Shown here: in pieces, positions 1 to 64,000 of the stretch
How the letters are laid out: every line of letters begins with the position of its first letter
Numbering within the stretch: the stretch's first letter is position 1
Origin: Actinotalea sp. JY-7876
Lineage (GTDB): Bacteria > Actinomycetota > Actinomycetes > Actinomycetales > Cellulomonadaceae
DNA: 64,000 bases
NCBI RefSeq assembly: GCF_014042015.1
Contig: NZ_CP059493.1
Coordinates: 1,426,001-1,490,000 of the forward strand
Direction: 5' to 3'
The notes under the pieces: generated by a model
The model's database searches: none
Seen by the model: only the letters and a program-made list of their open reading frames with translations
Told to the model about the DNA's origin: nothing
Position numbers and translations under genes: made by a program

Positions 1-4092
<4,092 letters not shown>

Positions 4093-4098
4093 CACACT

Positions 4099-4125
4099 CT
4101 TACTTGTGCTACGCGTCCACTGTGC
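4099..4125 (+). other. 3' strand of the 23S processing stem
   Basis: CTTACTT (4099-4105) and CGCGTCCACTGTGC (4112-4125) are the partners of 976-982 and 953-966. The perfect 14-bp match across 3.1 kb shows that 23S is excised from a common precursor with 16S and 5S. Confidence 0.85.
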
Positions 4126-4169
4126 GGTTCCCGAGATACGGTCGGGAACCCGATTGACATCTCCATAGA

Positions 4170-4288
4170 GTTTCGGCGGTCATAGCGAAGGGGAAACGCC
4201 CGGCTCCATTCCGAACCCGGAAGCTAAGCCCTTCTGCGCCGATGGTACTGCACGGGAGACTGTGTGGGAGAGTAGGTCGCCGCCGAAC
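4170..4288 (+). rRNA. rrf: 5S ribosomal RNA
   Basis: About 119 nt with complementary termini (GTTTCGGCGG at the start, CCGCCGAAC at the end) forming helix I. The conserved core CCATTCCGAACCCGGAAGCTAAGC is near 4206-4229 and TGGTACTGC near 4243. It completes the 16S-23S-5S order and lies directly before the operon terminator. Confidence 0.96.
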
Positions 4289-4298
4289 ATCACTTCAC

Positions 4299-4333
4299 AA
4301 CGAGGCCGTCCCCTTTTCGGGGACGGCCTCGTT
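4299..4333 (+). terminator. rrn operon terminator hairpin
   Basis: A perfect 15-bp stem: AACGAGGCCGTCCCC at 4299-4313 pairs with GGGGACGGCCTCGTT at 4319-4333 around a TTTTC loop. It starts 11 nt after 5S. There is no long U tract, as is common for actinobacterial intrinsic terminators. Confidence 0.92.
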
Positions 4334-4429
4334 GCGTTGCCCGAAAGTTGTCCCCGTCGCGCCGTCGTTGTTCGGCGTGCGCGCTTCGGGCGGCGCTGAT
4401 GGCGTAGCGCCGGTCCCGGAAGGGGCCCC

Positions 4430-5695
4430 GTGAGAACCGTCCGCGCCCCGCGTGAGACGATGGGTCGAGTCAAGAAGAGAGGACGTGCCGGCGTGTCTGA
4501 CGACAGCACTGGTGCGCGCAAGCCTGTCGATGGAGCATCGTCGGGGCGCGCGGAGAAGCGTGTGAACGGCGCCACGGATCGTGGCGCGGGTCCCGCGGGC
4601 GGCACGGGCCGCGCCCCAGGTGCGGATCGCCGTGCTGAGCCTCGACGGGACTCGTTCGGCGGCTCAGGTCGTGGATCCGCGGGAGGCGGGGATCGGCGCG
4701 ACGCCGGGCGCGGCGCCGGTGAGCGGTACGACCCGCGCAAGCCCCGCACGCGCGCCGGGGCGGCGGGCGGATCCGGGGCGTCCGCGCGTCCTCGTCCCGA
4801 ACGGACGTCGGCTCCGGCTGGGTCGGGCGGACCGGGTCGTGGTCGTCCCGACAGTCGCGGTGCTGCGGACCGTGGAGGGCGTCCGACGACGCCTCGACCC
4901 GCGCGCGGCGGCGTCGAGCGCCCGGCGGATGCTCGTGAGCGCGAGAAGCCGCGCGGACCCGTCGCCCCCGAGCTGCCGGACGACGTCCAGGCGTCGGATC
5001 TGGACCGGGCGGCGCGGAGCCGACTGCGGACGCTCAGCAAGGACAACGCCGACGGTGTCGCACGGCACCTCGTGATGGCGGGCCGCCTGCTCGACGACGA
5101 CCCGGAGCTGGCCTACGAGCACGCCCAGGCGGCCGTTCGCCGTGCCGGCCGGGTCGACGTCGTCCGGGAGGCGGCCGGGCTCACCGCCTACCGCACGGGC
5201 CGGTACGCCGAGGCGCTCCGTGAGCTGCGGACGGTCCGTCGTCTCAACGGCTCGGACGAGCACCTGCCGCTGCTGGCCGACTGCGAGCGTGGGCTCGGCA
5301 GGCCCGAGCGGGCGATCGCGATCTCCCAGGAGGAGGCCGCGCGGACGCTCGAGCCGGAGGGACTGGTGGAGCTCGCGATCGTCGTCGCCGGCGCACGCCT
5401 GGATCTCGGCGACCCGGACGCCGCGCTCGCCGCGCTGTCGGCGCCGGCCGTGCGGGCGGCGTCGGGCGAGCAGGCGGAGCGGGTCCTGGAGGCGCGGGCC
5501 GAGGCACTACGGGCCGCGGGAAGGCTTGCCGAGGCCGCGGCGATCGACGCCCAGCTCGGCGGCACCGATGACGAGGTGGTCGTGTACGACCTCGAGGAGG
5601 ACGGCGGCGCCGACGCGGCGCCTGACGAGGTCGCGCCGGACCGTGCGCCTGAGGCGTCGGCCTCGGGCGGGGTCGACGGCGGGCGGGAGAGCTGA
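4430..5695 (+). CDS. tetratricopeptide-repeat protein with basic low-complexity N-terminus
   Basis: Residues 1 to about 165 are low-complexity Arg/Gly/Ala/Pro sequence, probably disordered and possibly nucleic-acid binding. Residues about 170-395 are helical repeats of TPR type (for example AGLTAYRTGRYAEALRELR and LADCERGLGRPERAIAIS), a scaffold for protein-protein contacts. The tail is acidic. No catalytic motif is visible and no partner can be named. The start is uncertain: GTG at 4430 has GGAAGGGG just upstream, but ATG 4460 and GTG 4493 (AGAGAGGA about 10 nt upstream) are in frame. The stop overlaps the next start (TGATG), so the gene is translationally coupled to the HAD phosphatase. Similar TPR proteins precede this phosphatase in other Micrococcales, as far as I recall. 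Confidence 0.8.
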   Translation: MRTVRAPRETMGRVKKRGRAGVSDDSTGARKPVDGASSGRAEKRVNGATDRGAGPAGGTGRAPGADRRAEPRRDSFGGSGRGSAGGGDRRDAGRGAGERYDPRKPRTRAGAAGGSGASARPRPERTSAPAGSGGPGRGRPDSRGAADRGGRPTTPRPARGGVERPADAREREKPRGPVAPELPDDVQASDLDRAARSRLRTLSKDNADGVARHLVMAGRLLDDDPELAYEHAQAAVRRAGRVDVVREAAGLTAYRTGRYAEALRELRTVRRLNGSDEHLPLLADCERGLGRPERAIAISQEEAARTLEPEGLVELAIVVAGARLDLGDPDAALAALSAPAVRAASGEQAERVLEARAEALRAAGRLAEAAAIDAQLGGTDDEVVVYDLEEDGGADAAPDEVAPDRAPEASASGGVDGGRES

Positions 5696-6708
5696 TGCTC
5701 ATCGAGTGCACGAGCACCCTGGCCCAGGCCTACGACCTCGCTCTGGTCGACCTCGACGGGGTCGCGTATCGCGGTCCGGAGCCGATCACGCACGCGGCGG
5801 AGAGCCTGGCCGCTGCACGTGAGGCCGGCATGTCGCTGGTCTTCGTGACGAACAACGCCTCCCGCGAGCCGGAGGCGGTCGCCGGGCAGCTCAGCGGTCT
5901 CGGCATCCCCGCCGAGCCGGGTGAGGTCATGACGGCTGCCCAGGCCGCCGCCGCGGTGCTCGCCGAGCGGCTCGAGGCCGGCTCCCGCGTGCTCGTTGTC
6001 GGCGGCGCCGGGCTGGTGACGGCGGTGCGTGCGGTGGGCATGGAGGTCGTGACCTCGGCCGATGACGAGCCGGCCGCCGTGGTCCAGGGCTTCGCGCCCG
6101 ACCTCGGGTGGAAGCACCTCGCGGAGGCGGCGTACGCCGTGCAGCGGGGCGCCTGGTACGTGGTGAGCAACCTGGACCTCACGCTCCCCAACGAGCGGGG
6201 CATCGCACCGGGGAACGGCTCCCTCGTCGGCGTCGTACGCGCGGCGACCGGCGTCGAGCCCGTGAGCGCCGGCAAGCCCGAGCCGACGATGTTCCGGCTG
6301 GCGGCCGAGCGCCGATCGGCGCAGCGACCTCTGGTGATCGGCGACCGGCTGGACACCGACCTGGGCGGCGCCCGCGCGGCCGGGTTCCCCGGCCTGCACG
6401 TGCTCACGGGCGTGAGCTCGGCGCGCGACGTCGTGCTGGCTCCGGCCCACGACCGGCCGAGCTTCCTCGGGGAGGACCTGCGGGCGCTGCACCAGCCGCA
6501 CCGCGCCCCCGCTCTCCGCGAGGGCTGGTGGGTCTGCGGCGACGCGTCGGCGACGGTGCGCGACCGTGCGCTCGAGGTGCGGTCCGGCGCGGGCGGCGAC
6601 CCGATGGACGTGGTGCGGGCCGCCTGCGGCGCCGTCTGGACGGCTGTCGACGCTGGCGGGTCCGTGGACGCGGGCACGGTGCCGGAGCTGGTTCCCGCAC
6701 CGCGCTGA
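5695..6708 (+). CDS. HAD-IIA family phosphatase (NagD/PGP-like)
   Basis: A 337-residue haloacid-dehalogenase hydrolase of the IIA class (NagD, 4-nitrophenylphosphatase, phosphoglycolate phosphatase). Motif I is DLDGVAYRG (residues 19-27, nucleophile Asp19, acid/base Asp21), motif II is the Thr in VTNNAS, motif III is the Lys in AGKPEPTMF, and motif IV is GDRLDTDLGG, which binds Mg2+. The region between motifs II and III is the C2 cap that selects the substrate. The family dephosphorylates small phosphometabolites in the cytosol; the actual substrate cannot be read from the sequence. The ATG overlaps the TPR stop by one base, indicating an operon. Alternatives are a dedicated p-nitrophenyl phosphatase or a glycerol-phosphate phosphatase. 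Confidence 0.9.
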   Translation: MLIECTSTLAQAYDLALVDLDGVAYRGPEPITHAAESLAAAREAGMSLVFVTNNASREPEAVAGQLSGLGIPAEPGEVMTAAQAAAAVLAERLEAGSRVLVVGGAGLVTAVRAVGMEVVTSADDEPAAVVQGFAPDLGWKHLAEAAYAVQRGAWYVVSNLDLTLPNERGIAPGNGSLVGVVRAATGVEPVSAGKPEPTMFRLAAERRSAQRPLVIGDRLDTDLGGARAAGFPGLHVLTGVSSARDVVLAPAHDRPSFLGEDLRALHQPHRAPALREGWWVCGDASATVRDRALEVRSGAGGDPMDVVRAACGAVWTAVDAGGSVDAGTVPELVPAPR

Positions 6709-6748
6709 GCTTCGCGCGTCAGGCCCGCGGTCCTCCACCCGTGGGCGG

Positions 6749-6754
6749 TAGCGT
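6749..6754 (+). promoter_or_regulatory. possible -10 element before the small protein and tlyA
   Basis: TAGCGT lies in the 83-nt gap after the HAD gene, about 38 nt before the GTG of the small ORF. It matches the TANNNT form of other -10 hexamers in this window. No convincing -35 is seen, so this is a weak call. Confidence 0.35.
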
Positions 6755-6791
6755 GGGCGTTCGACGAGCGATCGACGACGAAGGGGTGCGC

Positions 6792-6953
6792 GTGGAGCAC
6801 GAGGGGATGGCGGGCGCCGGGACGGGCGACGACGCCGTCGACCAGGCGCTCAGCGTGCTCGACGGCCTGGCCGAGCGGCCGGTGCGTGAGCACGTCGGCG
6901 TCTTCGAGGCGGTGCACGCCGCCCTGGCGGACCGGCTCGCGGAGGGACCGTGA
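6792..6953 (+). CDS. small conserved acidic protein upstream of tlyA (53 aa)
   Basis: A 53-residue protein starting MEHEGMAGAG and ending ALADRLAEGP. AAGGGG at 6781-6786 is a good ribosome site 5 nt before GTG 6792; the internal ATG at 6807 has no spacing for one. It is predicted helical and acidic, with no membrane segment and no Cys. Its TGA overlaps the GTG start of tlyA (GTGA), so it is coupled to that gene. Small hypothetical proteins sit at this place between the HAD phosphatase and TlyA in other actinobacteria. Function is unknown; a role tied to the phosphatase or TlyA is only suggested by position. Confidence 0.7.
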   Translation: MEHEGMAGAGTGDDAVDQALSVLDGLAERPVREHVGVFEAVHAALADRLAEGP

Positions 6954-7819
6954 CCGCCGGCGCCGCCCGCCTCGACGCGGAGCTGGTGCGCCGCGGACTC
7001 GTGCGCTCCCGCACGCGCGCGGCGCGGCTCCTCGCCGAGGGACGGGTCGCGGTCGACGGCGAGGTCGTCACGAAGCCCTCGCGTCCGGTGGGCGAGGACG
7101 CGGAGATCACCGTGGACGCCCCCGCGACCGAGTACGTCTCGCGCGCCGCGCTCAAGCTCGCCGGGGCCCTCGACAGCCTGGCGGGTGCGCCCGGCGCCCC
7201 CGACCCGCGCGGCCGCTGGTGCCTGGACGCCGGGGCCTCGACGGGCGGGTTCACCCAGGTGCTGCTCGAGCGGGGTGCCGCCCACGTGCACGCCGTCGAC
7301 GTCGGCCACGGGCAGATGGATCCCGCGCTGGCCGGCGATCCCCGGGTGACGTGCCGCGAGGGCGTCAACGTGCGCGACCTCGCACCCACGGGCCTCCCGC
7401 GGCTCGCGGAGCTCGTCGTGGCGGACCTCTCCTTCATCTCGCTGACGCTCGTGGTGGGGCCGCTCGTGGCGCTGTGCGAGCCGGCGGGCGACCTGCTGCT
7501 CATGGTCAAGCCGCAGTTCGAGGTCGGGCGGGAGCGCCTCGGCTCGGGCGGGGTCGTGAAGTCGACCGACCTGCGGCGCGAGGCCGTCCTCGGTGTCGTC
7601 GAGGCCGCGCGGGCGCACGGGGCGTCTCTGCGCGCCGTCGTGCCCAGCCCGGTGCCCGGGCCCGCCGGCAACCACGAGTACTTCGTGTGGCTGCGACCGG
7701 AGCCCGCCGAGGGGCGGGACGCGCTGCACGTCCGCGAGGCGGTGCGGCGCGCCGTCGTGGACGGGACCACCGCCGTGATGGTCGACGAGCTCCGAGGACT
7801 GCCGCGGAGGACCGCATGA
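6950..7819 (+). CDS. tlyA: TlyA-type rRNA 2'-O-methyltransferase
   Basis: A 289-residue fusion of an S4 RNA-binding domain (about residues 5-65, RLDAELVRRGLVRSR) with an FtsJ-like SAM-dependent methyltransferase. The SAM loop is DAGASTGGFT. The K-D-K-E set typical of 2'-O-methylases is present: Lys in ALKLAG, Asp in VADLSF, Lys in MVKPQFE and Glu in NHEYFVW. In mycobacteria TlyA methylates 16S C1409 and 23S C1920 and so makes ribosomes sensitive to capreomycin. Both ends overlap their neighbours (GTGA with the small ORF, ATGA with NAD kinase). The tlyA-nadK-recN order is conserved in actinobacteria. Confidence 0.95.
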   Translation: MTAGAARLDAELVRRGLVRSRTRAARLLAEGRVAVDGEVVTKPSRPVGEDAEITVDAPATEYVSRAALKLAGALDSLAGAPGAPDPRGRWCLDAGASTGGFTQVLLERGAAHVHAVDVGHGQMDPALAGDPRVTCREGVNVRDLAPTGLPRLAELVVADLSFISLTLVVGPLVALCEPAGDLLLMVKPQFEVGRERLGSGGVVKSTDLRREAVLGVVEAARAHGASLRAVVPSPVPGPAGNHEYFVWLRPEPAEGRDALHVREAVRRAVVDGTTAVMVDELRGLPRRTA

Positions 7820-8727
7820 ACCGGTCGGTGCTCGTCGTCAGCCACGGCGGTCGGCCCGAGGCGGTGCGCGCCGCCGAGGAGGCTGTGCGCGCGCTGCGCG
7901 CGCACGGGCTCGACCCCGTCTTCGAGGAGCAGGTCGGCGACGTCGACGCGCTCGAGATGGTGGTCGTCCTGGGCGGCGACGGGACGATCCTGCGCGCGGC
8001 GGAGCTGACGCACGGCTCCGGCGTGCCCCTGCTCGGCGTCAACCTCGGACATGTCGGGTTCCTCGCCGAGAGCGAGCGCGAGCAGATCGACGAGGCGGTG
8101 CGCCGGATCGCGTCGCGCGAGTACGACGTCGAGGAGCGCGGGACGATCGAGGTGCGCGTCCTGCAGCCGGGCGGCGACGTCCGCACGGGCTGGGCGCTGA
8201 ACGAGGCCACCGTCGAGAAGTCGGACCGCGCCCGCATGGTCGAGGTCGTCGTCGAGGTCGACGGGCGCCCGCTGTCCTCCTTCGGCTGCGACGGCGTCGT
8301 CATGGCGACGTCCACCGGGTCCACCGCGCACGCGTTCTCGGCCGGGGGCCCGGTGGTCTGGCCGGACGTCGACGCGATGCTGCTCGTGCCGGTGTCGGCG
8401 CACGCCCTCTTCGCCCGCCCGCTCGTCGTGGGCCCCGCGTCGGTGCTGGCGGTCGAGATCCTCGGCCGTTCGTCGAGCGAGGGCGTGCTCACCTGTGACG
8501 GCCGGCGCAAGATCGACCTGCCCGTCGGGACCCGGGTGGAGGTGCGGCGCAGCCCCGTGCCCGTCCGGCTTGCCCGGATGAGCCACGCGCCCTTCACCGA
8601 CCGGCTGGTCTCCCGCTTCGCGCTGCCCGTGACCGGGTGGCGCGGTCGAGGGCCGAACGGCAGCACCGAGCGCGACGAGGGCGCGGCTCGGGAGGGTGCC
8701 GTGGTCGCGGCGGGGGACGGCGGGTGA
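7816..8727 (+). CDS. nadK: NAD kinase
   Basis: A 303-residue ATP-NAD kinase that makes NADP+. The diagnostic GGDGTIL motif (residues 53-59) and the downstream GHVGFLAE bind the phosphate and NAD; the second domain carries DGVVMATSTGSTAHAFSAGG, the conserved nucleotide-binding glycine/threonine stretch. The reading frame is open far upstream, but ATG 7816 overlaps the tlyA stop (ATGA) and gives the family's normal length. The GC-rich C-terminal tail after PVTGWRGR is a poorly conserved extension. Its stop overlaps the recN start. Confidence 0.95.
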   Translation: MNRSVLVVSHGGRPEAVRAAEEAVRALRAHGLDPVFEEQVGDVDALEMVVVLGGDGTILRAAELTHGSGVPLLGVNLGHVGFLAESEREQIDEAVRRIASREYDVEERGTIEVRVLQPGGDVRTGWALNEATVEKSDRARMVEVVVEVDGRPLSSFGCDGVVMATSTGSTAHAFSAGGPVVWPDVDAMLLVPVSAHALFARPLVVGPASVLAVEILGRSSSEGVLTCDGRRKIDLPVGTRVEVRRSPVPVRLARMSHAPFTDRLVSRFALPVTGWRGRGPNGSTERDEGAAREGAVVAAGDGG

Positions 8728-10436
8728 TCGAGGAGATTCGGATCGAGAACCTCGGCGTCATCGAGGCGGCCACCGTGTCGCTCGGACCGGGGCTCACCGC
8801 CATCACCGGCGAGACCGGGGCCGGCAAGACGATGGTGCTCTCCGGGCTGAACCTGCTGCTCGGGCGCCGTGCGGACGCGGCCGTCGTGCGCGTCGGGGCG
8901 AGCCAGGCGACGGCCGAGGGCTGCTTCGTCGTCGACCCGGCCTCGCCCGTCGCCGAGCGCGCCCGCGAGGCCGGCGCGCAGGTGGACGACGACGGGACCC
9001 TCGTGGCGCTGCGCACCGTCGCGGCCGCCGGCCGCTCGCGCGCCTTCCTCGGCGGGCGGACGGTGCCGCAGTCCGTCCTCGGGGAGATCGCGGAGGACCT
9101 GGTCACCGTGCACGGCCAGCAGGACCAGGCCCGGCTGCGCTCGCCGCGTCGTCAGCGCGAGGCCCTCGACGCCTTCGCGGGCGCCGAGCACGCGGCCGTG
9201 CTCGCCGAGTACCGCGCGGCGTGGTCGCAGCGTCAGCGCGCGGCCGAGGAGCTCGACGCCATGGTGTCGAGCGCTGCGGAGCGCTCGCGCGAGGCGGAGC
9301 TGCTGCGCCTGGGCCTCGCGGAGGTCGAGCGCCTGGCGCCCCAGCCGGGGGAGGACGTCGAGCTCGCGGCCGAGGCCGCGCGCCTCGGTCACGTCGAGGA
9401 GCTCCGCACCGCCGCTGCGTCCGCCCACCTGGCCCTGGCGGGCGACGACGACGGGGGAGCGGGCGCCACGGCGACCGTGGAGCTCGCCCGGCGGAGCCTC
9501 GAGGCCGTCGCGCCCCACGACGGCGTCCTCGCCGCCCTGGCGGAGCGCCTCGCCGAGGCCCGTTACCTCCTCGACGACGTCTCCGCCGAGCTCGCGAGCC
9601 ACGGCGACTCGCTCCTCGCGGACCCGGCGCGCCTCGAGGAGGTCAACCGGCGGCGCGCGGAGCTGACGGCCCTGAGCCGCAGCCACGGCGCCGGGACCCT
9701 CGACGAGGTGCTGGCCTGGTCCCAGGACGCCGGCCTGCGCCTGCTCGAGCTCGAGGGCACCGACGACCGGACGGCCGCCCTGCGGGCACGTCTCGGCGAG
9801 CTCGAGGAGCGGCTCACGACGCTCGCGGCCCGGCTGACCGCCGCGCGGACGGACGCCGCGACGCGGCTCGCGTCCGCCGTGACGGCCGAGCTCGCCGGGC
9901 TGGCCATGGCGTCCGCCGTGCTCGAGGTACGGCTCCACCCGACGCCCGAGCCCGGGCCGTGGGGCGCCGAGGACGTCGAGATGCTGCTGGCCTCCCACGC
10001 GGGTGCCCCGCCCCGGCCCCTGGGTCAGGGCGCGTCGGGCGGTGAGCTCTCGCGCGTCATGCTCGCGATCGAGGTCGCGCTGGCGACGGCACCCGGCTCG
10101 GGTGCGGCGCGGCCCCCGACGTTCGTCTTCGACGAGGTCGACGCCGGGGTCGGCGGCAAGGCGGCGGTGGAGGTCGGTCGGCGCCTCGCCGAGCTGGCGC
10201 TCGGCGCCCAGGTCGTGGTCGTCACGCACCTCGCGCAGGTGGCCGCGTTCGCCGACCGGCACCTCGTCGTGACCAAGTCCACCGCCGGTGACGTCGTCAC
10301 CGCGTCGGACGTGCGGCACGTCGAGGGGCAGGATCGCGTCGCCGAGCTCGCGCGCATGCTCTCGGGGCAGGAGGACTCGGACGCCGCGCGGCAGCACGCG
10401 GCTGAGCTCCTCGAGCGCTCCGTCGTGGGACGATGA
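8724..10436 (+). CDS. recN: DNA repair protein RecN
   Basis: A 570-residue SMC-like ATPase that tethers DNA ends during double-strand break repair. The N-terminal half has Walker A GETGAGKT (about residue 31). A coiled-coil region follows (about 150-350, rich in RLAEARYLL and LGELEERL heptads). The C-terminal half has the ABC signature SGGELSRVMLA and Walker B VFDEVDAGVGG, ending with the H-loop VVVTHLAQVAAFADRH. GTG 8724 overlaps the NAD kinase stop; the longer frame upstream is not needed. No separate LexA box is seen in front, so expression probably depends on the upstream operon promoter. Confidence 0.96.
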   Translation: MIEEIRIENLGVIEAATVSLGPGLTAITGETGAGKTMVLSGLNLLLGRRADAAVVRVGASQATAEGCFVVDPASPVAERAREAGAQVDDDGTLVALRTVAAAGRSRAFLGGRTVPQSVLGEIAEDLVTVHGQQDQARLRSPRRQREALDAFAGAEHAAVLAEYRAAWSQRQRAAEELDAMVSSAAERSREAELLRLGLAEVERLAPQPGEDVELAAEAARLGHVEELRTAAASAHLALAGDDDGGAGATATVELARRSLEAVAPHDGVLAALAERLAEARYLLDDVSAELASHGDSLLADPARLEEVNRRRAELTALSRSHGAGTLDEVLAWSQDAGLRLLELEGTDDRTAALRARLGELEERLTTLAARLTAARTDAATRLASAVTAELAGLAMASAVLEVRLHPTPEPGPWGAEDVEMLLASHAGAPPRPLGQGASGGELSRVMLAIEVALATAPGSGAARPPTFVFDEVDAGVGGKAAVEVGRRLAELALGAQVVVVTHLAQVAAFADRHLVVTKSTAGDVVTASDVRHVEGQDRVAELARMLSGQEDSDAARQHAAELLERSVVGR

Positions 10437-10442
10437 TCCCCG

Positions 10443-11630
10443 ATGAGACTCAGCCTGCGACCGCGCCGAGCGGCTCCTGACGAACCCGGACTGCACGGGC
10501 CGGTCCGGGTCGACCCCCGGACCAAGAACCTCACCAAGCGGCTGCGGCCCGGTGACGTCGCCGTGATCGACCACCTGGACATCGACCGCGTCTCGGCCGA
10601 GGCGCTCGCCGCGTGCCGGCCTGCCGCCGTGCTCAACGCGGCACGGTCGACGTCGGGCCGCTACCCGAACCTCGGTCCGGACATCCTCCTGGCCGCGGGG
10701 ATCCCGCTGGTGGACGACCTCGGCCCCGACGTCCTGACCCTCACGGAGGGTCGGCAGGTGCGCGTCGTCGACGGCGCGGTGTACGACGGCGACCGCCTCG
10801 TGGCCGAGGGGACCGTGCAGGACGAGGCCTCGGTCGCCGCGGCGATGGAGGAGGCCCGCGCGGGCCTGGCGGTCCAGCTCGAGTCGTTCGCGGCCAACAC
10901 CATGGACTACCTCCGCCGGGAGCGAGCGCTCCTGCTCGACGGGGTCGGCGTCCCCGACATCGAGACGGTCATCGACGGTCGCCAGGTGCTCATCGTCGTG
11001 CGCGGGTACCACTACAAGGAAGACCTCGTCGCGCTGCGGCACTACGTCAAGGAGTACCGCCCGGTGCTCATCGGCGTGGACGGCGGCGCCGACGCGATCC
11101 TCGAGGCCGGCTGGAAGCCCGACCTCATCGTGGGCGACATGGACTCCGTCTCGGACCGTGCGCTGCGGTGCGGGGCCGAGGTCGTCGTGCACGCGTACCG
11201 CGACGGCCACGCCCCGGGCGTCGAGCGCGTCGAGAAGCTCGGCGTCAAGCACGTCGTGTTCCCGGCGACCGGCACGAGCGAGGACGTCGCGATGCTGCTG
11301 GCCGACGACAAGGGCGCGGAGCTCATCGTGGCCGTCGGCACGCACGCCACCCTCGTCGAGTTCCTCGACAAGGGCCGTTCCGGCATGGCGAGCACGTTCC
11401 TCACGCGCCTGCGCGTCGGCAGCAAGCTCATCGACGCCAAGGGCGTCTCACGTCTCTACCGCCAGCGGATCTCGAACTGGCAGCTCGCGTGGCTCATCGT
11501 CGCCGGGCTGCTCGCACTCGGGGTCGCGCTCGCCTCCACGTCGGCCGGGCAGACCCTGTTCGGCCTGTCCGCCGCCTGGTTCGACGACGTCTGGTCGTCC
11601 GTGCGGGGCCTGTTCGGCGGTGGGGCATGA
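10443..11630 (+). CDS. steA: SteA-like cytokinetic ring protein
   Basis: 395 residues. The N-terminal part (about 1-170) is the SteA N domain. The middle (about 180-340) resembles the thiamin pyrophosphokinase catalytic fold, with VDGGADAILEAGWKPDLIVGD and GDMDSVSD retained. The end has one transmembrane helix (WQLAWLIVAGLLALGVALAS) and a short external tail. In Corynebacterium glutamicum SteA and SteB act together at the septum to recruit the cell-wall hydrolase RipA; the Mtb orthologue is Rv1697. The next gene encodes the SteB/MctB partner. True thiamin kinase activity is unlikely given the membrane anchor. It starts 6 nt after recN. Confidence 0.88.
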   Translation: MRLSLRPRRAAPDEPGLHGPVRVDPRTKNLTKRLRPGDVAVIDHLDIDRVSAEALAACRPAAVLNAARSTSGRYPNLGPDILLAAGIPLVDDLGPDVLTLTEGRQVRVVDGAVYDGDRLVAEGTVQDEASVAAAMEEARAGLAVQLESFAANTMDYLRRERALLLDGVGVPDIETVIDGRQVLIVVRGYHYKEDLVALRHYVKEYRPVLIGVDGGADAILEAGWKPDLIVGDMDSVSDRALRCGAEVVVHAYRDGHAPGVERVEKLGVKHVVFPATGTSEDVAMLLADDKGAELIVAVGTHATLVEFLDKGRSGMASTFLTRLRVGSKLIDAKGVSRLYRQRISNWQLAWLIVAGLLALGVALASTSAGQTLFGLSAAWFDDVWSSVRGLFGGGA

Positions 11631-11664
11631 CGTCCCCCGCCGCCACCGACCGAGAGACCTCACA

Positions 11665-12741
11665 GTGATCGACTTCAGGTACCACATCGTCTCCCTCATC
11701 TCCGTCTTCCTCGCGCTCGCCGTCGGCATCGCGCTGGGCGCGGGTCCGCTGAAGGAGACCATCGGCGACACGCTGACGGGCCAGGTGGAGCAGCTCCGGG
11801 CCGAGAAGGAGGAGCTGCGCGCCCAGCTCGACGACGCGTCGGCGGACCTCGCGGCGCAGGAGGCGGCGTTCGCCGCCGCCGCGCCGGAGCTCCTCGACGG
11901 CATCCTGCCCGGGCGACGGGTTGCCGTCGTGCAGCTCGACGACGTCGCGCCCGAGGTGCGCGACGCGGTCACCGAGCGCCTGACGCAGGCCGGTGCGACG
12001 GTCTCCGCCACGGTGCAGGTCACCGAGCTGTGGGACGACCCCGACCAGCGCTCCTTCCGCCAGGGCATCGCGAGCAGCCTCGTCGAGCGGCTCGACCCGG
12101 TTCCCGCGCAGGACGCGGGCACGGGGACGGAGCTGGCCGAGGCGCTCGCGCAGGCGCTGACGATGGCCGAGCCGACCGACCCGGACGCGGTCGCCGCCGA
12201 CGCGGTCACCGTCATGGACCTGCTCGTCGAGTCCGGGCTCGTCACGCTCGGCGACGGCGGCGTGAGCGCGCCGGCCGACGCCATCGTCGTCCTCGCGGGG
12301 CCCACGGTGAGCGCCGAGGAGGCCGAGTCCACGCAGGCGACGCCCGAGGACGACCCGGCCGTGCAGGAGCTCGCCGACGCGCGGCTCACGTCCGCGCTGC
12401 AGATCGCGCGCGCGGCCCAGGAGCGGTCGCGTGCCGCCGTGGTGGTCGGGGGCGAGCTCGTCGAGGGCAGCCTGGTCGAGCGGGTGCGCGCCGACGAGGG
12501 GACGGCCAGCCGCATCAGCACCGTCGAGTCGGCCAACGAGCTCGTGGGGCAGGTCTCGGTGCCGATGGCGCTGAGCGCGAGCCTCGGCGGGAGCGTGGGC
12601 CACTACGGCCCGAGCCCGGACGCCACCGCGCCGCTGCCGCCGCACGTCGTCCTGCCGCCCATCGAGCGCGTGGCGCAGGCGCCGGTCGATGCCGCCACGG
12701 AGTCCGACCCCGGCGCCGAGGCCGGCACGGAGCAGGGATGA
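11665..12741 (+). CDS. steB: MctB/SteB-family membrane-anchored coiled-coil protein
   Basis: 358 residues. GTG 11665 starts MIDFRYHIVSLISVFLALAV, the signature N-terminus of the MctB/DUF3186 family: one transmembrane helix then a coiled coil (QVEQLRAEKEELRAQLDDAS, residues about 40-65) and a large extracellular domain. The family was first described in mycobacteria as a copper transport protein (MctB, Rv1698) and in corynebacteria as SteB, the partner of SteA at the division site. The adjacent steA favours the septal role here; a role in copper tolerance is the alternative. The ATGA overlap couples it to the MraY-like gene. Confidence 0.87.
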   Translation: MIDFRYHIVSLISVFLALAVGIALGAGPLKETIGDTLTGQVEQLRAEKEELRAQLDDASADLAAQEAAFAAAAPELLDGILPGRRVAVVQLDDVAPEVRDAVTERLTQAGATVSATVQVTELWDDPDQRSFRQGIASSLVERLDPVPAQDAGTGTELAEALAQALTMAEPTDPDAVAADAVTVMDLLVESGLVTLGDGGVSAPADAIVVLAGPTVSAEEAESTQATPEDDPAVQELADARLTSALQIARAAQERSRAAVVVGGELVEGSLVERVRADEGTASRISTVESANELVGQVSVPMALSASLGGSVGHYGPSPDATAPLPPHVVLPPIERVAQAPVDAATESDPGAEAGTEQG

Positions 12742-13586
12742 GCATCGTGCGCGCCGCCGTGGCTGCGGCCACGACCGCCGCGGCCGTGACCGCCGTCGGG
12801 CGCCGTGCGCTCGGGGCGACCCTGGGCGGGTCGCCGCGCTGGACGCGGGTCAACCACCGGGGGGCACCCATCAGCCTCCTGGAGGGACCCGCGGTCGCCG
12901 CCGGGCTCGTCGCCGGCGCCCTCGCCGGAGGCAGGTCGGGGAGCAGGGAGGCGCTCGCCGGTGCGGTCGCCGCGGCGGGCGGCGCGACGTTCGGCCTGGT
13001 CGACGACCTCTCGGAGGACGTCAGCCGCACCCGCAAGGGTCTGCGGGGTCACCTCGGCGCCCTCGCGCACGGCGAGCTGACCACGGGCGGTCTGAAGGTC
13101 CTCGGCATCGGCGCCACGGGCGTCGTGGCGTCCGCGCTCGCGCTCGAGCGGGGCACGACCGGCCGCGTGGCCCACGCGATCGACGTGCTGTGCGCCGGCG
13201 CTCTCGTGGCCGGCACCGCCAACCTCGTCAACCTCCTCGACCTGCGCCCGGGGCGTGCCCTCAAGGCGGGCGCGCTGCTCGCCGCACCGGCCCTCGTGAC
13301 CGCGGGCGCACCCGCTGCCGCGGCGGCGCTCGGCGCGGCCGGTGCGGCGCTGCCGCGCGACCTCGGCGAGCAGGACATGCTCGGTGACGGCGGGGCCAAC
13401 GCCCTGGGTGCGATCGTCGGCACGGCGCTCGTACTCGGGACGCCCCGGCCCGTGCGCGCCGCACTCCTCGCCGCGGTCGTCGGCCTGACGCTCGCGAGCG
13501 AGCGGGTGAGCTTCACCGCCGTCATCGCGCGCACGCCCGCCCTGCGCGCCCTGGACGAGTGGGGCCGGCGCCGGGACCGCGCGTGA
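12738..13586 (+). CDS. divergent MraY/WecA-like polytopic membrane protein
   Basis: A 282-residue, very hydrophobic protein with perhaps eight or nine membrane helices. Three segments echo the polyprenyl-phosphate N-acetylhexosamine-1-phosphate transferase family (MraY, WecA): LVDDLSEDVSRTRKGLRGH resembles the Asp-Asp cytoplasmic motif, NLVNLLDLRPGRALK resembles the NxxNxxDG loop, and MLGDGGANALGA resembles the LGDxGS loop. The His-rich MraY loop is absent. It lies between steB and murJ with 4-bp overlaps on both sides. It may be an envelope glycosyl-phosphate transferase with an unusual active site, or a non-catalytic relative; I cannot decide. The function is unassigned. Confidence 0.75.
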   Translation: MSIVRAAVAAATTAAAVTAVGRRALGATLGGSPRWTRVNHRGAPISLLEGPAVAAGLVAGALAGGRSGSREALAGAVAAAGGATFGLVDDLSEDVSRTRKGLRGHLGALAHGELTTGGLKVLGIGATGVVASALALERGTTGRVAHAIDVLCAGALVAGTANLVNLLDLRPGRALKAGALLAAPALVTAGAPAAAAALGAAGAALPRDLGEQDMLGDGGANALGAIVGTALVLGTPRPVRAALLAAVVGLTLASERVSFTAVIARTPALRALDEWGRRRDRA

Positions 13587-15310
13587 GCCCGGCCGCCCGG
13601 CGGGCGCTGGGCGGGCTCGTCGGGGCTGCCGCGCTCATCGCGGGCATCACGGTGCTGAGCCGGCTGCTCGGCTTCGGGCGGTGGTTCGTCCAGTCCTGGG
13701 CGGTCGGCTCCACCCAGACGGGGACCGCGTACGCGACGGCCAACGTGCTGCCGAACGTCCTGTTCGAGGTGCTGGCCGGCGGCGCGCTCGCGGGTGCGGT
13801 CGTCCCGCTGCTGGCGGGACCGCTGAGCCGCGGCACCCGCCACGAGGTCGACCGGATCGCGTCGGCGATGCTCACCTGGGCCGTCGCCGTGCTCGTGCCC
13901 GCGTCGGTGCTGCTCGCTCTGGTCGCGCGCCCGCTCACCGAGCTGTTCCTGTCCCCGGAGCGCTACCCGGCGGCGACGGTCGAGCTCTCGGCGCACCTGC
14001 TGGTCGTCTTCGCGCCGCAGGTCGCGCTGTACGGCGTCGGCATCGTGCTCACGGGCATCCTCCAGGCCCAGCGCCGGTTCGCCTGGCCCGCCGCCGCGCC
14101 GCTCGCCTCGAGCGTCGTCGTCATGACGAGCTACCTCGTCTTCCGTGGGCTCGCCGTGCAGGCGGTCGACGACCCGGCGTCGCTGTCGACGGCCGCGGTG
14201 GCCTGGCTCGGCTGGGGCACGACCGCCGGCGTGGCCGCGATGAGCCTGCCGCTCCTCGTCCCGGTGCTGCGCTCCGGGGTCCGGCTGCGCCCGACCCTGC
14301 GCTTCCCGGACGGCGTCGGGCGCCGCGCGACCCGGCTCGCGCTCTCCGGCATCGGCGGCCTCCTCGCGCAGCAGGTCTCCGTGCTCGTGACGCTGCGCCT
14401 CGCGAACGCCTACGGCGACGACGGCACCGTCAACCTCTTCCAGTACTCCCAGGCGGTCTACCTGCTCCCGTACGCGGTGCTCGCCGTGCCCCTGGCCACC
14501 GCGACGTTCCCCCGCATCGCCGAGCACCACGCGCACGGCGCCCACGACGTCGCGGCGCGCCTCGTGGCCGCCAGCACGCGGACGGTGCTCGTGGTCGGCG
14601 CGGCGGGAGCGGCCGCCCTGGCCGCCGTCGCCCCCGCCGTCGCGCAGGTCTTCGGCGACGTCGACGCGAGCCGGGACCCCCAGACCGTGGCCGCCATGGC
14701 TCCGACGCTCACCCTGCTCGCCCCCGGGCTCGTGGGCTTCGGGCTGCTCTTCCACCTCTCGCGCGTCCTGTTCGGGCTCGAGCGCTCGCGCGCGTCGGTC
14801 GTGGGAGTCGCCACCGGCTGGCTCACCGTCGCTGCCGCGTCGGTCGTCGCCGTGGTCGCGCTCGCGAACGACGACGGCGACGTGGTCGGCACGCTCAGCG
14901 GCCTCGCGGTGGGCAGCTCCGTCGGCATGACCGTCGCGGGCGTCGTCCTGGTGGCGCTCGTCGCCGGTGCCGCCGGCCGCTCGGCCGTGGCCGGGCTCGG
15001 GCGCACGGCCGCCGTCGCCGTGGCCGCAGCCGTCGTCGGCGCCGTCGTCGGCCGCCGGATCGTCGACGCCGTCGCCGGGCCCGGCGACGCGGTGCTGCCC
15101 GCGCTCGGCGCGGGCGTGCTCGGTGCTGTCGCGGCCGTGGGCCTGGTCGCCGCCGCGACCGCTCTGCTGGACCGCACCACGCTGCGCGCCCTGCAGCACG
15201 CGGGAGCCGATCCCGCCGCCGCACCCGCCGAGGCCGGCGAGACCCCGGGCACCGCGCCGGGCGCCGCCGGCGCACCGCCCACGACCCCCGGGAGGGACTC
15301 CGATGCCTGA
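13583..15310 (+). CDS. murJ: lipid II flippase MurJ (MATE-like MOP superfamily)
   Basis: 575 residues with about 14 transmembrane helices and a Pro/Ala-rich hydrophilic tail. The N-terminus shows the MurJ signature (ITVLSRLLGFGRWFVQSWAV, residues about 20-39, with the conserved SR.LGF.R motif), followed by ANVLPNVLFEVLAGGALAGA. The family moves lipid-linked peptidoglycan precursors outward across the membrane. GTG 13583 overlaps the previous stop (GTGA). The gene ends 8 bp inside the next gene. No pseudokinase domain like that fused to mycobacterial MviN is present. Its place beside an MraY-like protein and a glycosyltransferase suggests an envelope sub-operon. Confidence 0.92.
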   Translation: MSPAARRALGGLVGAAALIAGITVLSRLLGFGRWFVQSWAVGSTQTGTAYATANVLPNVLFEVLAGGALAGAVVPLLAGPLSRGTRHEVDRIASAMLTWAVAVLVPASVLLALVARPLTELFLSPERYPAATVELSAHLLVVFAPQVALYGVGIVLTGILQAQRRFAWPAAAPLASSVVVMTSYLVFRGLAVQAVDDPASLSTAAVAWLGWGTTAGVAAMSLPLLVPVLRSGVRLRPTLRFPDGVGRRATRLALSGIGGLLAQQVSVLVTLRLANAYGDDGTVNLFQYSQAVYLLPYAVLAVPLATATFPRIAEHHAHGAHDVAARLVAASTRTVLVVGAAGAAALAAVAPAVAQVFGDVDASRDPQTVAAMAPTLTLLAPGLVGFGLLFHLSRVLFGLERSRASVVGVATGWLTVAAASVVAVVALANDDGDVVGTLSGLAVGSSVGMTVAGVVLVALVAGAAGRSAVAGLGRTAAVAVAAAVVGAVVGRRIVDAVAGPGDAVLPALGAGVLGAVAAVGLVAAATALLDRTTLRALQHAGADPAAAPAEAGETPGTAPGAAGAPPTTPGRDSDA

Positions 15311-16454
15311 CCAGCCGACCCACCGCGAGGCGAGCGGCACCGGGCCGCGCGTGCTGCAGGTCCTCGGGTCCAGCGCCGGGGGCGTCGCCCGGCACGTCGC
15401 CCAGATCGCCGCGGCCGCTCCCTCGCGCGGGATCCGGGTCGCGGTCGCGGGTCCGGCCGCCCTGCGCGCGCAGGTGGCGGGGGAGGGCGTCCCGTACGTC
15501 CCCGTCGAGATCACCGACCGCCCGGGGCCGGGCGACGTGGCGGTCGTCCGCCGGCTGCGTGCGCTCGAGCGGACGACCGACGTCGTGCACGCCCACGGGC
15601 TGCGCGCGGGTGCGCTCGCGGTGATCGCCGCGGCGGGCCTGCGGGGCCGGCCGGCGATCGTCGTGACGCTGCACAACCTGCCCGTGGGCGGGGCAGCGGT
15701 CCGGGCGATCGCCGAGGTGCTCGAGCGCCTGGTCGCGCGGGGAGCGGACGTGGTCCTGGGGGTCTCGGGTGACCTCGTGGAACGTGCCCGGGCGCGCGGG
15801 GCCCGCCGCGCGGAGCGGGCGCTCGTGCCCGCCCCGCCGCACCCGGCGCCGACGTCGGACCGCGCGGCGGTGCGCGCGGACCTCGGGGTGCCGGACGGCG
15901 GACGCCTGCTCGTCACGGTGGCCAGGCTCGCGCCCCAGAAGGGGCTCGACCTCCTGTGCGATGCGGCGGCGCACCTGGCCGGCGTGCGGGGGGACGTGAC
16001 GTGGGTGCTGGCCGGCGACGGGCCGCTCGCCGACCACCTCGCGGCGCGGGTCGCCGACGAGGCGCTGCCCGTGCGCCTGCTGGGTCGGCGCTCGGACGTG
16101 GCGGACCTCATGGCCGCCGCCGACGTCGTCGTCTCGACGGCACTGTGGGAGGGGCAACCGCTGGGGGTGCAGGAGGCCCTCGCGCTCGGTGCGGCCGTGG
16201 TCGCGACCGACGTCGGCGGGACGCGCGAGGTCACCGGCGACGGCGCCGCGGTCCTCGTGGCGCCCGATGCGAGCCTGGTGGCCGGCGCCGTGGCGGCGGT
16301 GCTCGGCGACGACGCGCGCCGCGCGCACCTGCGCGAGGCGGCGCTCGCGCGCGCGGCCGAGCTCCCGACCGTCGCCGACACCGTCGACCAGCTCGAGCGC
16401 GTGTGGCGGGACACGGCGACGCGGCGGGGGACCGGGACGCCGCGCGTCGGGTAG
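15303..16454 (+). CDS. GT4-type glycosyltransferase
   Basis: 383 residues with a GT-B fold. The N-terminal domain starts [20 protein letters not shown], the loop that holds the acceptor and donor phosphate. The C-terminal domain has [13 protein letters not shown] and the E-x7-E motif (EGQPLGVQE), typical of retaining GT4 enzymes that use nucleotide sugars. No signal peptide, so it acts in the cytosol on a lipid, peptide or small-molecule acceptor that cannot be named. It overlaps murJ by 8 bp; its TAG stop lies within the putative -10 of pyrG. A role in making an envelope glycan is inferred from context. Confidence 0.87.
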
Positions 16455-16457
16455 AGT
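16452..16457 (+). promoter_or_regulatory. putative leaderless -10 of pyrG
   Basis: TAGAGT ends 8 nt before GTG 16466, so transcription would start at or next to the start codon. The TAG is also the stop codon of the upstream glycosyltransferase. No strong Shine-Dalgarno sequence is present. Confidence 0.5.
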
Positions 16458-16465
16458 GGAAGCCC

Positions 16466-18136
16466 GTGGCAGAGCGAGCAAACCGACTCTCCGGGCGGTC
16501 GGACAACACGACCCGGCACATCTTCGTCACCGGAGGCGTCGCCTCCTCGCTCGGCAAGGGGCTGACCGCCTCGAGCCTGGGCCGTCTCCTTCGTTCGCGC
16601 GGCCTCCGGGTCACGATGCAGAAGCTCGACCCGTACCTGAACGTCGACCCCGGGACGATGAACCCGTTCCAGCACGGTGAGGTCTTCGTCACGCAGGACG
16701 GCGCCGAGACGGACCTGGACATCGGCCACTACGAGCGGTTCCTCGACGTCCCGCTGACGGCGCAGGCCAACGTCACGACGGGCCAGATCTACTCGTCGGT
16801 GATCGCCAAGGAGCGGCGCGGCGAGTACCTGGGCGACACGGTGCAGGTCATCCCGCACATCACGGACGAGATCAAGTCCCGCATGCGCTCGCAGGCGGGC
16901 CCCGAGGTCGACGTCATCATCACGGAGATCGGCGGCACCGTCGGCGACATCGAGTCGCAGCCGTTCCTCGAGTCCGCCCGCCAGGTGCGCCATGACCTGG
17001 GGCGCGACAACGTCTTCTTCCTCCACGTGTCCCTCGTGCCGTACATCGGCCCGAGCGGCGAGCTGAAGACCAAGCCGACGCAGCACTCCGTCGCCGCGCT
17101 GCGCTCCATCGGCATCCAGCCGGACGCGCTGGTGCTCCGCGCCGACCGGGACCTCCCGGAGTCGACCAAGCGCAAGATCGGGCTGTTCTGCGACGTCGAG
17201 CCGGAGGCCGTCGTCGCGTGCGTCGACGCGCCGAGCATCTACGACATCCCGCGGGTGCTCCACGCCGAGGGCCTGGACGCCTACGTCGTGCGCCGCCTCG
17301 ACCTGCCGTTCCGCGACGTCGAGTGGGCGGCCTGGGAGCGCGTGACGCACGCCGTGCACCAGCCGAGCACCTCGGTGGAGATCGCGCTCGTCGGCAAGTA
17401 CGTGGACCTGCCCGACGCCTACCTCTCGGTCACCGAGGCGATGCGCGCGGGCGGGTTCGCGAACGACGCCAAGGTCGTCATCCGCTGGGTCCCGTCCGAC
17501 GAGTGCGCGACGCCCGAGGGCGCCGAGCGCGCGCTGGCCGGCGTGGACGCCGTCCTCGTGCCCGGCGGCTTCGGCGTGCGGGGCATCGAGGGCAAGGTCG
17601 GAGCGCTGACGTGGGCGCGCACCACCGGCGTCCCGACGCTCGGCATCTGCCTCGGCCTGCAGGTCATGGTCATCGAGTACGCGCGCACGGTCCTCGGCCT
17701 CACGGAGGCGTCGTCGTCGGAGTTCGACCCCGGCACGAAGGACCCGGTCATCGCGACGATGGCCGAGCAGCTCGCGATCGTCGACGGCGGCGGGGACATG
17801 GGCGGCACCATGCGCCTCGGCTCCTACGAGGCCGTGCTGGCCCCGGGCTCCGTGGTCGCCAAGGCCTACGGCACCGAGCGGGTCAGTGAGCGTCACCGCC
17901 ACCGCTACGAGGTCAACAACGCCTACCGCGAGCAGCTCGAGGCCGCCGGCCTCGTGGTCTCGGGCGTCTCGCCGGACTCCTCGCTCGTCGAGTTCGTGGA
18001 GCTGCCGCGCGAGGTGCACCCGTACTACGTCGCGACGCAGGCGCACCCGGAGTTCGCGTCGCGACCCACGCGCGCGCACCCGCTCTTCGCGGGCCTCGTG
18101 CAGGCGGCCCTCGAGCGCCGCGCCGAGGGCCGGTGA
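16466..18136 (+). CDS. pyrG: CTP synthase
   Basis: 556 residues. The N-terminal synthetase domain (about 15-285) begins [17 protein letters not shown], the ATP/UTP-binding P-loop, followed by [20 protein letters not shown] and [10 protein letters not shown]. The C-terminal class I glutamine amidotransferase domain (about 305-550) has the nucleophile Cys in GICLGLQ and the His-Glu pair in AHPEF. The enzyme turns UTP, ATP and glutamine into CTP, the last step of pyrimidine nucleotide synthesis. GTG 16466 gives the normal length. A Nudix hydrolase follows with a 4-bp overlap, as in many actinobacteria. Confidence 0.98.
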
Positions 18137-18753
18137 CCGGCCCCGGGCACGCCTCGCCGGCGATCGCCGACGCGCGCGTCGAGCGCGCCGTGCTCCGCAC
18201 CGAGGAGCTGCACGACGGCATGGTGTGGGACGTCGTGCGCGAGACCGTGGACCTCGGGGAGGGCCGCACGGTCCGCCGCGAGTTCGTGCGGCACCCCGGT
18301 GCCGTCGCGGTCATCGCGCTCGACGACGACGACCGCGTGCTGCTCCTGCGCCAGTACCGGCACCCGGTCCGCAGCGAGCTGTGGGAGCCGCCCGCGGGCC
18401 TGCTCGACGTGCCGGGCGAGGACCTGCAGGTGGCCGCGGCGCGCGAGCTGGCCGAGGAGGCCGACCTCGTCGCCGGCTCGTGGTGGGTGCTCCTCGACTA
18501 CCTGACGTCCCCGGGCGGCAGCGACGAGGCGATCCGCGTCTTCCTCGCGCGGGACCTCACGCCGGTGCCCGACGCCGAGCGCCATGTCCGCGAGGACGAG
18601 GAGCGCGACATGGAGCTGCGCTGGGTGCCGCTGGACGACGCCGTCGCGGCCGTCCGGGCGGGGGCGATCCGCAACCCGTCCGCGGTCAACGGCGTGCTCG
18701 CGGCGGCGCTCGCGCGCGCCGACGGCTGGCGGGGCCTGCGGCCGGTCGGCTGA
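18133..18753 (+). CDS. Nudix hydrolase, ADP-ribose pyrophosphatase type
   Basis: 206 residues. The Nudix helix is recognisable as [10 protein letters not shown] after [12 protein letters not shown], though the Gly of the EExG core is Asp here. The family hydrolyses ADP-ribose or related NDP-sugars to AMP and a sugar phosphate, clearing reactive ADP-ribose. Features of the ADPR subfamily are [10 protein letters not shown] before the box and [11 protein letters not shown] after it. GTG 18133 overlaps the pyrG stop. It is the last gene of the block and is followed by a hairpin terminator. Confidence 0.9.
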
Positions 18754-18763
18754 GCCCGGGCCC

Positions 18764-18783
18764 GAGCCCTCGTCCGAGGGCTC
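18764..18783. terminator. hairpin between the Nudix gene and the DinB gene
   Basis: GAGCCCTC (18764-18771), loop GTCC, GAGGGCTC (18776-18783). The right arm includes the first two bases of the complementary TGA stop of the minus-strand gene. It could end transcription from both sides. Confidence 0.7.
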
Positions 18784-19549
18784 AGGCGGGCGCACCCTCG
18801 AGGGCCGCCAGGTCCCGCGTCGCGTAGCGCAGGTGCTCGGCGTGCTCGCGCAGGAGCGTGGTGACGCACTCGCGCACGGTCCGCTCCTCGACGCCGTCGG
18901 GCGGCTCGAGGATGCCGCGGCGCGGGTCGTCCAGCACGGCGTCGTCGAGCCTGGCCAGGACCTCGCGGACCTGTGCCCGCCGGTCGTCGTGGACGGCGAG
19001 CGCCTCGTCGAACGAGGGGCTCGCCTGCGGGTCCAGGCCCAGCGCGGCCGTCGTCGGTGGAGCCGTGTCCGTCGGCGCGAGCCCGATGGGGTCGTTCGGG
19101 TCGGTCCGTCCCCACAGCATCCGGCCGACCCACGAGTCCACCGCGAAGACCAGGTGGCGCAGCGTCTCGACGAAGGACCACTCGTCGTCCACCCGCTCGT
19201 GCAGCGCGGCGTCCGGCAGGGTGCGGGCACGGGCCACCGCCTGGGCCCAGGCACGCTCGATCTCGGCCCAGGCGGTCCGCAGCTCCTCGGTCGTGCGGGC
19301 CGAGCGCACGAGCGCCCGCACGGGGTGCCGGCGGTCGAGCTCGGCGCGTACGAAGTCGGTGACGTCGACGTCGTCGACGACGACGCTGCCGACGCCCCCG
19401 TCGAACCCCGTGACGCGGAAGTCGTCCACCCACGAGCTGGCGATCCGCACGCCCGCGAGGTTGCAGTCGCGGAAGCGCGCGCCACCGAGGTCCGCCCGGC
19501 GGAAGTCCGCGCCCCGGAACGCTGCCGTGTCGCTCGTCTGGACGGTCAT
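18782..19549 (-). CDS. pentapeptide-repeat and DinB-like four-helix protein
   Basis: 255 residues. Residues about 10-40 hold a short pentapeptide-repeat run (AFRGADFRRADLGGARFRD). The rest is a DinB/YfiT-like four-helix bundle, with conserved tracts DEWSFVETLRHLVFAVDSW and REHAEHLRYA that supply the metal-binding His residues. DinB-like proteins include mycothiol- and bacillithiol-dependent transferases and hydrolases; a mycothiol-dependent role is plausible in this phylum but is only inferred. GAGGAGGG lies 6 nt before the ATG. The gene stands alone between the terminator of the pyrG block and ctaA. Confidence 0.82.
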   Translation of the reverse strand: MTVQTSDTAAFRGADFRRADLGGARFRDCNLAGVRIASSWVDDFRVTGFDGGVGSVVVDDVDVTDFVRAELDRRHPVRALVRSARTTEELRTAWAEIERAWAQAVARARTLPDAALHERVDDEWSFVETLRHLVFAVDSWVGRMLWGRTDPNDPIGLAPTDTAPPTTAALGLDPQASPSFDEALAVHDDRRAQVREVLARLDDAVLDDPRRGILEPPDGVEERTVRECVTTLLREHAEHLRYATRDLAALEGAPA

Positions 19550-19605
19550 GGTTGTCCCTCCTCGGCGCCGGCCGGGCGTCGCGCCTGGCTCTCACGGGAC
19601 GCTAA

Positions 19606-19640
19606 CGGCTCACCCGGACGATCGGCGTCCGGATGAGCCG
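19606..19640 (-). terminator. hairpin downstream of ctaA
   Basis: CGGCTCACCCGGACG (19606-19620) pairs with CGTCCGGATGAGCCG (19626-19640) with one mismatch around a 5-nt loop. It lies about 50 nt past the ctaA stop on the minus strand. A second short palindrome, CGCCCCGCGGGGCG, sits at about 19673-19686, directly at the gene end. Confidence 0.65.
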
Positions 19641-19689
19641 TCGCCGCCCACGCCGGGTACCCCCACGCCAACGCCCCGCGGGGCGCCGG

Positions 19690-20628
19690 TCAGGCGCGCA
19701 CGCGCAGGGCGACCGTCTGTCGTACCTGGGCGATCACCAGCACGCTCGCTCCGAGCATGTGGATGCCGACGAGCACCGCGGGGAGCCCGGTGAAGTACTG
19801 GGCGTAGCCGACGAGCCCCTGGGCGAGGGCCGCGACGAGCAGCACGACCGTGGCGCGCCGCGCCCCCGCGTCGGCCCGCCGCAGGAGGACCAGCACGGCC
19901 AGGATCAGGGCGAGGTACAGCCACACCGACGCGGCGTGCAGGCGCGCGACCAGCACCGGGTCGACCGCGAACCGGTAGGCGACCTCGTCGTCCCCCGAGT
20001 GCGGGCCGGCGCCGGTGGTCACGACGCCGAGGACGAGCACCACGACGAGGATCGGGACGAGGGCCAGGGCGAGCCGGCGGAGCCGCTCGGGCACCGTGGG
20101 CACCGGTGCTCCGTCGCCCTCGCGGTCGCGGGCCAGGAGCAGCGCCGAGACGGCGACGAGCGCCATCGACACGAGGAAGTGGACGGCGACGACGCCCGGG
20201 TGCAGGTCGACGAGCACCGTGATGCCGCCGACCACGGCCTGGACGGCCACGCCGAGCAGCGGCGTCAGGCCCAGCCAGCGGAACGCGCGCGTGCGGTCCG
20301 TCCGCTGCCACACCACCCACGCGGCGGCGATCGCCAGGACCGCCAGGACGCCGGTCAGGGTCCGGTTCCCGAACTCGACCAGCGAGTGGTAGCTGGTGGC
20401 CTCGTGCATGACGGGTGCGAACTCACCGGGCTCGCACTGCGGCCACGTCGAGCAGCCGAGCCCCGAGCCCGTCAGGCGGACGGCGCCGCCGGTGCCGACG
20501 ATCAGCACCTGGGCGGCCAGGTTGGCGATCAGGACACGCCGCCGCCAGGCGGCCGACGGGTGGCGCCACGAGCTCCGGGACGGGCCGGCGGGGGAGGTCG
20601 TCGCGGACGGTGCCGTCGTGCTGCTCAC
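19690..20628 (-). CDS. ctaA: heme A synthase (COX15/CtaA)
   Basis: 312 residues with about eight transmembrane helices. It converts heme O to heme A for aa3-type cytochrome oxidase. The N-terminal helix region carries GGAVRLTGSGLGCSTWPQCEPG, with the Cys pair typical of one CtaA class. Conserved heme-ligand His residues occur in HEATSYHSLVEFGNR, HFLVSMALV, RLHAASVW and IHMLGAS. GTG 20628 is the start; there is no SD, but a TACCGT hexamer lies 6 nt upstream. An ABC exporter pair lies upstream on the same strand, a neighbourhood often seen in actinobacteria. Confidence 0.94.
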   Translation of the reverse strand: MSSTTAPSATTSPAGPSRSSWRHPSAAWRRRVLIANLAAQVLIVGTGGAVRLTGSGLGCSTWPQCEPGEFAPVMHEATSYHSLVEFGNRTLTGVLAVLAIAAAWVVWQRTDRTRAFRWLGLTPLLGVAVQAVVGGITVLVDLHPGVVAVHFLVSMALVAVSALLLARDREGDGAPVPTVPERLRRLALALVPILVVVLVLGVVTTGAGPHSGDDEVAYRFAVDPVLVARLHAASVWLYLALILAVLVLLRRADAGARRATVVLLVAALAQGLVGYAQYFTGLPAVLVGIHMLGASVLVIAQVRQTVALRVRA

Positions 20629-20634
20629 GGGTCC

Positions 20635-20640
20635 ACGGTA
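20635..20640 (-). promoter_or_regulatory. putative leaderless -10 of ctaA
   Basis: TACCGT on the minus strand, 6 nt before GTG 20628. This would give a leaderless transcript separate from the upstream ABC genes. Confidence 0.5.
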
Positions 20641-20697
20641 GCCCGCCGTCGCCCCGCCCCGGCACGGGCCGGGAGGGGTCGCGGCGTGACGCGCGCC

Positions 20698-21480
20698 TCA
20701 GGACCAGCGGAAGGTGCGCGCGACCAGTGCGCTGAGGACCGCCGTCCACACCGCCAGCACCACGAGGGACGACGCGGGGAACGCGCCCTCGGCCAGCGCG
20801 GTACGCAGACCCTCGCCCAGGGCGCCCGAGGGAAGCAGGGGAGCGATCTCGGCGAGCGGTCCCGGGAGCATCGAGACCGGCAGGACCACGGCACCGCCCG
20901 CGAGCAGGAGCACCCACAGCAGGTTCGCCACGGCGAGCACGGCCTCGGCCCGCAGGATCCCGGCCACGAGGAGGGCGAGCGACGTGAACGCCGCGGTGCC
21001 CAGGACGAGGGCGGCCGCGGCGCTGGGCAGACCCGCGGGGTCGGGCCGCCAGCCCAGGGCGAGCGCGGCGCCGCCGAGGACGGCGAGCTGGAGCATCTCG
21101 AGCACGACCACCGCGACGACCTTGCCGGCGACCAGCCCGCCGCGGCCCAGGGGCGTCGTGGCGAGGAGGCGCAGGACGCCGTTGCGGCGGTCGAAGCCGG
21201 TCGCGATCGCCTGCGACGTGAAGGCCGTCGACATGACGGCCAGGGCGAAGATCCCGGGCACGACGACGTCGACCCGGTCCACCGTGCCGAGGTCGACGAG
21301 GGTCGTGCGCGTCAGGACGACGAGGATGAGCAGCGGCAGGACGAGCGTGATGACCAGCTGCTCACCGTTGCGCAGCACGGTCCGGACCTCCGCGCGCGCC
21401 TGGGCGCCCACGCGGCGCGCCAGGGGCGCCGCGGTCTGCGGCGTCGTGCCCGCGGCGTCGTGGGGCAGGGTCGCGCTCAT
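20698..21480 (-). CDS. ABC-2 type transporter permease
   Basis: 260 residues with six predicted membrane helices and no ATPase motifs. Recognisable ABC-2 features are the N-terminal TVLRNGEQLVITLVLPL segment and FDRRNGVLRLLATTPL, followed by GKVVAVVVLEMLQ. It is the membrane partner of the ATPase encoded directly upstream (4-bp ATGA overlap). Such pairs export drugs, lipids or small molecules; the substrate is unknown. Confidence 0.88.
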   Translation of the reverse strand: MSATLPHDAAGTTPQTAAPLARRVGAQARAEVRTVLRNGEQLVITLVLPLLILVVLTRTTLVDLGTVDRVDVVVPGIFALAVMSTAFTSQAIATGFDRRNGVLRLLATTPLGRGGLVAGKVVAVVVLEMLQLAVLGGAALALGWRPDPAGLPSAAAALVLGTAAFTSLALLVAGILRAEAVLAVANLLWVLLLAGGAVVLPVSMLPGPLAEIAPLLPSGALGEGLRTALAEGAFPASSLVVLAVWTAVLSALVARTFRWS

Positions 21481-22445
21481 CGCAGGGTCCGTCCCGTCAG
21501 GTCGAGGAAGACGTCCTCGAGCGTGCGCCCGCCGGTCGACAGCGAGCCGATCAGCAGCCCTCGCTCGGCGGCCCAGCCCGTGACGGCGTGCACCAGGACC
21601 GGGTCGGCGGCCGCGAGGACCTCGAGGGTGCCCGGGGTCGCCGACGGCACCTCCTGCACCTCTGCCGGGCGACCGGCGGCGGTGAGCGCGGCGCGCAGCG
21701 ACGGCGCGGTCCCCGGGGGGTTCACGGTGACGCGCACGACGTCCTGCGCGCCCACGAGCTCCGCGGTCGTGCCCGACGCGATGACCCGGCCCTCGTCCAC
21801 CACGACGACGTGGTCGGCGAGCGCCTCCGCCTCGGCGATCTGGTGGGTGGTCAGGACGATGCTGGTGCCGGCCGCGCGCAGCTCGTGGACGAGGTCCCAC
21901 ACGGCCAGCCGCGCCTGCGGGTCCATGCCGGCGCTGGGCTCGTCGAGGAACACGACGTCGGGCCGCCCGACGACGGCCGCCGCGAGCGCCAGCCGCTGCC
22001 GCTGCCCGCCCGACAGGCGTCGGACCTGCGTGCGGGAGAACGCGCCGATGCCCAGGCGCTCCTCGAGCTCGCCCACGTCGCGCGGTGCCGCGTACATGGC
22101 CGCCACGTGGCGCAGCGCCTCGCCGGCCGGCACCGTGCTCGGCAGGCCGCCGTCCTGCAGCATGACCCCGACGCGCGGGCGCAGCCGGCGAGCGTCGCGC
22201 ACGGGCTCGAGACCGAGCACGCGGACCGAGCCGCCGTCGGGCGAGCGCAGGCCCTCGCAGCACTCGACGGTCGTGGTCTTGCCCGCCCCGTTGGGCCCCA
22301 GGAGGGCCGTCACCGCGCCGTGCCGGGCGACGAGGTCCACGCCGTGGACGACCTCACGCCGCCCGTACCGCTTCACGAGCCCGGTGACGGCGACGGCGAC
22401 GTCGTCCGGCACGGGTGCGGCGTCGAGCGCGGTCGAGTGGGGCAC
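21477..22445 (-). CDS. ABC transporter ATP-binding protein (DrrA/CcmA-like)
   Basis: 322 residues. Walker A is GPNGAGKTTT, signature LSGGQRQRLALA, Walker B VVFLDEPSAGMD and H-loop VLTTHQ. After the ATPase core there is an 80-residue C-terminal domain of the DrrA type. I start at GTG 22445; the frame is open about 40 codons further but that stretch is low-complexity and enters the sufR promoter. TAGACT lies 8 nt before the GTG. The gene is divergent from sufR and may share its control region. Confidence 0.9.
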   Translation of the reverse strand: MPHSTALDAAPVPDDVAVAVTGLVKRYGRREVVHGVDLVARHGAVTALLGPNGAGKTTTVECCEGLRSPDGGSVRVLGLEPVRDARRLRPRVGVMLQDGGLPSTVPAGEALRHVAAMYAAPRDVGELEERLGIGAFSRTQVRRLSGGQRQRLALAAAVVGRPDVVFLDEPSAGMDPQARLAVWDLVHELRAAGTSIVLTTHQIAEAEALADHVVVVDEGRVIASGTTAELVGAQDVVRVTVNPPGTAPSLRAALTAAGRPAEVQEVPSATPGTLEVLAAADPVLVHAVTGWAAERGLLIGSLSTGGRTLEDVFLDLTGRTLR

Positions 22446-22453
22446 GAGGCGCG

Positions 22454-22459
22454 AGTCTA
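22454..22459 (-). promoter_or_regulatory. putative leaderless -10 of the ABC ATPase gene
   Basis: TAGACT on the minus strand, 8 nt before GTG 22445; no SD sequence is seen. Confidence 0.45.
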
Positions 22460-22557
22460 GGCGCGACCGCCCCCGCGGGGGCCGCCGCGGCCCCCCGGGG
22501 CCCGCTGCCACGGCGGTGACGTCGGTCACGACCGCCGCCAGGTGAGGCCCGCCTTCG

Positions 22558-22592
22558 TTGCGTGGAAGCAATTGGGCAACAAGGATGTTGCC
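22558..22592 (+). promoter_or_regulatory. suf promoter with SufR operator
   Basis: GGCAAC (22575-22580), spacer AAGGAT, GTTGCC (22587-22592) is a perfect inverted repeat. It contains CAAC-N6-GTTG, the site described for cyanobacterial SufR. A weak promoter fits around it: TTGCGT at 22558-22563 and AAGGAT at 22581-22586 with 17 nt between, so the -10 would lie between the operator half-sites and bound SufR would block RNA polymerase. TATATC at 22593-22598 is an alternative -10. Confidence 0.75.
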
Positions 22593-22660
22593 TATATCGC
22601 GGCCGGGCGGCCGCCCGTCGTGCGGCTCGTGCCGGACGGCGCCCAGGCGAGGAGGTGCAC

Positions 22661-23493
22661 GTGCCGGCAGTCATGACGTCGCGACCCGGCCTCGCCGCCG
22701 ACCCCGGCGCAGCGCCCGGCGCCCCCACCGAGCCGGCCGAGCAGACGACACGTCGGCGCATCCTGCGGCTCGTCGTCGAGGAGGGCCCGGTCTCCGCGGC
22801 GGACCTCGCCCGCGGCCTGCGGCTCACCACGGCCGGAGTGCGTCGGCACGTCGCGGCGCTCGAGCTCGCCGGCGAGATCGTGGTCCACGCCGTCGCCCCC
22901 GCCGGCGCGCCGCGCCGCGGCCGGCCGGCGCGCCGCTACGTCGCGACCGAGCGCGGCCAGGCCGCCCTGAGCAGCGCCTACTCCGACCTCGCGACCCAGG
23001 CGCTCGCCTTCCTCGCCGAGGTGGGCGGGCCGGACGCCGTGCGCGCCTTCGCCGACCGGCGCGTCGCGCTGCTCGAGGAGCGCCTGCTCGCGCACGACGC
23101 CGACGGCGTCCTCGCGGCCGGACCCCACCAGGCCCCCGTGACCGACCGCGTCGCGGCGCTCGCGACCGGCCTCGCCGCCGAGGGCTACGCCGCCTCGGTG
23201 CGTCCCGTCCCCGGCGGGCGCGCCGTCCAGCTGTGCCAGGGGCACTGCCCCGTCCAGGACGTCGCCGCGCTGCACCCCCAGCTCTGCGAGGCCGAGGCGC
23301 GGCTGTTCTCCCGTCTGCTGGACGTCCACGTCCAGCGGCTCTCGACCCTCGCCGCGGGCGGGCACGTGTGCACGACGCACGTGCCGGTCCCCACCGGCGC
23401 CACGACCAGCACCCGCACGACCCGGCACGACCGGAACGACGACCACCCAGCAGCATCCGACCGTCCCGCTCCCGGGACCGTGGAGGGAACACG

Positions 23494-23497
<4 letters not shown>
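22661..23497 (+). CDS. sufR: SufR, iron-sulfur-cluster-responsive repressor of the suf operon
   Basis: 278 residues. A winged helix-turn-helix of the ArsR/DeoR kind (about residues 25-95, [20 protein letters not shown]) is followed by a dimerisation and cluster-binding domain. Cysteines in [17 protein letters not shown] and HVCTTH can ligate a [4Fe-4S] cluster. In cyanobacteria and mycobacteria SufR holding a cluster represses suf and release of the cluster derepresses it. CGAGGAGG lies 5 nt before GTG 22661, which decides the start over GTG 22655 and ATG 22673. The stop overlaps the sufB start (ATGA). Confidence 0.93.
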
Positions 23498-24923
<1,426 letters not shown>

Positions 24924-24924
<1 letters not shown>

Positions 24925-26318
24925 TGGCCGACGCCGCCCCCGTCCCAGCCCCGCAACCCACCCGAGAGGCCCACACCACCGACATGGCCACCGACCTGAC
25001 GACCGACCACAGCCGGGCCGTCGCCGACGGCGCGCACACGCACGGCACGGGCGGCACGCCCGAGACGTCGCGCGCGGCACGCACGACGTCGTTCGACCTC
25101 GCCGCCTTCCCCGTGCCCAACGGGCGCGAGGAGGAGTGGCGCTTCTCGCCGGTCGACCGGCTCGCCCCGCTCTTCGACGCCGACGGCGTCGGCCTCGAGG
25201 GCACCGCCACGCAGGTCACGGTCGTCGAGGCGCCCGAGGTCCAGGTCGAGATCGTCGGCCGGGACGACGCGCGCCTGGGCACCGCCGGCAAGCCGGGGGA
25301 CCGGACCGCGGCGGTCGCGTGGTCCTCGTTCCGGGAGGCCACCGTGGTGACGGTCCCGGCCCAGGCCGTGGCCTCGACCGCGACGAGCATCCGCGTCGAG
25401 GGCCTGCCGGTCGCCGACGCCCTCCAGGGCGCCGCCGAGCCGTCGGCCGTCCACCTGCTCCTGCACGCCAAGCCGCTCAGCGAGGCCGTGGTGGTCATCG
25501 ACCACATCGGCCGCGCGGACCTGACCGAGACGATCGAGGTCGTCGCCGAGGACGGGGCGCACCTGACGGTCGTCTCGATCCAGGACTGGGCGCCCGGCTC
25601 CGTGCACGCGTCGTCGCACCGCATCCGCCTGGGCCGCGACGCGAGCGTCAAGCACATCGTGGTGACGCTCGGGGGCGACGTCGTGCGCGTCACGCCGGAC
25701 GCCGAGTTCACGGGCGAGGGCGGCTCGGTCGAGGCGCTCGGCCTGTACTTCGCGGACGCCGACCAGCACCAGGAGCACCGGCTCTTCGTCGACCACGCCG
25801 TGCCGTCGTGCCGCTCGCGCGTGACGTACAAGGGTGCGCTCCAGGGCGCCGGCGCCCACACCGTCTGGGTCGGCGACGTGCTGATCCGCGCCAACGCCGA
25901 GGGCACGGACACCTACGAGCTCAACCGCAACCTGGTCCTGTCCGACGGCGCCCGCGCCGACTCGGTGCCCAACCTCGAGATCGAGACGGGCCTCATCGAG
26001 GGTGCCGGCCACGCCTCGGCGACCGGCCGGTTCGACGACGAGCAGCTCTTCTACCTGCGCGCGCGCGGCATCCCCGAGGCCGACGCCCGTCGCCTCGTCG
26101 TCAAGGGCTTCTTCGCCGAGCTCGTGCAGCAGATCGGCCTGCCCGAGGTCGAGGAGCGGCTCGTCGCCGCGATCGACGCCGAGCTCGAGAAGAGCATGTC
26201 CGTCATCCAGCAGGCCCAGGGCGCGCCGGCCCCGGCCGGCCCGGTGGGCGTGCCCGGCACCGTGTCCGACTCCGAGCCCACCGACGTCTCGGCGAACAAC
26301 CCGGTCATCTCGGCATGA
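24924..26318 (+). CDS. sufD: Fe-S cluster assembly protein SufD
   Basis: 464 residues. It is the SufB paralogue that forms the SufBD heterodimer. The first 50 residues are a variable Thr/His-rich leader, followed by the SufD N domain (PNGREEEWRFSPVDRLAP). The beta-helix core contains HRIRLGRDASVKHIVVTLGGD and LYFADADQHQEHRLFVDH; the His in this last motif is linked to iron binding at the SufBD interface. The C-terminal SufC-contact helix is QLFYLRARGIPEADARRLVV. It overlaps sufB by one base and the Rieske gene by four. Confidence 0.95.
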
Positions 26319-26653
26319 GCGCCCAGCTCGCCTGCATGACGGCCGACGTCGAGCCGGGCACGGCGCTGCGCGTCGAGCTGGAGGGCGAGTCCGGACCCGT
26401 CCCCGTCGCCGTCGTGCGCGACGCCGACGGGCAGTGGCACGCCGTGAGCGACATCTGCTCGCACGGCCAGGTGTCCCTGTCCGACGGCGACGTCGACGGC
26501 TGCACGATCGAGTGCTGGCTGCACGGCTCGACGTTCGACCTGCGCACCGGACAGCCCCTCGCCCTGCCGGCCACCCGGCCCGTCCCCGTCTACCCCGTGA
26601 CGATCGACGGCGAGCGCGTGCTCGTCGACATCGACGTCACCGCCAACGTCTGA
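26315..26653 (+). CDS. Rieske [2Fe-2S] ferredoxin-like protein
   Basis: 112 residues, a single Rieske domain. The two ligand boxes are CSHGQ (residues about 48-52) and CWLHGS (about 67-72), giving Cys-X-His and Cys-X2-His. The protein is soluble and has no leader. It sits between sufD and sufC in the suf operon (ATGA overlap with sufD), a placement common in actinobacteria. It is annotated elsewhere as a non-heme-iron oxygenase ferredoxin subunit, but no oxygenase is near. A role as electron donor or cluster carrier in assembly is inferred. Confidence 0.92.
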   Translation: MSAQLACMTADVEPGTALRVELEGESGPVPVAVVRDADGQWHAVSDICSHGQVSLSDGDVDGCTIECWLHGSTFDLRTGQPLALPATRPVPVYPVTIDGERVLVDIDVTANV

Positions 26654-26663
26654 GGAGAACCGC

Positions 26664-29291
<2,628 letters not shown>

Positions 29292-29295
<4 letters not shown>

Positions 29296-29642
29296 CCACC
29301 ACGACCCCCGGGACACCGGGCCAGAGCCCGATGCCGCCGAACGCCGCGGACGTCGAGGAGGCGCTGCGCGACGTCATCGACCCCGAGCTCGGCATCAACG
29401 TCGTCGACCTCGGCCTGATCTACGGCGTCGCGCTCGACCAGAACAACCACGCCGTCATCGACATGACGCTGACGTCCGCGGCCTGCCCGCTGACCGACGT
29501 CATCGAGGACCAGTCCGCCGCGGCGCTCGAGGGCGTCGTCGACGGCTTCCGCATCAACTGGGTCTGGATGCCGCCGTGGGGCCCCGAGAAGATCACGGAC
29601 GACGGCCGCGAGCAGCTGCGCGCCCTGGGCTTCAACATCTGA
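29292..29642 (+). CDS. sufT: SufT, MIP18/DUF59-type Fe-S maturation factor
   Basis: 116 residues. The DUF59 core is present: DVEEALRDVIDPELGINVVD and the reactive Cys in LTSAACPLTDVI. The family helps deliver clusters to target proteins; SufT of Staphylococcus aureus is needed when demand for Fe-S proteins is high. It is the last gene of the suf operon and overlaps sufU (ATGA). A GC-rich hairpin follows. Confidence 0.93.
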
Positions 29643-29654
29643 GCCCTTGGGCGG

Positions 29655-29671
29655 CGCGCGCTCAGCGCGCG
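29655..29671. terminator. hairpin between sufT and the SDR gene
   Basis: CGCGCGC (29655-29661), loop TCA, GCGCGCG (29665-29671). The TCA loop is the reverse complement of the SDR gene's TGA stop. It is placed to end both convergent transcripts, but the alternating CG sequence makes this a moderate call. Confidence 0.5.
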
Positions 29672-30453
29672 ACGCCGAGAGCGTGCACGGGGCCGGCCTG
29701 GCCGCCGCCGATGAGGTCGCCGGCGTCGTCGTCCTGCGGACCCAGCCGGGCCGCGTAGACCTCGGCGTCGTCCTGGGGGTGGTAGCCGATGGCGTGTCCC
29801 GGCTCGAGGGAGAACCATCGGCGCGTGTTGCGCGAGATGGCCCAGACCACGTGCGCCCCGGGGACGTCGTGCGTCGCCGCGGCGTGGACGAGCCGGACGA
29901 GGTCGGCGTGCGAGAGCCACGTGGACAGCGCGCGGGTGCTCGACGGCGTCTCCTCGATCGTCCCGATGCGTGCCAGCGTGACCACGAGGCCGTGCCGGTC
30001 GGCAAGGAGCGAGCCCAGGGCCTCCACCGCCGCCTTGCTCGCCCCGTAGTAGGAGTCGGGCCGCGGCGGGAGGTGCTCGACCGGCGTCACCGGCACCGGC
30101 CAGGAGCCGACGGCGTGGTTCGAGCTGGCGACCAGGACGTGGCGCACACCCTCCTGAGCGGCGGCCTCGAGCACTACCCGCGTGCCGTCGACGTTCGCGC
30201 TCGCGAGCTCGTGCCAGGGCCGGTCGTGCGGGATGCCGCCGAGGTGCACGACCATGCCGGTGCCGCGCACGGCGTCCCGGACCGCCTCGGCGTCCGTGAG
30301 GTCCGCCCGGACGGCCGTCTCGCCCGGCTGGGCCGCCATCGGCTCCCGGTCGAGGAGGATCAGCTCGACCCCCTGGGCGCGCAGGATCGGACGGATCCCG
30401 CGAGCCGCTCTGCCCGCGGCCCCGGTGATCAGGTACGGCCTCCGTGATCCCAC
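29662..30453 (-). CDS. uronate-dehydrogenase-like NAD(P)-dependent SDR
   Basis: 263 residues, extended/atypical short-chain dehydrogenase. The Rossmann glycine motif is LITGAAGRAARG and the catalytic Tyr-Lys pair is in SYYGASKAAVEAL. Segments HLGGIPHDRPWHELASAN and HVLVASSNHAVGSWP match bacterial uronate dehydrogenases, which oxidise glucuronate or galacturonate to the aldaric lactone; related sugar dehydrogenases are possible. AAGGAGG lies 5 nt before GTG 30453. It is downstream of, and on the same strand as, the LacI-fusion gene, which suggests co-regulation in sugar breakdown. Confidence 0.82.
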   Translation of the reverse strand: MGSRRPYLITGAAGRAARGIRPILRAQGVELILLDREPMAAQPGETAVRADLTDAEAVRDAVRGTGMVVHLGGIPHDRPWHELASANVDGTRVVLEAAAQEGVRHVLVASSNHAVGSWPVPVTPVEHLPPRPDSYYGASKAAVEALGSLLADRHGLVVTLARIGTIEETPSSTRALSTWLSHADLVRLVHAAATHDVPGAHVVWAISRNTRRWFSLEPGHAIGYHPQDDAEVYAARLGPQDDDAGDLIGGGQAGPVHALGVAR

Positions 30454-30562
30454 TCGTGCCTCCTTGTCGCGATGATCAGGAGACACGATGTCCGGGAACG
30501 ACGGTGCTCGCATCCGGGAGGGGCGGGTACGTCGCGACGTCGACGGCGCTCGTGCGTCGCAG

Positions 30563-32569
30563 TCAGCCGTGGGTCGTCGCCCGGGCGTCATGCCCCGGCG
30601 CAGCCGCACGCACGCGGGCCACGGCGAACTGCGCCAGGTCCGCCGCGTCGTCCGCTCCGAGCCGCCGGTCGAGGACGACGGCGACGAGTTCGACGTGGTG
30701 CGACGTACCGGCCCCGATCGTCCGGAGGGCGTCCGGTGCGAGTGCGGGCCCGGCGCCGACGTAGTCCGCGACGCGGACGAACCAGGGGTGCACCTCGCCC
30801 GGCTGGACGAGCAGGAGCGTGCTCCACGCGTCGCCCGTGTACCGCGCGATCGCGAGCCACGGGGACCGGGAGCCGTGTGCGTCCCCGGTCCCGTCCGCTG
30901 TGAGCGTGGTCGTCTCCGCCGCGGGCGGCAGGCGCCAGAAGAGACCGCCGTAGCCTGCGCCGGGCCGCCCGCTCGTCGCCGGGCTCGCGATGACGACGTC
31001 GGCGTCGCGAGCGTGCAGGCGGCCCGACCACCCGAGCGCCCACGCCCCGACATCCCCGAGGACGAGCCCGGTGATCCAGCGTTCCTCGAGCAGCTGGTCC
31101 GTCCCGTGCTCATCGGTCCACCGCACGTCGTGCGCCAGCGTGGCCCGGTCGTGGCGGACCGACGCCGCCACGATCCGCTGGCGGCCGTGGTTCGACAGGA
31201 GCGTCGGGCCCTGGCCTCGGACGAAGGTGCGTCCGCCCCAGTAGGTCGTCCCGTTGACGTCGGGCACGGCCATCGAGACGCCGTAGTGGTGGCGGTGGTC
31301 TGCGGGCGTCACCTGCGTCAGGGCGACGCCGCCGAGCGAGTGCACGGGGTGCAGGTGGGGCCGCGGGCTGTGCACGCCCGGCATGGCCACCCCGTCCGCG
31401 TACCGGGCCAAGGGCTGGTCGCCGGCGGCGAGCACCCACCCGTCGCCCGCGCGCGTCCAGGTCGCCCGTTCCTCCGGGGCCATCCTGTGGAGGCCGGCGC
31501 GGTCGGTCGAGACCGTGGCGAGGCGCCGAGCGGGCGGCACCGGTCCGGTGCTCGACCGTGCCACGAGCTCCGGCATCACGAGGGGCGATCCAGGAACCGC
31601 CGTGGGGCGGCGCCGCGGCGGGGTCCGTGGTGCCGGCGACGTCATGAGCCCGTGCAAGAGCCCCCACGCGCGCCGGCCCAGGTCCGCCTGAGGCACGGAG
31701 ACCGTCGTCAGGGACGGGGTCGTGTACCGCGCGAGCTCCACGTCGTCGAACCCCGCGACCGAGAGGTCGGCGGGGACGTGGACCCCGATCTCGTTGAGGC
31801 GCGCGAGCAGGCCGATCGCGACCAAGTCGTTGAAGGCCACGACGGCCGTCGCCCGGGAGGCGAGGACGTCCTCGGTGACGCGGTAGCCGTCGTCGACCGT
31901 CGAGCCGCACGGCAGAGTCGTGACGCGCAGTCCGGGGTGCCGCTCGCGGGCCTCGTCGAGCGCCCGGCGGCGTAGCCCTTGCGAGGTGCTGCCGCGCGGA
32001 CCGGCGACGTAGGCGATCTCACGGTGGCCCAGTGCCACGAGGTGGTCGGCCAGGCTGCGGATCCCTGCGCCGTAGTCGACCTGCACGGTGGGGACGTCCG
32101 GTGTGCCGAGGTCGCGGTTGATCAGAACCGCGGGCTGGGCCTGGGCCAGGAGCTCCCGCAGGACGGGGTCGGGGCTGCGGGGGGCGGCGAGGATCAGGGC
32201 GTCGCATCTCAGGCGTGCCTCGAGCGCGATCTCCGCCTCCGCCGCCGCGTTCTCCACCGTCTCCGCCACGAGGAACCGGAAGCCGAAGGGCTCGGCCGCG
32301 GCGACCGCTCCCCGCAGGATCTGCTGGAACATCGGGTTGCCGAGGTCCGGGACGACCAGGGCCACGGAGTTGGTGCGGCCGAGCGAGAGGCTGCGCGCCA
32401 CGGTGCTGGGCCGGTACCGGAGGTCCGCGGCGGCGACGCGAACCCGCTCCGCGATGTCGGCCGCGACCGTGGCCTGGCCGTTCATGACCCGGGACACGGT
32501 CGCGCGCGAAACCCCTGCGGCGTCCGCCACCTGGGAGATCGTCGGCCCGCTCTTCGCGTGGCGCCGCAT
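30563..32569 (-). CDS. LacI-family regulator fused to a PmoA-like (DUF6807) domain
   Basis: 668 residues. Residues 1-60 are a LacI helix-turn-helix (TISQVADAAGVSRATVSRVM) with the hinge helix PSTVARSLS. Residues about 65-320 are the periplasmic-binding-protein-like effector domain (VALVVPDLGNPMFQQILRG to VAGFDDVELARYTTPSLTTV). After an Arg/Pro linker, residues about 375-655 form a second domain with YADGVAMPGVHSPRPHLHPV, DHRHHYGVSMAVPDVNG and THWGGR-like YWGGRTF, as in the PmoA/DUF6807 family. A normal LacI repressor ends near residue 340. The extra domain may be an enzyme on, or a second sensor for, the inducing sugar; its activity is unknown. AGAAGGGA lies 6 nt before ATG 32569. No frame break is visible, so the fusion looks genuine. 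Confidence 0.85.
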   Translation of the reverse strand: MRRHAKSGPTISQVADAAGVSRATVSRVMNGQATVAADIAERVRVAAADLRYRPSTVARSLSLGRTNSVALVVPDLGNPMFQQILRGAVAAAEPFGFRFLVAETVENAAAEAEIALEARLRCDALILAAPRSPDPVLRELLAQAQPAVLINRDLGTPDVPTVQVDYGAGIRSLADHLVALGHREIAYVAGPRGSTSQGLRRRALDEARERHPGLRVTTLPCGSTVDDGYRVTEDVLASRATAVVAFNDLVAIGLLARLNEIGVHVPADLSVAGFDDVELARYTTPSLTTVSVPQADLGRRAWGLLHGLMTSPAPRTPPRRRPTAVPGSPLVMPELVARSSTGPVPPARRLATVSTDRAGLHRMAPEERATWTRAGDGWVLAAGDQPLARYADGVAMPGVHSPRPHLHPVHSLGGVALTQVTPADHRHHYGVSMAVPDVNGTTYWGGRTFVRGQGPTLLSNHGRQRIVAASVRHDRATLAHDVRWTDEHGTDQLLEERWITGLVLGDVGAWALGWSGRLHARDADVVIASPATSGRPGAGYGGLFWRLPPAAETTTLTADGTGDAHGSRSPWLAIARYTGDAWSTLLLVQPGEVHPWFVRVADYVGAGPALAPDALRTIGAGTSHHVELVAVVLDRRLGADDAADLAQFAVARVRAAAPGHDARATTHG

Positions 32570-32810
32570 CGTGCGTCCCTTCTGCGACGGTGGCCGGGAT
32601 CGGGGCCGACCGTGACGTCGATGCGCTGGTCACGGGGGCGCGAGGGGTGCGGAGGCCCGACGCCTCCCGACGCCACGTCCAGGAATCGTCTCCCGTGCGC
32701 GGCGCGCCCAATCTAGCGACGGGATGCTGGGACCCGGTAGTGGCGCGTACGTCGAGCCGCCACGCGAGGTGCGCTGCCCGCAGCCGTGACCCTGCCCGAC
32801 GCCGTGACCC

Positions 32811-32840
32811 TTGCGGGACGGAGCGGCGGTCGGATACCTT
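32811..32840 (+). promoter_or_regulatory. putative promoter of the sugar-binding protein gene
   Basis: TTGCGG (32811-32816) and TACCTT (32835-32840) separated by 18 nt. The operator follows immediately, so a bound repressor would cover the transcription start. Confidence 0.55.
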
Positions 32841-32844
32841 CCCG

Positions 32845-32856
32845 GAAACCGGTTTC
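32845..32856 (+). promoter_or_regulatory. LacI-family operator
   Basis: GAAACCGGTTTC is a perfect 12-bp palindrome with a central CG, the usual form of LacI-family operators. It starts 4 nt after the -10. The likely ligand is the divergent LacI-DUF6807 protein, giving repression of the binding-protein and glycosidase genes in the absence of the inducing sugar. Confidence 0.75.
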
Positions 32857-33086
32857 TCGTCGACTTCCGACACCACGCTCAACGGAGAGCAGAAGGGCGC
32901 GCCGATCGTCCTCGCCGCTGTCCGACGAGCCGGGGGTCGGTACGAGCGGTGCACGGCGCAATCGCGCGACCCGTGGCCCGCGCGCCCCTGTCGCGCTCCG
33001 GGAGCCAGTGCGGCGGCTCGGCAGATCGACACGACCGCCCCCGCGACGGCGCGGGAGGCGAAGACCTGGCACACCGAAGGGATCAC

Positions 33087-34598
33087 ATGATCAACCGCAG
33101 GAACGGAACGGCGGTGGCGTCGGCGACGGTGCTGGCGCTCGCGCTCGCCGCGTGCGGCGACGCCTCGGGCGGTGAGGCCGAGGGCGGCACCGCGCAGGGC
33201 CCCATCACGTGGATGACGGTGGTCCACACCCCGTCGACACCGGAGAAGAACGGTCCCATCGAGCGCGCGATCGAGGAGTACACCGGGGTCGAGATCGACG
33301 TCCAGTGGGTGCCGGACGCCTCGAAGGAGGAGAAGCTCAACGCGTCGCTGGCCTCCGGGCAGCTCGCCGATCTCGTCACCATGGGGCCGGTGGCGAGTAC
33401 GCCGGTGCGCTCGGCGCTCGGCTCCGGGATGTTCTGGGACATCGAGGAGTACATCGACGAGTTCCCGAACCTGGCGCAGATCCCCGAGGAGACCATCGAG
33501 TCGGCCCGCATCGACGGCGCCCTCTACGGAGTGCCGTACCAGCGGTTCCTGGCCCGCTACGGCGTCATGGTGCGGCAGGACTGGCTCGACAACCTGGGCC
33601 TCGAGGTCCCGAGCACGATCGACGAGCTCACCGAGATCGCTCGCGCCTTCACCGAGGACGACCCGGACGGCAACGGCCAGCACGACACGGTCGGGTTCTA
33701 CGACCGCGAGGAGAGCTTCTCCCTCGCGTTCGAGTCTCTGGCCGGGTACTTCGGGGCCGGGGTCGAGTTCGAGGTCACCGACGACGGCGAGGTCGTCCCG
33801 TCCTTCACCACCGACGCCTTCAAGGAGGCGATGGCGTGGTACCGGGGCGTGTACGAGAACGGGTGGGTGAACCAGGAGTTCGTCACCGTCCAGAAGCAGA
33901 ACCAGCTGGACGGCATCGCGCGCGGCAAGGGCGGCATCATCGTGGCGGGTCTCTTCGAGGCGAAGAACTACATGGCCACGGCCAGGAGCGCCGACCCGAA
34001 CACCCCGATGGCGTGGGCGCTGATCAACGACCTGACCCACGACGACGTGCCGCGGCGGATCCTCTCCGACACGGCCGGCGGCATGGGGGGTTGGCTCGCG
34101 ATGCCCAAGAGCGAGGTGGAGACGGAGGAGGAGCTGCGCAGGGTGCTCGGCTTCATCGACGCGCTCCTCGACGAGGAGGCGCACGGCCTCATGACCAACG
34201 GCATCGAGGGCGAGCACTACGAGGTCGACGCGGACGGCGTCGTCACGATCACGGACCAGGCGGCGTGGGAGCGGGAGGTGCAGCCGTGGAGCTCGTCTCG
34301 TCCGTCCGAGAAGGCGGTGGTCTACGAGAGCTCTGACCCGTACGTCAACGAGGCGAACGAGAAGATGCTCGAGAACGCGGACTACGTGGTCACGAACCCG
34401 GCTCAGTCGCTCAGCTCGCCGACCTACGACAGTCGCTGGTCCACCATCGAGCAGCAGGTCATCGACGCCTACAACCAGTACATCACCGGCCAGATCGAGA
34501 TGGCGGACTACGAGGCGACGATCGAGCGCCTTCGCGGGGAGGACCTCGCCCAGGTGATCGAGGAGCTCACCGCGGCGTACGCCGCGGCCAACGGCTGA
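33087..34598 (+). CDS. extracellular solute-binding lipoprotein (carbohydrate ABC transporter, LplA/LipO-like)
   Basis: 503 residues. A lipoprotein signal ends in the lipobox LAAC with Cys23. The mature part is a family-1-like binding protein of the large LplA/YtcQ type: ITWMTVVHTPSTPEKNGPI near the start, GALYGVPYQRFLARYGVMVR, and DLVTMGPVASTPVRSALGSG. Such proteins feed oligosaccharides to LplB/YtcP-type permeases. CGAAGGGA is the ribosome site. Unusually, no permease gene follows; the next large gene is a glycosidase. The real permeases must be elsewhere in the genome or have been lost. Confidence 0.9.
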   Translation: MINRRNGTAVASATVLALALAACGDASGGEAEGGTAQGPITWMTVVHTPSTPEKNGPIERAIEEYTGVEIDVQWVPDASKEEKLNASLASGQLADLVTMGPVASTPVRSALGSGMFWDIEEYIDEFPNLAQIPEETIESARIDGALYGVPYQRFLARYGVMVRQDWLDNLGLEVPSTIDELTEIARAFTEDDPDGNGQHDTVGFYDREESFSLAFESLAGYFGAGVEFEVTDDGEVVPSFTTDAFKEAMAWYRGVYENGWVNQEFVTVQKQNQLDGIARGKGGIIVAGLFEAKNYMATARSADPNTPMAWALINDLTHDDVPRRILSDTAGGMGGWLAMPKSEVETEEELRRVLGFIDALLDEEAHGLMTNGIEGEHYEVDADGVVTITDQAAWEREVQPWSSSRPSEKAVVYESSDPYVNEANEKMLENADYVVTNPAQSLSSPTYDSRWSTIEQQVIDAYNQYITGQIEMADYEATIERLRGEDLAQVIEELTAAYAAANG

Positions 34599-34604
34599 CG
34601 TCGA

Positions 34605-34640
34605 GGGTGGGTGCCGGCCGCGGGCGGCCGGCACCCACCC
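34605..34640 (+). terminator. very strong hairpin after the solute-binding protein gene
   Basis: GGGTGGGTGCCGGCCG (34605-34620) pairs perfectly over 16 bp with CGGCCGGCACCCACCC (34625-34640), loop CGGG. A second stem, GGTGCAC/GTGCACC, follows at 34647-34663. Hairpins here usually protect abundant binding-protein mRNA and reduce read-through to downstream genes. Confidence 0.8.
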
Positions 34641-34690
34641 GACGGTGGTGCACGACGTGCACCGTCCCAGACCGATCCGAGAGGTGGCGT

Positions 34691-34789
34691 GTGCAGACGA
34701 GCCAGATCCAGGCCCCGGCCGACGGCCGCGCCCTCGCCGGCGAGGCGGCGGGGCCCCCGGTCCGGCCCCGGGCGGAGGGGGCGGCGTGA
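34691..34789 (+). CDS. 32-residue ORF upstream of the GH95 gene, possible permease remnant or leader
   Basis: GAGAGG lies 6 nt before GTG 34691, so translation is plausible. The product (MQTSQIQAPADG..., ending RAEGAA) is Ala/Pro-rich and resembles the variable cytosolic start of LplB-type sugar permeases only in composition. Its TGA overlaps the GTG start of the glycosidase. It may be the stump of a deleted permease gene, a short leader for coupling, or chance. The call is weak. Confidence 0.35.
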   Translation: MQTSQIQAPADGRALAGEAAGPPVRPRAEGAA

Positions 34790-37146
34790 TCACCGGGTTC
34801 TCGAGCCGCTCGACGGCACCGACCTGGGACGCCGGCATCATCGCCGGTACCGGCTCGGCCGGTGCCGTTCTCCACGGCGGGCCGGCGCGCCACCTCGTCG
34901 ACATCTCCCACGAGGAGTTCTTCGGCGAGCTCAACGACCGGCCTCCGGCGCCCGTGATGACCGACGTCCTGCCGGAGGTCCGAAGCCGGCTGCTCGCCGG
35001 TGACGCCGCGGGCGCCGCGGCACTGGCGGACGAGGTCGTCGCGGCGTCCGACGTGGGCGACCGACTGGTGTGGACCGACCCGCTGCTCCCCGCCGCGAGG
35101 CTGGCCTGGGAGCCGAGCGGCCGCGGTCCGGAGAACACCGACACGTACCGGCGTGCGGTCGACTTCCTGTCCGGCGAGGCGTCGGCGCACTGGGCGACGG
35201 CCGCCGGGGTGCATCGGATCGCCGTGCTGCCCGTGCGGGCCGCGGACGTCTTCGTGGTGGAGCTCCGCGCGCCCGGCCCCGTCGACGGCGTCCTGACGCT
35301 GTGCCTCAATCGCGAGACCGCGGTCGGCGGACCCGGGAGCCGCGGTGCCGCCTACGCGGCCCGGGTGCGCGCCCGGGCGTCGTCGGACCGCGGCCGCCTG
35401 CACCTCCTCACCTCGCCGCGGGGTGACTTCGCCGACGTGGTGGCGCAGACCGTCGTCGTGGCCGGGCCTGGCGTCGAGATGGTCGTGGAGCACGTCGGCG
35501 AGGGCGAGGTCCGCGCTCGCGTGTCGGCCGGCACTGGCGTCGCGACGCTGGCGGTCGCGGTCGACGTGCAGCTCGGCGACGGCGCGTTCGACGCGTCCGC
35601 CACCGAGCGACGGTGCCGGTCGGTGCTGGGCGAGCCGGCCGCGGCCCGTGCCGCGCAGCTCCGCGACCACGGCGGGCTCGTGGGACGGACCAGTTTCCGC
35701 GTCGGCGGCGGCGAGCCGACCCCCGAGCTCGAGGCGCTCGCAGCGGCTGTCCGCCGCGACGAGGAGGGCGCGCACCGGCTCGCGGTCGAGCTCGCCTTCG
35801 CCGCCGGCCGGCACACGATCCTGTCGTCGACCGGGGTGCTGCCCCCGACGCTGCAGGGGGTCTGGCAGGGGACGTGGTCCCCGGCGTGGTCCTCGGACTA
35901 CACGATGAACGGCAACGTGCAGAACGGTGCCGCCGCCGGGGCTGTCGTCGCGGGTTTCGAGGAGGTCGTGCCCGCGATCTTCCGCCTGCTCTCGCGGTTC
36001 CGCCACGACTTCGAGGACAACGCGCGGCGCGTGTACGGGCTGGGCGGCTGGCTGCTCCCGGCCCGGTGCACCACCCACGGCCGCGCGGACCACACCAACC
36101 ACCGCTACCCGCACCACTGGTGGATCGGCAACGGCCCGTGGATGGTCCGGATGGGCTTCGACTACTGGTCGGCCACCGGGGACGACCACTTCCTGCGCGA
36201 CGTGCTGTGGCCGCTCACGGTCAACGTGCTCGAGTTCTCGTGCGACGTCGTCGTCCCCGGTGCCGACGGTCGCGCGCACGTGGTGCCGTCGTACTCGCCG
36301 GAGAACACGCCGGCGGGTGCCGCGACGCCGCTGGCCGTCGACGCCACGAGCGACGTCGCGATGCTGCGGGACGCCGCCCGGCTCGGCCGCCGCATCGCCG
36401 CGCTGGTGCCCGGTGCCGACCCCGGACTCGACGCACGCTGGGCGGCGCTCGAGCGTTCCCTGCCGGGTTACCGGATCAGCGACGGTGCGCTCGCCGAGTG
36501 GATCGGCGACGGCTTCGAGGACCACGTGCCCCACCGGCACGCGTCGCACCTGTACCCGTTCTGGTACGAGGACGAGGCGGGCGTCGGAACCGCCGAGAGG
36601 CTCGCCGCGCTCGAGGCGATCCGTCGTCGCCTCGACTGGCGCGCCGAGGACCCCAGCGGGCCCCCGGGGCGCATGGAGATGGCGTTCGGGCTGGTCCAGC
36701 TCGGCGTCGCCGCCGCGCGCCTCGGTTCCGCCGAGATGGCCTTGCGGTGTGCCACATGGCTCGCCGAGCTGCACTGGGGCACCAACGGGGTCTCGACCCA
36801 CGACGCCGGGGCGATCTTCAACGTCGATGCGTCCGGCGGGCTGCCCGCGGTCGTCACGGCGATGCTCCTCGAGGCGCAGCCGAACGTCGTCACGGTCCTT
36901 CAGGCGTGCCCGGACGCCTGGCCGGAGGGCGAGATCACGGGACTGCGCGGCCGCGGCGGGCTCGTCGCGGACCGCCTCGCGTGGACGCCCGACGCGGTGG
37001 AGCTCGAGGCGCGGTTCGCACCCGGGACCGAGCGGACACGCGACGGTGACCTGGTTGAGATCCGGGTGGGCGGTGCCGGGCGCCGGACGGTGACGGCGCA
37101 GCTCGCCGAGGCGCCGACGCTCCTGCGACTGCCGCGCTGCCCATGA
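34786..37146 (+). CDS. GH95-like glycoside hydrolase (alpha-L-fucosidase/galactosidase family)
   Basis: 786 residues without a signal peptide, so it should be cytosolic. The (alpha/alpha)6 core shows GH95 marks: SDYTMNGNVQNG, with the Asn-X-Asn pair that activates water in this family; VPSYSPENTP, with the Glu of the acid motif; and HDAGAIFNVDASGGLP, near where FxIDGN occurs in characterised members. The N-terminal beta domain begins AGTGSAGAVLHGGPARHLVDIS. GH95 enzymes release alpha-1,2-L-fucose or alpha-L-galactose; this one is divergent (extra NHRYPHHWWIGNGPW segment) and its sugar is uncertain. GGAGGGG lies 5 nt before GTG 34786. It probably acts on imported oligosaccharides. Confidence 0.82.
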   Translation: MITGFSSRSTAPTWDAGIIAGTGSAGAVLHGGPARHLVDISHEEFFGELNDRPPAPVMTDVLPEVRSRLLAGDAAGAAALADEVVAASDVGDRLVWTDPLLPAARLAWEPSGRGPENTDTYRRAVDFLSGEASAHWATAAGVHRIAVLPVRAADVFVVELRAPGPVDGVLTLCLNRETAVGGPGSRGAAYAARVRARASSDRGRLHLLTSPRGDFADVVAQTVVVAGPGVEMVVEHVGEGEVRARVSAGTGVATLAVAVDVQLGDGAFDASATERRCRSVLGEPAAARAAQLRDHGGLVGRTSFRVGGGEPTPELEALAAAVRRDEEGAHRLAVELAFAAGRHTILSSTGVLPPTLQGVWQGTWSPAWSSDYTMNGNVQNGAAAGAVVAGFEEVVPAIFRLLSRFRHDFEDNARRVYGLGGWLLPARCTTHGRADHTNHRYPHHWWIGNGPWMVRMGFDYWSATGDDHFLRDVLWPLTVNVLEFSCDVVVPGADGRAHVVPSYSPENTPAGAATPLAVDATSDVAMLRDAARLGRRIAALVPGADPGLDARWAALERSLPGYRISDGALAEWIGDGFEDHVPHRHASHLYPFWYEDEAGVGTAERLAALEAIRRRLDWRAEDPSGPPGRMEMAFGLVQLGVAAARLGSAEMALRCATWLAELHWGTNGVSTHDAGAIFNVDASGGLPAVVTAMLLEAQPNVVTVLQACPDAWPEGEITGLRGRGGLVADRLAWTPDAVELEARFAPGTERTRDGDLVEIRVGGAGRRTVTAQLAEAPTLLRLPRCP

Positions 37147-37177
37147 CGGTCGGCCGGGTCCCTGCGTTCCGACCGTC
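37145..37177. terminator. hairpin at the end of the GH95 gene
   Basis: GACGGTCGG (37145-37153) pairs with CCGACCGTC (37169-37177), 9 bp with a 15-nt loop. The left arm begins within the stop codon. It lies between convergent genes. Confidence 0.55.
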
Positions 37178-37209
37178 CGGACCGCGGGCGTGACCCACCA
37201 CCTCCGCGG

Positions 37210-38616
37210 TCAGGCCGGGCGGTAGGCGCCGTGGAAGGTCCAGGCGGGGTCGGCGGACTCGCAGAACACCTGGGACTGCACGGCGAGCGTCCCGTCGGGG
37301 GCCCACGCGAGCCGGGCGCGCCAGGTGGCGAGGTCCTCGCCGTGCACGGCGCCGCGCACGTCGAGCGTGTCCGCGCTGGTCCATCCCGCGGTGACGACGG
37401 CCGGGGCGGCGGCGCCCGCACGGATGCTGCGGGGTGCGTGGAACCGCACCTCGACGTCGCATCCGTCGCCGGCGGGGCCCACGCCCGCCGCGGAGAGGTG
37501 CCCCCCGCGCGCGTCCAGTGCGACGGTCAGCTCGGCGGGTCCAGGTCCGGCCGCCACGTTCACGTAGCGCTCCGTGACGGGACGCGCGTGGGCGGGGTCG
37601 TGGTGCGGCGCCGGCCACTCGAGCGCCACCTCCGACGCCGGACCGACGACGTCACGGCCGGTTGCGCGCGCCGCGTCGAGGTGCGCGGCGAGCGGCTCCA
37701 CCAGGTGCTCGAGGACGTCGTCGAGCAGCCGCTGGTCGCCGCTCGAGCAGGCCTGCGTGTCGGCGGTGACGACGACGGCGAGACGGCGGGCCGGGTCCCC
37801 GAGCACGATCTGGCCGCCCAGACCGAACATGAGCCAGCACCCCGGCCGCGGCAACCACAGCTGGTACCCGTAGCCCCGTCGCAGCGACGCGCCCCACGTC
37901 TGCGTGGCGGTGTCGGCCTGGGCCCGCGTCGCGTCGCGCAGGTACCCGCGGGGGAGCAGGGCGGCGCCGTCGTGCACGCCGTCGTCGAGCATCAGGTGCG
38001 CCAGGCGCAGCAGGTCGCGCGGGGTGCAGATCAGGCCCGAGCCGCCGTGGGCGATGCCCTCCGGGCCGGTGAGGAACCGGAGTCCCGCGCCGATCCCGAG
38101 CGGGTCGAGGAGGCGCGGGCGCAGGTACTGCGCGAGCGACCCGCCGGTGAGCCGCTCGACGAGTGCGGCCAGGACGTACGAGGCGCTCGTGTCGTAGGTG
38201 AACAGGGTGCCCGGCGGGTGCGTCGGCGTCACCCGGAAGTACGACTCGAGCCAGCCACCCTCGCCCCTGCGGTACGTCGTGGACCGGTGCGGTCCGCGCA
38301 TGGACAGCATGTGCCGGAGCGTCGTGCCCGCCAGCCACGGGTGGACCGGAGCCATCTCCGGGAAGTGTCCGACGACCGGGTCGTCGAGGCTCAGCGCGCC
38401 TTCGTCCGCCAGGATGCCGACGGCGAGGCCGGTGACCGTCTTCGACACCGAGTACATCCGCTGCGGGGTGTCCGGACCGAGCGGGTCGTTCGCCGCCTGG
38501 ACGACGAGCCGGCCGTCCACGCTGACCTGGACCGTGTGCAGGGCCACGTCCAGCGCGTGCGCCCGGTGTGCGAGCGTCTCGACGAGCGCGCGGGCGAGCG
38601 CGGTGAGGCCGGTCAT
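37210..38616 (-). CDS. beta-lactamase-fold serine hydrolase (class C / esterase type)
   Basis: 468 residues. The Ser-X-X-Lys nucleophile motif is in MYSVSKTVTGLAVG (about residues 60-73), after the typical YSVSKTV context of penicillin-binding-protein-like hydrolases. The Tyr motif is probably YDTSASY, and LGGQIVLGD may supply the third element. There is no signal peptide. Residues about 335-468 are an extra beta-rich domain with no recognised function. Family members include esterases, D-aminopeptidases and transpeptidases; antibiotic resistance cannot be claimed. ATG 38616 is preceded by low-complexity sequence. It is 122 nt downstream of ctaG on the same strand. Confidence 0.82.
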   Translation of the reverse strand: MTGLTALARALVETLAHRAHALDVALHTVQVSVDGRLVVQAANDPLGPDTPQRMYSVSKTVTGLAVGILADEGALSLDDPVVGHFPEMAPVHPWLAGTTLRHMLSMRGPHRSTTYRRGEGGWLESYFRVTPTHPPGTLFTYDTSASYVLAALVERLTGGSLAQYLRPRLLDPLGIGAGLRFLTGPEGIAHGGSGLICTPRDLLRLAHLMLDDGVHDGAALLPRGYLRDATRAQADTATQTWGASLRRGYGYQLWLPRPGCWLMFGLGGQIVLGDPARRLAVVVTADTQACSSGDQRLLDDVLEHLVEPLAAHLDAARATGRDVVGPASEVALEWPAPHHDPAHARPVTERYVNVAAGPGPAELTVALDARGGHLSAAGVGPAGDGCDVEVRFHAPRSIRAGAAAPAVVTAGWTSADTLDVRGAVHGEDLATWRARLAWAPDGTLAVQSQVFCESADPAWTFHGAYRPA

Positions 38617-38738
38617 GCGCGCGACGCAGGGAGCCGGTCGATCGCGTCGTCGGTGACGGCCACAGGGTGCTCCAGGTCGGCGGCAGGCAGGGACGGACGA
38701 GCGCGGACGGCGCACGAGATCCGAGGTCTGCGGCCACT

Positions 38739-39518
38739 CTAGACGGCCGCCCGCTCCCTCCCGCGGAGGCGGTACCAGGTCGCGAACAGCGCGGCCGCGA
38801 GCAGCAGCTCGGCGCCGTCGCCCCCGTAGTACATCCACGTCGCGGCCTGCTGGGCGGCCTCCACGGCGTGCTCGCCCGTGTGGTCGTGCCCGCCCGGGTG
38901 GCCCGCACCGGCCCGTGCGTACAGGAGCTTGGCCAGGAACGCGTGCGTCCCGGCGGAGACGACCAGGACGGCCGTGCGGACCGCGAGGCCCGGGCGCCCG
39001 GGCGCGGGGTCGGGGCCCGCGATCGACCACGTGAGCAGGCACCCCGCCAGGAGCAGGTGGGTCAGCACGAGCGCGTTGACGGCGTCGTGCTCGCGCGTCC
39101 ACCCGTACAGAGGCGTGAGGTAGAGCACCAGGACCCCGCCGGTGCTGAGCACGGCCGCCGTCGCGGGGTGGGACAGGACGTGGACGGGCCGCGAGCGCAG
39201 CACCCGCACCCAGCCGCGCGCCCGGCGCCGCGGCAGGCTCCCGAGCAGCGCCGTGAGCGGGGCGCCGAGCACGAGCCCCAGCGGCGCGTACATCCCCAGC
39301 AGCAGGTGCTGGAGCATGTGCAGCCGGTGGTCGTGCTGGGCGGCGCCGGCGACGGGCGGGCTCAGGGCGGCGGCGACGAGCACGGCGCCGGCCACCCACG
39401 CGACGGTCCGCCCCGGACGCCACCGCGGCAGCGTCGCGGGACGCGCGCCCACCGCCGCGGCGTAGCCGCCCACGAGCACGACGAGGGCCGACACCGGGAG
39501 CAGCCACGTGGCGCTCAC
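38739..39518 (-). CDS. ctaG: cytochrome c oxidase assembly protein, CtaG/Caa3_CtaG family
   Basis: 259 residues with about seven transmembrane helices. His-rich loops typical of the Caa3_CtaG family are present: QHDHRLHMLQHLLLGMYAPL after helix 2, and GHDHTGEHAVEAAQQAATWMYYGGD near the end. In Bacillus, CtaG is needed to assemble caa3 oxidase, probably for CuB insertion. The neighbouring DUF2243 gene (25 nt upstream) is a regular partner. The gene is far from the oxidase structural genes, but ctaA and surf1 also lie within this window. Confidence 0.88.
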   Translation of the reverse strand: MSATWLLPVSALVVLVGGYAAAVGARPATLPRWRPGRTVAWVAGAVLVAAALSPPVAGAAQHDHRLHMLQHLLLGMYAPLGLVLGAPLTALLGSLPRRRARGWVRVLRSRPVHVLSHPATAAVLSTGGVLVLYLTPLYGWTREHDAVNALVLTHLLLAGCLLTWSIAGPDPAPGRPGLAVRTAVLVVSAGTHAFLAKLLYARAGAGHPGGHDHTGEHAVEAAQQAATWMYYGGDGAELLLAAALFATWYRLRGRERAAV

Positions 39519-39543
39519 GCGACCGCCCCCGGCGCGCCCCTGC

Positions 39544-40026
39544 TCACGCCGGCGGCGCCGCGCCCGCGATCCGGCGCGCGGCGCGGTGCGTGACCAGCGC
39601 CCCCGTGGCGAGCAGCGCGACGCCCGCGAGGTTCCAGGCGAGGTCGTACGGCAGGAGGTCGACGTCGTAGCGGACCTGGTGCAGGCGCAGCACCTTGTGG
39701 TCGACGATGCCGTCGAACAGCTGGAACGCCCCGGCGCCCAGGAGCAGGCCGCCGACCGCGGAGCGCGGCGCCAGGCCCCCGGTCCGCGACAGGTCGGCCA
39801 CGAGGAAGAGGCCGCCGACGAGCATGACCAGCTCGGCCGCGTGCAGCAGGCCGTCGGTCAGGAGCGCGACCTCGGTGGTCGACCCGTCGTAGAAGTGGTG
39901 CCAGCCGAGGATCTGGTGGAAGACGATCTCGTCGACGGCCGCCATGACCGCCACGCCCAGGAGCAGGCCCGTGCGCACGGAGCGGCGGTGGTCGGGTCGA
40001 GCGGTGCCCGTGGTCTCCCGCGCCAT
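39544..40026 (-). CDS. DUF2243 membrane protein
   Basis: 160 residues with four transmembrane helices. Conserved His-containing stretches are characteristic of DUF2243: AAVDEIVFHQILGWHHFYDG and GAFQLFDGIVDHKVLRLHQV. The family is uncharacterised but usually adjoins CtaG-like genes, which suggests a role in copper handling or oxidase assembly. It begins 12 nt after the metallopeptidase gene and is followed by ctaG, so the three probably form one transcript. Confidence 0.87.
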   Translation of the reverse strand: MARETTGTARPDHRRSVRTGLLLGVAVMAAVDEIVFHQILGWHHFYDGSTTEVALLTDGLLHAAELVMLVGGLFLVADLSRTGGLAPRSAVGGLLLGAGAFQLFDGIVDHKVLRLHQVRYDVDLLPYDLAWNLAGVALLATGALVTHRAARRIAGAAPPA

Positions 40027-40038
40027 GGCCGACCGGCG

Positions 40039-40908
40039 TCAGAGGTCCGTCGCGGCGAACGTGTCGCAGGTCGCCGGGTCGAGGGACTCGTACCCCGTCA
40101 TGAACCAGCGCTGGCGCTGCTCGGCCGAGCCGTGCGTCCACGTGTGGGGGTTCACGTCGCCGCCGGACTGCTGCTGGATGTGGTCGTCGCCCACGGCCTC
40201 CGCCGCCGACAGGGCCTGGGCCAGCTGCTCGGGGCTGATCGGCTCGAGGAACACCGTGCCGGTGTCCGGGTCGACCTGGGAGGACGCCTGACCGGCCCAC
40301 ACGCCCGAGTAGCAGTCGGCCTGGAGCTCGACGCGCACCGAGTCGGACGTCGCCCCGGTCCCCTGGCGGTCGGCGCTGTCCATCACGCCCGTGAGGGCCT
40401 GGATGTGGTGGCCGTACTCGTGCGCGGTGACGTACATCTCCGCGAGCGGTCCGCCGGTCGCGCCGAACTGGCTCTCCAGCAGGTCGTAGAAGCCGAGGTC
40501 GAGGTAGATCGCCTGCTCCGGCGGGCAGTAGAACGGCCCGGTTGACGCGGTCGCGTTGCCGCACTGGGTCGACGTCGCCTGCTCGAACGCCCACACGTCG
40601 GGCTCCACGAAGGTCGCTCCGGCGGGCAGGGACTGCGCCCAGTGGGCGTCCAGGGACTGCACGGTCGCCGAGAGCCGGCACTCGCGCGAGGTGTTGGCCT
40701 CCTCGGCGGAGCACTCCTCGACGGTGCCGCGCTCCTCGCCGCCGCCCTGGATGCCCTCGAGCGCGGGGCCGACGTCGACGCCGGTGAACTGGAAGATGAG
40801 GAACGCGACGATGCCGAGGCCGATGCCGCCGCCCGCGACGGCGCCGCCGCGACGCCGCCGGGTGCCGACGCGGCCGCCCTCGAACCGGCCACCCTCGCTG
40901 AACGTCAT
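40039..40908 (-). CDS. neutral zinc metallopeptidase (YpfJ-like, PF04228)
   Basis: 289 residues. A short basic N-terminus (FEGGRVGTRRRRGG) and a single membrane helix (AVAGGGIGLGIVAFLIFQF) are followed by an external domain. The zinc site is HEYGHHIQ with a downstream acid in ELQADCYSGVWAG. The conserved NPHTWTHGSAEQRQRWFMTGY near the end is a family mark. Two paired Cys (EECSAEE and SRECRL) may form a disulfide. It is anchored to the membrane facing outward; substrates are unknown. It is the first gene of the operon and has TACGGT 7 nt before ATG 40908. Confidence 0.9.
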   Translation of the reverse strand: MTFSEGGRFEGGRVGTRRRRGGAVAGGGIGLGIVAFLIFQFTGVDVGPALEGIQGGGEERGTVEECSAEEANTSRECRLSATVQSLDAHWAQSLPAGATFVEPDVWAFEQATSTQCGNATASTGPFYCPPEQAIYLDLGFYDLLESQFGATGGPLAEMYVTAHEYGHHIQALTGVMDSADRQGTGATSDSVRVELQADCYSGVWAGQASSQVDPDTGTVFLEPISPEQLAQALSAAEAVGDDHIQQQSGGDVNPHTWTHGSAEQRQRWFMTGYESLDPATCDTFAATDL

Positions 40909-40915
40909 GGCGGTC

Positions 40916-40921
40916 ACCGTA
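40916..40921 (-). promoter_or_regulatory. putative leaderless -10 of the metallopeptidase operon
   Basis: TACGGT on the minus strand, 7 nt before ATG 40908. No SD is visible. Confidence 0.5.
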
Positions 40922-40976
40922 GCGGCGGGCGGGCGGCCCGGCCCGTCGAGGTCGGTCGCGGTGGAGGGGCGGGTCC

Positions 40977-41633
40977 CTACTCGCCGACGCCGCGCGCGGC
41001 GAGCGCGTCGCCCGTGCGCCGCGCCCGTCCGACGGCGCGCACGGCGGCGGGTACCAGCACGGCCCGCGGGTCGCGTTCGAGCCCGCGGGCGCGGGCGGCG
41101 TCGCGCGCCTCGAGCGAGGTCTCGAGCAGGGCCGGCACGGCCCGGAGCATGAGCCCGACGGCGAGCGCGACGACCTCCGGGCGGAGCCCCACGTGGCGCA
41201 ACGGGCGGGCGGCGCGTCCGAGCACGTCGAGCAGCCGGTCCGCCGGGGTGGTCGCGGTCAGGACGACCGCCACGACGACCACCGTGACGAGGTCGGCGGC
41301 CACCTCGACCGCGATCGCGGGACCCCGTCGCCACGCCTGGAAGCCGCCGACGAGGACCGCGACCACCAGGACGGGCAGCAGCTGGCGCAGCGTCGTGCGC
41401 AGCCGCAGGCGAGCCGACGCGGCGACCCCGAGTGCCCCGGCCAGCAGGGCCAGGCTCGGCCATGGCCCGGAGACCACGAGCACCGCCGCACCGACGGCCG
41501 CGAGGCCGAGCAGCTTCGTGCCCGCCGGCGCCCGGTGCAGCCACGACGCGCCGGGCTGGTGCAGGCCGAGCGGACCGGCCCACCGCAGGCGCTGGTGGCG
41601 CGGGTCGGCGGGACGCGCGGGCGGCGCGCTCAC
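40977..41633 (-). CDS. bioN: ECF transporter T component (BioN/CbiQ-like)
   Basis: 218 residues with about five transmembrane helices. The EcfT signature (Ala-Arg-Gly motifs) is seen in SLEARDAARARGLERDP and RARRTGDALAARGVGE, the coupling helices that bind the ATPase. It transmits movement from the BioM-like ATPase to the substrate-binding BioY. The GTG at 41633 overlaps the ATPase stop (GTGA). Biotin as the substrate is deduced from bioY upstream. Confidence 0.88.
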   Translation of the reverse strand: MSAPPARPADPRHQRLRWAGPLGLHQPGASWLHRAPAGTKLLGLAAVGAAVLVVSGPWPSLALLAGALGVAASARLRLRTTLRQLLPVLVVAVLVGGFQAWRRGPAIAVEVAADLVTVVVVAVVLTATTPADRLLDVLGRAARPLRHVGLRPEVVALAVGLMLRAVPALLETSLEARDAARARGLERDPRAVLVPAAVRAVGRARRTGDALAARGVGE

Positions 41634-42337
41634 CGCGTCACCCCGGACATGAGCTCGACGTAGTGGTCCACGGCGTCGTCGGGGTCGCCGTCCGCCACGA
41701 CCGCGCCCTCGTCGACCACGAGCACGCGCTCGGCACGCCGCGCCGCGGCCAGGTCGTGCGTGACCAGGAGCAGCTGCAGGTCGAGCGAGTCCAGGAGCGC
41801 GTCGACGGCGCGCCGCCAGCGCAGGTCCAGCAGGGTCGTCGGCTCGTCGCACACCAGCACGGCCGGCTCGGTGGCCAGCACCGCCGCGAGCGCCAGCAGC
41901 TGCTTCTGCCCGCCCGAGAGGGCGTGCACGGGGACGTCGGCCCGCTCGCCGAGCCCGTAGCGCGCGAGGACCTCGCGCGCCCGCTCGGCCCGCTCGTCGG
42001 CGGGCAGGTCCAGGCGGCGCAGGGAGAGCGCGACGTCCTCGACGGGGGTGGGCATGACGATCTGGGCGTCGGGGTCGGTGAAGGTGAAGCCGACGCGGCG
42101 CCGGACCGCGGCGCCGTCGCGCAGCGTGTCGAGCCCGTCCACGCGCACGGCGCCGGCCGACGGCAGCACGAGCCCGTTGACCAGGCGGGCGAGGGTGGAC
42201 TTGCCCGAGCCGTTGGCACCGACGACGGCGACCCGGCGCTCGGCGAGCGTGAGCGTCGTCGGCGCGAGCAGCTCCACGACCTCGTCACGGTCACCGGCCG
42301 CCCACACCGTGACGGTCGCGTCGACCAGCTCGATCAC
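41630..42337 (-). CDS. bioM: ECF transporter ATPase (BioM/CbiO-like)
   Basis: 235 residues. Walker A is GANGSGKSTL, the Q-loop region FTFTDPDAQIVMPTPVEDV (with the typical ECF QI.MPTV-like tract), signature LSGGQKQLLAL and Walker B VLVCDEPTTLLD. It powers biotin uptake together with the T component and BioY. GTG 42337 is 28 nt downstream of bioY and has TAGGCT 6 nt before it, so it could also be expressed on its own. Confidence 0.92.
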   Translation of the reverse strand: MIELVDATVTVWAAGDRDEVVELLAPTTLTLAERRVAVVGANGSGKSTLARLVNGLVLPSAGAVRVDGLDTLRDGAAVRRRVGFTFTDPDAQIVMPTPVEDVALSLRRLDLPADERAERAREVLARYGLGERADVPVHALSGGQKQLLALAAVLATEPAVLVCDEPTTLLDLRWRRAVDALLDSLDLQLLLVTHDLAAARRAERVLVVDEGAVVADGDPDDAVDHYVELMSGVTR

Positions 42338-42343
42338 GTCACG

Positions 42344-42349
42344 AGCCTA
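42344..42349 (-). promoter_or_regulatory. putative leaderless -10 of bioM
   Basis: TAGGCT on the minus strand, 6 nt before GTG 42337, within the 28-nt gap after bioY. Confidence 0.45.
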
Positions 42350-42365
42350 CGGCCGCGCCCCGCGC

Positions 42366-43004
42366 TCAGCGCCGCCGCGCGCGCAGGTCCGGGAACGCCC
42401 GCAGCACGGCCGTGGCGACGACCGCCGCCAGCACGTTCTTCACGACGTCGCCCGGGAGGAAGGTCGCACCCGCGGCGATCGCCTCGCCGCCCGAGAGGCC
42501 CAGCCGCGCGCCCATGACGGTGATCCCGAGCGGGTGCACGACCAGCAGGCTCGCGGCGGTCGCGCTCGCGAAGAACGCGAGCGGGCGCAGCCCGGGACGC
42601 AGGTGCAGCGCGCGCGCGGAGAGCAGGCCGGCGACCAGCGCCGCGACCGGGAAGGCGAGCAGGTATCCCAGCGACACCTTGCCGAACGTCGCCAGGCCGC
42701 CCGTGCCCTCCGAGAAGACCGGGATCCCGGCGAACCCCACCGCGAGGTAGAGCAGGACGGCGAGGGCGCCCCGCACCGGGCCCAGGACGAGGGCCGCGAG
42801 CATCACGCCGAACGTCTGCAGCGTGATCGGCACGGCCATGCCGGGCAGGGTGATGGCGGGCAGCAGCGCGCAGACCGCGATGAAGGCCGCGAACGTGGCG
42901 ACCAGGGCGACGTCGGTCGCGGCCGAGCTCCGGGCCGCGGGCAGGGGGAGCGCGGCCCCGGCGCGGCCGTCGTCGGGCAGGGCGGCCTCGGGCGTCGGGA
43001 CCAT
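42366..43004 (-). CDS. bioY: biotin ECF transporter S component BioY
   Basis: 212 residues with six transmembrane helices. The BioY signature is clear: LPGMAVPITLQTFGVMLAAL, followed by RGALAVLLYLAVGFAGIPVF and later GYLLAFPVAALVAG. It binds biotin from outside. GGAGG lies just before ATG 43004, and TACCGT at 43030-43035 may be its -10. It is divergent from the ABC-F gene. No BirA-type operator was recognised. Confidence 0.94.
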   Translation of the reverse strand: MVPTPEAALPDDGRAGAALPLPAARSSAATDVALVATFAAFIAVCALLPAITLPGMAVPITLQTFGVMLAALVLGPVRGALAVLLYLAVGFAGIPVFSEGTGGLATFGKVSLGYLLAFPVAALVAGLLSARALHLRPGLRPLAFFASATAASLLVVHPLGITVMGARLGLSGGEAIAAGATFLPGDVVKNVLAAVVATAVLRAFPDLRARRR

Positions 43005-43127
43005 GGTCCTCCAGACCTGCGGGTCGGTCACGGTACTGCGGTCGGCCGACCACGCTAGCCGGTCGTAGGATGGGTGGCGTTTGTGCCCGCCCACAAGGCG
43101 GCCGGGCGCCCGTCGGAGGAAACCTCA

Positions 43128-44726
<1,599 letters not shown>

Positions 44727-44728
44727 GC

Positions 44729-44745
44729 TCGCCCGGCCCGGGCGA
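44729..44745 (+). terminator. small hairpin after the ABC-F gene
   Basis: TCGCCCG (44729-44735), loop GCC, CGGGCGA (44739-44745). It is short; termination here is possible but not certain. Confidence 0.4.
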
Positions 44746-44823
44746 CGTCGACCGGGTCGGACGCCGTCGGCCGGGCTCCCGTCCGGTGGCGGGCCACACC
44801 AACCTGGGGCCTGGAGGACGATG

Positions 44824-45072
44824 ATGGGTACGAAGCTGCCGAAGGGGTCACGGATCACCGGCGAGGGTCGGCAAGATCTCGCCGCATCGCTCGTCGAGCG
44901 CTACAACCGCGGTGAGAGCATCCGTTCGATGGCCGAGGACATCGGCCGCTCGTACGGGTTCGTCCACGGCGTGCTCGTCGAGCAGGGCGTCACCATGCGG
45001 ACCCGGGGTGGTGCCACGCGCGGTGCTGCCGCCGAGGCGCGCCGCGCTGCCCTCAAGGAGTCGCGCTCCTGA
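44824..45072 (+). CDS. small actinobacterial helix-turn-helix protein (82 aa)
   Basis: 82 residues. The centre (RYNRGESIRSMAEDIGRSYGFVHGVL) is a helix-turn-helix like that of resolvase or Xre proteins; the end (TMRTRGGATRGAAAEARRAALKES) is basic. GGAGG at 44813-44817 is 6 nt before ATG 44824, which I prefer to ATG 44821. Such single-HTH proteins are conserved across actinobacteria; one may act as a DNA-binding regulator, but no target is known. Its last 20 bp overlap the end of the convergent surf1 gene. Confidence 0.82.
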   Translation: MGTKLPKGSRITGEGRQDLAASLVERYNRGESIRSMAEDIGRSYGFVHGVLVEQGVTMRTRGGATRGAAAEARRAALKESRS

Positions 45073-46000
45073 CGTCGGCGGGACGCCCCGCGTCCTGCGC
45101 GTCGAGGAGGGCATCCTCCTCCTCCTCGGCGGTGGGACGACGACGGCGCGAGCCCTGGCCGGACGTGCCGGCGGGGCGCGTCCCGCCAGGGGTCTCGGCG
45201 TCGGGCTGGTCGACGTCGTCCGGATCGCCCTCCCGGACGACGCGCACCGCCAGCACCACGCCGGTCCCGAGCGCGCCCAGCGCGAAGACCCACCACTGGA
45301 ACGCGTAGGACAGGTGCGAGCCCGGGTCGGTGCTGGGCGCGGGCAGGGCGCCCAGGCCCTCGGGACGCGCGCCGTCCTCGGAGGCGACGGCACCGTACGC
45401 GCGCAGCGTCGCGTCGGCCGGCCAGTCGCCCGCGTCCGCGCGCCCGGTGCCCGACAGCGTGCCCAGGGCGGCGTCGCGGACCTGGTCGGCATTGATGGCC
45501 TGGACCTGGCCGGCCGGGGCGTCGCGGGCCGAGGCGCGCTCGCCGGGCCGCAGGCGCACCACGACGTCGACCGGGCCGCCGGGCAGGGCGGGGACCTCCG
45601 CCGTCGTGCTGTCGTCGCCCAGCGGCACCCAGCCGCGGTCGACCACGAGCACCGAGCCGGCGAGCACGTCGTCCTGCAGCACGAGCGGGACCAGGACGTG
45701 GAACCCGGCCTGCCCGTCGACGGGGCGGTTGCGCAGCAGCACGGGTGCGGGCAGGTAGGTGCCGCGGACCCGGACCGGTCGCCACACGTCGGCTGGGTCG
45801 AGCTGCTCGCCCGGGCCGAGGAGGTCCGCCAGCGGCACCGGTGCGGCGTCGTAGTTCGCCTGCACGAGCGCGATGGCGGCGCTGCGGTCCTCGTGGCGAC
45901 CCCACTGCCACAGCCCGGCGCCCGTGCAGCCGACGGCGACGACGAGGGCCACCAGCAGCGTCCGCGCGACCTGTCGCACGGTCGAACCGGTCGCGCTCAC
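45053..46000 (-). CDS. SURF1-family cytochrome oxidase biogenesis protein
   Basis: 315 residues. Two transmembrane helices (TLLVALVVAVGCTGAGLWQWGR at the start, YAFQWWVFALGALGTGVVLAV near residue 235) frame an external domain, the SURF1 layout. Family marks are GLWQWGRHEDR, VRGTYLP, LLRNRPVDGQAG and VDRGWVP. SURF1 helps insert heme A into oxidase subunit I, which fits with ctaA and ctaG in this window. The C-terminal 60 residues are a charged tail. GTG 46000 overlaps the upstream small gene (GTGA). Confidence 0.91.
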   Translation of the reverse strand: MSATGSTVRQVARTLLVALVVAVGCTGAGLWQWGRHEDRSAAIALVQANYDAAPVPLADLLGPGEQLDPADVWRPVRVRGTYLPAPVLLRNRPVDGQAGFHVLVPLVLQDDVLAGSVLVVDRGWVPLGDDSTTAEVPALPGGPVDVVVRLRPGERASARDAPAGQVQAINADQVRDAALGTLSGTGRADAGDWPADATLRAYGAVASEDGARPEGLGALPAPSTDPGSHLSYAFQWWVFALGALGTGVVLAVRVVREGDPDDVDQPDAETPGGTRPAGTSGQGSRRRRPTAEEEEDALLDAQDAGRPADVRSATP

Positions 46001-46230
46001 CCGTCGCCGGGCCCGAGCTCGTCGACCGGCACCGTGTCACGGTGGAACCCGCGCGCCCCCAGGAACTGCTCGAGGTGGGCCCGGTGGTCGTCGCACGCGA
46101 GCCAGACCTTGCGCCGGTCCCCGGAGTGCAGCCTGGGGTTGTTCCAGCGCAGGCCCCACGCGGCGTCGTCGCGGCAGCCGCGGGCGCTGCACAGCAGCTC
46201 CTGGGCCGGCTCGGTGTCGTTCGTGGTCAC
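45997..46230 (-). CDS. small Cys/His-rich protein between DUF3099 and surf1 (77 aa)
   Basis: 77 residues. CSARGC near residue 14 and CDDHRAH near residue 46 give a likely zinc site (CX4C with CX2H). Homologues at this position in other actinobacteria are often labelled acetone carboxylase, which I consider a mislabel: the protein is far too short. The frame is open upstream, but GTG 46230 overlaps the DUF3099 stop (GTGA). Function unknown; context suggests oxidase assembly. Confidence 0.78.
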   Translation of the reverse strand: MTTNDTEPAQELLCSARGCRDDAAWGLRWNNPRLHSGDRRKVWLACDDHRAHLEQFLGARGFHRDTVPVDELGPGDG

Positions 46231-46589
46231 TGGTCCTGGCTCCGGGGGGACGTCGGGGGCAATGCGGTCGTCGTGGGTGCCGGCGGCAGGGCGCGTGTCG
46301 CGTCGTACGGGTCCACCGTCGCGCCGCGCTCCCGTCCGGCGTTCGCGAGCAGGACCGCGATGTAGGGCAGCACCACGGCGCCCGCGAGCAGGAGCCACCG
46401 GCTCCAGTGCTGGACGGTGACGGCCCCGATGAAGCACACGACCCGGATGCTCATCTGGATGAGGTAGCGGCGGGTCCGGCGCGCGATGTCGTCCGCCAGC
46501 GGCTCGGCGGCGCTCGTGATCCGCGGGACGGGCTCGGAGGCCCGGTCCGGTCGCCCGGACTCGCGCCGGGGGAGGCCTGTGCGGTTCAC
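46227..46589 (-). CDS. DUF3099 membrane protein
   Basis: 120 residues with two transmembrane helices (about 45-62 and 66-85: MSIRVVCFIGAVTVQHWSRW and LLLAGAVVLPYIAVLLANAG). The stretch ITSAAEPLADDIARRTRRYL and the start of the helices match the DUF3099 family, restricted to actinobacteria and of unknown role. GTG 46589 is the only possible start; AGGAGG runs straight into it, too close to act as a ribosome site, but TAAACT lies 6 nt upstream as in leaderless mRNAs. It is the first gene of the surf1 operon. Confidence 0.87.
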   Translation of the reverse strand: MNRTGLPRRESGRPDRASEPVPRITSAAEPLADDIARRTRRYLIQMSIRVVCFIGAVTVQHWSRWLLLAGAVVLPYIAVLLANAGRERGATVDPYDATRALPPAPTTTALPPTSPRSQDQ

Positions 46590-46595
46590 CTCCTG

Positions 46596-46601
46596 AGTTT
46601 A
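46596..46601 (-). promoter_or_regulatory. putative leaderless -10 of the DUF3099-surf1 operon
   Basis: TAAACT on the minus strand, 6 nt before GTG 46589. Confidence 0.55.
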
Positions 46602-46729
46602 TCCGCCGTTCGGTCCACGGGCGTCGGGGGCGGCCGCGGCGGGCCTTCGGCTACGTTCACTCCCGGGGCACCGGGCGTGCCGGTGGGCACCGGACCCCTC
46701 CCGACCGTCGACCTGAGTGGAGCAGACCT

Positions 46730-47443
46730 GTGCAGACCACGCCTCGCAGCGTGCTCGTGACCGGCGCCAACCGCGGCATCGGACGCGCCATCGCGGAGCG
46801 GTTCGTCGCCTCGGGGGACCGGGTCGCGACCATCTACCGCACGGGTGACCTGCCGCAGGGCGTGCTCGGCGTGGTCGGAGACATGACGGACACCGCCTCG
46901 ATCGACGCCGCCTTCACCGAGGTCGAGGCCGCGCACGGGCCCGTCGAGGTGCTCGTCGCCAACGCCGGCGTGACGCGGGACCAGCTGCTGCTGCGCATGA
47001 CCGACGAGGACTTCGAGCAGGTGCTCGACGTCAACCTGACGGGGACGTTCCGCTGCGTGCGCCGCGCCTCGAAGGGCATGATCCGGCTGCGGCGGGGCCG
47101 CATCGTGCTCATCTCCTCGGTGGTCGGGCTCTACGGCGGCGCCGGCCAGGTGAACTACGCGGCCTCCAAGGCCGGGCTCGTCGGCATGGCGCGGTCGATC
47201 ACGCGCGAGCTCGGCGCGCGCGGCATCACGGCGAACGTCGTCGCGCCGGGGTTCGTCGAGACCGCGATGACCGCGGCGTTGCCGCCGGAGCGCCAGGAGG
47301 CCTACCGTGCAGCGATCCCGGCCGGACGCTTCGCGGATCCCGACGAGGTCGCCGGCGTGGTCCACTTCCTCGCGTCGTCCGACGCGGCGTACGTCAGCGG
47401 CGCGGTCGTGCCGGTCGACGGCGGCCTCGGCATGGGGCACTGA
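46730..47443 (+). CDS. fabG: 3-oxoacyl-ACP reductase FabG (MabA-like)
   Basis: 237 residues, short-chain dehydrogenase. The cofactor motif is LVTGANRGIGRAIAE, the catalytic Ser is in LISSVVGLYGG and the Tyr-Lys pair in NYAASKAG, all with classical spacing. It uses NADPH to reduce beta-ketoacyl-ACP in fatty-acid synthesis. The start resembles mycobacterial MabA and it precedes a FabI/InhA gene, the mabA-inhA arrangement. The GTG has a weak GGAG 8 nt before it. TACGTT at 46652-46657 may be the -10. Confidence 0.92.
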   Translation: MQTTPRSVLVTGANRGIGRAIAERFVASGDRVATIYRTGDLPQGVLGVVGDMTDTASIDAAFTEVEAAHGPVEVLVANAGVTRDQLLLRMTDEDFEQVLDVNLTGTFRCVRRASKGMIRLRRGRIVLISSVVGLYGGAGQVNYAASKAGLVGMARSITRELGARGITANVVAPGFVETAMTAALPPERQEAYRAAIPAGRFADPDEVAGVVHFLASSDAAYVSGAVVPVDGGLGMGH

Positions 47444-47519
47444 CGGGTCACCACCACGACACTGCGTCGCCGCAGCGCGGACGGCGACCGCTCGACACTC
47501 GACGAAGGGAAGCGGCTCC

Positions 47520-48287
47520 ATGGGTCTGCTCGACGGCAAGAAGCTCCTGGTCACCGGCGTCCTCATGGACAGCTCCATCGCCTTCCACGTCGCGCGGCTC
47601 GCGCAGCAGGAGGGTGCCGAGGTCGTCCTGACCTCGTTCGGCCGCCAGCTCCGCCTCACGCAGGCCATCGCCAAGCGCCTGCCCCACACCGCGCCGGTCG
47701 TGGAGCTCGACGCGACGTCGACCCAGGACCTGGAGGCGCTGGCCGACCGGGTCCGCGAGCACGTCGACCACCTGGACGGCGTCGTGCACTCCATCGGCTT
47801 CGCGCCCCAGTCGGTCATGGGCGGGAACTTCCTCGCGGGCGAGTGGGAGGACGTCGCGACGGCGCTGCACGTCTCCGCGTACTCGCTCAAGGCCCTCACG
47901 GTGGCCGCGCAGCCGCTCATGCCGCGCGGCTCCGCCGTCGTGGGGCTGACGTTCGACGCGCGGTACGCGTGGCCCGTGTACGACTGGATGGGTGTGGCGA
48001 AGGCGGCCTTCGAGTCCACGGCCCGCTACCTCGCGCGCGACCTCGGGCCGCAGGGCATCCGGGTCAACCTCGTCTCCGCCGGGCCCATCCGGACCACGGC
48101 GGCGAAGTCGATCCCCGGCTTCGAGGCCATGGAGGGCGGCTGGCCCGAGCGCGCACCGCTCGGCTGGGACGCGCACGACGCCGAGCCCACCGCCCGCGCC
48201 GTCGCGGCGCTGCTCTCGGACTGGTTCCCGGCCACGACCGGGGAGATCGTGCACGTCGACGGCGGCTTCCACGCGATGGGCCTGTGA
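47520..48287 (+). CDS. fabI: enoyl-ACP reductase FabI/InhA
   Basis: 255 residues. The NADH-binding motif is LVTGVLMDSSIAFHVA, with the wide glycine pattern of FabI. The catalytic pair Tyr-X6-Lys is in YDWMGVAKAAFE, nearly identical to the InhA motif. It reduces trans-2-enoyl-ACP, the last step of each elongation round, and is the target of isoniazid (InhA) and triclosan. CGAAGGGA is 9 nt before ATG 47520. The 76-nt gap after fabG suggests one operon. Confidence 0.95.
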   Translation: MGLLDGKKLLVTGVLMDSSIAFHVARLAQQEGAEVVLTSFGRQLRLTQAIAKRLPHTAPVVELDATSTQDLEALADRVREHVDHLDGVVHSIGFAPQSVMGGNFLAGEWEDVATALHVSAYSLKALTVAAQPLMPRGSAVVGLTFDARYAWPVYDWMGVAKAAFESTARYLARDLGPQGIRVNLVSAGPIRTTAAKSIPGFEAMEGGWPERAPLGWDAHDAEPTARAVAALLSDWFPATTGEIVHVDGGFHAMGL

Positions 48288-48288
48288 C

Positions 48289-48822
48289 GTGACGTCGCCG
48301 CGCCCGGGCGGGCGCCGCCTCGTGCTGCTGCGGCACGCGAAGGCCGAGGCCGGCACCGTGGCCGGCGACGCGCTGCGCCCGCTCGCACTCGCGGGCCGCG
48401 CGCAGTGCGTCACGGTCGGCGCCGCGCTGGCCGCGGCGGGGCACGTCCCCGAGCTCGTGCTCGTCTCGTCCGCCGTGCGCACCCGGCAGACGTGGGACCT
48501 GGTCCGGGGCTCGCTGCGCGGGTCCCCGGAGCCGGACGTCGTGATCACCGACGACCTGTACGACGCGGGCGTCTCGGAGCTCGTCGACCTGCTGCGCGGC
48601 GTCGACGGGCGCGTGGCGACGGTCCTCGTCGTGGGTCACGAGCCGACGATGTCCGCGGCGGCGGCCACGCTCGCACGCCCGGGCAGCGGGTCCGAGCGTG
48701 CCTTGGCCTCCGCACGGGCCGGGCTGCCGACGGCGGGCTTCGCGGTGCTCGACGTCGCGGACTGGGCGACCCTCGAGCCGGCCTCCGCGGTGCTCCTCGA
48801 CGCGGTGCGACCGCCGGCCTAG
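48289..48822 (+). CDS. SixA-type histidine phosphatase
   Basis: 177 residues. The RHG-type catalytic motif is LVLLRHAKAE, with the second His in VVGHEPTMS. Members remove phosphate from phosphohistidine or small phosphoesters; E. coli SixA acts on phosphohistidine of the PTS relay. The specific substrate here is unknown. GTG 48289 is one nucleotide past the fabI stop, so it probably depends on translational coupling. A hairpin follows. Confidence 0.88.
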   Translation: MTSPRPGGRRLVLLRHAKAEAGTVAGDALRPLALAGRAQCVTVGAALAAAGHVPELVLVSSAVRTRQTWDLVRGSLRGSPEPDVVITDDLYDAGVSELVDLLRGVDGRVATVLVVGHEPTMSAAAATLARPGSGSERALASARAGLPTAGFAVLDVADWATLEPASAVLLDAVRPPA

Positions 48823-48850
48823 CCACCGGCGCCCGGGCGCCGGGCGTGGC
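48822..48850. terminator. bidirectional hairpin between sixA-like and serB
   Basis: The core is an 18-nt palindrome, CCGGCGCCCGGGCGCCGG (48826-48843), flanked by GCCAC/GTGGC (48822-48826 and 48846-48850). It fills the gap between two convergent stop codons. Confidence 0.75.
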
Positions 48851-49510
48851 TCAGGCGCCCGTGGGGCGCCGCGGGAGGTGCTCCAGCACGGCGTCGAGCG
48901 GTGCGTCGAGGACCGCCACGTCGGCCTGCGCGCACACGACCGGCTTGGCGTTGAAGGCGATGCCGAGGCCCGCGGCCGCCAGCATCCCGAGGTCGTTGGC
49001 CCCGTCGCCGATCGCGACCGTCCGCTCCATCGGGACGCCGTGGGCCGCGGCGAGCTCGCGCAGGGCGCGCGCCTTGGCCTCGCGGTCCACGACGGGCCCG
49101 ACGACGCGGCCGGTGAGGCGTCCGTCGGCGATCTCGAGCCGGTTCGCCCGCACGAAGTCGATGCCCAGGCGCGCCGCGAGGGGGTCGACCAGCTCGTGGA
49201 AGCCGCCCGAGACCAGGCCCACGGGCCAGCCGCGGTCGTGGAGCTCGGCGACCAGCCGCTCCGCGCCCGGCGTCAGCACCATGTCCGCGCGCACGGCGTC
49301 GAGCACCGCCACGGGCAGGCCCGCGAGGGTCGCGACCCGCTCGTGCAGCGAGGTGGCGAAGTCGATCTCGCCGCGCATGGCGCGCTCGGTGACGGCGGCG
49401 ACCTCCTCGCGCGCCCCGGCGTGGGCCGCGAGCAGCTCGATGACCTCACCCGTGATGAGCGTCGAGTCGACGTCCATCACGACCACACGTACGTCCGCTG
49501 CTGGTGCCAC
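48851..49510 (-). CDS. serB: phosphoserine phosphatase SerB
   Basis: 219 residues, HAD superfamily. Motif I is VVMDVDSTLI (nucleophile Asp at about residue 12), motif II is GLVSGGFHE, and motif IV GDGANDLGMLAAAG. It makes serine in the last step of the phosphorylated pathway. It is the single-domain form without the ACT domain found in mycobacterial SerB2. GTG 49510 is the likely start; TACCCT lies 7 nt upstream and there is no SD. Confidence 0.94.
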   Translation of the reverse strand: MAPAADVRVVVMDVDSTLITGEVIELLAAHAGAREEVAAVTERAMRGEIDFATSLHERVATLAGLPVAVLDAVRADMVLTPGAERLVAELHDRGWPVGLVSGGFHELVDPLAARLGIDFVRANRLEIADGRLTGRVVGPVVDREAKARALRELAAAHGVPMERTVAIGDGANDLGMLAAAGLGIAFNAKPVVCAQADVAVLDAPLDAVLEHLPRRPTGA

Positions 49511-49517
49511 GCGGTGC

Positions 49518-49523
49518 AGGGTA
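49518..49523 (-). promoter_or_regulatory. putative leaderless -10 of serB
   Basis: TACCCT on the minus strand, 7 nt before GTG 49510. Confidence 0.45.
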
Positions 49524-49581
49524 GCGGCGTGGCCGCCGTGGCCGCGGCGCGTCCGCCGACCGGGCGCCGGTGGGTGCGGGC

Positions 49582-50823
49582 TCAGCCCTCGACGACGGTC
49601 CCCTTGGGGACGACCGTGATGCCCGACTCCGTCACGGTGAAGCCGCGGGCCCGGTCGTGCTCGGCGTCGAGGCCGACGCGGGCCCGCTCCTTGACCACGA
49701 CGTTCTTGTCGAGGATCGCGCGGTGCACCTGGGCGTGACGCCCCACGTCCGTGCCGTCCATGACGACCGAGTCGCTCACCGACGCCCACGAGTGCAGGTA
49801 CACCCCGGGCGAGAGCACCGAGCCCGTGACCGTGGCACCCGAGACGATGACGCCCGGCGAGACGAGCGAGTCGGCCGCGTGGCCCATGCGCCCGGGACCG
49901 GCGTGGACGAACTTCGCGGGCGGCAGCTGCGCGTACCCGCTGAAGACGGGCCAGTCGGTGTTGTAGAGGTTGAACACCGGGTTGATCGAGATCAGGTCGA
50001 TGTTGGCGTCGTAGTAGGAGTCCAGCGTCCCCACGTCGCGCCAGTAGTCGCGGTCGCGGTCGGTGGAGCCGGCGACGTCGTTCTTGATGAAGTCGTAGAC
50101 GCCCGCGGTGCCGCGCTCGACGAAGTACGGCGCGATGTCGCCGCCCATGTCGTGGCGCGACGTCGGGTTGGCCGCGTCCTTGGTGACGGCCTCGACCAGG
50201 GCGTCGGCGTTCGCGACGTAGTTGCCCATCGAGGCGAGGATCTCACCGGGGGAGTCGGCGAGCCCGACCGGATCCGTCGGCTTCTCCAGGAAGGCGTTGA
50301 TCTTCGTCGGGTCGTCCGCGCGGGTCTCGATGACGCCGAACTGGTCGGCGAGCGAGATCGGCTGCCGGATCGCCGCGACCGTGAACTCGGCGTCCGACGC
50401 GAGGTGCGCGTCGACCATCTGCTCGAAGTCCATCCGGTACACGTGGTCGGCGCCCACGACCACGACGACGTCGGGCCGCTCGTCGGTGATGATGTTGAGG
50501 CACTGGAAGATCGCGTCGGCGCTGCCCAGGTACCAGTGCTTGCCGACGCGCTGCTGCGCCGGCACGGGCGCGACGTAGTTGCCCAGCAGCGGCGACATGC
50601 GCCAGGTCTTGGCGACGTGCCGGTCGAGGCTGTGCGACTTGTACTGCGTCAGCACGACGATCTGCAGGTAGTGCGAGTTGACGAGGTTGGAGAGCGCGAA
50701 GTCGACCAGGCGGTACATCCCGCCGAACGGCACGGCCGGCTTGGCGCGGTCCGCGGTGAGGGGCATGAGGCGCTTGCCCTCACCACCCGCGAGGACGATT
50801 GCGAGGACGCGCGGCGCTGCCAT
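49582..50823 (-). CDS. glgC: glucose-1-phosphate adenylyltransferase GlgC
   Basis: 413 residues. The nucleotidyltransferase domain starts [25 protein letters not shown]; further marks are [21 protein letters not shown] and [10 protein letters not shown]. The C-terminal left-handed beta-helix ([20 protein letters not shown]) forms the allosteric part. It makes ADP-glucose from glucose-1-phosphate and ATP, the committed step to glycogen and, in actinobacteria, maltose-1-phosphate. It is divergent from the ADP-glucose-using transferase. TAGGGT lies 7 nt before ATG 50823. Confidence 0.96.
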
Positions 50824-50830
50824 ACCCGTG

Positions 50831-50836
50831 ACCCTA
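50831..50836 (-). promoter_or_regulatory. putative leaderless -10 of glgC
   Basis: TAGGGT on the minus strand, 7 nt before ATG 50823, in the 70-nt divergent glgC/glgM gap. Confidence 0.5.
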
Positions 50837-50881
50837 GGGGTGCTCGGGCCCGTCGGCCAGACGATCGGGTGCGTGGCGCGC

Positions 50882-50887
50882 TAGCGT
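50882..50887 (+). promoter_or_regulatory. putative leaderless -10 of glgM
   Basis: TAGCGT, 6 nt before GTG 50894. It lies in the same 70-nt gap as the glgC element, so both promoters must be close together or overlap upstream. Confidence 0.5.
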
Positions 50888-50893
50888 GTCGTC

Positions 50894-52105
50894 GTGCGCG
50901 TCGACCTGCTGACCAGGGAGTACCCCCCGCACGTGTACGGCGGAGCCGGCGTGCACGTGGCGGAGCTCAGTGCGGTGCTCCGGCGCCACCTCGACGTGAG
51001 GGTGCGGTGCTTCGACGGCGCCCGCGCGGAGGCGGGGGTGGACGGCTACGACGTGCCCGCCGGTCTGGCCGAGCACAACGCCGCCCTGCGCACCTTCGGC
51101 GTGGACCTGCTCATGGCCGGGGACGTCGAGGGCGCCGACGTCGTGCACTCCCACACCTGGTACGCCAACCTCGGCGGTCACCTCGCGGGGCTGCTCCACG
51201 GCATCCCGCACGTCGTGAGCGCGCACAGCCTCGAGCCGCTGCGGCCCTGGAAGGCCGAGCAGCTCGGCGGCGGGTACGCGCTGTCCGGATGGGCGGAGCG
51301 GACGGCCTACGAGGGCGCCGCGGCGGTCATCGCCGTGAGCGCCGGCATGCGCGCCGACATCCTGCGCTGCTACCCCCAGGTCGACCCCGCCAAGGTGCAC
51401 GTGGTGCACAACGGCATCGACCTCGCCGGCTGGCGGCGCCCGGAGACGGAGGAGGCCCTGGCGCGTGCCGACACGGTCGTGCGCGGGCTCGGCATCGACC
51501 CGGAGCGACCGGCGGTCGTGTTCGTCGGCCGCATCACGCGGCAGAAGGGCCTGCCCTACCTGCTGCGCGCCGCGGAGGCGCTGCCGCCGCAGGTGCAGCT
51601 GGTCCTCTGCGCGGGTGCGCCGGACACGCCGGAGATCGCCGCCGAGGTCGCAGGCCTGGTGTCCGACCTGCGCCAGCAGCGCGACGGCGTGGTGTGGATC
51701 GAGCAGATGCTCCCGCGCGAGGACCTCGTGGCGGTGCTCAGCGCCGGGACCGTGTTCGCGTGCCCGTCGGTGTACGAGCCGCTGGGCATCGTCAACCTCG
51801 AGGCGATGGCGTGCGGCCTGCCCGTGGTCGGCACGGCCACGGGCGGCATCCCCGAGGTCGTCGACGACGGCGTCACCGGCCTGCTGGTGCCGATCGAGCA
51901 GGTCCAGGACGGCACGGGCACGCCCGTGGACCCGGATCGGTTCGTCGCCGACCTCGCCGCCGCCCTCACCGCGCTCGCCACCGACCCGGCCCGCGCGGCC
52001 GAGATGGGCCGCGCGGCCCGACGACGCGTGGAGGACAACTTCGCGTGGGGCGCGATCGCCGAGCGGACGATCGAGGTCTACCGGTCGGTCCTCGCGGGGT
52101 CCTAG
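50894..52105 (+). CDS. glgM: ADP-glucose-dependent GT4 transferase (GlgM/actinobacterial GlgA)
   Basis: 403 residues, GT-B fold. The start MRVDLLTREYPPHVYGGAGVHV is the glycogen-synthase-like loop; the C-domain has VGRITRQKGLPYLLRAAE and the E-x7-E motif in YEPLGIVNLEA. It matches the actinobacterial type whose M. tuberculosis member Rv1212c (GlgM) joins ADP-glucose to glucose-1-phosphate to give maltose-1-phosphate for the GlgE pathway, paired with GlgC (Rv1213). Older annotation calls it glycogen synthase GlgA. Its TAG stop interlocks with the convergent gene's stop in CTAG. Confidence 0.93.
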   Translation: MRVDLLTREYPPHVYGGAGVHVAELSAVLRRHLDVRVRCFDGARAEAGVDGYDVPAGLAEHNAALRTFGVDLLMAGDVEGADVVHSHTWYANLGGHLAGLLHGIPHVVSAHSLEPLRPWKAEQLGGGYALSGWAERTAYEGAAAVIAVSAGMRADILRCYPQVDPAKVHVVHNGIDLAGWRRPETEEALARADTVVRGLGIDPERPAVVFVGRITRQKGLPYLLRAAEALPPQVQLVLCAGAPDTPEIAAEVAGLVSDLRQQRDGVVWIEQMLPREDLVAVLSAGTVFACPSVYEPLGIVNLEAMACGLPVVGTATGGIPEVVDDGVTGLLVPIEQVQDGTGTPVDPDRFVADLAAALTALATDPARAAEMGRAARRRVEDNFAWGAIAERTIEVYRSVLAGS

Positions 52106-52908
52106 ACCGCGATCGGCGGGCCGGCCGCCTGGGCGGTCGCCGCGGCGACCGCCCGCCGGGCCGCGTGGTCCACGTGGCGCAGCGCGGCCGACCGCTGGTC
52201 GGCCTGCCAGAGGTTGACGGCGCCGCCGTCGTCCACCGTCGCCAGGTCGACGACGGTGCGCAGCCGGACCGCGGTCGCCAGGACCCGCACCGCGCGTCCG
52301 GCGAGGCGGTCGGGCAGCGGCCAGCCCGGGTCCGCGTCGGAGCGCAGGGCCGCGATCGTGTCCGCCGCGTCCTCGCGCCAGCGCGCGACGTCGAGCTGGG
52401 CCAGCGCCTCGGTCGCGTCGCGCAGGCACTCCCGCAGGCTCCGCTCCGCCTCGCTCAGCGTCCCCACGATCCCGGGCAGCCGGGGGCGCCAGTCGGGCAC
52501 CTCGTGCACGCGCCACGAGACGAGGTGGCCCGTGTCGTGCACCGAGCCGAACGCGATGATCTCCGGGACCGCGGCCCAGGCCCGCCCCTGCGCGTGCGCC
52601 AGGACGCACTCGCCCGCCTCGACGGCCTCGGCGGCGACCTCGGGCGGCAGCCCTGTGACGTCGCCGGGGACGGGCAGCAGGGCGGCCGCCGCCCGGGGGC
52701 CGGCGGCCCATGCGGAGAGCAGCTCGGCGAGCGTCCCGCCGTCGGGCACGCCGGGCACGACGGTCGTCCCGGCGCCCGTGACGACGTGCGGCTCGTCGTC
52801 GCCCTCGACCGCGGCGACGGCGCGCCGCAGCGGGTCGGCGCCGGCGCCGACACCCTGCAGCCACAGGGCCAGGAGGACGGACCGGGGGAGCTCGAGCGCG
52901 GGGTTCAC
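52102..52908 (-). CDS. hypothetical protein convergent with glgM
   Basis: 268 residues that I do not recognise as a family. It is soluble, Ala/Arg-rich and helical, starting VNPALELPRSVLLALWLQG. Trp-containing blocks such as GHLVSWRVHEVPDWRPRLPG and AVNLWQADQRSAALRHVDH look conserved-like. No catalytic motif, signal peptide or membrane segment is seen. GTG 52908 has GGAG just upstream. Codon use matches neighbours, so it appears to be a real gene; function unknown. Confidence 0.75.
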   Translation of the reverse strand: MNPALELPRSVLLALWLQGVGAGADPLRRAVAAVEGDDEPHVVTGAGTTVVPGVPDGGTLAELLSAWAAGPRAAAALLPVPGDVTGLPPEVAAEAVEAGECVLAHAQGRAWAAVPEIIAFGSVHDTGHLVSWRVHEVPDWRPRLPGIVGTLSEAERSLRECLRDATEALAQLDVARWREDAADTIAALRSDADPGWPLPDRLAGRAVRVLATAVRLRTVVDLATVDDGGAVNLWQADQRSAALRHVDHAARRAVAAATAQAAGPPIAV

Positions 52909-52968
52909 GCGCTCCAGTGTGCCGCGCCGACGCGCGTGGTGCGGTGCCCCGGGGCGCACCGGCGCAGG

Positions 52969-52974
52969 TAGGGT
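52969..52974 (+). promoter_or_regulatory. putative leaderless -10 of the ABC ATPase at 52983
   Basis: TAGGGT, 8 nt before ATG 52983; no SD. Confidence 0.45.
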
Positions 52975-52982
52975 CGGGCACC

Positions 52983-53783
52983 ATGACAGCGGTGCTCGAC
53001 CTCCAGGACGTGACCATCCGGCGGGGCCCCAAGACGATCCTCGACCGGGTCTCCTGGACCGTCCGCGACGGCGAGCGCTGGGTCGTGCTCGGCCGCAACG
53101 GCGCCGGCAAGACCACGCTGCTGCAGGTCGCCGCCGGGCGCATGCACCCCACGAGCGGCACCGCCCACGTCCTGGGCGAGCGGCTCGGGGCCGTCGACGT
53201 GTTCGAGCTCCGGCCGCGGATCGGCGTGGCCTCGGCCGCGCTCGCGGACCGCATCCCCGGCTCGGAGAAGGTGCTCGACGTCGTCCTCACGGCCGCCTAC
53301 GGGATGACCGGGCGCTGGCGCGAGCAGTACGAGGCGCTCGACCACGAGCGCGCGCGCGTGCTGCTCGACGTGTTCGGCGTCGGCGACCTCGCCGACCGCA
53401 CCTTCGGGACGCTCAGCGAGGGCGAGCGCAAGCGGACGCAGATCGCGCGCGCCCTCATGACCGACCCCGAGCTGCTGCTGCTCGACGAGCCGGCCGCGGG
53501 GCTCGACCTCGGCGGGCGCGAGGAGCTGGTCGGCGCGCTGGCGGAGCTCGCGGGCGACCACCGCTCTCCCGTCCTGGTCCTGGTCACGCACCACGTCGAG
53601 GAGATCCCCGAGGGCTTCACGCACGGGCTGCTGCTCAAGGACGGCGGGGTGCACGCCGCCGGTCCGCTCGACGAGGTGCTCACGGCCGAGCGGCTCTCGT
53701 CCACCTTCGACGTCGACCTCCAGGTCGAGCGGCACGCCGACGGCGGCCGCCGCGGCGCCCGCTGGAGCGCGCGCGCCCGCTGA
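52983..53783 (+). CDS. stand-alone ABC ATP-binding protein
   Basis: 266 residues. Walker A is GRNGAGKTTLLQ, signature LSEGERKRTQIA (Glu in place of the usual second Gly), Walker B LLLLDEPAAGLD and H-loop VLVTHHVEEIP. No permease gene adjoins it. The closest known type is ModF/YlmA-like ABC proteins, which also act without an obvious membrane partner. The role is unknown. The start at ATG 52983 is clear from the loss of similarity upstream. Confidence 0.88.
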   Translation: MTAVLDLQDVTIRRGPKTILDRVSWTVRDGERWVVLGRNGAGKTTLLQVAAGRMHPTSGTAHVLGERLGAVDVFELRPRIGVASAALADRIPGSEKVLDVVLTAAYGMTGRWREQYEALDHERARVLLDVFGVGDLADRTFGTLSEGERKRTQIARALMTDPELLLLDEPAAGLDLGGREELVGALAELAGDHRSPVLVLVTHHVEEIPEGFTHGLLLKDGGVHAAGPLDEVLTAERLSSTFDVDLQVERHADGGRRGARWSARAR

Positions 53784-53873
53784 CCCGGGCCGGACCGGGC
53801 GGGACGGTCAGGACCGGTGAGCGCCGGTTCAAGACCGGGCAAAGTCCTGGCCTCGGCAGCACCATCCGGCGAG

Positions 53874-53879
53874 TAGGAT
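53874..53879 (+). promoter_or_regulatory. possible -10 of the nfeD-SPFH operon
   Basis: TAGGAT about 25 nt before ATG 53904; the mRNA would have a short leader carrying GAGGAGG. No clear -35. Confidence 0.4.
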
Positions 53880-53903
53880 GGTGACCACGGCTGAGGAGGT
53901 CCG

Positions 53904-54383
53904 ATGGGCTGGGTGTGGTGGCTCGGAGCGGCGCTGCTGCTCGCCGTCATCGAGATGCTCTCGCTCGACCTCGTCCTGGTGATGTTCGCCGGCGGCGCCG
54001 CCGTCGCCGCGTTGCTGGCCGTCATGGGCTTCCCCGTGTGGGTGCAGATCGTCGGGTTCGCGGTCGCGTCCGGGCTGCTGCTCCTCGCGCTGCGGCCGTG
54101 GCTGCTGCGCCACCTGCGCCAGCGCGTGCCGCTCGTGGAGACCAACGTGCACGCGCTGGTCGGCCGGCCCGCGTTCGTGGTCGCCGAGGTCTCGGACCGA
54201 GCCGGGCGCGTCAAGCTCGCGGGCGAGGTGTGGAGCGCCCGCACGGACGGCGCGCGCCTGCTGGCGCCCGGCGAGACCGTCGTGGTGCAGCGCATCGACG
54301 GCGCGACGGCCGTCGTCGGGCCCTCCACCGATCCGCACGCCAGTGCCTCGCCCCTGCCACGCCCGACGGAGGAGACCTCGTGA
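53904..54383 (+). CDS. NfeD-like membrane protein
   Basis: 159 residues. Two or three N-terminal transmembrane helices (WVWWLGAALLLAVIEMLSLD, VLVMFAGGAAVAALLAVMG, VGFAVASGLLLLALRPWLL) lead to an OB-fold domain (about residues 80-145, LVGRPAFVVAEVSDRAGRVK). NfeD proteins pair with SPFH proteins in membrane microdomains, and the next gene encodes one (GTGA overlap). GAGGAGG is 6 nt before ATG 53904. Confidence 0.91.
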   Translation: MGWVWWLGAALLLAVIEMLSLDLVLVMFAGGAAVAALLAVMGFPVWVQIVGFAVASGLLLLALRPWLLRHLRQRVPLVETNVHALVGRPAFVVAEVSDRAGRVKLAGEVWSARTDGARLLAPGETVVVQRIDGATAVVGPSTDPHASASPLPRPTEETS

Positions 54384-55564
54384 CCGAGACCAGCCCGCTC
54401 ACCATCGCCGGGTACGTGCTGCTCGGCCTGCTCGTCCTGTTCGTGGTCATCGCGCTGGTCCGCTCCGTGCGGATCGTGCCGCAGGCGGTCGCGCTCATCG
54501 TCGAGCGGCTCGGCCGGTACTCGCGCACGCTCGACGCGGGGCTGCACCTGCTCATCCCGTTCGTCGACCGGGTGCGCGCCGCCGTGGACCTGCGCGAGCA
54601 GGTCGTCTCCTTCCCGCCGCAGCCTGTGATCACCTCGGACAACCTCGTGGTGAGCATCGACACCGTCATCTACTTCCAGGTGACCGAGCCGCGCTCGGCG
54701 GTCTACGAGATCGCCAACTACATCCAGGGCATCGAGCAGCTGACCGTCACGACCCTGCGCAACGTCGTCGGCTCGATGGACCTGGAGCAGACGCTCACCA
54801 GCCGCGACCAGATCAACGGCCAGCTGCGCGGCGTGCTCGACGAGGCCACCGGGCGCTGGGGCGTGCGCGTCAACCGCGTCGAGCTCAAGTCCATCGACCC
54901 GCCGCAGTCGATCCAGGGCTCGATGGAGCAGCAGATGCGCGCCGAGCGCGACCGTCGCGCGGCGATCCTCACCGCGGAGGGCGTCAAGCAGTCCCAGATC
55001 CTCACCGCCGAGGGCGAGAAGCAGGCCGCGATCCTGCGCGCCGAGGGCTCCGCGCAGGCGGCGATCCTCAACGCCGAGGGCGAGTCGCGCGCGATCCTGC
55101 AGGTGTTCGACGCGATCCACCGCGGCGACGCGGACCCGAAGCTGCTCGCCTACCAGTACCTGCAGATGCTGCCCGAGGTCGCGCGCTCGCAGTCGAACAA
55201 GATGTGGTTCATCCCGACCGAGTTCACCGCGGCGCTCAACGCCATCGGGAAGGGCTTCGGTGCGGCCACCGGCAGCGAGCTGGCCGCGGACTCCGGACGG
55301 CCCGCAGGCACGTCGCCGCTCGGTGACGACCTGCCGCCGTCGGCCCTCACCGAGCCGGCCGAGGCGCTCGCGGAGGCGCGGCGCCAGTCGGCGGCCGCGA
55401 CCCAGGACGCGACGAGCGCGGGCACCCTCAGCGGGCGGCCCGTCGACCGGTCCCGGGAGGCCGGCCAGGGCGAGGGCGCACCGGCGCCGCTCCAGGATCC
55501 CGACGCCGACGCCGACGGCGGCGCGGGGCAGGGCGGCATCGCCCCACCGCCGTACCGCAGCTGA
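54380..55564 (+). CDS. SPFH/band-7 protein (QmcA/stomatin-like)
   Basis: 394 residues. One N-terminal membrane helix (GYVLLGLLVLFVVIALVRSV), then the SPFH domain (about 30-200: RIVPQAVALIVERLGRYSRTL, VSIDTVIYFQVTEP, YIQGIEQLTVTTLRNVVGSM). A regular helical stretch follows, with repeated ILTAEGVKQSQ, ILTAEGEKQAA and ILRAEGSAQAA units, about 12 residues each. This coiled segment drives oligomer rings. The Pro/Ala/Asp-rich tail is variable. It works with NfeD in membrane organisation or protease control. Confidence 0.93.
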   Translation: MTETSPLTIAGYVLLGLLVLFVVIALVRSVRIVPQAVALIVERLGRYSRTLDAGLHLLIPFVDRVRAAVDLREQVVSFPPQPVITSDNLVVSIDTVIYFQVTEPRSAVYEIANYIQGIEQLTVTTLRNVVGSMDLEQTLTSRDQINGQLRGVLDEATGRWGVRVNRVELKSIDPPQSIQGSMEQQMRAERDRRAAILTAEGVKQSQILTAEGEKQAAILRAEGSAQAAILNAEGESRAILQVFDAIHRGDADPKLLAYQYLQMLPEVARSQSNKMWFIPTEFTAALNAIGKGFGAATGSELAADSGRPAGTSPLGDDLPPSALTEPAEALAEARRQSAAATQDATSAGTLSGRPVDRSREAGQGEGAPAPLQDPDADADGGAGQGGIAPPPYRS

Positions 55565-55616
55565 CCCGTCCGCTACGCCCTGGGAAAACACGCGTGCCCG
55601 TGTCGGGGGCCGGGGC

Positions 55617-55622
55617 TAGGTT
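55617..55622 (+). promoter_or_regulatory. putative leaderless -10 of the ABC exporter operon
   Basis: TAGGTT, 6 nt before GTG 55629; no SD. Confidence 0.5.
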
Positions 55623-55628
55623 CGCGAG

Positions 55629-57407
55629 GTGACCTCCACCGAGCCGCGCACCGAGCCGCGCCGTCGCGGGGGCAGTGCTCTGGTCTCGCTCCTGGGCGAG
55701 CGCCTCGTCCCGTACCGCGCGTCGCTGGTCGTGGTGGTGCTGCTCCAGCTCGTCCAGGCGATCGCCAACCTGTACCTGCCCAGCCTCAACGCCGACATCA
55801 TCGACGACGGCGTCGCGCGGGGGGACACGGGCACGATCCTGCGCCTGGGTGCGGTGATGCTGGCCGTCACGCTCGTGCAGGTGGCGTGCGCGATCGGCGC
55901 CGTCTACGTGGGCGCCCAGGTCGCGACCGCGCTCGGCCGCGACGTGCGCGCCGCCGTCTTCGACCACGTGCAGACCTTCTCGGCGCGCGAGGTCGGGCAG
56001 TTCGGCGCGGCGTCGCTGCTGACGCGTACGACGAACGACGTGCAGCAGATCCAGATGGTCGTGGTGATGAGCCTGACCGTCATCATCGCGGCGCCGGTGA
56101 TGGTCGTCGGCGGGGTCGTCATGGCCCTGCGCGAGGACGTCGAGCTCTCCGGCCTGCTCGTGGTCGTCGTCCCGGTGCTGCTCCTCGTGCTCGGGCTCGG
56201 CGTCTCGCGGATGCGGCCGCTGTTCCGGACCATGCAGGCGCGGATCGACGGCATCAACCGGATCCTGCGGGAGCAGATCGGTGGGGTGCGCGTCATCCGG
56301 GCGTTCGTCCGCGACGCCCACGAGCGCGAGCGCTTCGACGTCGCGAACCGCGAGCTCATGGGCGTCGCGATCGGCGTCGGGCGCGTCATGGCCCTGCTGT
56401 TCCCCACCGTGATGCTGGTGACCAACGCCGCCGGTGTCGCGATCCTCTGGTTCGGCGGGCAGCGCATCGCCGAGGGGTCCATGGAGGTGGGCTCGCTGAC
56501 GGCCTTCCTCAGCTACATGATGCAGATCCTCATGGCCGTGATGATGGCCGTGATGATGTTCATGATCGTGCCTCGCGCCGAGGTGTCGTCGGACCGGGTC
56601 CAGGAGGTCCTGCGCACGGCCACGAGCGTCGCCGTGCCGACCGAGCCGGTCACGACCCTGCCCGCGCGCCTCACCGTCGAGCTGCGCGACGTCGGTTTCC
56701 GGTACCCGGGCGCCGACGAGCCCGTGCTGCGCGACGTGAGCCTGCTGGCCGAGCCGGGGCGGACGACGGCGATCATCGGCTCGACCGGCTCGGGCAAGAC
56801 GACCCTGCTGGAGATGATCCCGCGCCTGTCGGACGTCACCGCCGGAGCCGTGCTCGTCGGCGGGGTGGACGTGCGTGACCTGGCCCTGCAGACGCTCTGG
56901 AGCGCCATGGCGGTCGTGCCCCAGAAGCCGTACCTCTTCGCCGGCACGGTCGCCTCGAACCTGCGGTACGGCAAGGACGACGCGACCGACGACGAGCTGT
57001 GGCACGCGCTCGAGGTCGCGCAGGCCGCCGAGTTCGTGCGGGCGCTGGGCGGGCTCGACACGCCCGTCACGCAGGGCGGGACGAACGTCTCGGGCGGGCA
57101 GCGGCAGCGGCTGGCGATCGCCCGGGCGCTCGTGCGCCGGCCCGCCGTCTACCTGTTCGACGACTCCTTCTCGGCTCTGGACTTCGCCACCGACGCCGCC
57201 CTGCGGCGGGCGCTGGCGCCCGAGACGCGCGACGCCACCGTCATCGTGGTCGCGCAGCGCGTGAGCACCATCCGGACGGCCGACCGCATCGTCGTGCTGG
57301 ATGCCGGTGCCGTCGTGGGTGCGGGGACCCACGACGAGCTCATGGCGGCGAACGAGACCTACCGCGAGATCGTCCTGTCCCAGCTGAGCGCGCAGGAGGC
57401 GGCGTGA
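55629..57407 (+). CDS. heterodimeric ABC exporter, degenerate-site subunit
   Basis: 592 residues: six transmembrane helices (about 15-320) fused to an ATPase domain. Walker A is GSTGSGKTTLLE, Q-loop VVPQKPYLF and signature VSGGQRQRLAIA are canonical. The Walker B ends in Asp-Asp (YLFDDSFSALD) where the catalytic Glu is expected, and the H-loop has Gln (VVAQRVST) in place of His. These are the changes of the inactive site in exporters such as TM287/288 and BmrCD. It exports drugs, peptides or lipids together with the next gene's product (GTGA overlap); substrate unknown. Confidence 0.93.
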   Translation: MTSTEPRTEPRRRGGSALVSLLGERLVPYRASLVVVVLLQLVQAIANLYLPSLNADIIDDGVARGDTGTILRLGAVMLAVTLVQVACAIGAVYVGAQVATALGRDVRAAVFDHVQTFSAREVGQFGAASLLTRTTNDVQQIQMVVVMSLTVIIAAPVMVVGGVVMALREDVELSGLLVVVVPVLLLVLGLGVSRMRPLFRTMQARIDGINRILREQIGGVRVIRAFVRDAHERERFDVANRELMGVAIGVGRVMALLFPTVMLVTNAAGVAILWFGGQRIAEGSMEVGSLTAFLSYMMQILMAVMMAVMMFMIVPRAEVSSDRVQEVLRTATSVAVPTEPVTTLPARLTVELRDVGFRYPGADEPVLRDVSLLAEPGRTTAIIGSTGSGKTTLLEMIPRLSDVTAGAVLVGGVDVRDLALQTLWSAMAVVPQKPYLFAGTVASNLRYGKDDATDDELWHALEVAQAAEFVRALGGLDTPVTQGGTNVSGGQRQRLAIARALVRRPAVYLFDDSFSALDFATDAALRRALAPETRDATVIVVAQRVSTIRTADRIVVLDAGAVVGAGTHDELMAANETYREIVLSQLSAQEAA

Positions 57408-59386
57408 GCACGCGCGAGGACGACGCGCGGACGCAGGAGGCGCCGGCCCCGCGCCCGCCGCAGCGCCCGCACGGGCCGATGGGGATGGCGGTGGGCATGC
57501 CCACCGCCAAGGCGAGCGACTTCCGCGGCTCGGCGCGGCGCATGCTCGGCGTGCTGCGGCCCGAGCGCGCGGTGCTCCTGGCGGTCCTGGGTCTGACGCT
57601 GGTCAGCGTCGCCCTGGGCGTCCTGGGGCCGCGCCTCCTCGGGCGCGCGACGGACATCGTCTTCGCCGGCTTCCTCGGCCAGTCGCTGCCCGCGGGCCTG
57701 ACGCAGCAGGAGGCCGTCGAGCAGCTCCGCGCGAGCGGCCAGGAGCGGCTCGCCGACGTCGTCGCGGGCAGCGACGTCGTGCCCGGCCGGGGCGTGGACC
57801 TGGGCGCGCTGGGCCAGGTGCTGCTCGTGGTGCTCGCGCTCTACCTCGGGGCCTGGCTCTTCGGGTACCTCCAGGGGCTGCTCACCACGGGCGTGGTCCA
57901 GCGGGTCGTGTTCCGGATGCGTGAGGCGGTCGAGGCCAAGCTCGGCCGGCTCCCGCTCGCGCACCTGGACCGGCAGCCGCGCGGCGACCTGCTCTCGCGC
58001 GTCACCAACGACATCGACAACCTCGCGATGACGCTGCAGCAGACGCTGAGCCAGCTCATCACCGCGCTGCTGACGATCGTCGGCGTGCTCGTGATGATGT
58101 TCTGGATCTCGCCGGTCCTGGCGCTCATCGCGTTGGTCACGGTGCCCGTCGCGGCGCTCGTCACGGCGACCATCGCGAAGCGGTCGCGGCCGCAGTTCGT
58201 CGCGCAGTGGGCTCGCACCGGAACGCTCAACGCCCACGTCGAGGAGATGTACACCGGTCACGCGCTGGTCAAGGTGTTCGGCCGGCAGCAGCGGGCGTCC
58301 GAGGCCTTCCACGAGCAGAACGCCGCGCTGTACGACGCGAGCTTCCGGGCGCAGTTCATCTCCGGCATCATCCAGCCCGCGATGATGTTCGTCTCGAACC
58401 TGTCCTACGTCGCGATCGCCGTCGTCGGGGGCCTGCGGGTGGCGTCCGGGACGCTCACGCTCGGCGAGGTGCAGGCGTTCATCCAGTACTCGCGCCAGTT
58501 CACGCAGCCGATCACGCAGGTCGCGGCGATGATGAACCTGCTGCAGTCCGGGGTCGCGTCGGCCGAGCGCGTGTTCGAGGTGCTGGACGGACCGGAGCAG
58601 TCGCCCGAGCCGGCCGACGCGCCGCGTCCCGACCCGGTCCGGGGGCGCGTCGTCTTCGAGGACGTCTCCTTCTCCTACAACCCGGACCAGCCGCTCATCC
58701 ACGGCCTGGACCTGGTCGCGGAGCCGGGCAGGACCATCGCCATCGTGGGCCCGACGGGGGCCGGGAAGACCACCCTGGTCAACCTGCTCCTGCGGTTCTA
58801 CGAGCTCGACGGCGGCCGCATCACGCTCGACGGCGTGGACATCGCCGCGATGGACCGCGAGGTGCTCCGCGCCCAGATCGGCATGGTGCTCCAGGACACC
58901 TGGCTCTTCGGCGGCACCATCGAGGAGAACATCGCCTACGGCCGGGTCGGCGCCACGCACGAGGAGGTCGTCGCCGCGGCCGAGGTCGCCTACGTCGACC
59001 GCTTCGTGCGGACGCTGCCGCACGGCTACGACACGGTGATCGACGACGAGGGCAGCAACGTCAGCGCGGGGGAGAAGCAGCTCCTGACCATCGCCCGGGC
59101 GTTCCTCGCCGACCCGGCCATCCTCGTGCTCGACGAGGCGACGTCGTCGGTGGACACCCGCACGGAGGTGCTGGTCCAGCACGCGATGGCGCGGCTCCGC
59201 ACGGGACGGACGTCGTTCGTCATCGCGCACCGGCTCTCGACCATCCGGGACGCCGACCTGATCCTCGTCATGGCCGACGGGGCGATCGTCGAGCAGGGCA
59301 CCCACGACGAGCTGCTCCACGCCGGTGGCGAGTACGCGCGCCTGTACGCGAGCCAGTTCACCGCGGCGGCCGCACCCGTGGAGTGA
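57404..59386 (+). CDS. heterodimeric ABC exporter, catalytic subunit
   Basis: 660 residues: N-terminal Pro-rich extension, six transmembrane helices and an ATPase domain. Walker A is GPTGAGKTTLVN, Q-loop MVLQDTWLF, Walker B ILVLDEATSSVD with the catalytic Glu, and H-loop VIAHRLSTIR with His. The signature is altered (VSAGEKQLLTIA). A long loop between helices 1 and 2 (AGFLGQSLPAGLTQQEAVEQ) is external. Its altered signature faces the degenerate Walker motifs of subunit 1, and its own Walker motifs face the intact signature of subunit 1, leaving one active site. Confidence 0.94.
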   Translation: MSTREDDARTQEAPAPRPPQRPHGPMGMAVGMPTAKASDFRGSARRMLGVLRPERAVLLAVLGLTLVSVALGVLGPRLLGRATDIVFAGFLGQSLPAGLTQQEAVEQLRASGQERLADVVAGSDVVPGRGVDLGALGQVLLVVLALYLGAWLFGYLQGLLTTGVVQRVVFRMREAVEAKLGRLPLAHLDRQPRGDLLSRVTNDIDNLAMTLQQTLSQLITALLTIVGVLVMMFWISPVLALIALVTVPVAALVTATIAKRSRPQFVAQWARTGTLNAHVEEMYTGHALVKVFGRQQRASEAFHEQNAALYDASFRAQFISGIIQPAMMFVSNLSYVAIAVVGGLRVASGTLTLGEVQAFIQYSRQFTQPITQVAAMMNLLQSGVASAERVFEVLDGPEQSPEPADAPRPDPVRGRVVFEDVSFSYNPDQPLIHGLDLVAEPGRTIAIVGPTGAGKTTLVNLLLRFYELDGGRITLDGVDIAAMDREVLRAQIGMVLQDTWLFGGTIEENIAYGRVGATHEEVVAAAEVAYVDRFVRTLPHGYDTVIDDEGSNVSAGEKQLLTIARAFLADPAILVLDEATSSVDTRTEVLVQHAMARLRTGRTSFVIAHRLSTIRDADLILVMADGAIVEQGTHDELLHAGGEYARLYASQFTAAAAPVE

Positions 59387-59391
59387 CGCCG

Positions 59392-59421
59392 TTGGCATGG
59401 CCTGGCTAATGGAGTTAGCCT
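59392..59421 (+). promoter_or_regulatory. promoter of the alpha/beta-hydrolase gene, leaderless type
   Basis: TTGGCA (59392-59397) and TAGCCT (59416-59421) with 18 nt between. The -10 ends 7 nt before ATG 59429. This is the only one of the leaderless set with a recognisable -35. Confidence 0.6.
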
Positions 59422-59428
59422 CAGCACT

Positions 59429-60313
59429 ATGACCAGTAGCCAAGCGTCCCCCTCGGGTGTCCCCGCAGCTCCCGTCCACCACCTGACGCGCCCCGAGGGC
59501 CGGGTCACCTACACCGACACCGGTCAGGGCCCGCTCGTCGTGGCGGTCCCCGGGATCGGCGACCTGCGCGCCACCTACGACGACGTCGCCCCGCGGCTCG
59601 TCGCCGCCGGCTACCGCGTCGTGGTGTCCGACGTGCGCGGCCACGGCGACAGCGACACGACCTTCACCGAACACGGCGACGAGGCGACGGCCTCGGACCT
59701 CGCCGCGCTGGTCGAGCACCTCGGGGCCGGACCCGCCGTGCTGCTCGGGAGCTCGATGGGCGCGTCCGCCGCCGTCGTCGTCGCGGCCGACCGCCCCGAG
59801 CTCGTCCGCGGCCTCGTGCTGCTCGACGGCTTCCTGCGCGAGCCCGCGTCACCGGCGCGGCAGCGCCTCATGCGGCTCGGGTACCGCGTGCTGCTGGCGC
59901 GCCCGTGGGGCGCGGCGGCGTGGAGCGCGATCTACGGCACCCTGACGAGGAAGCGCCCGATCCCGCGCCTGGCCGAGCACCGGGCGGCGCTGCGCGCGAG
60001 CCTGCGCGACCCGGCGCGGCTGCGGTCGTTCCGGGACCTCTGCCTCCAGCTGGACCACCGCGTCGTGGAGCCGCGCGTCGCCCGGGTCCGGGCGCCGGCG
60101 CTCGCGGTCTTCGGCGCGCTCGACCCCGACTACGCCGACCCGGCGGCCGAGGCGGCGTGGGCCGGCGAGGCGCTCGGCGCCACGGTGCTCCTCCTGCCCG
60201 GCGTGGGCCACTACCCCCAGCTCGAGGCGCCCGACGAGGTCGTAGCCGCGGTGCTCGACCACCTGGCGGCGCTCCCGCCCGTGGTCGGAGCGGCGGGCGG
60301 CGCGCGTGGCTAG
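59429..60313 (+). CDS. alpha/beta hydrolase
   Basis: 294 residues. The nucleophile elbow is LLGSSMGASA (Ser at about residue 109), the acid is probably Asp in FGALDPDYADP, and the His is in PGVGHYPQLEAP. The oxyanion region is VPGIGDLRATYDD. The cap region (about 135-200) is short and basic. Family members are esterases, lipases, haloperoxidases or epoxide hydrolases; substrate unknown. It overlaps the TetR gene by 8 bp and may be controlled by it. Confidence 0.9.
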   Translation: MTSSQASPSGVPAAPVHHLTRPEGRVTYTDTGQGPLVVAVPGIGDLRATYDDVAPRLVAAGYRVVVSDVRGHGDSDTTFTEHGDEATASDLAALVEHLGAGPAVLLGSSMGASAAVVVAADRPELVRGLVLLDGFLREPASPARQRLMRLGYRVLLARPWGAAAWSAIYGTLTRKRPIPRLAEHRAALRASLRDPARLRSFRDLCLQLDHRVVEPRVARVRAPALAVFGALDPDYADPAAEAAWAGEALGATVLLLPGVGHYPQLEAPDEVVAAVLDHLAALPPVVGAAGGARG

Positions 60314-60896
60314 GGCCGGGCTCTCGACCGAGGCCGTCGTGCGGATCGCGCTCGAGCTCGTCGACGGCGGTGGTCCCGAGGGCTTCGCCGAGCTGTCGCT
60401 CGCGAAGGTGGCGGCGCAGGCCGGGGTCGCGACGCCGAGCCTCTACAAGCACGTCGGCTCGCTCGGCGCCCTGCGGCGCGAGGTCTGCGTCGTCGCGGTC
60501 GAGGACCTCGCGCAGGCGGTGGCCGCCGCGACGGTGGGTCGCGCGGGTCCCGACGCCGTCGTCGCGCTGGCCCACGCCATGCGCCACTACGCGCTCACCC
60601 GGCCCGGCCGCTGGGCCGCGGTGCAGGCGGCGCCCGACCCGCAGGAGCCGGCCGACGCCGCGCTGCGGGCGGCGGCGGAGCGCCTCGTCGCCACCATCGC
60701 GGCCGTGCTGCGCGGCTACGGGCTCCCCGAGGAGCGCACCGTCGACGCGATCCGCTCGGTGCGTGCGAGCATCCACGGCTTCGTCACGCTGGAGCTCGCC
60801 GGCGGCTTCCGGCTGCCCGACGACCTCGACGCGAGCTTCGCGACGCACGTGCGGATGATGCTCGCGGGCCTGGACGCCATCGCCGGCGAGGGATGA
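60306..60896 (+). CDS. TetR-family transcriptional regulator
   Basis: 196 residues. The N-terminal helix-turn-helix is LAKVAAQAGVATPSLYKHVGSLGALRREV (about residues 25-55; shown as LAKVAAQAGV and PSLYKHV cores). A TetR_C-like ligand domain follows (WAAVQAAPDPQEPADAALRA). The unusual start GTG-GCT-AGG overlaps the hydrolase end by 8 bp, so it is coupled to that gene. It probably regulates the hydrolase or the nearby exporters. No palindromic operator was clear at the hydrolase promoter. Confidence 0.88.
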   Translation: MARAGLSTEAVVRIALELVDGGGPEGFAELSLAKVAAQAGVATPSLYKHVGSLGALRREVCVVAVEDLAQAVAAATVGRAGPDAVVALAHAMRHYALTRPGRWAAVQAAPDPQEPADAALRAAAERLVATIAAVLRGYGLPEERTVDAIRSVRASIHGFVTLELAGGFRLPDDLDASFATHVRMMLAGLDAIAGEG

Positions 60897-60933
60897 GGAC
60901 CGCGGCCGCGCGTTCCCTGGGAGGATGTGACCC

Positions 60934-61767
60934 GTGCCCGTCCTGCGTGTGACCGACCCCCACGACGAGCGGCTGGCGGACTACACGCGCCTGACCGACG
61001 TCGCCCTGCGTGCCAAGCACGAGCCCGCCAAGGGCCTGTACATCGCGGAGAGCTCGACCGTGATCCGGCGGGCCGTCGCCGCGGGTCACCGGCCGCGCTC
61101 GTTCCTCATGGCGGACAGGTGGCTGCCGGACCTCGCGCCGCTGCTCGAGGAGGCCGGCGCGGGCGAGGGTGGCGACGTGCCGGTCTACGTCGCCGAGCCG
61201 GACGTGCTCGAGGGCATCACCGGGTTCCACCTGCACCGCGGTGCGCTCGCGGCCATGCACCGGCCGCCGCTGGCGAGCGTCCACGCGCTGCTCGCGGGCG
61301 CCCGCGGCGGGGCGGGCGCGCGGCGTGTCGCGGTGCTCGAGGACATCGTCGACCACACCAACGTCGGCGCGATCTTCCGCAGTGCGGCGGGCCTCGGCGT
61401 CGACGCCGTCCTCGTCTCGCCGCGCTGCGCGGACCCGCTGTACCGGCGCAGCGTGCGCGTCTCGATGGGGACCGTCTTCCAGGTCCCCTGGACGCGCCTC
61501 GAGTCGTGGCCGGGCGGCCTGGACGACCTGCGCGCCGACGGGTTCACGGTGGCGGCCCTCGCGCTCGCGGAGGACGCCGTGACCCTCGACGCGCTCGCGG
61601 CCGAGCCGCCGGACCGGCTCGCGATGGTGCTGGGCACCGAGGGCGACGGCCTCTCGCGCGCCGCGGTGTCGGCGGCGGACGTCGTCGTCCGCATCCCCAT
61701 GGCCGGCGACGTCGACTCGCTCAACGTCGCGGCGGCGTCGGCCGTCGCGTTCTGGGCGCTGCGCTGA
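60934..61767 (+). CDS. SpoU/TrmH-family RNA 2'-O-methyltransferase
   Basis: 277 residues. The N-terminal substrate-binding domain (L30e-like; GLYIAESSTVIRRAVAAGHR) is followed by the SPOUT knot domain. Motif 1 is DHTNVGAIFRSAAGLGVDAV, motif 2 LGTEGDGLS and motif 3 IPMAGDVDSLNVAAASA. The enzyme methylates ribose in rRNA or tRNA with SAM; the target base cannot be assigned. GTG 60934 has GGGAGG 10 nt upstream. It is the last gene before a structured convergent gap. Confidence 0.92.
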   Translation: MPVLRVTDPHDERLADYTRLTDVALRAKHEPAKGLYIAESSTVIRRAVAAGHRPRSFLMADRWLPDLAPLLEEAGAGEGGDVPVYVAEPDVLEGITGFHLHRGALAAMHRPPLASVHALLAGARGGAGARRVAVLEDIVDHTNVGAIFRSAAGLGVDAVLVSPRCADPLYRRSVRVSMGTVFQVPWTRLESWPGGLDDLRADGFTVAALALAEDAVTLDALAAEPPDRLAMVLGTEGDGLSRAAVSAADVVVRIPMAGDVDSLNVAAASAVAFWALR

Positions 61768-61774
61768 GGTCCGA

Positions 61775-61823
61775 GACGCACATCTGCACCGAGGACGTCC
61801 ATGCGTATGTGCGTCCTCGATGC
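61775..61823. terminator. double inverted repeat between the RNA methylase and ybaK genes
   Basis: Two overlapping stems are possible: GCACCGAGGACG (61786-61797) with CGTCCTCGATGC (61812-61823), one mismatch; and GACGCACAT (61775-61783) with ATGTGCGTC (61807-61815), perfect. They share bases, so only one can form at a time. It fills the gap between convergent genes and may terminate both. Confidence 0.55.
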
Positions 61824-61848
61824 GAGAGTGCGACGGCGGCCACCGGGG

Positions 61849-62406
61849 CTAGGCGGCGTCGAGTCCCAGGTCCTGCACCACCTCGACGGCCGGCATCGTG
61901 CCCAGGAGCGCGCCCGGGAGCGTGAGCTTCGAGCGGCGCAGGCCGCTGCCTACGACGACGTCGCCCGCGTCGCGGACCCGCGCGTCGACCAGCACGCGCC
62001 AGGCCTGCGGCAGGCCGATGGGCGTGATGCCGCCGTACTCCATGCCGGACTCCTCGACGGCGCGGTCCATCGCCATGAACGACGCCTTGCGGACGTCGAG
62101 CAGGCGCTTGACCGCGTTGTTCACGTCGGCGCGGGTGCTCGCGAGCACGACGGCGGCCGCGACGCGCTCCTCGCCCGCGCGCCGGCCCGCGACCAGCACG
62201 CAGTTCGCCGACGCGTCGAGGGGCAGCCCGTAGGCGGCGGTGAGCGCGACGGTGTCGGCGAGGTCGGGGTCGATCTCGGCGACCCGGACCGCTGCGGCGA
62301 CGGCCGGGTCGGCGTCGGCCCACCGCGTCAGGGCGGCCGTGGTGCCGGGAGCGAGGAGGTCGGGTCGGTCGAGGGCTGGCGTCCAGTCCAGGGCGGCGAT
62401 CGGCAT
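61849..62406 (-). CDS. YbaK/EbsC-type aminoacyl-tRNA deacylase
   Basis: 185 residues. The YbaK core is visible: LVAGRRAGEERVAAAVVLAS, VKRLLDVRKASFM with the conserved Lys, and GMEYGGITPIGLP, the Gly-X-X-Pro loop that positions the substrate. Members remove wrongly attached amino acids from tRNA in trans (YbaK: Cys-tRNAPro). The actinobacterial subgroup is untested. ATG 62406 has CAGGAT 6 nt upstream; the longer frame upstream is low-complexity. Confidence 0.9.
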   Translation of the reverse strand: MPIAALDWTPALDRPDLLAPGTTAALTRWADADPAVAAAVRVAEIDPDLADTVALTAAYGLPLDASANCVLVAGRRAGEERVAAAVVLASTRADVNNAVKRLLDVRKASFMAMDRAVEESGMEYGGITPIGLPQAWRVLVDARVRDAGDVVVGSGLRRSKLTLPGALLGTMPAVEVVQDLGLDAA

Positions 62407-62412
62407 GGTGCC

Positions 62413-62418
62413 ATCCTG
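62413..62418 (-). promoter_or_regulatory. possible leaderless -10 of the ybaK gene
   Basis: CAGGAT on the minus strand, 6 nt before ATG 62406. It differs from TANNNT at the first base, so this is weaker than the others. Confidence 0.35.
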
Positions 62419-62531
62419 ACCCGTGCCGCCGGCGGGGTGCACGCGCGCCCGTTGACGCCCCGGCGAGGGCGCGGCCAGCATGGGAGCGCGCCGCCGTGGC
62501 GCGGTGGTGCCGGGCGTCACAGGGGGCGACC

Positions 62532-63155
62532 ATGGCGGGTTCGCGGTTCACGGTGCCGGCGGGGTGGCCGACCCCGCCCGACGGGTGGCGTCCCGGGCCG
62601 GGCTGGACCCCGGACCCCGCGTGGGGCCCGGCTCCGCCGGACTGGGACTTCTGGCCGGACGAGCCGGCGGGCGGCGGGGCCGGGCCGGCACCGGCCGTCG
62701 GGCGCGCGACCGCCTACCGGGTCCGGTGGCTCGTGGCGTACTGGTGCGCCGTGCTGCTGAGCAGCATCGCCCTCGTGCTCGCCCTCACGGGCGAGGACGT
62801 CCCGCCGGCGTCCCAGCTCGCCGTCGCGCTGGGCTGGGTGGCGGCGCTGGCCGGCACGCTCATGGCGACGGACCTCGTGCGGCGCGGCGTCGGGGACGTC
62901 GCGTTCGACGAGGCCACGTCCAGGACGCGCGTCGTCTCGCTCGCGTGGCTGCTGGTCGTCTCGATCCTGGTGGTCGCCACGGTCGTGATGACAGGCGGCG
63001 GCGAGACAGAGCTGACCGACCCCAGCATCGGCGTCGAGCTCACGGGCGGTCTCGTCGAGACGATCGCCGGCGGCGTCGCGTTCCTCGCCGTCGCCGGCGA
63101 GGGCTTCTCGGCCTACCGGGCGTGCCGGGAGCGGCTCCTGCTCACCGCGCGCTGA
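62532..63155 (+). CDS. four-helix membrane protein with Trp/Pro-rich N-terminus
   Basis: 207 residues. Residues about 8-45 have repeated Pro-Trp units (WPTPPDGW, GWTPDPAWGPAPPDW), like the cytosolic leader of several actinobacterial membrane proteins. Four transmembrane helices follow (WLVAYWCAVLLSSIALVLAL, LAVALGWVAALAGTLMATDL, VSLAWLLVVSILVVATVVM, IAGGVAFLAVAGEGFSAY). No known family or active site. ATG 62532 has a G-rich site 6 nt upstream; GTG 62496 is a possible earlier start. Function unknown. Confidence 0.75.
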   Translation: MAGSRFTVPAGWPTPPDGWRPGPGWTPDPAWGPAPPDWDFWPDEPAGGGAGPAPAVGRATAYRVRWLVAYWCAVLLSSIALVLALTGEDVPPASQLAVALGWVAALAGTLMATDLVRRGVGDVAFDEATSRTRVVSLAWLLVVSILVVATVVMTGGGETELTDPSIGVELTGGLVETIAGGVAFLAVAGEGFSAYRACRERLLLTAR

Positions 63156-63164
63156 CCGGCGTCG

Positions 63165-63725
63165 TCAGGCCTGGAACGTCGGCGTGATCGTGCCGCGCGC
63201 GAGCGTGTGGAACAGCGCCGTGAAGGCGACCTTGGTGGGGGTCGCGTCGTCGTCGAGCTCGAGGGAGTCGACGTCGAGCGCGTGCACCGCGAACACGTAG
63301 CGGTGGGGGCGGTCGCCGGCCGGCGGAGCGGCGCCCGTGTAGCCGACGCCGCCGCCGTCGTTCCGCGCCTGCCGGGCGCCCGCGGGCAGCGCGGCGCCGT
63401 CGGGCGCACCGGCGCCGGTGGGGAGGCTGGACGTGCTCGCGGGCAAGTCCCACACGGTCCAGTGCCAGAAGCCGGCGGGCGTGGGGGCGTCCGGGTCGAA
63501 GCACGAGACGACGAAGCTGCGCGTCCCGTCCGGCGCGCCCTGCCAGGCCAGGTGCGGGGACGTGCTCCCGCCGGCGGCGGTGAAGCGCTCGGGCAGCGGT
63601 GCGCCGTCGACGACGTCGTCGCTGGTCACGGCGAGGTCCGGGGCCTCGGGGAGCAGCGAGTACGGGTCCGGTGCGGTCGGTCGGGCGAGGTCCACGGTTC
63701 CTCCAGGGGTCGGCACCTCCATCAT
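63165..63725 (-). CDS. YbhB/YbcL-type phosphatidylethanolamine-binding-like protein
   Basis: 186 residues, PEBP fold. The signature is [20 protein letters not shown] and, further on, [20 protein letters not shown], which form the ligand pocket. Bacterial members are often annotated as kinase inhibitors by analogy with mammalian RKIP, without evidence. No signal peptide. The start is ATG 63725 or 63722. It is convergent with the previous gene, with 9 nt between stops. Confidence 0.9.
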
Positions 63726-63850
63726 CGCGATCACGGCGCGCGGCGCACGGCGAGCGCGGCGGTGCGGCCGTCCCGGGTGAGCGTCGCCGCCCCGTCCGGG
63801 CGCACCCGCACGGGCTCGGTGGCGACGCGCCGGGGCGACGCGCGGGCCGA

Positions 63851-63903
63851 TTGACACCTCCGGGGTGGCGGCGTGTACTGATAGTTCGAACGTGCGTTCG
63901 AAC
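63851..63903 (+). promoter_or_regulatory. promoter with LexA-like SOS box
   Basis: TTGACA (63851-63856) is a perfect -35; TGTACT (63874-63879, 17 nt spacing) or TACTGA (63876-63881) may be the -10. TCGAACGTGCGTTCGA at 63886-63901 fits TCGAAC-N4-GTTCGA, the Gram-positive LexA site, and overlaps the expected start of transcription. The wider GTTCGAAC-N4-GTTCGAAC symmetry also fits a TetR-type operator. Confidence 0.7.
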
Positions 63904-63928
63904 GTCGTGCAGCGAGGAGGAGGTGCCC

Positions 63929-64000
63929 ATGACCGCGGTCGTCGAGCGATCTGGCCCTCCCGTGGCGCCCGCGGAGGGGGTCGGGCTCTCGCGCGCCGCC
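63929..64000 (+). CDS. 5' end of a gene cut by the window edge, unidentified
   Basis: Only 24 codons are visible ([12 protein letters not shown]...). GAGGAGGAGG is a strong ribosome site just before ATG 63929, and a LexA-like promoter lies upstream, so the gene is real. The residues are a variable N-terminus and do not identify the product. If the box binds LexA, the gene is DNA-damage inducible. Confidence 0.6.

Follow-up and report, generated by a model that had tools for sequence, protein, structure and literature searches.

Between steB and a murJ-like gene of Actinotalea sp. JY-7876 lies a gene for a short membrane protein, and the locus raises the question whether its product is a working relative of MraY and what it does beside the steA and steB genes. 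The window, the whole stretch of 64,000 nucleotides that was analysed, holds this open reading frame at 12738-13586 on the + strand, and the product is given the working name PNL. Translation of the window resulted in a protein of 282 amino acids with an ATG start and a TGA stop, which confirmed the frame and the length proposed in the initial annotation. On the same strand PNL is preceded by steA (10443-11630; NF040608, 517 bits with the cut-off of 150; related to the solved SteA chains 9hmy and 9hmz, E 1.8e-96) and steB/mctB (11665-12741; PF11382, E 3.8e-80; related to the solved SteB/MctB chains 9m9z, 9hle and 8au6), and followed by a MurJ-family flippase gene (13583-15310; PF03023, E 3.1e-44) and a GT4 glycosyltransferase gene (15303-16454; PF00534, E 1.1e-25). 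The stop codon of steB and the ATG of PNL overlap as ATGA at 12738-12741, and the TGA of PNL overlaps the GTG start of the murJ-like gene at 13583. Due to these overlaps on both sides of PNL, the translational coupling of steB, PNL and murJ2 is plausible; it had been annotated as a fact. The neighbour had also been described as the lipid II flippase MurJ. The family assignment held, but a MurJ with a better profile score was found elsewhere in the 3.55 Mb host genome (G000:C1:3533871), and the copy in the window is thus a second one, murJ2. The stronger match (G000:C1:3533871-3535202, locus L027) is part of an open frame of 1406 residues outside the window. The absence of R52, E57 and R270 from MurJ2 was considered as a sign against lipid II flipping, but this was rejected because the stronger MurJ of the genome is also without these residues; R18 and R24 were retained in 42 of 42 sequences in the MurJ2 residue check.

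As a single sequence PNL had no match in the Pfam, NCBIfam or PDB sequence searches, and profiles were required. Twenty-four PNL orthologues from named genomes formed alignment A1, and the mean column identity of alignment A3, which comprises diverse members, was 36%. PF00953 was matched at E<=1 by 23 of 37 family members (best 4e-6), and one relative found in the genome search exceeded the cut-off of this family with 30.1 bits. The A2 profile matched only MraY in the PDB, with the best E of about 0.001. In hhalign comparisons the set of 88 PNL relatives aligned with 31 actinobacterial polyprenyl-phosphate sugar-1-phosphate transferases (PNPTs) at E 1.7e-11 and with the WecA/TagO-type PNPT, the best profile match, at E 1.4e-10. 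Over all comparisons with PNPT profiles the E-values, each of which refers to a single comparison, were about 1e-8 to 2e-11, and those of the MurJ2, SteB and GT4 control profiles were above 0.1. With four MraY sequences alone the first run gave a weak probability of 32%, and 95% was reached with a larger family alignment. Judged by these profiles, PNL is nearer to WecA than to MraY.

The AlphaFold2 models of PNL and of a member from a distant lineage had pLDDT values of 93.5 and 92.8, respectively. The PNL model consists of nine membrane-length helices followed by two short helices. When both models were searched against the PDB with Foldseek, every match of probability 1.00 was MraY or DPAGT1, and the matches listed below these had probabilities of 0.14 or less, which is noise. 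The query TM-scores were 0.51-0.61 with MraY and up to 0.65 between DPAGT1/GPT of eukaryotes and archaea and the deep-lineage model. On the basis of the Foldseek, hhalign, PF00953 and PDB profile matches, it is therefore well supported that PNL is a true homologue within the MraY/WecA/GPT (PNPT) superfamily, whereas its membership in MraY or WecA proper is not supported. The MraY-like assignment of the initial annotation was borne out by the profile searches and by the predicted fold, which is that of MraY and DPAGT1 and not a different one. The canonical enzymes of the host genome are encoded at other loci, MraY with the motif APLHHH at L026 and a WecA-like protein with HLHH at L025. The gene context of PNL differs from that of MraY and from that of DPAGT1.

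The residue conservation was determined in the 88 PNL relatives using the numbering of the window protein. D89, D90, H105, K120, N165, D168, P171, R173, D217 and S258 were invariant in all 88 sequences. The pair D89-D90 (13002-13007, +) was aligned by hhalign to the Asp-Asp pair of MraY, and D168 and D217 to its D193 and D265. In MraY, D117, D118 and D265 form a triad which is critical for the activity, and D265 coordinates Mg2+ (PMC6606608). Judged from the alignments, the catalytic residues of PNL would probably occupy the corresponding positions in space. K120 (13095-13097, +) probably corresponds to the conserved Lys of TM4, K133 in E. coli MraY, a match that comes from one alignment with MraY. 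N162, N165 and D168 are followed by LRPGRALK (13221-13265, +), which replaces the DGLDGLA of the uridine loop, and in M214-L-G-D217 (13377-13388, +) the Mg-binding Asp is retained while the uracil-stacking Phe is substituted with Met. The counterparts of the Asp-Asp, Asn-rich and LGD loops that had been annotated thus proved to be real, and PNL shares the DD pair, the NxxNxxD loop and the GD Mg motif with the WecA/TagO-type PNPTs (PF00953, COG0472) in addition to the fold.

In contrast to the metal centre, the nucleotide site differs from that of the canonical enzymes. The uracil pocket of MraY is built from K70, G194, L195, D196 and F262 (PMC6606608). In PNL, G194-L195-D196 is replaced with L-R-P and F262 with Met, and the replacing residues are themselves conserved (L in 79, R in 82, P in 88 and M in 87 of the 88 relatives). 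Among the canonical actinobacterial PNPTs, DGLDGL was present in 31 of 31, this motif having been used to pick the canonical frames and every locus fetched with PF00953 having contained one; FMGD was present in 30 of 31, and one was not scored. The replacement of the uridine loop, which the initial annotation did not contain, is the most telling difference from canonical PNPTs.

The loss of the His-rich loop, which had been annotated, was verified as well. HHH or HxHH occurred in none of the 88 PNL relatives, and the His-rich Loop E was present in 26 of the 31 canonical actinobacterial sequences as cut for the test. According to the alignments and the model helices, TM9b, Loop E and TM10 of MraY/WecA are replaced with a conserved C-terminal segment, SExxSF...LRxLDxxGRR (13497-13571, +). 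The chain, of about 280 residues, stops after LRxLDxxGRR in a short C-terminal helix, whereas in MraY Loop E and TM10 follow; the predicted PNL models do not show the ten-TM layout with TM10 after Loop E. H324 of Loop E in Aquifex aeolicus MraY was inferred to be catalytic with the support of mutation (PMC4790310), so that the lack of a counterpart in PNL genuinely speaks against a reaction of the ordinary MraY type. The full retention of the metal and phosphate residues together with the loss of the grip on UDP suggests a reaction or binding event in which polyprenyl (pyro)phosphate meets an unusual partner molecule.

The distribution of PNL was determined by profile searches. PNL was detected in 110 of 297 genomes of the class, usually as a single copy, and in 120 of 296 genomes of the phylum, of which 115 were kept after weak matches below about 33 bits were dropped. 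SteA was present in 111 of these 115. Over the 296 genomes of the phylum 111 had both proteins, 4 only PNL, 15 only SteA and 166 neither, the Fisher p-value of the co-occurrence being about 1e-58 with phylogeny not corrected for. The two genes were separated by 15 kb or less in 98 of 100 scorable pairs with a median of 2.8 kb. Most of the SteA-carrying Actinomycetota apart from the Mycobacterium-like ones have PNL beside steAB, and this distribution is the new part of the finding. The Mycobacterium-like genomes are without PNL; one steA-positive genome lacking it was recognised as Mycobacterium-like by the match of its SteA to a solved chain. Owing to the near-constant siting beside steA and steB, PNL appears to be a third component of the cell-separation system that has escaped notice, although neighbourhood alone does not prove a shared function.

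In nearly all of the first 44 loci the order was recN-steA-steB-PNL-murJ2-(GT4)-pyrG-NUDIX; many Cellulomonadaceae loci and related ones have no GT4 at this position. In the genomes with steA and without PNL, recN, steA, steB and pyrG were mostly consecutive, and PNL, murJ2 and GT4 were absent together; the exception, L123, keeps GT4 and a weak PNL remnant. The genomes of group f25, which look Streptomyces-like by size and gene content, have the order recN-PNL-GT4-PucR-type regulator-glycosidase-pyrG, the last two names being given by eye, with no local steAB or murJ2, and SteA was not found in the genomes of this group that were searched. In the f25 genomes (e.g. loci L064 and L080) PNL and GT4 are kept and PNL is without LRxLDxxGRR, its C-terminus being further shortened. 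A search of the Streptomyces literature with guessed locus tags found no mention of the PNL gene.

In the deep lineages of Actinomycetota the commonest order was steA-steB-GT2-PNL-pyrG, and some of these loci have MurJ2 or GT4 close by. A short GT2 gene between steB and PNL was located at L141:7352-8026, L155:7358-8041, L159:7296-7994 and L161:8200-8877, the last by sequence only; the deep-lineage GT2 scores below the cut-offs of AglJ and related lipid-sugar synthases, which it resembles. The Bacillota were sampled with a single clostridial record, Acetoanaerobium noterae NZ_CP154629.1 (L161), in which the order is recN-steA-steB-GT2-PNL-x-NUDIX and the PNL signatures are the same. This record contains a clear SteA homologue (L161:6160-7305), which scores 471 bits against the local profile, although PMC12977500 describes SteAB as mostly confined to Actinobacteria. 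The PLSDB 'plasmids' L161 of 2.6 Mb, which carries the recN and steAB region, and L162 (NZ_LT559118.1, Nonomuraea gerenzanensis) of 11.9 Mb look like chromosomes. In several deep-lineage loci PNL is adjoined by a protein of 730-770 residues (L146:5613-7844, L149:8885-11200, L152:8862-11105, L154:8880-11075) whose N-terminus looks like a signal or membrane segment. By eye this protein resembles an enzyme of the alkaline phosphatase superfamily, and it had no Pfam match in the three loci scanned. As GT4 is absent from many orthologous loci, and neither MurJ2 nor GT4 adjoins PNL in many deep-lineage loci and in the clostridial record, both were rejected as an obligatory partner, and the annotated role of PNL as a partner of MurJ or of the GT4 turned out to be too narrow. 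From the co-occurrence and the spacing, the constant partner is SteAB together with some glycosyltransferase.

The SteAB proteins have been studied in M. tuberculosis as well as in Corynebacterium glutamicum. In the latter, according to PMC12977500, SteAB is a septal complex which activates the septal hydrolase RipA and has been suggested to sense the status of cell-wall metabolites, and SteA has a conserved phosphonucleotide-type pocket with predicted carbohydrate binding and is stabilised by GDP or UDP. This stabilisation and the predicted pocket make it plausible that the partner pathway involves sugar nucleotides. For mycobacteria a preprint reports that SteA (TapA) acts together with MtrB and independently of SteB (PMC12338722). 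The PNL gene is unmentioned in the available portions of PMC6705760, PMC12977500 and PMC12338722.

Tentatively, PNL is read here as an active phosphotransferase that takes polyprenyl phosphate as its substrate, draws on an unusual donor and supplies a lipid-linked precursor tied to cell separation, which is the likeliest single reading while falling somewhat short of an even chance. The Asp pair and the TM4 Lys would engage polyprenyl phosphate, D217 would hold Mg2+, and a phospho-group would be transferred to the lipid carrier or removed from it. The donor would be held otherwise than the UDP-sugars in MraY and WecA, since LRPGRA and Met reshape the uracil pocket and the lid of Loop E has given way to the short C-terminal segment. 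The reaction would yield a sugar or glycan on the lipid carrier, which the glycosyltransferase of the locus, a GT2 in deep lineages and a GT4 in many Actinomycetes, would extend; in many Actinomycetes MurJ2 would flip it. This pathway may be tied by physical or functional contact to SteA and SteB, the controllers of septal wall splitting. Such an activity is favoured by the MraY/DPAGT1 fold of two separately modelled distant members, the invariant catalytic counterparts, the steA linkage and the glycosyltransferase neighbours, and disfavoured by the absent Loop E His and the vanished UDP pocket. A shared pathway is weakened by loci lacking MurJ2 or GT4 and by the f25 genomes that keep PNL without steAB.

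The same losses could mean that PNL is a receptor. At its retained Mg/diphosphate site it would bind a lipid-linked precursor (lipid II or undecaprenyl phosphate) and signal the amount present to SteA/SteB, and the splitting of the wall would be held back until the precursor is supplied. The retention of the phosphate and Mg residues without the nucleotide pocket and Loop E, the near-constant SteAB linkage and the sensing suggested for SteAB (PMC12977500) agree with it. However, receptors seldom conserve the whole catalytic set, which is intact in all 88 sequences, the adjoining glycosyltransferases suggest synthesis, and the Streptomyces-like genomes have PNL and no SteAB to report to; we consider this rather unlikely. 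The non-catalytic role raised in the initial annotation is disfavoured by the completeness of the same set. As a PNPT-derived scaffold of a SteAB/MurJ2/glycosyltransferase complex PNL would not need strictly invariant acidic, Lys and Asn residues, and although the missing Loop E, His motif and TM10 and the further shortened f25 C-terminus fit a scaffold, it is improbable. Least probable is a phosphotransferase of the ordinary kind that uses UDP-sugars (e.g. UDP-GlcNAc or UDP-Gal) in a pocket of altered shape, primes a conventional secondary wall polymer and is linked to SteAB only historically, through the recN-pyrG region. Glycosyltransferase and flippase neighbours and the fold common to UDP-GlcNAc transferases such as DPAGT1 speak for it, but PNL lacks the UDP-binding residues of the superfamily: G194, L195, D196 and F262 of the pocket (PMC6606608) are all changed to near-invariant different residues, and the SteA linkage persists where other neighbours change.

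A further reading is an ancestral SteA-SteB-glycosyltransferase-PNL system with PNL as its catalytic or sensing core, in which SteA would supply the lost nucleotide binding, a septal lipid-linked sugar would directly trigger cell separation, and the Mycobacterium-like lineages would have kept the SteAB half only; taken as a whole, this is doubtful. Should PNL produce or detect a lipid-linked precursor, it would offer a direct and testable handle on the input of SteAB. As an MraY-fold lineage with the nucleotide pocket exchanged and the metal centre kept, PNL is informative for the catalysis of the superfamily and for drug selectivity.

A 2025 study of pseudomurein archaea described OG0001207, long-branch MraY/WecA-like membrane proteins essentially restricted to these archaea, with about 63 bacterial homologues (PMC11915815). 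Set beside PNL by description only, these bacterial homologues may include the PNL family; in that case the sequence family would be less novel, and the novelty of the SteAB linkage would be unaffected.

Follow-up and report, generated by a model that had tools for sequence, protein, structure and literature searches.

Among the closest described counterparts of the locus reported here is the mycobacterial ImuA'-ImuB-DnaE2 mutasome, whose ImuB is a clamp-binding hub (PMC10421592) and is described as catalytically dead (PMC6511836). In Mycobacterium tuberculosis, imuA', imuB and dnaE2 are induced by mitomycin in a RecA-dependent manner, and dnaE2 is still induced when both RecA and PafBC are lowered (PMC8151990). 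The mycobacterial cassette is split, with imuA'-imuB lying apart from dnaE2 (PMC6511836, PMC10421592), and is under the control of both LexA and PafBC (PMC10421592); the published PafBC motif is TGTC(GG/AG/AC)-N10-TA-N3-T (PMC8151990). A three-gene imuA-imuB-dnaE2 cassette has been described for many bacteria (PMC6511836). In proteobacteria, where dnaE2 is also named imuC, it is LexA-regulated and its ImuB belongs to the ImuB1 subgroup, while the actinobacterial proteins form ImuB2 (PMC6511836). In Streptomyces, dnaE2 (dnaE2-dinP) is a strongly induced target of the LexA regulon, and the LexA motif obtained by ChIP-seq in S. venezuelae is tCGAAC-N4-GNNCGa; the main text of that report does not contain the word imuA (PMC9380542).

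A locus of this type crosses the end of the window analysed here, a 64,000-nt stretch (C1:1426001-1490000) of the 3,546,809-base single-contig genome of Actinotalea sp. JY-7876. With the mycobacterial mutasome it shares the three protein families, an ImuB without the catalytic acidic pair and, as a prediction, LexA/RecA control; with the proteobacterial cassettes it shares the three-gene form and predicted LexA regulation, and with the Streptomyces regulon the 16-bp LexA motif. The proteobacterial LexA box differs from the one here. The contiguous layout, in which the three genes overlap, and the lack of an exact PafBC motif upstream are what differs from the mycobacterial model. From the evidence given below we estimate a probability of about 0.96 that positions 63885–63902 of the window are a LexA operator placed just downstream of the −10 element of the promoter of an imuA'-imuB-dnaE2 operon for SOS-controlled mutagenesis.

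Results

Identity of the truncated gene

A preliminary description of the window, made from its sequence, had reported a LexA-like box in front of a gene of unknown kind that leaves the window after 24 codons. Reading past the window end identified this gene as imuA', the first of the three that make up the actinobacterial ImuA'-ImuB-DnaE2 mutasome, a cassette known for LexA-regulated error-prone repair. The imuA' gene (295 aa; L019 3930–4817, plus strand) matches NF058630 with 183.9 bits (cut-off 65), the Rv3395c-based NCBIfam model 'DnaE2-dependent mutagenesis accessory factor ImuA''; its match to the RecA family PF00154 is weak (16.5 bits) and below the cut-off of 27. It is followed by imuB (554 aa; L019 4814–6478), matching PF00817 with 50.3 bits (cut-off 23.2), and by dnaE2 (1127 aa; L019 6471–9854), an error-prone DNA polymerase gene matching NF004225 with 1454.9 bits (cut-off 939), both outside the window. 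The imuA' stop overlaps the ATG of imuB, the shared stretch being 4 nt, and imuB and dnaE2 overlap by 8 nt.

In an alignment to both DinB proteins encoded by this genome, ImuB has 'PG' where each DinB has 'DE', the catalytic acidic pair of Y-family polymerases; the first Asp is kept. The loss of this pair in a Y-family protein fits ImuB. The seven NCBIfam models listed for the protein are all DNA polymerase IV or related models, each scoring below its cut-off, as does the match to PF11799. ImuB also has a long C-terminal extension. As to a clamp-binding motif, its segment QVALVPWG, judged by eye only, resembles QLPLWG of M. tuberculosis.

Beyond the cassette, a Wadjet-type system with jetA, jetB and jetC starts some 3 kb downstream of dnaE2 (L066 3121–6300; C1:1498820-1501999), with PADLOC scores of 695 (JetA), 365 (JetB) and 598 bits (JetC) on the part read.

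Promoter and box

The region upstream of imuA' contains a −35-like TTGACA (63851–63856, plus strand) and, after a 17-nt spacer, a predicted −10-like TGTACT (63874–63879, plus strand). The predicted LexA box TTCGAACGTGCGTTCGAA (63885–63902) lies directly downstream, starting 5 nt past the −10-like element, and forms the perfect palindromic frame TTCGAAC-GTGC-GTTCGAA. It is followed by a ribosome-binding site, AGGAGGAGG (63915–63923, plus strand), which contains AGGAGG at 63915, and by the ATG at 63929; the first 24 codons (63929–64000, plus strand) are within the window and the gene runs on outside it. The anatomy given in the preliminary description was thus confirmed: a TCGAAC-GTGC-GTTCGA core exact within 63885–63902, 29 nt between TTGACA and the TCGAAC that starts at 63886, a gene start 28 nt after the core ends at 63901, and the number of codons before the window end. 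The box is also an exact match to the S. venezuelae motif. The neighboring gene on the minus strand (63165–63731) encodes a PEBP-type (phosphatidylethanolamine-binding) protein (PF01161, 136 bits, cut-off 24). It is divergent and outside the operon; its start, picked by eye, is assumed to lie some 150 nt away from the box.

Within the window, 11 sites are at most two mismatches from TCGAAC-N4-GTTCGA, and only 63886–63901 is exact, where 0.05 exact CGAACN4GTTCG sites are expected from base composition. In 100 shuffles of the window the number of sites with up to two mismatches averaged 2.22 (maximum 6). The remaining ten sites all have two mismatches, and the excess over the shuffles is therefore uninformative on LexA. 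Taken alone, a single box is moderate evidence.

Conservation in relatives

Of the 59 genomes searched, 45, the present one included, have an ImuA' that passes the curated cut-off, and 14 are without one. Upstream DNA was read for 30 of these 45 loci, the best-scoring 30 at one locus per genome. The exact core CGAACN4GTTCG is upstream of imuA' and in the right direction in 29 of the 30, again with the own locus included, and the thirtieth (L035) has a one-mismatch box, TCGAATGAATGTTCGA. TTGAC is kept in 27 of the 29 box-bearing stretches, starting 31–43 nt before the box core. Being at a promoter and conserved in relatives, the box is beyond what chance would give.

Among the 45 genomes having both genes, imuA' and dnaE2 are on the same strand and less than 6 kb apart in 39, and on different contigs in five, which are assemblies of 360–840 contigs; in G048 they share a contig at a distance of about 12 kb. 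In one further genome (G008) dnaE2 is present and imuA' is not over the cut-off.

LexA and its predicted sites in the genome

The genome encodes LexA (245.5 bits, cut-off 110.95; domains PF01726 and PF00717). Absence of the box from recA or lexA had been named as a point against the LexA reading; both genes carry one, each a single letter off TCGAAC-N4-GTTCGA. That of recA, TCGAACACCTGTTCGC (L021, at 2524), has the exact 14-bp core, and that of lexA, CGAACAGATGTTTG, about 135 nt upstream of the ORF, fits the looser CGAACN4GTTNG. Together with the exact consensus match and the conservation upstream of imuA' in relatives, these boxes support the identification as a LexA site.

Nine of the 12 exact core sites in the genome were assigned to genes, with gene starts at the boxes other than that of imuA' chosen mechanically. 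Besides imuA' (L019) and recA, these are a SAV_6107-like HEPN gene followed by dinB (L022), a second dinB divergent from helR (L023 3602–3615), a 97-aa frame about 17 nt downstream of its box (L023 9386–9710) for which no Pfam or NCBIfam match was found at E 0.001, an Rv2578c-family radical SAM gene (L025) and three DUF222 genes (L026 2545, L027 2548 and L029 2549; C1:2495044, 2939147 and 3115848). The other three sites are in a region of low third-position GC (L020), 158 nt upstream of the likely start of a P-type ATPase (L024), and inside a DeoR-family ORF (L028), the last probably by chance.

Several of these loci show further features. The three DUF222 proteins begin alike, and the exact box is 18–20 nt upstream of the start MAVLAAVEP. 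The RecA-dependent mitomycin-induced genes of M. tuberculosis include five putative HNH endonucleases (PMC8151990), and SOS control of the DUF222 group may therefore be general. In L022 2523–4336 the HEPN gene (PF18726) is placed between the exact LexA box and dinB and so may be SOS-induced along with dinB. In the gap between helR (NF041254, RNA polymerase recycling motor) and the second dinB, a 28-bp perfect palindrome (L023 3543–3570) is followed 31 nt on by the exact LexA box, and the control region may be common to the RNA polymerase rescue gene and the translesion polymerase gene. The gap (L030 2394–2513, approximately C1:1342135-1342254) that separates lexA from a divergent LysM gene (PF01476) holds more than the lexA box: close in front of the LysM gene, at 2446, 2461 and 2476, are three imperfect LexA-like boxes with an exact spacing of 15 nt and with 1, 2 and 2 mismatches. 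In its position the LysM gene resembles the SOS cell-division inhibitor that adjoins lexA in other Gram-positives. Upstream of recA (L021, about 2605) there is an exact PafBC motif, TGTCGG-N10-TA-N3-T, besides the LexA box, which suggests that recA could be under double control as in mycobacteria.

Other explanations of the palindrome and of damage control

In a GC-rich genome a palindrome of this kind could arise by chance, and 2.6 exact core sites are expected genome-wide from base composition, or 4.5 when the dinucleotide frequencies of the window are used. Against this, the 12 sites observed compare with none for the reversed pattern, the site is in promoter position before a known SOS operon, and the box recurs at 29 of the 30 imuA' loci read; a chance origin is rejected by this conservation, and its probability is negligible. 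The preliminary description had also allowed for a TetR-type operator, in view of the extended GTTCGAAC symmetry at the site. The window does contain a TetR-family gene (60306–60896; PF13305, 95.7 bits, cut-off 26.8), but it is about 3 kb upstream of the box with four predicted ORFs between. Furthermore, imuA' itself neither encodes nor adjoins a TetR regulator, inspection by eye of 6.3 kb of downstream sequence revealed no TetR-like ORF, and the same type of box is found at recA, lexA and two dinB loci of the genome as well as upstream of imuA' in relatives. With the one identified TetR gene this far off behind other ORFs, a TetR operator is not supported, and we rejected it as highly improbable.

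A different question is whether the operon, as in the double control of mycobacteria, is damage-inducible mainly through PafBC and independently of RecA, with LexA in a secondary role. The mycobacterial split cassette provides the precedent (PMC10421592). In the present genome two WYL-domain genes, among five WYL matches, share a strand at a distance of about 1 kb, and this pair together with the exact motif at recA makes it likely that the PafBC pathway is present, although the two genes are putative pafB and pafC only. The exact motif also occurs in two of the 29 imuA' upstream stretches. Between 63601 and 63929 of the window, however, TGTC(GG/AG/AC)-N10-TA-N3-T has no match, and the TTGACA/TGTACT pair is found there instead. 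With the motif absent upstream, PafBC as the main input of this operon is not supported and we regard it as unlikely, and prefer LexA control.

Discussion

The mechanism proposed for the imuA'-imuB-dnaE2 operon is as follows. In an undamaged cell a LexA dimer on the box would block transcription; given that the box starts 5 nt past the −10-like element, the probable transcription start would lie under the bound repressor. Upon DNA damage, RecA filaments would stimulate self-cleavage of LexA and the operon would be turned on. ImuB and ImuA' would then bring DnaE2 to the sliding clamp for error-prone synthesis across lesions. For repression by LexA and its release by RecA-stimulated cleavage we rely on the anatomy of box and promoter and on the literature. 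Co-transcription, LexA binding, induction by damage and the roles of the proteins are supposed by analogy with the published work on mycobacteria and Streptomyces. Weighing against this reading are the exact core sites expected by chance, the three sites that were assigned to no SOS gene, the one-letter departures of the recA and lexA boxes, the sub-threshold polymerase IV matches of ImuB and the continued induction of dnaE2 in M. tuberculosis when RecA and PafBC are both lowered.

The upstream stretches of the relatives allow a more tentative suggestion. The two that contain the exact PafBC motif are the same two that lack TTGAC (n = 29). TGTC(A/G)G alone is present in 12 of the 29, more stretches than have the complete motif. 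Possibly, then, the imuA' operon has alternated among relatives between two arrangements of damage inputs, LexA only with TTGACA and LexA plus PafBC without it, though we consider this rather doubtful. On the same tentative reading, LexA alone would control a TTGACA-type promoter in most members read, that of the window included, despite the PafBC motif found at recA in this genome. A promoter switch of this kind rests on two cases and is a lead only. If true, one and the same mutagenesis operon would take a single damage input in certain species and two in the rest.

The established picture of the mutasome is confirmed and not changed by these results. They show that a known mutation-making operon is present in this actinobacterium with its genes contiguous and probably LexA-controlled, and they yield a predicted SOS regulon of small size. 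Contiguous operons of this type might be easier to work with than the mycobacterial cassette and its split layout.
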